Part shown: positions 1-33,011 of the stretch, piece after piece
Layout of the letters: every line of letters begins with the position of its first letter
Position numbering within the stretch: position 1 is the stretch's first letter
Source of the DNA: Rhodobacter sp.
GTDB taxonomy: Bacteria > Pseudomonadota > Alphaproteobacteria > Rhodobacterales > Rhodobacteraceae
Assembly (NCBI GenBank): GCA_022340385.1
Contig: JAJDOB010000278.1
Coordinates: 1-33,011, forward strand
Direction: 5' to 3'
DNA length: 33,011 bases
Program-made: the position numbers and the translations under genes
Notes under the pieces: model-generated
Database searches by the model: none
Told to the model about the DNA's origin: nothing
Seen by the model: the letters and a program-made list of their open reading frames with translations, nothing else

Positions 1-1
1 G

Positions 2-1744
2 CTGGAAACCGGGGCGCGCCCGCCCTGGTCGGGCGGTGGCGCCGCGCATGCGATCCCGGCCGTGCTGGAGCAGGTGAAACGCCACCGGACCACGCTGATC
101 TTTCACAACACACGCGCGCAGGCAGAGATTTTCTTTCACAATCTGTGGCTGGCAAATGACGACGCGCTGCCGATCGCGATTCACCACGGATCGCTGGATC
201 GCAGCCAGCGCGCGAAGGTCGAGGCGGCGATGGTGGCCGGCGCCTTGCGCGCGATCGTGTGCACCGGCACGCTGGATCTGGGCATCGACTGGGGCGATGT
301 CGATCTGATCATCCAGGTCGGCGCGCCGAAGAACGTCAAACGCCTGATTCAGCGGATCGGGCGGGCGAATCACCGCTACAACGCACCGTCCAAGGCACTG
401 CTGGTGCCCGCAAACCGGTTCGAGGTGGTGGAATGCGTCGCCGCACTGGAGGCGGCGAAAGCGCATGATCTGGACGGCGACCCGCGCGGCCCCGGCCCGC
501 GTGACGTTCTGTGCCAGCACATGCTGATCGCGGCCTGTGCGGCGCCGTTCAGGGCCGATGATCTTTATGCCGAAATGACCTCTGCCGGGGCCTATGCCGG
601 CCTGTCGCGCGACGATTTCGACGCCTGCCTCGATTTCGTGGCCACCGGCGGCTATGCCCTGCGCGCCTATGACCGCTGGCAGCGCCTGGTGCTGCGCGGC
701 GGGTTCTGGCGGTTGCGCGACCCGCGCGCCGCCCGGCGAATCCGGATGAACCTTGGCACGATCCAGGACAGCGAGCTGTTGACGGTGCGGTTTCGCGGTC
801 AGGGCAAGCCGCTGGGCGAGGTCGAGGAAAGCTTTGCCGCGACGCTGACCAAAGGCGACACGTTCCTGATCGGCGGGCGGATCGTGGCCTATGAGGGCCT
901 GCGCGAAATGACGGTGGTGGTCAGCCCGGATGCCCGGCGAAAGCCCCGGATCGCGGTGTTCGGCGGCACGAAATTCGCAACCTCGACGCAGCTCAGCCAC
1001 CGGATATTGCGGATGTTTCAACAGCAAAGCTGGCCCGAATTGCCCGACCACACCGCCGAATGGCTTGGCCTGCAACGTCAGGTGTCGCGCCTGCCGGAAG
1101 TCGACCGGCTGCTGGTTGAAACCTTCCCGCATGACGGGCGCGAGCATCTTTGCGTCTACGGTTTTGCCGGGCGCAACGCGATGCAGACACTGGGCCTGTT
1201 GCTGACCCGCCGGATGGAAACGCTGGGGCTGCATCCCCTGGGCTTTGTGGCGACCGATTATGCGGTTCTGATCTGGGGTCTGGACCCGGTGACGGCGCCG
1301 GCGGCGCTGTTCGAAAGCGACAGTCTGCGCGAGGGGTTCGAGACCTGGCTGGCCGGCAACGCGGTGATGAAACGCACCTTTCGCACCAGCGCCGTGATTG
1401 CCGGTCTGATTGACAGGGTGTTGCCGGGCAAGCGCAAATCGGGGCGGCAGGCGACGTTTTCCTCGGACATCCTGTACGACACGCTGCGCCGCTATGACCC
1501 CGATCACGTGCTGATGCAGATCACCCGCGAAGAGGCGCTGAAAGGGCTGGTCGATTTCGGGCGGATCGAGGAAATGCTGGCGCGCACACGCGGGCGGGTC
1601 GATCATGTGGCGCTGACCCGGGTCACGCCGCTGGCCGCACCGCTGTTCCTGGAAATGGGCAAGGTGCCGGTCGAGGGGGCCGCCACCGAACGGCTGCTGA
1701 CCGAAGAAGCAGCCCGCCTGATGAGCGCGGCGGGATTGACGTAA
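2..1744 (+). CDS. Ligase-associated Lhr-type DEXH helicase, C-terminal part (5' end outside window)
   Basis: The reading frame is open from the first bases, so this is the last 580 residues of a longer protein (family members are roughly 800 residues); the GTG at 62 is internal. Visible helicase motifs belong to the second RecA domain: TLIFHNTRAQAE (motif IV region), GTLDLGIDWG (motif V) and QRIGRANHR (motif VI). A long C-terminal region of the Lhr type follows, with winged-helix and Lhr-core segments. Motifs I to III, including Walker A and DEXH, lie upstream of the window. The pdeM gene follows after 39 bp, which is the known pairing of the bacterial ligase-associated DNA repair cluster (exonuclease, ATP-dependent ligase, helicase, PdeM phosphoesterase). 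From family knowledge it is a cytoplasmic ATP-dependent 3'-5' translocase acting in DNA repair. Family assignment is secure; the precise substrate is inferred. Confidence 0.9.
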   Translation: METGARPPWSGGGAAHAIPAVLEQVKRHRTTLIFHNTRAQAEIFFHNLWLANDDALPIAIHHGSLDRSQRAKVEAAMVAGALRAIVCTGTLDLGIDWGDVDLIIQVGAPKNVKRLIQRIGRANHRYNAPSKALLVPANRFEVVECVAALEAAKAHDLDGDPRGPGPRDVLCQHMLIAACAAPFRADDLYAEMTSAGAYAGLSRDDFDACLDFVATGGYALRAYDRWQRLVLRGGFWRLRDPRAARRIRMNLGTIQDSELLTVRFRGQGKPLGEVEESFAATLTKGDTFLIGGRIVAYEGLREMTVVVSPDARRKPRIAVFGGTKFATSTQLSHRILRMFQQQSWPELPDHTAEWLGLQRQVSRLPEVDRLLVETFPHDGREHLCVYGFAGRNAMQTLGLLLTRRMETLGLHPLGFVATDYAVLIWGLDPVTAPAALFESDSLREGFETWLAGNAVMKRTFRTSAVIAGLIDRVLPGKRKSGRQATFSSDILYDTLRRYDPDHVLMQITREEALKGLVDFGRIEEMLARTRGRVDHVALTRVTPLAAPLFLEMGKVPVEGAATERLLTEEAARLMSAAGLT

Positions 1745-1783
1745 GACCTTGCAATCCCGTGTGAATTGGATATGGAACATACC

Positions 1784-2473
1784 ATGAACGGGCATGATTT
1801 CACTTTGGCGGGGACGGCATTGCAGGCGCGCGGATCGGGCGCACTGTGGTGGGCGGATCGCGCGACGCTGGTGGTCAGCGACCTACATCTGGGCAAATCC
1901 GAACGTATCGCGCGGCTGGGCGGGGCGATGCTGCCGCCTTATGAGACCCGCGACACGCTGGTGCGGCTGGATGCGGAAATAGCCGCCTGCGCACCAAGGA
2001 CGGTAATCTGCCTGGGTGACAGTTTTGACGACAAGTCCGCCGCCGTGGGTCTGGCCGAGGATGCGGTGATCTGGCTGACAAGGTTGATGGCGGGGCGGCG
2101 CTGGATCTGGATCGAGGGCAACCACGACCCGGGGCCGGTCGGGCTGGGTGGCACCCATCTGGCGGAACTGCCGATGGCGCCGCTCAGTTTTCGCCACATC
2201 GCGCGCGCCGGTGCCAGTGGCGAAGTGTCGGGGCATTATCATCCGAAAGCCCGGATCAGCACGCGCGGGCGCAGCGTGTCGCGGCCCTGTTTTCTTTATG
2301 ACGGCAACCGGGTGATTCTTCCGGCATTCGGCACCTATACCGGCGGTCTGCGCAGCACAGAGCGGGATTTGGCACAGCTGATGCGGCCGGAGGCCTGCGC
2401 GGTTCTGACCGGCCCTGTGGTGGCGGTGATCCCGATGCCGGGGCGGCTGGCGCAGACGCCGCAGAAACGCTAA
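1784..2473 (+). CDS. pdeM: Ligase-associated metallophosphoesterase PdeM
   Basis: A 229-residue calcineurin-like phosphoesterase. The metal-binding motifs occur in the expected order: DLHLGK (residues 33-38), GDSFDD (78-83), GNHD (112-115) and GHYH (150-153). These coordinate a dinuclear metal centre for phosphodiester or phosphomonoester hydrolysis. The start was placed at ATG 1784 because the protein then begins with the usual short lead into the first strand; an in-frame ATG at 1772 and TTG at 1766 are possible, and no candidate has a strong ribosome binding site. It follows the Lhr-type helicase by 39 bp and is probably co-transcribed with it. Together with an ATP-dependent ligase and an exonuclease, these genes form a described DNA damage response cluster; the ligase and exonuclease are not in this window. 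Confidence 0.9.
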   Translation: MNGHDFTLAGTALQARGSGALWWADRATLVVSDLHLGKSERIARLGGAMLPPYETRDTLVRLDAEIAACAPRTVICLGDSFDDKSAAVGLAEDAVIWLTRLMAGRRWIWIEGNHDPGPVGLGGTHLAELPMAPLSFRHIARAGASGEVSGHYHPKARISTRGRSVSRPCFLYDGNRVILPAFGTYTGGLRSTERDLAQLMRPEACAVLTGPVVAVIPMPGRLAQTPQKR

Positions 2474-2483
2474 GCTTGTTGCC

Positions 2484-2915
2484 ATGCAGGACACCGCATT
2501 TGACGACATCGCCACGAAAATCCGCGCCAGTTTTGCGCGTCAGGACATGATGCGCACCTTGCGGGCCGGGCTGGATGTGGTCGACCCGGGCTGCGTGGTG
2601 ATATCGGCGCCGGTCCTGCCAGAGATGCGCCAGCAGCACGGGTTCGCGCATGCCGCCGTCAGCTTTGCGCTGGGGGACAGCGCGGCGGGATATGCGGCTT
2701 TGTCGGTGATGGCGCCGGACGACGAAGTTCTGACCGCCGAGATGAAGATCAACCTGCTGGCGCCGGCATCCGGCGACCGGCTGGAGGCCCGCGGCCATGT
2801 GATCCGCGCCGGGCGCCGGCTGGTCGTGGTCGGCGCAACAGTCGTGGCGGTCGACGGCGCCACGCGCCGGGATGTGGCCGTGTTGCAGGGCACGATGATC
2901 CCGGTCACGGGTTAA
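2484..2915 (+). CDS. PaaI-family hotdog thioesterase
   Basis: A 143-residue protein with the single hotdog-fold pattern of PaaI-like acyl-CoA thioesterases. The central helix region reads HAAVSFALGDSAAGYAAL (about residues 53-70), where the family usually has an H-G/A then an A-x-D-x-A/S segment carrying the catalytic acidic residue. A MKINLLAPASGD strand follows, as is typical of the second half of the fold. It would hydrolyse an acyl- or aryl-CoA in the cytoplasm; the substrate cannot be read from sequence. It starts 10 bp after pdeM and may be the last gene of that transcript, although a functional link to DNA repair is not evident. It ends 83 bp before the convergent MOSC gene, and no clear terminator is seen in that gap. 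Confidence 0.8.
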   Translation: MQDTAFDDIATKIRASFARQDMMRTLRAGLDVVDPGCVVISAPVLPEMRQQHGFAHAAVSFALGDSAAGYAALSVMAPDDEVLTAEMKINLLAPASGDRLEARGHVIRAGRRLVVVGATVVAVDGATRRDVAVLQGTMIPVTG

Positions 2916-2998
2916 GATACAGTTCGCAATGCCGAATTCGGTCTTCCGGGCGCTTGGCCGGGTCGTGTCATCGCGCGGCGGCGCCCTGGCAAAACGGC

Positions 2999-3601
2999 TC
3001 AGCCACGGGTGTCGGGCTGCCAGGCCCGCTGGGTTGGCACGTACAGTTGGATGGCATCGCCCAGCGCCACCGGGCCGGGGCGTTCAACCCATGCGGTGAC
3101 ACCGCGACGCCCCTCTGCCGCACGCCGGAAGGCCTTGCCGAATCCGGGGCGATCCGCCTCTATTTCCTTGCCGGGCCAGTTGCAGGGCTCGTTCTCCAGA
3201 TCAATCGTCAGCGTGGTGCCCGCCCCGGTCTGCAGGCGCGATCCCGGCGGGATATGGGTGAAATCGGGAATGCCGGTGACGACCATCGACGCGCCCAGCC
3301 ATTCGGGATTCAGCCAGTCGAGCCCCATCGCATCGGCGATTGCGCCGCAGTCTTCCGCTGACAGGATCGACAATTGCCGCGTGTTGCGGATTTCGGTGCC
3401 TTGCGGGTGCAACAGCTTGACCCGCACACAGGACGGGCGGGTCGCCCCGCAGTGGGAATCGCCGTCGAACCCGTCAAAACCGGCCATGACGGCGGTACGC
3501 GCCCGGGCGCGGATCGTGCCGACATCGGTGCCGGATCCGGGCGGCACCTGACCCAGCCAGGTCACGGTTCCGGCGATGTCGGTCTTGCGCAAAGTCGTCA
3601 T
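2999..3601 (-). CDS. MOSC-domain protein
   Basis: A 200-residue protein recognisable as a MOSC domain (molybdenum cofactor sulfurase C-terminal fold): an early GDSHCGATRP segment, then a strand with L/I-L-S-A-E-D, then NPEWLGASMVVTGI, and a basic/aromatic C-terminus. MOSC proteins bind a sulfur carrier or molybdenum cofactor ligand, and some reduce N-hydroxylated compounds. Standalone bacterial members are mostly uncharacterised, so no reaction is assigned. The start is ATG at 3601, preceded by a GAAAGG ribosome binding site; the longer frame upstream runs through the ftsH terminator and is unlikely to be translated. The gene is convergent with the thioesterase and lies downstream of ftsH, separated from it by a hairpin terminator, so it probably has its own promoter. 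Confidence 0.8.
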   Translation of the reverse strand: MTTLRKTDIAGTVTWLGQVPPGSGTDVGTIRARARTAVMAGFDGFDGDSHCGATRPSCVRVKLLHPQGTEIRNTRQLSILSAEDCGAIADAMGLDWLNPEWLGASMVVTGIPDFTHIPPGSRLQTGAGTTLTIDLENEPCNWPGKEIEADRPGFGKAFRRAAEGRRGVTAWVERPGPVALGDAIQLYVPTQRAWQPDTRG

Positions 3602-3681
3602 TGGGCGGCCTTTCGGGATTGGCGCAAACCTTGACGCGCCAGGGTGCGGCCCGCAACCCGAAAGCAATCGGTGCGCCATAA

Positions 3682-3716
3682 GAAAAATGCCCCGGACCAT
3701 GAACGGCCGGGGCATT
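3682..3716 (-). terminator. Rho-independent terminator of ftsH
   Basis: A perfect 10-bp inverted repeat (AATGCCCCGG at 3686-3695 and its complement at 3707-3716) encloses an 11-base loop. Read on the minus strand, the second arm runs into a short T tract (TTTTTCT). It lies 27 bp past the ftsH stop codon, as expected for an intrinsic terminator. Confidence 0.85.
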
Positions 3717-3742
3717 CGAATTCAACTGGCAAGAGCCTGCGA

Positions 3743-5662
<1,920 letters not shown>

Positions 5663-5719
5663 GGCAATCTCCTTTATCTCGCACGACCCGGGGAACGGGC
5701 GGCGTCGGAACTTGACTCT

Positions 5720-5747
5720 AAAATAGAGAGGTTGAGCATTAGTTCAA
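5720..5747 (-). promoter_or_regulatory. Probable housekeeping-type promoter of ftsH
   Basis: On the minus strand a TTGAAC box (5742-5747) and a TATTTT box (5720-5725) are separated by 16 bases, 57 bp or more upstream of the ftsH start. The -35 box overlaps the tilS stop codon. A small palindrome (CTCTA-AAA-TAGAG, 5716-5728) covers the -10 box and could be an operator. This is a prediction from consensus matching only. Confidence 0.45.
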
Positions 5748-7006
5748 TGCGATAACAGCGTTTGAGTGAAATCCGCGACGATCCGCGCGCGCCAGCCCCG
5801 GGCAAATCCGGCAAGTGGCGCGGAAACGAGGGTATTGTCTCGCCAGACCGACGGCGAGGCCAGCAAAGAGGCGCGTGGCAGGCCGGATTCGCGCCAGTCG
5901 GGACAATGTGCCAGACCGGATTCACCAAGCGCCCGCAGCGTGATACCGGCGGGCAGGTGCCCGGCATCGCAGGACATCAGCCAACGATTGTCCCAGCACA
6001 TCGTTTCCCCGGCCGCGACTTGCGATCGGACAACCGGCGTGGTCGCCGCCGCTTCGCGCGTCAGGCGGAAACCCGCGCCCTCGGGCGTCATCAAGACACC
6101 GTGAAGCGTGGTGCGCTGCCCGGCCAGCAGCGCCGACGCGGCTTTGCGCAGCGATGCAAAGCGGGGGCGGTGCGGGGCGCTGGCGATCCAGCAAATCGCG
6201 GCGGCGAACAGGCGGCGTCCGGTATCGCTGTCGTTCAGGTCCAGTACGGCGGGCGACAGGATCAGATCGCCGGCCTGTTGCGCGATCTGGTCGCGCGCTT
6301 TATCGCGCGCCGCCGCCCACAGGCTGGCGCGCGCGGCCTGCATGTGATCGGCGGTGCGAAGCAGGCGTTCAGTCGTCAGGCCCAGATCGGCCAGCCCGGC
6401 CATCATCCGGCGGGCGCGCACCCGGTCAAAGCGCAGATCGTCGTTGGACGGGTCTTCGACCCAGTCGACGTTTTCGGCCCGCAGATACGCGCGCAAGCTG
6501 TCGCGGCGCATGGCCAGCAGCGGGCGAAGCCAGGTCAGATCATGGCGTTCGGTTTCCGAGATCCCGGCCAGGCCATCGACGCCGGACCCGCGCGCCAGGC
6601 GCAGCAGCACCGTCTCTGCCTGATCGTCGGCGGTGTGGCCGGTCAGGACATGGCTGATCGCGTTGGTTCTTGCCCAGCCTTCGATCAATGCGCGGCGCGC
6701 TGTCCGGGCGGCATCCTGAAGGTTGCCCTGCCCGTCCCAGCTGGTCCAGCGCAGTGTTTCATGCGGCAGATCAAGCCGGGCGGCGGCGCGCGCCACAAAC
6801 TCCGCCTCGGCCCCGCTTTCGGGGCGCAAGCCGTGATCGACCGTGACGACGCTGACCAAGACGCCCCTGTTTCCGGCCCAGGCGCGACCCAGATGCAGCA
6901 GCGCCATGCTGTCGCCGCCGCCGGATACGGCAAGCGCGATCTTTTCGGGGGTATCCTGTCGAAAAAGCCGGTTCAGCGTTGCCGTGAACGTCGCATTCAG
7001 CGTCAC
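5744..7006 (-). CDS. tilS: tRNA(Ile)-lysidine synthase TilS
   Basis: A 420-residue N-type ATP pyrophosphatase. The P-loop SGGGDS is at residues 28-33, followed by a DHGLRP motif and the TilS signatures TGHTADDQAETVLLRL and a conserved RPLL segment. It attaches lysine to C34 of the CAU-anticodon tRNA-Ile, so that it reads AUA, and is normally essential. The start is the GTG at 7006, which overlaps the cpoB stop codon as GTGA; a longer reading frame upstream lies inside cpoB and is rejected. The overlap indicates translational coupling to cpoB, so TilS is likely made from the tol-pal transcript. The C-terminal domain is divergent, as is usual in alphaproteobacteria. Confidence 0.95.
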   Translation of the reverse strand: MTLNATFTATLNRLFRQDTPEKIALAVSGGGDSMALLHLGRAWAGNRGVLVSVVTVDHGLRPESGAEAEFVARAAARLDLPHETLRWTSWDGQGNLQDAARTARRALIEGWARTNAISHVLTGHTADDQAETVLLRLARGSGVDGLAGISETERHDLTWLRPLLAMRRDSLRAYLRAENVDWVEDPSNDDLRFDRVRARRMMAGLADLGLTTERLLRTADHMQAARASLWAAARDKARDQIAQQAGDLILSPAVLDLNDSDTGRRLFAAAICWIASAPHRPRFASLRKAASALLAGQRTTLHGVLMTPEGAGFRLTREAAATTPVVRSQVAAGETMCWDNRWLMSCDAGHLPAGITLRALGESGLAHCPDWRESGLPRASLLASPSVWRDNTLVSAPLAGFARGWRARIVADFTQTLLSH

Positions 7007-7821
7007 TGGCAGCCCAGGCGCTGTCGCTCGGTTTCCGCAGACACGACCTGCGGCATGCCCTGGAACCGCGCGCCGACCTCGGCCAGCGTCACACACGCCT
7101 CGTTGGATTGGCCAAGCTCTGCCAGCGACGTGCCCAGCTGCAACAGCGCATCGGGCGCGCGCGGGCCATCCGGGTTACCGGAAAAGGCGGTCAGATAGGC
7201 GCGGGCGGCACCGGACGTCTCGCCCAGCCCGGACAGCGCCTGACCGCGAAAGTAATGCGCCTCGGCGGTCAGCGGCCCACCGGTATAGGTCTCGGTGAAG
7301 GTCTGGAAGAGATCAGCGGCGCGGCGAAAGTCGCCCGCGTCGAGCGCGGACCTCGCAGCGTCGAAATCGGCCTGCTCGCCGACCGCCATCTGGATGTCGG
7401 GCGTGGTTTGCGGTGTCGCGGCGACGGGCGTGCCGCCTTCGGGTTCGCCGCCAAGGCGCGGCGTCGACCCAAGCGTTGCAATGTCGCATTTCGGTTCCAG
7501 TTCGCACAGCCGGAAATCCAGGTCGCCGATGCGGTTGGTGCCGTCTTCGACGACGCGGCCGATGCGGAATTCCAGGTTTTCGGTCATCGACGTCAGGCGC
7601 TGCAATTCGGACTCGATCAGATCGACGCGCTGCAACGTGTCACCCCCGACGGCGGAAGTCACACCGCCGGTGGTCGACAATTCCCGTTTCAGGCGCTGGA
7701 TATCGACGAACAGAACCGACAATTCCTGCCGGATATCGGCCAGCGTTTCGCCTTGCGCCAGAAGCGGCGCGGGCGTGGCCAGCCCGGCCAGCAACAAGGC
7801 AGTCATGAAGGCACGTCGCAT
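7003..7821 (-). CDS. cpoB: Tol-Pal system coordinator CpoB (YbgF)
   Basis: A 272-residue periplasmic protein. The N-terminus is a signal peptide with likely cleavage after LLA (residue 22). Next comes a heptad-patterned coiled-coil segment (roughly 28-95), a low-complexity linker, then tetratricopeptide-like repeats starting at DFDAARSALDAGDFRRAADLF and continuing to the C-terminus. In E. coli CpoB couples peptidoglycan synthesis by PBP1B to Tol-driven outer-membrane constriction. Start ATG 7821 gives the signal peptide directly; the longer upstream frame overlaps pal and is rejected. It starts 13 bp after the pal stop, the standard tol-pal order, and overlaps tilS by 4 bases. Confidence 0.93.
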   Translation of the reverse strand: MRRAFMTALLLAGLATPAPLLAQGETLADIRQELSVLFVDIQRLKRELSTTGGVTSAVGGDTLQRVDLIESELQRLTSMTENLEFRIGRVVEDGTNRIGDLDFRLCELEPKCDIATLGSTPRLGGEPEGGTPVAATPQTTPDIQMAVGEQADFDAARSALDAGDFRRAADLFQTFTETYTGGPLTAEAHYFRGQALSGLGETSGAARAYLTAFSGNPDGPRAPDALLQLGTSLAELGQSNEACVTLAEVGARFQGMPQVVSAETERQRLGCQ

Positions 7822-7834
7822 CGTCGGATACTTT

Positions 7835-8353
7835 CTAACTGGTGCCGCCGGCCTGCAGCACGGTGACCGCGCGCCGGTTCTTGGCATAGCAGGATTCTTC
7901 GGAGCAGATTTCGAGGGGCCGTTCCTTGCCGTATGGCACGGTGCGGATGCGGTTGCCGGCGATGCCCTGCGCCACCAGGAACTGCTGCACGGCGCTGGCG
8001 CGTTTGGCGCTGAGTGCAAGGTTGTATTCGCGCGTGCCCTGTTCGTCGGCGTGACCTTCGACCAGGATCGCATAGGCGGTGTTCTGGTTCAGCCAGCTGG
8101 CCTGTCCGGTCAGAATCTGGCGCGCCTCTGGTGACAGGGTGCTTTCGTCGACCGCGAACAGCACCCGATCGCCGATCGTGCTGCTGAAATAGCTTGGGCT
8201 GGTCGCATCGCCCGCGCCCATGGCGTTCGGGTCGTTCAGTCCGCCGGAATTGTTCAGATCGACAGAATTGCCGCCCCCGAACCGGTCGGGGCTGGTACAG
8301 GCGGCAAGGCCAAGGGACGCGATCAGAAGAAGCGCTTTGATGGGATGGGTCAT
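7835..8353 (-). CDS. pal: Peptidoglycan-associated lipoprotein Pal
   Basis: A 172-residue lipoprotein with lipobox L-A-A-C, where Cys19 is the lipidation site. A Ser/Asn/Gly-rich tether is followed by an OmpA-like peptidoglycan-binding domain (from about residue 60). Key signatures are VEGHADEQGTREYNLALS and the RIRTVPYGKERP strand typical of Pal. It anchors the outer membrane to peptidoglycan and is relocated to the septum by TolB and the TolQRA motor. It lies 72 bp after tolB, the largest gap within the tol block after the tolQ leader, so an internal promoter is possible. Confidence 0.97.
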   Translation of the reverse strand: MTHPIKALLLIASLGLAACTSPDRFGGGNSVDLNNSGGLNDPNAMGAGDATSPSYFSSTIGDRVLFAVDESTLSPEARQILTGQASWLNQNTAYAILVEGHADEQGTREYNLALSAKRASAVQQFLVAQGIAGNRIRTVPYGKERPLEICSEESCYAKNRRAVTVLQAGGTS

Positions 8354-8425
8354 TTTGGATGCCTCTTTGGCTTCATTGTTGCTCGATTAGGATCAGATTA
8401 GCATTTTGTATGCGACTTGGAAACG

Positions 8426-9760
8426 TCAGGGTAGCAGCGGCGACCAGGCCGGGTCGGATGCCGCGCCTTCGGTGGGCACCCGGCGCAGGTTGCGCCCGGA
8501 AATATCGACCGAATACAGCGACGGCGCACCGCTGGCGCCCTGGCTTTCGCGGGTGAACATGATGACCCGGCCGTTGGGCGACCATGTCGGGCCTTCGTCC
8601 AGGAAGGACGCGGTCAGCAGGCGTTCCTCGCTGCCATCGACGCGCATCACGCCGATATGGAACCGGCCCTTGTTCTGCTTGGTGAAGGCGATCAGATCGC
8701 CACGCGGCGACCAGACCGGCGTGCCGTAGCGCCCCGCGCCAAAGCTGATCCGCGTCGCCTCGCCGCCGGACGCGGGCATGACGTAAAGTTGCTGCGTGCC
8801 CGACCGGTCGCTTTCAAACACGATGCTGCCGCCGTCCGGCGAAAAGCTGGGCGCGGTTTCGATCGACGGGGTCGAGGTCAGCCGGGTCTCGGGCCCGCCC
8901 TGAACCGGCATCCGGTAGATATCGGAATTGCCGCCCTGCGACACCGAATAGACCACGGTGCTGCCGTCCGGCGAAAACCGCGGTGCAAAGGTCAGCGTCC
9001 CGGTTTGCTGGCCCAGCGACCGCGTGCCGACGGTTTCGACATCCAGCAGGTAAATCTGCGGAAACCCGGTTTCGTAGGACGTGTACAGCACCCGGTCGCC
9101 GGTCGGCGAGAACCGCGGGGCCAGAACGATGGACGACGAATCGGTCAGGAACTGCACGTTGGCGCCGTCATAATCCATGATCGCCAGCCGTTTGCGCCGC
9201 GCGTTCTTGGGGCCGGTTTCGGAAACGAACACCACGCGGCTGTCGAAATAGCCGCCTTCGCCGGTGATGCGCTGATAGATCGCGTCGGCAACCTTGTGGG
9301 CCATGCGCCGCCAGCTTGCGGTGGTGCCGGCGAATTGCAGCCCGTCGCCCAGCTGGTTTTCGGCGAACACGTCGAACAGCCGGAACTTGACCGTGACCCT
9401 GCCGTCAGAGGTGACCCCGACCGCGCCGGTGATCAGCGCCTGCGCGTTGATCGCCTTCCAGTCGGAATACTGCACCGGGCTGGAAAAGCTGGTGACGGTG
9501 GAAATGAATGCACCCGCCGGGATTTCGCGGAACAGGCCGGTGCCGACAAGATCGTCGGCGATCACCTGGGTGATCTGAACGGCCAGCGTCTCTGCCCCGG
9601 CATTTTCGGGAAGGAATGCGGGCGCTGCGAAGGGCAGCGGTTCGATCACGCCTTCGGTGATTTCGATACGCAACGGTCCCTGCGCGCGGGCAGCACCGGT
9701 CAGGCCGACAAGTGTTGCGGCCAGCATCAGGCTGAGAACAAGATTTACCAGACGTGTCAT
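8426..9760 (-). CDS. tolB: Tol-Pal translocation protein TolB
   Basis: A 444-residue periplasmic protein. The signal peptide is probably cleaved after residue 26 (ARA-Q). An N-terminal alpha/beta domain (about 28-160) is followed by a six-bladed beta-propeller made of WD40-like repeats, recognisable from recurrent FSPDG and WSP(R/N)G turns. TolB binds Pal through the propeller and receives input from the TolA C-terminal domain through its N-terminus. Its ATG overlaps the stop of the preceding TolA-like gene as ATGA, which indicates translational coupling. Confidence 0.97.
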
Positions 9761-10467
9761 TCGATCCTCATACTCTCTGGATTAAACGTCATTTCGATTT
9801 CGCGCCACCGTTCGTATGCCTCAATCGGCAAATCATAGCCATTTGCGCCACAGCGCAGTATGGCGCGGCGCGCCGCCTCGAAGGCCCGGCGCGCGGCGGC
9901 GTCCGATCCGCCGGAAAACCCGACCAGCCGCAGACTGCCCGGTTCCGGCCTGCCGTCGCGGTGCATCGAAACCGCGACCACCACGGTGGTCATCAGCGCC
10001 TCGCTGTCAAGCACACCGGCGTTCCAGCACGGCAGCACCGCCAATCGCAGCCGGTCTTGCTGCGCGCGTGTCAGCGACGGCGTTTCCGGTGCCGGCACCG
10101 GCCCCGGCGTCCTGCCTTGCAAAGCATCGTCAACGGCCTGCCCGATCTCACCGCTCGCCGGGTCCGGTTCCCGGGCGCCGGCGCCGGGTGTGATCGCCAT
10201 TGGGGTGAACACCTTCGGATCGGGCGGCGCACCAAGAAAAAGCCACATCGCGATCACCGGCGGAAACCCCGCCAGATATTGCGGCACCGGCGCGTTCAGA
10301 AACAGAAAGCCGACCCAGTAGGTCGCCAGATCATTCGACGGGCGGGCGGCATGGCGCAGTTCGGGCAGACCGGCGTTGCGCGGCGGGCGATAGCCCTGGG
10401 CAAAGGCCGCGCTGCACGCCCAGCCGGTGATGACGATACACAGGATCATGCGGGGCGCGCGCGTCAT
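9757..10467 (-). CDS. Second TolA-like protein (free-standing TolA C-terminal domain paralogue)
   Basis: A 236-residue protein whose last 105 residues align without gaps to the C-terminal domain of TolA encoded just upstream; a hand alignment gives 68 identical positions (about 65%). Both have cysteines spaced 59 residues apart (147 and 206 here; 290 and 349 in TolA) and end in TFNPxxMRI. The N-terminus differs: a probable signal peptide (residues 1-24, ending AAFAQ) and a second hydrophobic stretch (about 68-80). The Pro/Ala-rich spacer is much shorter than in TolA, about 50 residues. It overlaps tolA and tolB by 4 bases each (ATGA), so it is built into the operon. It may be a periplasmic partner or competitor of TolA at TolB. 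Its presence as a separate intact gene is unusual; the function is inference. Confidence 0.8.
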
Positions 10468-11603
10468 TTGATCCGCATCCGTTCCGGGTTGAAGGTGATT
10501 TCAACTTCGCGCCATTGTTCGTATTTTTCCGCCGGCAGATCATAGCCATTGCTGCCACAACGGATGATGGCACGGCGCGCGGCCTCGAACGCCTGCTGCG
10601 CCGCGGCGTCGGGCCCGCCGGTATGGTCGCGCAAGCGGATGCTGCCGGTGTCGGGCTTGCCGTCCCGGCTCATCGTCAGTGACACGACAACTGTCACCGC
10701 CAGCGCCTCTGAGCTCAGCGAGCCGGTGTTCCAGCATTGCGACACCGCGACGCGCAGCCCCTCTTTTTCGCCGCGCGTCAGCGGCGGGCCGGTCGGGGCG
10801 CTGGCGGGCACGGGCTGCGGTGTGGGTGCAGGAGCGGGTGCCGGCGTGTCGGCCACCGCCTCGGCGACGGCGGCGGCAACCGGATCGCTGGCGGGTGCGG
10901 CGGGCGCTTCGACGCGGCGAACCGGCCGTTTGCCCGGGCGGACCGACGTGGCGGGTGCCGCGTTCGATGGTGGACTGGGCGGCGCGCTTGCCGGCGTCTC
11001 GGCCTCGGTCACGATTTCGGTCGTGGCCTCTTCCGGCGCGGCCTCTGGCTGTTCCTCGGCGCGTTCGGGCGTATTCGCATCGGGTGAAACCCGCGGGGCG
11101 GCGGTTTCCGCGATCTCTGGCGCGACCGGCGTTTCGGGCACCGGAATCGGGGCGACGCGCGGGGCCGCCTGCGGGCGCAGCTCGTCCCCCGGCGGCGCCA
11201 CGACCGGCACGTCCGGTGCCGGGGGCCGCGGGTTGACCAGTTCGGGCAAGTCATCGGCCAGCACCGGATCGGGCGTGGTCAGCGCCTCGGGGGCCACCGG
11301 CGCGGCATCCGGATCGACCGGGGTTTCGGCGACCGGCGCGGCGGTTTCAACCGGCGGATCCTGGGGGCGCGGAGTGGGCGCGGGCGCGGTCTCGACCGCG
11401 GGCGCGGCGGGGGCCGGCACGTCGGTCTGGGTTTGCGGCGAGGTTTCGGGCCGCGACAATGCCGCGAATTCCTCGGTCGTGATGATCGACACGTCCGTGG
11501 TTTCCGGCGGCGGCGGCGGATCCGTCCCCAGCCAGCCGCCCAGCAGCAGCCCGAGGATCAGCGCCAGATGGCCGCCGCCCGAAATATAGGTGCCGGTTGT
11601 CAT
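10464..11603 (-). CDS. tolA: Cell-envelope protein TolA
   Basis: A 379-residue inner-membrane protein. One N-terminal transmembrane helix (about residues 9-26) is followed by a long Pro/Ala/Thr/Glu-rich periplasmic spacer (about 28-270), in place of the Lys/Ala helical rod of E. coli TolA. A C-terminal TolA/TonB-like domain spans 272-379, with Cys290 and Cys349. TolA transmits proton-motive force from TolQR to TolB-Pal. Position between tolR and tolB supports the call more strongly than sequence, since TolA is poorly conserved. It starts 12 bp after tolR and overlaps the second tolA-like gene by 4 bases. Confidence 0.9.
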   Translation of the reverse strand: MTTGTYISGGGHLALILGLLLGGWLGTDPPPPPETTDVSIITTEEFAALSRPETSPQTQTDVPAPAAPAVETAPAPTPRPQDPPVETAAPVAETPVDPDAAPVAPEALTTPDPVLADDLPELVNPRPPAPDVPVVAPPGDELRPQAAPRVAPIPVPETPVAPEIAETAAPRVSPDANTPERAEEQPEAAPEEATTEIVTEAETPASAPPSPPSNAAPATSVRPGKRPVRRVEAPAAPASDPVAAAVAEAVADTPAPAPAPTPQPVPASAPTGPPLTRGEKEGLRVAVSQCWNTGSLSSEALAVTVVVSLTMSRDGKPDTGSIRLRDHTGGPDAAAQQAFEAARRAIIRCGSNGYDLPAEKYEQWREVEITFNPERMRIK

Positions 11604-11615
11604 GCCTGCGCTGCC

Positions 11616-12107
11616 CTAGCCGCCCGATCCGTCGGCGGCGGTGAAGGTCGGGCCGCCGGTATCCGTCACCAGCCCGATGTTGCGAAAGCCGCCGGCATTC
11701 AGCGCGCCCATCACCTGCATCACCCGTTCATAGGGAATGCCACCGTCAGCGCGCAGGAAAATCTTGTCGCTGGTGCGTTCGGCCGCAATCGCGCGCAGCT
11801 TTCCGATCAGTTCCTGCGGCGGGGTCTCTGTGGTCTGGATCATGATCAGACCGTCAACGGTCACCGTGACCGTCAGCGGCTCTTCATTCTCGACCGGCAG
11901 CGCCTCTGCCGCGGTTTCCGGCAGTTCCACCGGAACGCCCACCGTCAGCAGCGGGGCCGAGACCATGAAGATGATCAGCAATACCAGCATCACGTCGACA
12001 AACGGCGTGACGTTGATCTCGGACATCGAACGATGCTTGCCGCGTCTGCGCCCGCGCCGTCCGCGCCGCTGTGCCCCGCCAGAGCCGCTGATGGTTTGTG
12101 CGCCCAT
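11616..12107 (-). CDS. tolR: Biopolymer transport protein TolR
   Basis: A 163-residue ExbD/TolR protein. A basic N-terminus rich in Arg and Gly is followed by INVTPFVDVMLVLLIIF, where Asp38 is the conserved proton-path aspartate at the start of the single transmembrane helix (about 36-54). A periplasmic domain follows, including the family signature DGGIPYERVMQVM. It forms the rotor-like partner of TolQ in the proton-driven motor that energises TolA. It begins 3 bp after the tolQ stop codon. Confidence 0.96.
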   Translation of the reverse strand: MGAQTISGSGGAQRRGRRGRRRGKHRSMSEINVTPFVDVMLVLLIIFMVSAPLLTVGVPVELPETAAEALPVENEEPLTVTVTVDGLIMIQTTETPPQELIGKLRAIAAERTSDKIFLRADGGIPYERVMQVMGALNAGGFRNIGLVTDTGGPTFTAADGSGG

Positions 12108-12110
12108 CGT

Positions 12111-12779
12111 TCAGCTGTCCAGCTGGCGCGACATGATCGTGGCGAATTCATCGGCAAAGGATTCATACCCCGCCACGATCCGGTCACTGTCGGCACTCAG
12201 CTTGTTGTAGAAGATAACCGCCGGGATTGCCGCCAGCAGGCCCAGCCCGGTGGCCAGCAGCGCCTCTGCGATGCCGGGCGCCACGACGGCCAGGTTGGTC
12301 GACTGCTGCTGCGCAATCTCGATAAAGGCCCGCATGATGCCCCAGACCGTGCCGAACAGCCCGACGAAGGGCGCGGTCGAGCCGACGGTGGCCAGAAAGC
12401 TGAGACCCCGGTTCAGTTCCTCTGCCTCTTTCGCGATCGCCACATCCATCGACCGGTCGATGCGCGCCTGCGCGCCCGCGATCAGCTTGCCATCCTGGCG
12501 ATGCGACCGGCGCCATTCCAGCATCCCGGCCGAGAATATCTTTTCCGACGACCCATCCGGTTCCGTCCCGATCTCCTGGTAAAGCTCGTCCAGCGGCTCT
12601 CCGGACCAGAACGCGGCATCGAACACCGACGCCTCGGCCCGGGCGCGGCGGAAGGCGATCAGCTTCTGGATGATGATCGACCAGGCCCAGAACGAGGCCA
12701 GCAACAGCAGGGTCATCACCAGCTGCACAACAAAAGAAGCGCGCAAAAATAGCGCGAGAAAGGTGAAATCGGTTTCCAT
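12111..12779 (-). CDS. tolQ: Proton channel subunit TolQ
   Basis: A 222-residue MotA/TolQ/ExbB-family protein with three membrane segments: an N-terminal helix (about 8-36), one at GLSFLATVGSTAPFVGLFGT and one at IAEALLATGLGLLAAIPAV. The conserved GSTAPFVGLFGTVWGIM signature is intact. It makes the pentameric stator around the TolR dimer. A 109-bp gap containing a long-stem inverted repeat separates it from ybgC, which suggests that tol expression can be tuned separately from the upstream ruv-ybgC part of the block. Confidence 0.97.
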   Translation of the reverse strand: METDFTFLALFLRASFVVQLVMTLLLLASFWAWSIIIQKLIAFRRARAEASVFDAAFWSGEPLDELYQEIGTEPDGSSEKIFSAGMLEWRRSHRQDGKLIAGAQARIDRSMDVAIAKEAEELNRGLSFLATVGSTAPFVGLFGTVWGIMRAFIEIAQQQSTNLAVVAPGIAEALLATGLGLLAAIPAVIFYNKLSADSDRIVAGYESFADEFATIMSRQLDS

Positions 12780-12800
12780 CGGTCCTGCTCTCGGTTCCGG

Positions 12801-12852
12801 CCCTGTGTGTTCGGGCTCTGATTTGGCATCAAACTAAAGCAAACACACAGGG
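12801..12852 (-). promoter_or_regulatory. Long inverted repeat in the tolQ leader
   Basis: Perfect 11-bp arms (CCCTGTGTGTT at 12801-12811 and its complement at 12842-12852) are separated by a 30-base AT-rich loop. The element lies between the ybgC stop and the tolQ start, with its near arm 22 bases before the tolQ ATG. No T tract follows on the minus strand, so a leader hairpin or a protein-binding site is more likely than a terminator. Confidence 0.5.
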
Positions 12853-12888
12853 AATGCCAAGAAAACCACCTCACGAGCGCGCGATGTT

Positions 12889-13284
12889 TCAGATGCCGGT
12901 CAGCTTTTGGCGAATATCCGCCGGGATCCGGGCCGGTGCCCCTGCCCCGGTCAGGGCGACCAGCGTGATATTGGCGCTGAAAAGCAGGGATTCGCCGCGT
13001 TTCACCGCCTGGCCAAGATGGATGCGCGCGCCGGTCATTTCCTGCAGAATTGTTTCAACGCAAAGCTGGTCGTCGAAATGTGCGGGCTGCAGATACTCTG
13101 CCTCCAGCCGGCGCACCGCGAAGACCAGACCGCGCCCGCGCTGCAGGGCGATCTGATCTATACCCAGCGCGCGCACGAATTCGCTGCGCCCGCGTTCGAT
13201 GAATTTCAGATAATTGGCGTAATAGACGATGCCGGCCAGGTCGGTGTCTTCGTAGTAGACCCGCAAATCGAAGCGATGTGTCAT
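12889..13284 (-). CDS. ybgC: Tol-Pal-associated acyl-CoA thioesterase YbgC
   Basis: A 131-residue hotdog thioesterase of the 4-hydroxybenzoyl-CoA thioesterase class. The signature YYEDTDLAGIVYYANYLKF (residues 10-28) carries the catalytic aspartate in DTDLAG, followed by FIERGRSEF. YbgC is a cytoplasmic acyl-CoA/acyl-ACP thioesterase long found with tol-pal genes; its role there may be in phospholipid metabolism. The ATG at 13284 overlaps the stop codon of the upstream hypothetical gene as ATGA. An 11-bp-stem inverted repeat lies between it and tolQ. Confidence 0.95.
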   Translation of the reverse strand: MTHRFDLRVYYEDTDLAGIVYYANYLKFIERGRSEFVRALGIDQIALQRGRGLVFAVRRLEAEYLQPAHFDDQLCVETILQEMTGARIHLGQAVKRGESLLFSANITLVALTGAGAPARIPADIRQKLTGI

Positions 13285-13901
13285 GTCCGGGCCATCCGTG
13301 CATAAAGCCGCAGCGCATGGCTGGCATCATTCGCCTTCGCCGGCAGGACCGGATCATATGCGGCGCGGATCACCTCGGCAATATCGGGGCGCAGAACGGT
13401 GTGTGCGCCCGCCAGCGCCAGTGGGGATTGCCGGCGGAACGCAGTGTCCGACCACAACAGGATCACCTGCGCCATCTGGCCCAGCGCCAGCGCCTCGGCG
13501 CTCAGCGCCGACAGGCTTTCGTCCATGCGCAGGAACACGAAGGCCGCCTGGATCGCGCCGTCCGGGTCAAAGCGGAATGCGCGGTACTGGTTGGCTTCGG
13601 CATCCTGCAACCGCCGAACCAGCCTGGGCAGATCCGGCAACAGCCGGTCCAGGCCCGACACCTGTGGCAACTCGGCCCAGTCGGTCAGGAAGAACACCAT
13701 CAGGTTGGCGCCCAGTTCCGGGTCGGTTTCGGCCATCCTGTGCCCAGCCAGCGCCACCACCGCCTCGCAGGCGCCCTTGAGTACACCCAGGGACGCGTCC
13801 TCGACGCCAAACACCACCGGCACGATCGGCCGCCCCCAGCGCGCGAAACAATAGGTTCCGTCGGCCCGGGTAAACAATGCGCTGACTTCGTCGGGCGTCA
13901 T
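13281..13901 (-). CDS. Conserved hypothetical protein between ruvB and ybgC
   Basis: A 206-residue soluble protein that I cannot assign to a named family. No signal peptide or membrane helix is evident. It has a hydrophobic core strand pattern (RPIVPVVFGVEDASLGVLKGA, split here as two strands) and several short acidic helices, and ends in a basic tail. The start ATG at 13901 has a GAAGGG ribosome binding site; an upstream extension would overlap ruvB. It lies 58 bp after ruvB and overlaps ybgC by 4 bases, so it is translated with ybgC. I recall similar unannotated genes beside ruvB in related bacteria, but could not check this here. No function is proposed. Confidence 0.75.
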   Translation of the reverse strand: MTPDEVSALFTRADGTYCFARWGRPIVPVVFGVEDASLGVLKGACEAVVALAGHRMAETDPELGANLMVFFLTDWAELPQVSGLDRLLPDLPRLVRRLQDAEANQYRAFRFDPDGAIQAAFVFLRMDESLSALSAEALALGQMAQVILLWSDTAFRRQSPLALAGAHTVLRPDIAEVIRAAYDPVLPAKANDASHALRLYARMART

Positions 13902-13959
13902 TCCAATCCCTTCATCCCATCCCGGATACCCGCGCCGCAGGCCGGCCACACCGCCGCGC

Positions 13960-14988
13960 TCATCCTTCGAACAGATCACTTTGCCCCGGGGCGCGGGGCG
14001 GTTCCAGCCCCAGATGCGCCCAGGCTTTCGGGCCCAGCATCCGCCCGCGCGGGGTGCGTTGCAACAGGCCCTGCTGCAAGAGGAACGGCTCGATCACCTC
14101 TTCCAGCGCATCGCGGCTTTCGCTGAGCGCCGCCGCCATGGTTTCCACCCCGACCGGCCCGCCGCCGAAATTCTCGGCGACCATCGACAGATAGCGGCGG
14201 TCGGCGCCGTCAAGTCCCAGATGATCGACGCCAAGCCGGGTCAGCGCGCTGTCGGCAATCGCGCGGGTCAGCCGCCCGTCGCCCTCGACCACCGCGAAAT
14301 CCACCACCCGCCGCAGCAGCCGCCCGGCAATGCGCGGCGTGCCGCGGGCGCGGCGCGCGATCTCGCGCACGCCGGCGTCTTCGGCCGGAATATCAAGCAG
14401 CCGCGCCCCGCGCGCCACGATCTGGTGCAGTTCCTCGACCGTGTAGAACTGCAACCGGACCGGAATACCGAAGCGGTCGCGCAGCGGCGTCGTCAGTAGC
14501 CCCAGCCGCGTGGTCGCCCCGACCAGCGTGAAGGGTTGCAACTCGATACGAACGGTGCGCGCGGCCGGGCCCTCGCCGATCACCAGGTCAAGCTCGAAAT
14601 CCTCCAGCGCCGGGTACAGCACCTCTTCGACCACCGGGTTCAGGCGGTGAATCTCGTCGATGAACAGCACGTCATGGCGGTCCAGATTGGTCAGGATCGC
14701 CGCCAGGTCGCCGGCACGGGCCAGCACCGGGCCAGAGGTCATGCGGAAATTCACCCCCAACTCGCGCGCGATGATCTGCGCCAGCGTTGTCTTGCCCAGC
14801 CCGGGCGGGCCGTGAAACAGCGCGTGATCCATCGCCTCGCCGCGCTTGCGGGCGCTTTCGATGAATACCCGCAGATTGGCGCGCGCCTCGGCCTGTCCGG
14901 TAAAGGCATCCAGCGTCTGCGGACGCAGGGCGCGGTCCAGATCCTCGGGCCGCTTTTCCGGGCGCAGGGTCGGGTCGGGTTCGTTCAT
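13960..14988 (-). CDS. ruvB: Holliday junction branch migration ATPase RuvB
   Basis: A 342-residue AAA+ motor. Walker A GPPGLGKT is at 60-67, Walker B with DEIH at 111-114, sensor I at GATTR (157-161), and the arginine finger in TPLRDRFG (Arg170). A winged-helix DNA-binding domain follows, with [11 protein letters not shown] and the PRGR motif near the end. It drives branch migration of Holliday junctions with RuvA. Start ATG 14988 overlaps the stop of the GIY-YIG gene as ATGA; a longer frame exists upstream but lies within that gene. In most relatives ruvB directly follows ruvA; here a 987-bp gene separates them. Confidence 0.98.
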
Positions 14989-15971
14989 GCGTTCAATCCG
15001 AATTGTCGGGTGTGCAGACGGTTCATCCAAGTATGTTCCAGAACCACGATTTCGTCATGCAGCATATCGGGCGACACGCGTTCAAGAATCGAAAACCGGA
15101 AATTCACCGGATCGCGGTGGCGCAACTTTGCGGTCACACCACCCGCGCCCGCGACATGTGTCTGCCAGCGTCCCAGCAGATTATTCTGCCCATAGGCTGA
15201 CCCGACATAACGCGCGCCATCGGTTTCGTCCACGATCAGATAGATGCCGCGCCACTCGCGCAGACGCGCCGCCCAGGCTTCCGGCAGCACCCTAACCTCG
15301 GCACCACTCATGATGAACTGCCGCCAGTCCGGCGGTGCTGCGGCAAGGGCTGGCTCTGCTGTGATCTGCTTTACCGGCAGGTCCAGATTTGCCGCGACCC
15401 GCACATAGGTCCGCCTATAGCATTTCGACTTGATCTTGAATCGTTTATTCGCTGCCTCTCCCTCCGGTCGAACGCGAAAAACGATATGCGGTGTTACAAC
15501 ATAAAGTCGAAACGCTTTAACCGGCGGCGCAACGCACATCCGCCCCCTCAGATCGGCCAGCGCATCCATCATGCGCATGTCAAACCGTATTTGCTGATCC
15601 ACGCGCCGGATGTTGTGGGCGGGGGCCACATCGGTCGCGCCATAATCATGTTCCAGTTCCGCAAACCGCGGGTCGTGATATATCTCGACCGTTGGCAATG
15701 TCTCGAACCTGTCAATGTGGTAGACCCCCACAAAGACCATGTCACCCGCACTGCTTGGTACAAACGTCGCAACATATGGCCGGTTGCGCAAAGTCCGCTC
15801 GGCCTGGGTCGAATGTACACTTTGATAGGCATCAAATAAATATGGCCGCTCTGCGGCAAGCCACGGAAGCATCCGGCGCAGTCTCGGCAATTGCGTCGTG
15901 TGAAATATCACCGATACATCCGCAGGCTCCAAATCACACATTCGCAGTAAGCCGTTCAAGGTCAGAGCCAC
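14985..15971 (-). CDS. GIY-YIG nuclease-domain protein inserted between ruvA and ruvB
   Basis: A 328-residue protein. The C-terminal domain (about 238-328) has the GIY-YIG fold signatures: GIYLI (242-246), RYVGSAYG (254-261), the catalytic-type arginine in LGRW (Arg268), a glutamate in LEHTWMNRL (Glu312) and a terminal GLN. The N-terminal about 150 residues ([32 protein letters not shown]) look like a distinct module fused to the nuclease. The middle (K152 to Y185) is encoded by a repeated DNA element also found at 28718-28822. The GTG start at 15971 lies 3 bp after the ruvA stop with an AAGGGG site inside ruvA; the stop overlaps ruvB by 4 bases. Hand-counted GC over 15541-15840 is 167/300 (56%), well below neighbouring genes, suggesting acquisition. 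A role in junction or branched-DNA cleavage is inference. Confidence 0.82.
15415..15519 (-). repeat. Dispersed 105-bp palindromic-end element, copy A (inside the GIY-YIG gene)
   Basis: Read on the minus strand, this 105-bp segment aligns without gaps to 28718-28822 on the plus strand, with 13 mismatches counted by hand (about 88% identity). It begins TAAAGCGTTTCGACTT and ends with AAGTCGAAA plus 8 bases, so TTTCGACTT/AAGTCGAAA form 9-bp terminal inverted repeats. Its length is a multiple of three, and the segment is read through as codons 152-185 of the GIY-YIG protein. In that frame copy B has a TAG where copy A has GAG. Confidence 0.85.
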
Positions 15972-15974
15972 TTT

Positions 15975-16676
15975 CTACCCCTTCGGCGCCAGCAGCTTCA
16001 GCGCGGCGCGGATCACCGCGGCGGTGTCGGCCCCGGGCGTGGCGGCAGCGGCCTCGGCCACGGCCTGCACCGCTTCGCCGGGGCTGTAGCCAAGGTTGGA
16101 CAGCGCCGACAATGCCTCGGCCTGCGCCGCGGCACTGCCCTGTCGGGGGGGCGCTGGCGGGGCGGCCGCGCCGATGCCGGTGGCGGCCCCGGGTTCGATC
16201 AGCGCTGTGTCAGCGGCGGGAAACGCGCCGCCCCCGTTTGCTCCCCCGCCCCCGCTCGCGCCCATCGCCATCACTGCGGGGGCCTTGTCCTTCAACTCGT
16301 TCACCACCCGCTGGGCAATCTTCGGGCCGACGCCCGGTGCCGCCTTGACGGCGGTCGCATCGCCCATCGCGATCGCGCGGCCGACGCCGTCCGGCCCCAA
16401 TGCGCCCAGAATGGCCATCGACGCCTTGGCGCCGATGCCCTGGACCGACATCAGCAGCCGGTGCCATTCCTTCTCGATCAGCGAGGTGAAGCCGAACAGC
16501 TGCATCAGGTCTTCGCGCACGTAAAGCTCGGTATACAGCGCCACCGCTTCGCCGACGCCGGGCAATGCGGCCAGCGTCCGGTCAGAGACATGCACGATAT
16601 AGCCGACGCCGCCGACGTCGATCAGTACATGGTCGCTGGCGCGATAATCCAGCCGCCCCGCCAGTCGCCCGATCAT
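15975..16676 (-). CDS. ruvA: Holliday junction-binding protein RuvA
   Basis: A 233-residue RuvA. The N-terminal OB-fold domain begins [11 protein letters not shown], followed by the helix-hairpin-helix region with [16 protein letters not shown] and [20 protein letters not shown], then the C-terminal RuvB-binding domain ([19 protein letters not shown]). The tetramer holds the open Holliday junction. The linker between domains II and III (roughly 130-185) is expanded and Gly/Ala/Pro-rich, which accounts for the excess over the about 200 residues of E. coli RuvA. The ATG at 16676 overlaps the ruvC stop as ATGA. It is followed after 3 bp by the GIY-YIG gene instead of ruvB. Confidence 0.97.
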
Positions 16677-17179
16677 GCGGCACCCCTGGCCAGCGCCGCC
16701 GCCAGCCGCCCGGCGGACCGGGAATGATGCGCATGGCACAGCGCGATGGCCAGCGCGTCGGCGGCATCGGGGCCGGCGATCACCACCCCGGGCAGTTGCA
16801 GGCGGACCATATGGTCGATCTGGACCTTTGCCGCGTGTCCGACGCCGACAACGGTTTTCTTGACCGTATTGGGGGCGTATTCGCCGATCGTCAGCCCGGC
16901 CTGGGCGGGCACCAGCATCGCGATACCGCGCGCCTGTCCCAGTTTCAGCGTGCCGGCCCCGTCCTTGTTCACGAAGGTCTGCTCGACCGCGGCGGTATCG
17001 GGCGAATACCGCGCGACAACATCGGTCAACTGGTCGAACAGGCTGAGCAGGCGCGCGGCAAGATCCGGCCCGTCAGAGCGGCAGACACCGTTGCCGACAT
17101 GGGTGATTCTGCTGCCCGCCGCCTCTATCACGCCCCAGCCCATCATCCGAAGACCGGGGTCGATCCCCAAAACACGCAT
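16673..17179 (-). CDS. ruvC: Holliday junction resolvase RuvC
   Basis: A 168-residue endonuclease with the RNase H-like fold. The four catalytic acidic residues are visible: Asp7 in GIDPG, Glu66 in AAVEQTF, and Asp138 and Asp141 in GPDAADALA. The [18 protein letters not shown] segment is characteristic. It makes symmetric cuts in junctions held by RuvAB. ATG 17179 is preceded by an AGGTGAG ribosome binding site. It is the first gene of the long minus-strand block; its promoter should lie in 17180-17487. I searched by eye for the alphaproteobacterial LexA box (GTTC-N7-GTTC or GAAC-N7-GAAC) upstream and saw none. Confidence 0.97.
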
Positions 17180-17487
17180 GCGCTCACCTGCCCTTTTTAC
17201 GGCTTTTGACGACAATTAGCACGAAACGCGAACATCCGCCAAGCCCGATTGCCGTCGTTTTGACGAATTCGACGTCTGTAAGCGCCATTTTCCGGTCTGG
17301 AACCGACATTACCCCGGGTCACATTAATCAAAGTATTCCAGTTGCTTACCGGATAATGCTGCTATGCAGAAAACGCATATGTGACATGCAGAAATCCCGG
17401 GTTGCGGCGGCAATTGTTGCAGCTTAGGTGCCGATCACGACGCATGACCGCGCCGTCCCTCAAATGCCAGACATAAGGAATAATTCG
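17180..17487. promoter_or_regulatory. Divergent intergenic region between ruvC and the DUF1127 gene
   Basis: A 308-bp non-coding gap, noticeably more AT-rich than its surroundings, which must hold the promoters of both flanking genes. Visible structure: a direct repeat ATGCAGAAA at 17364-17372 and 17386-17394, 22 bp apart start to start (about two helical turns), upstream of the DUF1127 gene. A weak TTGCTT/TAT-rich promoter-like stretch lies just before it (about 17342-17370). No further gene is supported. Confidence 0.4.
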
Positions 17488-17703
17488 ATGGCTAGTTTTG
17501 ACACCACCCGCCCGGCGGCTGACGGTCACCTCTTCGGTGCACGTTTCAGCCGCTTCGTTGCCCGTTTCAGCGGTGCGCTCGCAACCTGGAATGACACCCG
17601 TGTCACCCGCAAGGCGCTGTCGCGCCTGTCGGATCACGAGCTGGACGACCTGGGCCTGACCCGCGGCGACATCGACGCGATCAGCGCCAACAAACTGCGC
17701 TGA
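17488..17703 (+). CDS. DUF1127 small protein
   Basis: A 71-residue basic protein ending in the DUF1127 (YjiS-like) signature: RKALSRLSDHELDDLGLTR then GDIDA (residues about 44-66). Such proteins are very common in alphaproteobacteria, where some bind RNA or affect phosphate/carbon metabolism, and in Rhodobacter a DUF1127 gene is made with stress-induced small RNAs. The start ATG 17488 has an ATAAGGA ribosome binding site 8 bases upstream; the longer frame back to 17428 lacks one. The gene stands alone, with a long AT-rich upstream region and a strong hairpin downstream. Function here is unassigned. Confidence 0.88.
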   Translation: MASFDTTRPAADGHLFGARFSRFVARFSGALATWNDTRVTRKALSRLSDHELDDLGLTRGDIDAISANKLR

Positions 17704-17739
17704 CACGCCCGGCGGCCTGCGCGCCGCCCTGGAATTGAA

Positions 17740-17774
17740 AAGGCCGCGTCCGTTGATAATCAGGACGCGGCCTT
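17740..17774. terminator. Bidirectional hairpin terminator
   Basis: A perfect 12-bp inverted repeat (AAGGCCGCGTCC at 17740-17751; complement at 17763-17774) with an 11-base loop lies between the convergent DUF1127 gene and the membrane-protein gene. The T-rich exit is better on the minus strand (CCTTTTCAATT), but the stem can serve both directions. Confidence 0.8.
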
Positions 17775-17797
17775 AAACGTTTCGCAAGACGCGAAAA

Positions 17798-18130
17798 TCA
17801 CCACCTACCGTACCGAACCCCATCCACAAACCACTGCGATGCCGGATCGAGCTGCATGGCATAGCCGGCTGCACGCTCCCAGGTCTCGCCCTGCATCAGC
17901 TCTTGAATCTTGGCGCCGTATGCCCCCGCGCCCATGTCGAAGAACAAGAAGATCTTGAACGACACGACGGCGATCAGGAAATAGGCGATCTGGCGCAGCG
18001 GAATCCCGTGCGCGCGATGCCGGCGGCGCGCAATCTCGACGCCGTCATGGTTGAAGCTTTCAAGCGAAACCGGTTTCTTCTTTCCGCCCCCGAAGGCAAA
18101 CCCCTGCTTCATTCCCAAGCTCACACTCAT
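17798..18130 (-). CDS. Small single-pass membrane protein, paralogue 1
   Basis: A 110-residue protein of unknown function. The N-terminal 45 residues are basic and polar (GGGKKKP, then ARRRHRAHG), followed by one transmembrane helix (about 46-66, containing VSFKIFLFF), then a short C-terminal domain ending GVRYGRW. The core from the helix onward matches the neighbouring 89-residue protein (18464-18733): both have SFKI in the helix, an ER-A pair and LD--SQ--VD. Positive charge before the helix predicts a cytoplasmic N-terminus. The ATG at 18130 has a GGGGA site upstream. It has a long AT-rich upstream region of its own and shares a terminator with the DUF1127 gene. Confidence 0.72.
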   Translation of the reverse strand: MSVSLGMKQGFAFGGGKKKPVSLESFNHDGVEIARRRHRAHGIPLRQIAYFLIAVVSFKIFLFFDMGAGAYGAKIQELMQGETWERAAGYAMQLDPASQWFVDGVRYGRW

Positions 18131-18399
18131 AATAAATCCCCACTGCACTTCTTCGTGGTGCCGTAACTACGATGTGTCCAAGATCGGTCTGAAATGTGGC
18201 GGAAATGGGGCAAGCCCGCCTTGCAAAGGCCCAAATACACTTAAGGACAGGGTAAAAAGCGGATTAACCCGACCCTTTCAAAAACAATGCAAACACTTGC
18301 GTTTCATTGTTTCGAATGCCGCTTAAGTTACCTCGATATGCTCGAATCGCCGGATCCGGAAATGGGTCGGTTTCGCCACAATTGGCGGGCCAAGGCAAA
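18131..18399. other. AT-rich intergenic region with nested hairpin
   Basis: A gap of about 270 bp with no supported coding sequence, presumably containing the promoter of the 110-residue membrane protein. It holds a nested imperfect inverted repeat: outer arms AAGCGG (18257-18262) and CCGCTT (18319-18324), inner arms ACAATG-C-AAAC (18284-18294) and GTTT-CATTGT (18301-18310) around a 6-base loop. This could be a regulatory leader or a small RNA; I cannot decide between these. Confidence 0.3.
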
Positions 18400-18427
18400 C
18401 GGGCCGCATCGTTGAAGACGCGGCCCG
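18400..18427 (-). terminator. Hairpin terminator after the second small membrane protein gene
   Basis: Arms CGGGCCGC (18400-18407) and GCGGCCCG (18420-18427) enclose a 12-base loop. On the minus strand the stem is followed by TTTGCCTT. It lies 36 bp past the stop codon of the 89-residue protein gene. Confidence 0.65.
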
Positions 18428-18463
18428 AAGAGAGAGACGGAGAGAATGAGAAACGACCTGGCC

Positions 18464-18733
18464 CTACCGGGCGCTCAACGCATCGACCAGCATCTGCGAT
18501 ACCGCGTCGAGCGTCAGAAACCGGGCGGCAAGACGCTCGACCAGACTGCCGCCTGACAGGTCCGTCAGGACCGCTGCAAGACCCGGCGCGCTCATCTGGA
18601 GACAGAGCAGTATCTTGAACGACAGCACCGCCAGCAGAATGAGGCCAAACTGGCAGATCGGGCTGCCCCAGCGCGGGCCGGCATCGCGGAAGGCATAGCT
18701 TTCGAATGCAGAGGTCGCGTTGGTGTCTGACAT
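18464..18733 (-). CDS. Small single-pass membrane protein, paralogue 2
   Basis: An 89-residue protein of unknown function with one transmembrane helix (about 26-48, LILLAVLSFKILLCL) and a C-terminal tail of about 40 residues ending in SQMLVDALSAR. It shares the SFKI helix motif, an ER-A pair and LD--SQ--VD with the 110-residue protein 333 bp downstream, so the two are probably a tandem duplication that has diverged. It starts at ATG 18733, 97 bp after prmA on the same strand; a strong hairpin (18745-18780) occupies the leader and no good ribosome binding site is visible. A terminator-like hairpin follows the gene. Confidence 0.68.
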   Translation of the reverse strand: MSDTNATSAFESYAFRDAGPRWGSPICQFGLILLAVLSFKILLCLQMSAPGLAAVLTDLSGGSLVERLAARFLTLDAVSQMLVDALSAR

Positions 18734-18744
18734 GGTTTCGGCTG

Positions 18745-18780
18745 CCCGGATCGCTGATTTTGTCGGCAGCGTGATCCGGG
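18745..18780 (-). promoter_or_regulatory. Strong hairpin in the leader of the 89-residue membrane protein
   Basis: Arms CCCGGATC-GCTG (18745-18756) and CAGC-GT-GATCCGGG (18767-18780) pair over 12 bp with a 2-base bulge and a 10-base loop. The stem ends 11 bases before the ATG at 18733. It could end prmA transcription (though no T tract is seen) or occlude translation initiation of the small gene. Confidence 0.4.
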
Positions 18781-18830
18781 GCAAATGCGGCAAAATTGCG
18801 GCAAAGACTTCGAAATGCAGCGATCTGGGC

Positions 18831-19709
18831 TTACGCGTCGCCGGAGCGCCGCAATGTCAGCGTCGACCAGTCGACAATCTTTTCGTGGTGGCAAGGATTG
18901 TATCCCAAATCGGAATAAACCGCGAGCACGTCGTCGGCCTGTTCATTCAGGATTCCCGACAGAATCAGCGCGCCCCCCGGCGCCATTGCGGCGGCGATCG
19001 AAGGCGCGAGTTCGATCAGCGGGCCTTTCAGGATATTGGCAAAGACCAGATCGAACGGCGCGGCGGCGCGCAGGTCCGGATGATCGAGGCCCGCCGCCTC
19101 GACACAAATGACACGGCCCGCAAGGCCGTTGGCGATAACGTTGGCCTCGGCCACTTCGATGGCGACCCGGTCGATATCGCTGGCCAGCGGCGTCAGTGGC
19201 CAGACATGTGCCGCAGCCATCGCCAGCACCGCCGTGCCACAGCCAAGATCAAGCACCGAGCCCGGCGTCTCGCCCGCGTCGACCAGACGGTCAAGCGCGC
19301 GCAGGCAGCCCAGCGTGGTGCCGTGATGCCCGGTGCCAAAGGCCATCGCGGCCTCGATCAGCAGCGCGATCTTGCCGGGCGGCACCCGGTCTGCATCGTG
19401 GCTGCCGTAGACAAAGAACCGGCCGGCCTCGACCGGGGCCAGTTCGCGGCGCACCTTTGCCACCCAGTCGGTTTCCGGCAATTCCGACACCACGAATGGC
19501 CGTGCATCGAACGCCGCCGCCATCAGCGCCAGCCCGGTCGCATCGGGCGCATCGACAAAGTAGCCGCCAACTTCCCACAGGCCGGATCCGTCCTCGACCT
19601 CGAACACACCGACGCCGGTCGGTGCCGGATCAAGCCGTTCCATGGCTTCGCCCAGCGCCTCGGCGTTTTCGCGCCCGCTCAGGGTGGTCAGGGCGGTGAA
19701 TGTGGGCAT
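18831..19709 (-). CDS. prmA: Ribosomal protein L11 methyltransferase PrmA
   Basis: A 292-residue class I SAM-dependent methyltransferase. Signatures: AFGTGHHGTT (123-132), the SAM-binding DLGCGTA (154-160), an acidic D-x-D after the next strand, and the PrmA-specific FANILKGP (223-230). It trimethylates ribosomal protein L11, including its lysines and N-terminus. Length matches the family. Start ATG 19709 gives the usual N-terminal substrate-recognition domain. It lies 39 bp after the acetyltransferase gene on the same strand and may be read from that transcript, although no functional link is apparent. Confidence 0.93.
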   Translation of the reverse strand: MPTFTALTTLSGRENAEALGEAMERLDPAPTGVGVFEVEDGSGLWEVGGYFVDAPDATGLALMAAAFDARPFVVSELPETDWVAKVRRELAPVEAGRFFVYGSHDADRVPPGKIALLIEAAMAFGTGHHGTTLGCLRALDRLVDAGETPGSVLDLGCGTAVLAMAAAHVWPLTPLASDIDRVAIEVAEANVIANGLAGRVICVEAAGLDHPDLRAAAPFDLVFANILKGPLIELAPSIAAAMAPGGALILSGILNEQADDVLAVYSDLGYNPCHHEKIVDWSTLTLRRSGDA

Positions 19710-19748
19710 TGCGGTCTCCGTGACTGGGGCGTTGCGCGGTCGCGCGGG

Positions 19749-20294
19749 CTATATCGCCCTTGCAGGCACGCCCGCAACCCGCGCATTCGCAGCGACGTCG
19801 CGGCCGACCACCGCCCCGGCCGCGATGATCGCGCCATCGCCGATGGTGACGCCGGGCAACAGGATCGCGCCGCCGCCGATCCAGACGTCGGCGCCGATAC
19901 TGACCGGCAGCGCCCGCTCGGTCCCCTGCCGGCGACGCGCCGGGTCGCGGTGGTGATCGGCGCAGTAGATGTGCACACCGGGCCCCAGCATCGAATGCGC
20001 GCCGATGGTGACCGCCGCGCTGTCAAGGATGACGCACCCGGCGTTCAGATATACCGCAGCGCCCAGCGTGATGTTGAAGCTGTAAGAGCAATGAAACGGC
20101 GCCTCGACAAAGGCCGTCGGGCTGATCCCGGCAAACAGGCCGGCAAGCAGCGGCGCACAGGCACCGCGCTGATCGGGCGGCATGGTCGTGTGCTGATGCA
20201 CCGCGCGGCGGGCGGCCTTGCGCAACTCTTCCAGTTCCGGGGTCAGGCAGTCGTACCACGCGCCCGAAGCCATGATCTTGCAAATCCCGCTCAT
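19749..20294 (-). CDS. Hexapeptide-repeat O-acetyltransferase (maltose/galactoside acetyltransferase type)
   Basis: A 181-residue left-handed beta-helix acetyltransferase. Hexapeptide repeats run through the C-terminal half ([30 protein letters not shown], given here as its recurring I/V-G-x-x pattern), with the catalytic-loop [10 protein letters not shown] and the closing segment [20 protein letters not shown]. It fits the LacA/Maa/NodL group, which acetylates sugars or nodulation-type glycans with acetyl-CoA. The substrate is not predictable. The ATG at 20294 overlaps the stop of the MFS transporter gene as ATGA, so the two are coupled; a longer frame upstream is inside the transporter gene. 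Confidence 0.87.
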
Positions 20295-21523
20295 TCCGCC
20301 GGGGCGGCGCCGAGCGGCGCAAAGACCGTCTCGTGCCCGGGCGAGGGGTGGCGCGGGATCATCATCGCCAGCCCCAGCGAGGTGGCGGCCATGCACGCCG
20401 CCAGCACGAACACGCCGCCCGGCGACACGATCCACAGATAGCCCAGCAGCGCGGGCAGCACCACGGCGGCGATGTGGTTGATGGTGAAGGCGACGGCGGC
20501 GGTGGGGGCGATATCCTGCGGGTCCGCGATCTTCTGGAAATAGGTCTTCAGCGCGAAGGCCAGCGCAAAGAACATGTGATCGATCACGTAAAGGATCGCC
20601 GCCAGCACCACGCCCCAACTGAAATAGTAGATTCCACCATAGGCCAGGAACACGGTGATCAGCCCGACATATTCGAACGTCAGCGCCCAGCGTTCGCCCC
20701 AGCGTGCCACGGCACGGCCCATGACAGGCGCAAAGATCATGTTGGCCAGATAGTTGATCAGGAAAAGCGCGGTCAGTTCGTGCACTTCAAAGCCAAAGCG
20801 TTCGACCATCATGAAGGCGGCAAAGACGATGAAGATCTGCCGCCGCGCCCCCGACATGAATTGCAGCGCGTAATAAAGCCAGTAGCGGCGGCGCAGCACG
20901 AAGGATTTCAGTTGCGGATGCGGTGCCTCGAACTGGGGATAGGCAAAGAAGCACAACAGCGCGATGGCCGCCGTGGTGCCGCCGGACGCGAGGTAGACGA
21001 AATTGTAGCTGAGGCCGAGCGGCTTCCAGGTGATCACCAGCAGGCCATAGGCCAGCAGCGATGCCCCCGATCCGATACCGACGATCCAGCCCAGCGTCTG
21101 CGGGGCCCGCTTCCTGTCGATCCATTGCAGTTGCAGCGACTGGTTGACGGTCTCGAAGTAGTGAAACCCGATGGACGAGATCATCGTCACCGTCAGCAGC
21201 CCGGTAAAGCTGGGAAACCAGGCGGTGACGGCGCTGGCGAGGCCCAGCATCAGCAACGAGACGATCCCCAGCACCTGTTCGCGCATGAAGATGATGATGG
21301 CAATCACGCCAACCGCAAGGAAACCGGGGATTTCGCGCACCGTATGCAGCCAGCCGATTTCGACACCGGTAAAGCCCGCAGACTCGATCACGAAGTTGTT
21401 CAGCAGCGCCGACCAGGTGGAAAAGGTGATCGGCGAGGCCGCCGCCATAAGGAACAGCAGCATGACGGGCCGCCGCCAGAACGGCCGCGCATTTGCTTCC
21501 TGAAGGGTCACGTTGCTGGTCAT
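20291..21523 (-). CDS. MFS transporter
   Basis: A 410-residue polytopic protein with about 12 predicted helices and a central cytoplasmic loop (around [19 protein letters not shown]). Basic loops such as [10 protein letters not shown] and [11 protein letters not shown] fall at the expected inside positions of the major facilitator superfamily. The substrate is unknown. The N-terminus reads [18 protein letters not shown], then the first helix. The start ATG at 21523 lacks a strong ribosome binding site. It is translationally coupled to the downstream acetyltransferase gene. The upstream FMO-like gene ends 192 bp before it and a hairpin lies between. Confidence 0.88.
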
Positions 21524-21694
21524 TGGAAATGACTAGACTCGTGCGGGGGCAAAGGCGAGGCGAAAAACATCGACGGTGCGGGCGTGGATGGCAGGGATTG
21601 CGCCGCGTCTTCGACGCGCCGCCGGGGCGCGGGGGGCGGCCAGGTCGAAAGGCGGGCCAGTGGATGGCGCGGAGGCCGGAATCGCGGATTGATA

Positions 21695-21712
21695 GGTCTT
21701 GCGCACAAGACC
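21695..21712 (-). terminator. Small hairpin after the FMO-like gene
   Basis: GGTCTTG (21695-21701) pairs with CAAGACC (21706-21712) around a 4-base loop, starting 3 bases past the stop codon of the flavoprotein gene. There is no T tract, so it is a weak or Rho-assisted terminator at best. The rest of 21524-21694 shows no supported gene. Confidence 0.4.
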
Positions 21713-21715
21713 CGG

Positions 21716-22825
21716 TCAGCCGTTGGAAATCGCCCTGGCGATGGCGCGGGCCTCGATCCCCGACTGATTGAGCTGACCATCGGGCGAGGCCTTGTAGGAA
21801 CAGAAGAACAGCCCCGGCACGCTGCCCGGCGCGCCGCACAGTTTCGGGTGGCCCTTGTCATCCAGCGCCTCGGGCGTTTCGGGCAACATGGCGGCAAGGT
21901 TCACGCGATAGCCGGTGGCGAGAATGATGGCGTCAAAGGATGCGGTGGTGTCGTCGGCGAAGGTGACCTGTGCGCCGTCGATCCCCCGGATGCCGCGCCG
22001 GGTGGCGATGCGCCCGGCCCGGATCGCCGCCAGCGCGCCGATGTCGATCAGCGGGATGCGGCCATCCTCGATCACCTGGGCGGCGGGGCCCTTTTCCGGC
22101 TCCTGAAGCCCGTAATCCCGCGGACGACCGATATGGGCGCGCACGATCGGCGCGAATAGGGCGTCGGCCAAGGTATAGGGCAGGATCTTGCGCAACCCGC
22201 CAAGCGAGGTGACGGGCAGCCCGAACACCTCGTGCGGCAGGATGTTGACCGGGCCGCGCACGGACAGGGTCACCCTTGCCCCCGCCTCGGCCAGATCAAG
22301 CGCGATATCGCCGCCCGAGTTTCCGAACCCGATGACAAGGGTATGACCGTCCAGAAACGGCTTGCTGGTTCGGTATTCGCTGGTGTGCAGGACGGGCCCG
22401 GGAAAGCTGGCCTGACCGGGAAAGGCGGGGCGATGCGGCGTGCCATTCAGCCCGGTCGCGAAGATCACGGCATCGGCGTCGGACGACCCGCCGCTGTGGG
22501 CGACCCGCCAGCCGGTGCCGGATGGGCGCACCGTTTCGACAGCCGCGCCGAATTGCGGCTTCAGGTCGAAGGCGCGCGCATAATCCTCAAGGTACTCGAC
22601 CATTTGCAGACGCGACGCATAGCGGCCATAGCGTTTGGGCATCGCCCTGAAGGGCAGGCCGGACCGGCCGCGCGACGTGTGCAGATGCAACCGGTCATAA
22701 TGATTGTGCCAGGCAGAGCCGACGCAATCGGCCCGTTCCAGAATCTCTGGCTGAATGCCGGTGCGCGACAGGCAGGCCGCACAGGCCAGCCCCGAAGGTC
22801 CGGCGCCAATGATGATCACGCGCAT
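21716..22825 (-). CDS. FMO-like flavin-dependent monooxygenase
   Basis: A 369-residue class B flavoprotein. FAD-binding GAGPSG lies at residues 7-12, the NADPH-binding GFGNSG at 166-171, and the FMO fingerprint F-x-G-x(3)-H-x(3)-Y at 141-151. A late ILATGYR motif is also present. Such enzymes use NADPH and oxygen to oxygenate N- or S-containing substrates; members of this size are often annotated as YUCCA- or trimethylamine-monooxygenase-like, but the substrate cannot be fixed from sequence. The ATG at 22825 has a perfect AGGAGG ribosome binding site; the longer frame upstream is discarded for that reason. It is divergent from the secreted-protein gene at 22978. Confidence 0.88.
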   Translation of the reverse strand: MRVIIIGAGPSGLACAACLSRTGIQPEILERADCVGSAWHNHYDRLHLHTSRGRSGLPFRAMPKRYGRYASRLQMVEYLEDYARAFDLKPQFGAAVETVRPSGTGWRVAHSGGSSDADAVIFATGLNGTPHRPAFPGQASFPGPVLHTSEYRTSKPFLDGHTLVIGFGNSGGDIALDLAEAGARVTLSVRGPVNILPHEVFGLPVTSLGGLRKILPYTLADALFAPIVRAHIGRPRDYGLQEPEKGPAAQVIEDGRIPLIDIGALAAIRAGRIATRRGIRGIDGAQVTFADDTTASFDAIILATGYRVNLAAMLPETPEALDDKGHPKLCGAPGSVPGLFFCSYKASPDGQLNQSGIEARAIARAISNG

Positions 22826-22977
22826 GAAATCGGCCTCCTGGTTGAACGGTGCGTCGGGGTGCAACCTTGCATGGACAGGGACGCCCGGCAAGCGACGCCG
22901 AGTTTGAAAAGCGCCCTGATTCGTGCAACGCTTTGCCGACGTGCAGAGCATCAATGAGTCTTTTTTCGGAGGGGATA

Positions 22978-23463
22978 ATGGGACTGAAACACCTGACTGC
23001 CTCGGTGGCAATTTCAATCTGCCTGAGCGGCGTGGCAACGGCGGATCACTGGTTGCAGACGGCGGATCCGGCCGTTGTTCAGGCGCTGAACGAAATGGTT
23101 CAGGTCTACGGCGGCGTCTGCCAGCAGGGCAATCCTCAGGGCTGTCAGGCGATGCAATATGTGCAGCAGCTTGGCGGGCAGATGCTGAACGCCGGGTACG
23201 AATGCCAGACCGCCGGAAACCAGCAGGCCTGCCAGTTCTATCAACAGGCCTACAACCAGCTAGAGCAGGATTATTACGCGACGCAGCAGGCCGTCAATCA
23301 GGGTCAGTTCGCGGCGCAGCAGCCCGGTTACGACGGATCGACCCATGCCGAACGGATGCAGGAAATCCATAACTGGGGTCAACAGCGGTTGGACTGGGGC
23401 AGACAGCAGGGTGCGATCAACGACCAGAACCACCAGAAATTCCTGGAATACCTGCGTCAATAG
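22978..23463 (+). CDS. Small secreted Gln-rich protein with two cysteine pairs
   Basis: A 161-residue protein of unknown function. A signal peptide is evident (residues 1-22, cleavage likely after VATA). The mature part is very rich in Gln, Asn and Tyr and contains four cysteines in two pairs: Cys48/Cys56 (CX7C) and Cys76/Cys85 (CX8C). Each pair bridges a short turn between two helices, a layout reminiscent of the disulfide-stapled helical repeats of Sel1/Hcp-type proteins; this resemblance is my inference. The ATG at 22978 has a strong GGAGGGG site 3 bases upstream; the frame extended to 22849 is discarded. Its stop overlaps the 3' end of priA by 7 bases in convergent orientation. Confidence 0.78.
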   Translation: MGLKHLTASVAISICLSGVATADHWLQTADPAVVQALNEMVQVYGGVCQQGNPQGCQAMQYVQQLGGQMLNAGYECQTAGNQQACQFYQQAYNQLEQDYYATQQAVNQGQFAAQQPGYDGSTHAERMQEIHNWGQQRLDWGRQQGAINDQNHQKFLEYLRQ

Positions 23464-25652
23464 AAACTCTGCGGGTCGATGTCGATCGACAGGCGCAGGT
23501 TGCTGGGCAGCTTGACCTGCGCCACCCACTGGCTGAGCGCGGCCTGCAGCGGCGCGGTCTTGGCCGCCTTGACCAGCAGGCGCACCCGGTGGCGACCCCG
23601 GATGCGCGCAATCGGTGCCGGTGCGGGCCCGTAGACCTGTGCACCGATCCGGCGCAGCGGCGCGTCGTTGCGCGCCAGCACGCCGCCGATATCGAACACC
23701 GCCTGCACATCCGGAGAGGAAAGGACGATCCCGGCAAGGCGTCCATAGGGCGGCACGCCCGCCTGCCGGCGCTCTGCCGCTTCGGCGCGCCAGAAGCCTT
23801 CTTCGTCGCCCGACAGGATCGCGCGGATCACCGCATGTTCGGGCTGATAGGTCTGTAACAGCGCCTGCCCGCGCAATTCGGTGCGCCCGGCGCGCCCCGC
23901 AACCTGGCGCATCAGCTGGAACGTGCGCTCTGCCGCGCGCAGGTCGGATCCCTGCAGGCCAAGGTCGGCGTCGATCACACCAACCAGCGTGAGCAGCGGA
24001 AAGTTGTGCCCCTTTGCAACCAGTTGCGTGCCGATGATGATGTCGGCCTGCCCGCCCGCGATCGCCTCTATCTGCGCCTTCATCGCGCGGGCAGAGCCGA
24101 AAAGGTCCGACGACAGCACTGCGATGCGGGCGTCCGGGAACAACGCGGTGGCCTCTTCCGACAGACGCTCGACACCGGGACCGACCGGGGCAAGGCGGTC
24201 CTCTGCCTCGCAGTTCGGGCATTTGTCCGGCATCGGTCTGGTTTCGCCGCACTGATGGCACACCAGCCGTTTCAGGAACCGGTGTTCGACCATGCGCGCA
24301 TCGCAATGTTCGCATCCGATCTGGTGGCCGCAGGCGCGGCAGATCGTGACCGGGGCGTATCCGCGCCGATTGAGAAACAGCAAGGATTGCTCTTTGCGTT
24401 CAAGGCGTTGGCCGACCGCCTTCTGCAATGTCGGAGAGATCCAGCGGCTGCCGGGCAAATCCTCGACTCGCATGTCGATGGCGCGCATTTCCGGCAGCTC
24501 GGCGGCCCCGAACCGCGAGGTCAGATCCAGCTTGGCATATTTGCCCGCCTCGACATTGGCCCAGCTTTCCAGGCTGGGCGTGGCCGAGGCCAGCACCACC
24601 TGCGCGCCGCAGATCGAGGCCCGCAGCACCGTCATGTCGCGCGCACTGTACAGCACGCCGTCTTCCTGTTTGTAGCTGGTGTCATGTTCCTCGTCGACGA
24701 CGATCAGACCAAGGTCGCGGAACGGCAGAAACAGGGCCGAGCGCGCGCCGACGACCAGTTGCGCGCCGCCCTCGCCCACCATGCGCCAAGCGCGGCGGCG
24801 TTCGGTCATGGTGACGCCGGAATGCCATTCGGCGGGCATCGCGCCAAACCGCGCTTCGACCCGTTTCAGAAACTCTGACGTCAGCGCGATCTCTGGCAGC
24901 AGCACCAGTGCCTGACGGCCCTGCGTCAGGCATTCGGCCACGGCTTCGAGATACACTTCGGTCTTGCCGGACCCGGTGACGCCCTTCAGCAGGGTGGTGG
25001 AATAGGTTTGCGCGCGGGCCCCGGCACGCAGGGTTTCGGCGGCGGCGGCCTGATCTTCGGCCAGGTCCAGCCCCCGCAGGGTTGGGTCAAGCCGCGGATA
25101 GGGCAGATCGCGCGGGCTGTCCTCTTCGCGCACGACGCCCTGTTTGACCAGACCCTTGATGACAGAGGCCGACACCCCGGCCATTTCCGCCAGTTCGCGC
25201 AGGGTAAAGGCCAGCCCGCCGTATTCCGACAGCGTCGCGATGACCCGTCGGCGCGCCTCGGTCTCGCGATCCGGGGCGCCGCTGCCCAGCCGGTAGATGC
25301 GCCGCATCGAGGGCGGGTCGCCAAGCCCGGGCGACCGGGTGGCAAGCCGCAGCATCGCGGGCATCGGGGTCAGCGTGTATTCGGCAGCGCGGGTCAGGAA
25401 TTCCTGCATTTCCTCGCGCATCGGCACCGCGTCAAGCACGCGGATCACGGAACGGACCCTGGCGATGGCGTAATCACCCTGCCCCGGCCCCCAGACCACG
25501 CCCAGCACCTTGCGCGGACCCAGCGGCACCTCGACGAAGGCACCGGCAAGGCAACCGCCTTCGGGGGCCTTGTAATCCAGCAGCCGGTCCAGCGGCTGCG
25601 TGGTAAGCACACCGATCAGCGCGCCTTCGTCAAAGAATGACCCGGTTTTCAT
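23457..25652 (-). CDS. priA: Primosomal replication restart helicase PriA
   Basis: A 731-residue superfamily 2 helicase. The N-terminal DNA-binding domain is followed by Walker A GVTGSGKT (224-231), the DEEH box (320-323), and eight zinc-binding cysteines (438, 441, 447, 450, 465, 468, 478, 481) in the family arrangement, then helicase motifs V and VI ([12 protein letters not shown] and QVAGRAGR). It recognises stalled forks and D-loops and loads the replicative helicase. ATG 25652 follows a G-rich segment that can act as ribosome binding site, and a short upstream frame ends as ATGA over this start. Its 3' end overlaps the convergent secreted-protein gene by 7 bases. Confidence 0.97.
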
Positions 25653-25768
25653 GCACAGCCCCCGGTCGGCGCGCCGGATTTCCCGGAAAACCCTGACCTG
25701 CCAAAGCCTTGCGAAAGGCTTTGCGCCGCGTCGCGCGGTATCGCGCCATGTTCGATGGCGGCATTCAC
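25649..25768 (-). CDS. Possible 39-codon leader ORF coupled to priA
   Basis: A GTG-started frame of 39 codons ([16 protein letters not shown] at its start) whose TGA overlaps the priA ATG as ATGA. Its own GTG overlaps the stop of a preceding 15-codon ORF as GTGA. This chain of overlaps is like that of real coupled genes in this genome, but the peptide has no recognisable domain and chance cannot be excluded. A stable hairpin (25702-25723) lies inside it. Confidence 0.25.
25702..25723. promoter_or_regulatory. Stable hairpin with GCGA tetraloop in the priA leader
   Basis: CAAAGCCTT (25702-25710) and AAGGCTTTG (25715-25723) form a perfect 9-bp stem around GCGA, a GNRA-type loop on the plus strand. 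It lies about 50 bases before the priA start. There is no T tract on either side, so a leader structure or a dispersed repeat unit is more likely than a terminator. Confidence 0.45.
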
Positions 25769-25812
25769 CCCGCGGTTCGCCGCATCAGGGCCAGCCAAAC
25801 CGTCAATTCCAT
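25765..25812 (-). CDS. Possible 15-codon leader peptide upstream of priA
   Basis: A perfect AGGAGG ribosome binding site (minus strand, 25818-25823) sits 5 bases before an ATG that opens a 15-codon frame, [15 protein letters not shown]. Its stop overlaps the GTG of the next small frame. The unusually strong site for so short a frame suggests a leader peptide or the relic of a larger gene. Confidence 0.3.
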
Positions 25813-26207
25813 ATCGGCCTCCTGCTACCGGGGCTTTGCGCCTGCCGCCGCCCCATGAGGTATCAGACAGGCGCCACCAAACGCCAGCCAACAGGATGCC
25901 GCCCGATGAGATTCTTCGCCGTTGCCGCAGATGCGGGCGCATTTACGGGACCGGCCGCGCCTTGCGTGACCGGCGGCATCGCGCCCCTTTTGCCACCCCG
26001 GTCCGGGCCGTCAATCACATGAACCGGGGCGCACCGATCGGTGCAGATGTGGCAACTGCGCCACCGAACCCGACCAAATCCACGGTAAATCACGTACTTA
26101 CCGACAAAGGTCTGGACGGGTTCCCGAAAGATTGGGCAAAAACAGATCAGAAAAATCTCCGGGATCCTGCTATGGGTCTCGGCAACGATAAAAAAGACGA
26201 GGCAAGC
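25813..26207. other. Divergent intergenic region, priA / DUF484
   Basis: About 400 bp between the priA leader and the DUF484 start, expected to hold both promoters. The plus-strand frame that runs into DUF484 from 25755 is rich in Arg and Pro, lacks any recognisable domain and has no strong start, so I treat it as non-coding. The last 120 bp (about 26080-26207) are AT-rich and are the likely promoter and leader of DUF484-xerC. An ORF of 38 codons at 25906 is not supported. Confidence 0.4.
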
Positions 26208-26918
26208 ATGGGCAGCAAAACTGCCGCGATCAGCGATGATCTGCGGGACATTATCCTTTCCGAGCCAGAGGTCATTCTGGAAGACCGTGATCTGATGGGG
26301 GCGTTGATCGCCGCCAACGAAAAGGTCATGGGCGGCAATATCGTGGATCTGCGCGGAATCGCGATGGACCGGCTGGAGGCGCGGCTGGACCGGCTGGAGG
26401 AAACCCACCGCAACGTCATCGCCGCCGCCTATGAGAATCTGGCGGGCACCAACCAGATTCACCGTGCGGTGCTGCGGATGCTGGACCCCGAGGAATTCGA
26501 CGACTTTCTCAGCGATCTCGGTTCCGAGATTGCCGAGATCCTGCGCGTCGATGCCCTGCAACTGGTGCTGGAAAGCGCGGTCAGCCCCGACGATCCGGCG
26601 CTGCAGCGCCTCAGCGAGGTGCTGACCGTGGCCGAACCGGGTTTCATCGACAACTACCTGACTCAGGGGCGCAACATACCCGTGCGCCAGGTCACTTTGC
26701 GCCAGGCGCAGCCGGATTGCGAAATCATCTATGGCGAGGCGACCGACTGGATCCGCTCAGAGGCCTGTCTGCGCCTCGACCTGGGCCAGGGGCGGTTGCC
26801 GGGCATGCTGGTCTTCGGATCGGAAGACCCGCATCAGTTCAAGCCGACGCATGGCACGGATTTGCTGACGTTCTTCGCCGGTGTGTTCGAGCGCGCCATG
26901 CGCCGCTGGTTATCGTGA
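26208..26918 (+). CDS. DUF484 family protein
   Basis: A 236-residue DUF484 protein. A short helical N-terminus ([18 protein letters not shown]) and a coiled-coil stretch with repeated [16 protein letters not shown] lead into a GAF-like C-terminal domain. DUF484 genes characteristically stand directly upstream of xerC in proteobacteria, as here; their biochemical role is not established. The ATG at 26208 was chosen for its GACGAGG ribosome binding site; an in-frame ATG at 26172 is the alternative. The stop overlaps the xerC GTG start as GTGA. Confidence 0.85.
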
Positions 26919-27865
26919 GCGCCGATCACGCTGCCACGGCTACATTCTCGATTTCCCCGGCCCTGCGCGACGCCGTTCAGGGCTGGCTTTCCGCGATCAA
27001 GGCGCTGGACGGCGCGGCCGACAACACGCTGATCGCCTATCAGCGCGACGTGCTGGGCTATCTGGCCTTTCTGACCGGGCATTTCGGCGATGCGGCCGGC
27101 ATCGCGCCGATCACCCGGGTCGGGGTCAGCGACATGCGCGCCTGGATGGCCTTCGAACGTGGCCGGGGCGTCTCTGCCCGGTCGCTGGCGCGGGCGTTGT
27201 CGGCGGTCAAGACCTTCGCCGCCTGGCTGGGAGAGCGCGAAAATTTCGAACCGACCGCGATCCTTGCCACCCGCAGCCCCAAGTTTCAGAAGAAACTGCC
27301 CCGCCCGCTCAGCGAGGACGCCGCGCGGGCGATGATCGACACGGTCGAACTGCAATCGCTGAAAGGATGGGTCGCGGCGCGTGACGCGGCGATCGTCACA
27401 CTGCTTTACGGCTGCGGATTGCGGATATCAGAGGCACTGGGCCTGACCGGCGCCGAAGTGCCGCTGCCAGAGGTTCTGCGTATCACCGGCAAGGGCGGCA
27501 AGGAACGTGTGGTGCCGGTGATCGGCGCGGCGCGGGATGCGGTGTCGGCCTATGTCCGGCTTTGCCCGTTCCCGGTGGAACCCGCGTCACCGCTGTTTCG
27601 CGGCGTGCGCGGCGGTGCGGTGAACCCGCGTCAGATACAGCGGGCAATGCAGGGTGCGCGCATGCAGCTGGGCCTGCCGGCCACCGCGACACCGCACGCG
27701 ATGCGCCATTCCTTTGCCACGCATCTGCTGGCCGCCGGGGGCGATCTGCGCGCGATTCAGGAATTGCTGGGGCATTCCTCGCTGTCGACCACGCAGGCCT
27801 ATACAGCCGTCGATACCGCGCGGCTGATGGAAGTCTATGACAAGACCCATCCGAAAGCCGGCTGA
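26915..27865 (+). CDS. xerC: Site-specific tyrosine recombinase XerC
   Basis: A 316-residue tyrosine recombinase with an N-terminal SAM-like core-binding domain (about 15-110) and the catalytic domain. The catalytic set is complete: Arg170 ([10 protein letters not shown]), Lys193 (GKGGKE), His261 and Arg264 (HAMRH), His287 (LGHSS) and Tyr296 (TQAYTAVD). With XerD it resolves chromosome dimers at dif during FtsK-driven division. XerC rather than XerD or a phage integrase is indicated by the coupling to DUF484 and by the length. The GTG start at 26915 overlaps the DUF484 stop codon; a longer frame lies inside DUF484 and is rejected. Confidence 0.93.
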
Positions 27866-28021
27866 GAAACGGCGCCGCGCCGGCGCCCGGATGTCCCCGC
27901 TTGGACCGGCAAAATGGCCCACCCGGGGCGCAGCATCAGGAAAAGCACACTTGGTCTTTCTCCACCCAGAACCGTCCGCATTCCATTTGCGCCGATCCGG
28001 GTTTTCGTCCATGACATCGCC

Positions 28022-28720
28022 ATGACACTTCGCCTGAAGGCCCTCTCTGTTCACCTGCTGACCGCCACGGGCGCCGTTTTCGCGATGCTGGCGCTGCTGG
28101 CGGCGGTCGACGAGAAATGGGGGCTGATGTATGTCTGGCTGGTCGTGGCTTTCGTGGTCGATGGCATAGACGGACCGCTGGCGCGCAAATACGACGTCCA
28201 CACCCACGCGCCGCAATATGACGGCGTGATCATGGACATGATCGTCGACTACCTGACCTATATTTTCATCCCGGCCTATGCGCTGTTCAAGCATCCCGAT
28301 CTGCTGCCGGGGTGGACAGGCTGGGTGGTGATCATCGTCATCACCTTTGCCAGCGCCATGTACATGGCCGACACCCGCATGAAAACAAAGGATTTTTCAT
28401 TTTCCGGCTTTCCGGCCTGCTGGAATATGGTGGTGATCGTGATGTTCGCGCTGAAACCGAATTTCTGGGCCATTCTGTTCATCGTGGTCGTGCTGGCGGC
28501 GGCGATGTTCATGCCGCTGAAATTCGTGCATCCGGTGCGCACCGACCGCTGGCGCTGGCTGTCGCTGCCGGTTGCCCTGGGCTGGACCTTCTTTGCCGGC
28601 TGGGCGGCCTGGGTCGATTTCGACCCGCAAAGCTGGGCGCACTGGGGACTGATCCTGACCTCGCTTTACCTGGCCTTCGCCGGGATCGTTCAACAGATAT
28701 TCCCCGAGAACGCGAAGTAA
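28022..28720 (+). CDS. pcs: Phosphatidylcholine synthase Pcs
   Basis: A 232-residue integral membrane CDP-alcohol phosphatidyltransferase. The active-site pattern is present: D47-x2-D50-G-x2-A-R55, then G68-x3-D72-x3-D76, followed by the VDYLTYIFIPAYAL stretch typical of the bacterial phosphatidylcholine synthases of rhizobia and rhodobacters. It condenses CDP-diacylglycerol with choline in the inner membrane. Several further helices follow. Start ATG 28022 gives the normal family length; no strong ribosome binding site is seen. It lies 156 bp downstream of xerC, without a supported gene between. Its stop codon TAA forms the first bases of the dispersed repeat at 28718-28822. Confidence 0.9.
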   Translation: MTLRLKALSVHLLTATGAVFAMLALLAAVDEKWGLMYVWLVVAFVVDGIDGPLARKYDVHTHAPQYDGVIMDMIVDYLTYIFIPAYALFKHPDLLPGWTGWVVIIVITFASAMYMADTRMKTKDFSFSGFPACWNMVVIVMFALKPNFWAILFIVVVLAAAMFMPLKFVHPVRTDRWRWLSLPVALGWTFFAGWAAWVDFDPQSWAHWGLILTSLYLAFAGIVQQIFPENAK

Positions 28721-28822
28721 AGCGTTTCGACTTTATGTCGAAACTCCGCATATCGTTTTGCCCGTTCGACCGTAGCGAGAGGCGGCGAATAAACGATTCA
28801 AACTTAAGTCGAAATACCATAG
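28718..28822 (+). repeat. Dispersed 105-bp palindromic-end element, copy B (after pcs)
   Basis: This copy matches the minus strand of 15415-15519 over its full length without gaps (13 mismatches by hand). It has the same 9-bp terminal inverted repeats TTTCGACTT and AAGTCGAAA, plus an internal palindrome TTTCGAC-TTTAT-GTCGAAA (28725-28743). Its first three bases are the stop codon of pcs, so it marks the exact gene end and may replace or act as the 3' untranslated structure. Confidence 0.85.
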
Positions 28823-28827
28823 CGTGA

Positions 28828-28843
28828 CCGCCCATCGGGGCGG
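28828..28843. terminator. Short GC hairpin between pcs and ogt
   Basis: CCGCCC (28828-28833) and GGGCGG (28838-28843) flank a 4-base loop in the gap between the convergent pcs and ogt genes. There is no clear T tract, so function as a terminator is tentative. Confidence 0.35.
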
Positions 28844-28860
28844 GCAAACATCCGGTCCCG

Positions 28861-29340
28861 TCAGATCAGAAGCGACGCGGCGCCCTCGTGTTTCAGCAGC
28901 GCGACCTTTGCCTCGATCCCGCCGGCGCCGGAAAATCCGCCCAGACCGCTGGCGGCCAGCACCCGGTGACATGGGATGATCACCGGTATCGGATTGCCGC
29001 CGCAGGCCTGCCCGACGGCCTGCGCCGGCGCGCCGAGTTCGCGTGCGATATCGCCATATGTCCGGGTCTGGCCAAACGGGATTTCCGACATCGCCTTGCA
29101 GACCGCGATCTGGAATTCCGACCCTTCGGGCGCCAGCGGAAGGTCGAAATCGCGGCGCGATCCGTCGAAATAGCCCTGCACCTGACGCGCCGCCTCGGCC
29201 AGCAGTGCGTCAGGCGGGCCCGCCGGCCTGCGGGTCCAGTCAAGGCGGGTGATCGCCTGCCCGTCGCCCCAGATGGTCAACGGCCCGACCGGGCTGTCGA
29301 TGGATATCGACGTTTGGCGGTTCTGCGGCGTTTCAGGCAT
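28861..29340 (-). CDS. ogt: Methylated-DNA--protein-cysteine methyltransferase
   Basis: A 159-residue O6-alkylguanine DNA alkyltransferase. The active-site motif IPCHRV is intact, with acceptor Cys124, preceded by the helix-turn-helix segment around TRTYGDIARELGAP and an asparagine hinge in GGNPIPV, and followed by GLGGFSGAGG. It transfers the alkyl group from guanine or thymine to itself in a single-turnover reaction. The ATG at 29340 gives the short N-terminal domain of the Ogt type, without the Ada regulatory domain. It ends 18 bases past a small hairpin, convergent with pcs, and starts 53 bp after the EamA-type gene on the same strand. Confidence 0.93.
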   Translation of the reverse strand: MPETPQNRQTSISIDSPVGPLTIWGDGQAITRLDWTRRPAGPPDALLAEAARQVQGYFDGSRRDFDLPLAPEGSEFQIAVCKAMSEIPFGQTRTYGDIARELGAPAQAVGQACGGNPIPVIIPCHRVLAASGLGGFSGAGGIEAKVALLKHEGAASLLI

Positions 29341-29393
29341 GACCAAGCATACCGCGGACGGGCGCCGGTGCAATCCGGTGTCTTTCCGCCTGC

Positions 29394-30230
29394 TCAAAGC
29401 CGGGTCAGCGCCACGCCCAGCAGGATCAGACCCGCCGCCGCCGCCTTGCCCCGGCTCATGCGTTCGCCGAACGCCAGCCAGCCGATCAGGACGGCAAACA
29501 GGATCGACGTTTCGCGCAGGGCGGTGACCAGTGCTATCGGCGCGACCGTCATCGCCCAGACCGCCACGGCATAGGCGCCGTAGGACGCCAGCGCCGCCGT
29601 GCTTCCGCGCACCCAGCCCCGCGCGGTGCGCGGCAGCGGCATCCGCCGGTAGATCAGACAGGTGGCAGGGAACAGAATCGCCAGATCCAGCGCGAACAGC
29701 CAGGCGACATACATCGCCGCGTCGCCCGATATCCGCGCGCCCAGCCCATCGACCAGCGAATAGCCCGCCGTCGCCAGCGCCGAGCCCAGTGCAAAGGGCA
29801 GCATCCGGCGCGATTCACCGGATCCGAACACGCCATGCGCCATGGTCAGAATGCCCCCGACCAGAACCACGACGCCCACGATCTCCAGTGTTTTCAGGGT
29901 GTCCGACAACAGCAGCGCCCCGGCCAGCAACACCAGAAACGGCGCCGTGCCACGGGCCAGCGGGTAAACCCGGCTGAGATCGCCATGTTCATAGGCGTTC
30001 AGCAGGAACAGCTTGTAGGCCGCATGCAATAGGCCCGAAGCGATCAGCCAGGGCCAGACTTCGGCCGCCGGCCAGGGCATCGTCGTCGCCAGAACCGCGC
30101 CCAGGCTGCCCTGCACCAGCGTCATCACCAGCACCGAGGAAAGCTTGTCGCCGCCCTGTTTGATCAGCGCGTTCCAGGCCGCGTGCAGCAGGGCCGCCCC
30201 AAGCACGGCAAGGAAGACGCCGAGGGTCAT
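29394..30230 (-). CDS. EamA/DMT-family transporter
   Basis: A 278-residue protein with about ten hydrophobic helices in two similar halves, as in the drug/metabolite transporter (EamA) superfamily. Characteristic pieces are the N-terminal LLHAAWNALIKQG and the late ALRETSILFAVLIGWLAFGERM, where a conserved glutamate lies at the end of a helix. The substrate is unknown. ATG 30230 was chosen because the first helix follows at once; the frame extended to 30275 adds only a polar lead. The ileS stop lies 134 bp upstream with no gene between. Confidence 0.87.
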   Translation of the reverse strand: MTLGVFLAVLGAALLHAAWNALIKQGGDKLSSVLVMTLVQGSLGAVLATTMPWPAAEVWPWLIASGLLHAAYKLFLLNAYEHGDLSRVYPLARGTAPFLVLLAGALLLSDTLKTLEIVGVVVLVGGILTMAHGVFGSGESRRMLPFALGSALATAGYSLVDGLGARISGDAAMYVAWLFALDLAILFPATCLIYRRMPLPRTARGWVRGSTAALASYGAYAVAVWAMTVAPIALVTALRETSILFAVLIGWLAFGERMSRGKAAAAGLILLGVALTRL

Positions 30231-30364
30231 CCCGGCCGGCGTCGCGACGAGGGGATGCGCCCTAGCACATCGCACCCAAAAGCGTCTTCAGGGCCTCGTC
30301 CGTCCCCGGAAATGCCCGGGCGGCAAACCCCGGTTTCCGGCCGGATTGACCCGCGCCGCGGTTG

Positions 30365-33011
30365 TCAGCCCAAGGCATCGTCGCAGCGTCCACAGACACC
30401 CGGATGGCCATGCGTGCCGACATCGGGCAGGATTTTCCAGCAGCGCTGGCATTTCTCGCCATCTGCGGTTTCGAACACCACGCCGATGCCTTCGGCTTCG
30501 GGCAGACGGAAGGCCTCCTGCGGCAACGGATCCGCGGTCAGCACGATGTCCGAGGTGATGCAGATATCGTCGAAATCCACCGATTTCACTGCCGCCAGTG
30601 TGTCGGCATCGCGGATGTGCACAACCGGGGCGGCCTCCAGCGAGGCACCGATCACCTTGTCCTGGCGCTGGATTTCCAGGGCCGCCGTCACCACCCGTCG
30701 GGCACGGCGGACGGCGGTCCATTTCGCGGCCAGCGGTTCGTCCAGCCAGTCGGCGGGCGTGTCGGGCATGTCGGTCAGATGCACCGAACTGTCATCGCCG
30801 GGAAACCGTTCCAGCCAGACTTCTTCCATCGTGAACACCAGGATCGGCGCAAGCCAGGTGGTCAGCCGGTGGAACAGGATATCCAGAACGCTGCGCGCCG
30901 CGTTGCGGCGGTTGGACGGCCCGTCGCAGTACAGGGCGTCCTTGCGGATGTCGAAATAGAACGAGCTCAGGTCGATGGTGGCAAAGTTGAAGATCGCCTG
31001 AAACACGCCCTGAAAATCATATGCCGCATAGCCGCTGCGCACCTTGTGATCCAGTTCGGCAAGCCGGTGCAGCACCCAGCGTTCCAGTTCCGGCATGTCG
31101 GCGGGTTTCACCCGGTCGGCTTCGGAAAACTCGGCGAGGTTGCCCAGCATGAACCGCAGGGTGTTGCGCAGCCGGCGATAGCTGTCGGCGACGCCTTTCA
31201 GGATCTCGGGACCGATGCGCTGGTCATTGGTGAAATCGACCTGCGCCACCCAAAGCCGCAGGATGTCGGCACCGTATTGCTTGACCACTTCCGCCGGGGC
31301 GATGATGTTGCCCAGCGACTTGGACATCTTCACGCCCTTTTCGTCCAGCGTGAAGCCGTGGGTCAGTACGCCCTTGTAAGGCGCGCGCCCCAGCGTGCCG
31401 CAGGCCTGCAAAAGCGAGGAATGGAACCAGCCGCGATGCTGGTCTGTGCCCTCAAGGTAGAGGTCGGCGATGCCGTCCTTCGCCCCGTCCGCCCGGTCGC
31501 GCAGCACGAAAGCATGGGTCGAGCCGGAGTCGAACCAGACGTCCAGAATGTCGGTGACCTGATCGTAGGCATCGGCGTCATGCTCGTTGCCAAGAAACCG
31601 CTCCTTGGCCCCGTCCTTGTACCAGGCGTCCGCGCCCTCTTGTTCGAATGCGTCAAGAATCCGGGCGTTGACGGCAGGATCGCGCAGCAGAAAGTCGGGA
31701 TCGTCCGGTTTTGCGCCACGCTTGACGAAGCAGGTCAGCGGCACGCCCCAGGCGCGCTGGCGCGACAGAACCCAATCCGGCCGCGCCTCGATCATCGAGT
31801 GCAGGCGATTGCGGCCCGTGCGCGGGGTCCACGTCACCAACTCGTCGATGCTGGTCAGGGCGCGCTGGCGGATCGTCTTTCCGTGCTGGTCCTGCCCGTC
31901 GCCGACATTCTGGTCGATGGCCGCAAACCATTGCGGGGTGTTGCGGTAGATAACTGGTGCCTTGGAACGCCAACTGTGCGGATAGCTGTGCTTGATCTTG
32001 CCGCGCGCCAGCAGTCCGCCGACGTCGATCAGCTTGTCGATCACCGCCTTGTTGGCGTCTCCCTCGCCACCCTTACGGGACAGGATGTATTTGCCCCCGA
32101 AGAACGGCAGATCGTCGCGGAACTTGCCGTCATCTTCGACATTGTAGGTGATCACCTGATTGAGCATGCCGAGGTCGCGGTAAAGCTCGTATTCCTCCAT
32201 CCCGTGCGAAGGGGCGCAATGGACGAAGCCGGTGCCTTCCTCGTCAGTGACGAAGTCGGCTGCGCGGAAGTCGCGGGGGTCGTCCCATTCGCCCTGACTG
32301 CCTTCGGCCCCGGCGAGGGGGTGCAGAATGTTCACAGCTTCCAATTCTTCGCGGCTGACATGGCGGAGGCGCTTGTACTGATCCGTCGAAAGCCTCGCGC
32401 GCCTCATGACTTCATCAGCCATTTTCGACGCAATAATGAATTTGTCGCCCTTGGCGACCCAGCATTCTCCAGGTGTATCGGTGATCTCATAGAGGCTGTA
32501 GTCAATACTTGGGCCAAAAACGACGGCCTTATTAGACGGTATCGTCCATGGGGTGGTGGTCCAGACGACGACAGATGTCCCGACTAAACTGGCAGGCGGA
32601 ACGACAAGATCAGATATGTCGTTTGGATCGTCAGATCGTTTGATGTTTTCGTCGAATTCTGGGTGGAATTCATCCGGAGGCAGGTTTGTGTCGGCCGAGA
32701 CTACGCGGAACTTCACCCAAACGGTGAAGCTTTCCTTGTCGTGATATTCCACCTCGGCCTCGGCGAGCGCGGTCTGCTCGATGGGCGACCACATCACCGG
32801 CTTGGAGCCCTGATACAACGTCCCGTTCATCAGGAACTTCTGGAATTCCTCGGCGATCACACGTTCGGCATGGAAGTCCATTGTCAGATAGGGATCGTCC
32901 CAATTGCCGGTGACGCCCAGACGCTTGAATTCCTCGCGCTGGATGTCGATCCAGCCACGGGCGAAGGCGCGGCATTCCTGACGGAAATCGACCACGTCGA
33001 CCGCGTCCTTG
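30365..33011 (-). CDS. ileS: Isoleucyl-tRNA synthetase IleS (N-terminus outside window)
   Basis: The frame is open to the window edge, giving 881 visible C-terminal residues; the first part, with the HIGH motif, lies beyond 33011. Visible elements are the CP1 editing-domain motif TTTPWTIPSN, the KMSKSLGN motif of the class I catalytic core, the tRNA-binding helical domain and a C-terminal zinc knuckle (CQRCW ... CGRC). It charges tRNA-Ile in the cytoplasm. GC is clearly lower in 32401-32700 (152/300 by hand count) than elsewhere in the gene, although the frame and motifs are intact. TilS, encoded earlier in the window, prepares one of its tRNA substrates. Confidence 0.97.
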   Translation of the reverse strand, partial: KDAVDVVDFRQECRAFARGWIDIQREEFKRLGVTGNWDDPYLTMDFHAERVIAEEFQKFLMNGTLYQGSKPVMWSPIEQTALAEAEVEYHDKESFTVWVKFRVVSADTNLPPDEFHPEFDENIKRSDDPNDISDLVVPPASLVGTSVVVWTTTPWTIPSNKAVVFGPSIDYSLYEITDTPGECWVAKGDKFIIASKMADEVMRRARLSTDQYKRLRHVSREELEAVNILHPLAGAEGSQGEWDDPRDFRAADFVTDEEGTGFVHCAPSHGMEEYELYRDLGMLNQVITYNVEDDGKFRDDLPFFGGKYILSRKGGEGDANKAVIDKLIDVGGLLARGKIKHSYPHSWRSKAPVIYRNTPQWFAAIDQNVGDGQDQHGKTIRQRALTSIDELVTWTPRTGRNRLHSMIEARPDWVLSRQRAWGVPLTCFVKRGAKPDDPDFLLRDPAVNARILDAFEQEGADAWYKDGAKERFLGNEHDADAYDQVTDILDVWFDSGSTHAFVLRDRADGAKDGIADLYLEGTDQHRGWFHSSLLQACGTLGRAPYKGVLTHGFTLDEKGVKMSKSLGNIIAPAEVVKQYGADILRLWVAQVDFTNDQRIGPEILKGVADSYRRLRNTLRFMLGNLAEFSEADRVKPADMPELERWVLHRLAELDHKVRSGYAAYDFQGVFQAIFNFATIDLSSFYFDIRKDALYCDGPSNRRNAARSVLDILFHRLTTWLAPILVFTMEEVWLERFPGDDSSVHLTDMPDTPADWLDEPLAAKWTAVRRARRVVTAALEIQRQDKVIGASLEAAPVVHIRDADTLAAVKSVDFDDICITSDIVLTADPLPQEAFRLPEAEGIGVVFETADGEKCQRCWKILPDVGTHGHPGVCGRCDDALG

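Follow-up and report, generated by a model that had tools for sequence, protein, structure and literature searches.

The window analysed here, a 33,011-nucleotide stretch of a draft Rhodobacter sp. genome (90.6% complete, 305 contigs), carries the same repeat twice, once translated in frame within a GIY-YIG gene and once downstream of another gene, and this raises the question of what the repeat is and how it came to be read as protein. The GIY-YIG gene sits between two genes that, judged by eye from their translations, we take to be ruvB-like and ruvA-like. The gene upstream of the second copy presumably encodes a multi-pass membrane protein, phosphatidyltransferase-like to the eye. The features concerned are the following.

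14985..15971, minus strand: GIY-YIG gene of 328 codons, with an N-terminal module and the GIY-YIG domain (residues 242-293)
15415..15519, minus strand: full-length copy of the element, read in frame within the GIY-YIG gene, as a 105-bp match including the TA at both ends
15416..15517, minus strand: the 102-bp insertion (core of 100 bp and one duplicated TA), codons 152-185, K152 to Y185, delimited by homologues and by the TA-to-TA distance of 102
15518..15519, minus strand: left TA of the target duplication, the target being read as TTAG and the pre-insertion sequence as GTT AGG
15416..15417, minus strand: right TA of the target duplication
15493..15517, minus strand: left terminal inverted repeat, which matches IS630-family elements at their transposase-3' end
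15418..15442, plus strand: right terminal inverted repeat, which matches IS630-family elements at their transposase-5' end
15438..15442, plus strand: GAATC (GANTC, a CcrM-type motif), position 21 from the right end
28718..28822, plus strand: second element copy, beginning with the TAA that stops the gene upstream
28795..28799, plus strand: GATTC (GANTC) of the second copy
27914..28720, plus strand: gene stopped by the TAA of the second copy, start codon uncertain

Aligned without gaps, the copies at 15415-15519 on the minus strand and at 28718-28822 on the plus strand agree at 92 of 105 positions (87.6%), as an earlier sequence-only reading of this DNA had claimed. The likeness ends abruptly at either edge, where the flanks are unrelated, and chance is excluded (E = 9e-32 for the second copy against the first). 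The 105-bp match is the 102-bp unit extended to both flanking TAs and one further base. In the frame of the gene the second copy reads VRP*REAAN and the GIY-YIG copy VRPEGEAAN, in agreement with the TAG versus GAG difference reported earlier, and an intergenic sister copy (L004) has the frame-preserving GAG as well. The 9-bp inverted repeat TTTCGACTT that had been described at the ends is perfect and real, but it is merely the core of imperfect terminal repeats of ~25 bp.

Homologues of the GIY-YIG protein were sought in 298 sampled Rhodobacteraceae genomes, and those of the family run straight across the site without K152-Y185. In the closest ones (46-47% over the whole length) two residues lie between the aligned parts, against 36 in the GIY-YIG protein of the window, as a 102-bp insertion predicts. 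Deleting the 102-bp unit, which takes one of the two TAs with it, leaves V-R across GTT AGG and restores the length of the homologues. Residues K152 to Y185 are therefore inserted, and the earlier estimate of about 34 residues added in frame turns out to be exact, since 102 bp from TA to TA make 34 codons. The region of the GIY-YIG motif aligns without gaps with close homologues. An AlphaFold2 model built from 14 sequences has a mean pLDDT of 84; residues 155-184 are the sole stretch below 50, the remainder being well folded, and in the model they form a disordered loop that joins two strands upstream of the nuclease domain. The insert had been placed between the N-terminal module and the nuclease; it does lie upstream of the nuclease domain, but ~55 residues before the GIY-YIG match and off the exact border. 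It is probably nearly neutral for the nuclease, and since this copy is near the consensus the insertion looks young.

At the second copy, homologues of the protein encoded at 27914..28720 stop no more than 4 residues from the same place, indicating that the element swapped the stop codon of this gene without noticeable change to the protein.

The two window copies are not the only ones, and the dispersed family proposed for this lineage is borne out by 12 near-full copies and five fragments in the genome of the window, the near-full copies being 84-94% identical and at unrelated loci. The consensus of the element is TAARGCGTTTCGACTTTATGTTGAAACACCGCATATCGTTTTTCGCGTTCGACCGTAGGGAGAGGCAGCGAACAAACGATTCAAGATCAAGTCGAAATGCTATAG. 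Its core of 100 bp, well within the limit of about 400 bp taken here for a MITE, folds as one long hairpin and has reading frames that are open in many copies, yet it holds no transposase gene, and the ORFs that cross it belong to host genes only. The stem is conserved with compensatory changes, 27 of 33 pairs differing on both sides, although these counts are inflated by an alignment that includes both strands of some palindromes. A family-wide search with a covariance model of the element found it in 74 of 397 sampled Rhodobacteraceae genera, in a survey whose per-genome copy counts are to be read as "at least", and in one of about 285 other alphaproteobacterial genomes. Named carriers include Ruegeria, Sulfitobacter, Aliiroseovarius and Rhodophyticola. 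Variants of the ends and the stem tend to be common to the copies of one genome, as expected of lineage-specific bursts. Rfam covariance models gave no match at gathering score at six element loci, with sub-threshold matches solely outside the element, and phage records searched with the element gave no match. The openly licensed papers searched held no description of this Rhodobacteraceae family, which appears to be undescribed so far.

Some occurrences deserve separate mention. Among viral contigs a single locus carries a copy (L356, IMGVR_UViG_2837687090_000002), close to the end of the retrieved stretch. A copy in a Phycisphaerae MAG (L310, OFTM5) lies on a contig that is most likely mis-binned Rhodobacteraceae DNA. 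Four copies of one genome (G043; L093, L120, L121 and L129) lie within a larger repeat whose conserved flanks read CAATGCGTCCGACC..., and in another (G395) several contigs (C1, C7, C15 and C20) end inside or at a copy, which indicates that the repeat breaks short-read assemblies and that copy numbers are underestimated. On roseobacter conjugative plasmids (L026-L028, H6-H23) a partial copy recurs at a conserved position next to genes for type IV secretion and is in part annotated as a hypothetical protein.

The ends of the element point to its origin. They were compared in 169 unique full copies, comprising a first placement set of 113 full copies and a partly overlapping second set from named genomes. 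TA is present at both ends in 103 of the 169, and the TA-to-TA distance is 102 in 58 of these 103. The reconstructed target is YTAR, mainly CTAG, in 82.5% of the copies with both TAs, against a background of about 20% of non-coding TA sites. Related genomes contain elements of the IS630 family (Tc1/mariner superfamily) in CTAG, TTAG and similar sites. These resemble the short element in the terminal 25 bp, in a GANTC at position 21, in a CTAG-like target and in the duplication of TA; they differ from its geneless 100-bp core in being 1.05 kb long and encoding a DDE_3 transposase. At each end as many as 20 of 25 bases agree, and the first 12 bases of TA-AAGCGTTTCGAC are identical at the left end in two IS630 loci (L204 and L217). 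Of 20 IS630 elements (loci L203-L243), 19 have GANTC at a distance of exactly 21 bases from the transposase-5' end and none has it at the transposase-3' end; the short copies have it at the right end in 99 of 169 and at the left end in four, so that the match between the two kinds of element is end-specific.

The ends, the target and the TA duplication together point to an IS630-derived MITE as the nature of the repeat, and by sequence likeness it is probably moved in trans by IS630-family transposases. Neither an IS630-type transposase nor an autonomous partner element was found in the draft genome of the window. Across the 397 genera the MITE and IS630 are unassociated (14 genera with both, about 13 expected), which fits relics of past transposition and lends no positive support to the link.

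The placement of the copies is far from even. Within the 113-copy set a plus-strand gene ends exactly at element bases 1-3 in 48 cases, whereas any other position accounts for two at most. One end or both form the stop codon of a neighbouring gene in 88 of the 169 unique full copies, the others being mostly intergenic, and in the genome of the window 10 of the 12 near-full copies form a stop. The target-site mix leads one to expect about 19%, a figure that derives from a simple gene predictor, and this leaves an excess for selection or function to explain. At 69 stop-codon ends the reconstructed pre-insertion codons are TAG (46) and TAA (21), and the present stops are TAA (41) and TAG (28). 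The end placed on the stop is the one able to make TAA or TAG: in one genome (G000) TAA arises at the left end and mostly TAT at the right, and left ends sit on stops; in another (G003) the left end yields TAT and the right TAA, and it is right ends that sit on stops. Selection would be the reason for this placement.

Insertion within genes is rare, with 2 events among the 169 unique full copies (about 1%). The second in-frame case, of 102 bp and in the opposite orientation, is in a TraA/RecD-like relaxase-helicase gene, of which an uncultured Rhodobacteraceae MAG (CATOSB01) has two identical copies (L298 and L329); the sole homologue of the protein is shorter there, but the alignment is too divergent for the edges to be fixed. 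Plasmid matches in conjugation genes were considered as further in-frame copies, and the three inspected proved to be situated at a gene end or on short annotated ORFs. Open frames over copies in two genomes (G065 and G272) and over L003 are read-through of non-coding frames.

A coherent account of these observations is that a 100-bp hairpin MITE inserts into YTAR, mainly CTAG, with duplication of the TA, an IS630-family transposase probably acting on it in trans. One such element landed in TTAG, at a place in the GIY-YIG gene that encodes a loop. A core of 100 bp plus the 2 bp of the duplicated TA is divisible by three, and this copy lacks the TAG common in its sisters, so that the gene stayed readable throughout and gained 34 residues. 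Elsewhere the family persists mainly at harmless sites, either in intergenic DNA or at the TA of a stop, where the first base of the element (A or G) following the TA restores TAA or TAG. We hold with high confidence that the repeat is a non-autonomous MITE of IS630 type, probably mobilised in trans, which lies in frame in the GIY-YIG loop and extends the protein by 34 residues, and whose sisters survive mainly where they do no harm. As judged from the sequence comparison, the GIY-YIG copy is mobile DNA turned protein, an uncommon event but a clean example.

Other explanations fare less well. Gene conversion or local duplication, in place of transposition, might be suggested as the source of the window copies by their sharing one 33-kb contig, but ten more near-full copies lie on other contigs, several of them closer to the GIY-YIG copy (91-94%) than is the second window copy (88%), and the flanks have nothing in common; this origin can practically be discounted. 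The sequence-only reading had likened the repeat to the Rickettsia palindromic elements (RPEs), and a family specialised for in-frame invasion of genes, adding peptides to proteins, would share with them a palindromic unit of about 100 bp, in-frame insertion and several frames open in many copies; the relaxase-helicase gene provides a second in-frame case. As a gene-invading family the repeat does not live up to that likeness: in-frame copies inside genes are frequent in Rickettsia (PMC10969869) but only two intragenic events are counted here among 169 copies, and TA duplication at CTAG with IS630 ends accounts for the family without any such specialisation, which we regard as very improbable.

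A more serious contender is that the family is kept mainly as a 3' element at stops, acting as a bidirectional terminator or stabilising the 3' ends of mRNAs. The 88 of 169 copies on a stop codon, against about 19% expected, and the compensatory changes at 27 of 33 stem pairs would suit such a role. Yet a strong U-tract is absent, the element has a patchy distribution (74 of 397 genera) with lineage-wise expansion, the ends of a transposon are also expected to show compensatory change, the pair count takes in some palindromes on both strands, and the 19% leans on the simple gene predictor. We therefore consider a 3'-end function unlikely as the main reason for its persistence, and retain the IS630-derived MITE as the preferred reading.

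Several known systems resemble this MITE. RPEs are likewise palindromic, about 100-150 bp long, and insert in frame to add a few tens of residues. IS630-like ends distinguish the present element, and we know of no established mobiliser of RPEs. RPEs, compared here by description only, are often in genes (PMC10969869), against 2 of 169 copies of this element. The closest parallel is the pneumococcal RUP with IS630-Spn1: in the sections of PMC2229807 and PMC3049150 drawn on here, RUP is about 100 bp long, with IS630-like terminal inverted repeats, a duplicated TA target and no transposase of its own, and IS630-linked MITEs are thus already known from pneumococcus. According to the same sections RUP differs in host and sequence and all six of its frames contain stops, while some Rhodobacteraceae copies have open frames; half of the Rhodobacteraceae copies are on stop codons, unlike RUP.

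Other bacterial MITEs, namely ERIC/RU-1, Correia/NEMIS and the Coxiella QMITE, are mostly TA-ended and some are fused to genes in frame, but they differ in sequence and host, and the portions of the papers used here (PMC2229807, PMC5896051) do not report the rebuilding of stop codons as their main placement. In-frame fusion of MITEs to genes is described, as far as the consulted parts of the literature go, from Rickettsia, Neisseria, enterobacteria, Coxiella and others (PMC10969869, PMC5896051, PMC2229807). The CcrM-associated intergenic repeats (CIR) of Caulobacter are also alphaproteobacterial, about 100-110 bp long and TA-ended with GANTC, but, in the part of PMC2229807 that describes them, they have two arms with GANTC in the loop and no terminal inverted repeat, are absent from genes and carry stops in all frames. 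The present element is one long hairpin with paired ends and GANTC in the terminal repeat, and CIR is set apart from it by that partial description. We would class the element as a new family of IS630-type MITEs, unusual in its preference for stop codons.

GANTC is kept in the IS630 elements despite a variable middle base and variable flanks and, being kept amid this variation, may be functional in the ends of both MITE and IS630. Dam links the transposition of IS10 and IS50 to replication, and an analogous role can be imagined for CcrM. The site methylated by CcrM is GANTC (PMC2229807). It is conceivable, though we put this forward tentatively, that the Rhodobacteraceae share an IS630/MITE system in which the base after the TA rebuilds stops, making them safe harbours, and in which GANTC at position 21 of the transposase-5' end couples transposase expression or transposition to replication through CcrM.

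The GIY-YIG gene shows a non-coding mobile hairpin turned into protein in a bacterium that is GC-rich and whose family is largely free-living, and homologues place the insertion to the codon. The 169 unique copies form a large natural data set on how TA-targeting transposons persist in compact genomes, and the route that the family points to is landing in stop codons and then rebuilding them. If the conserved GANTC is functional, alphaproteobacterial IS630 transposition would be tied to CcrM methylation.
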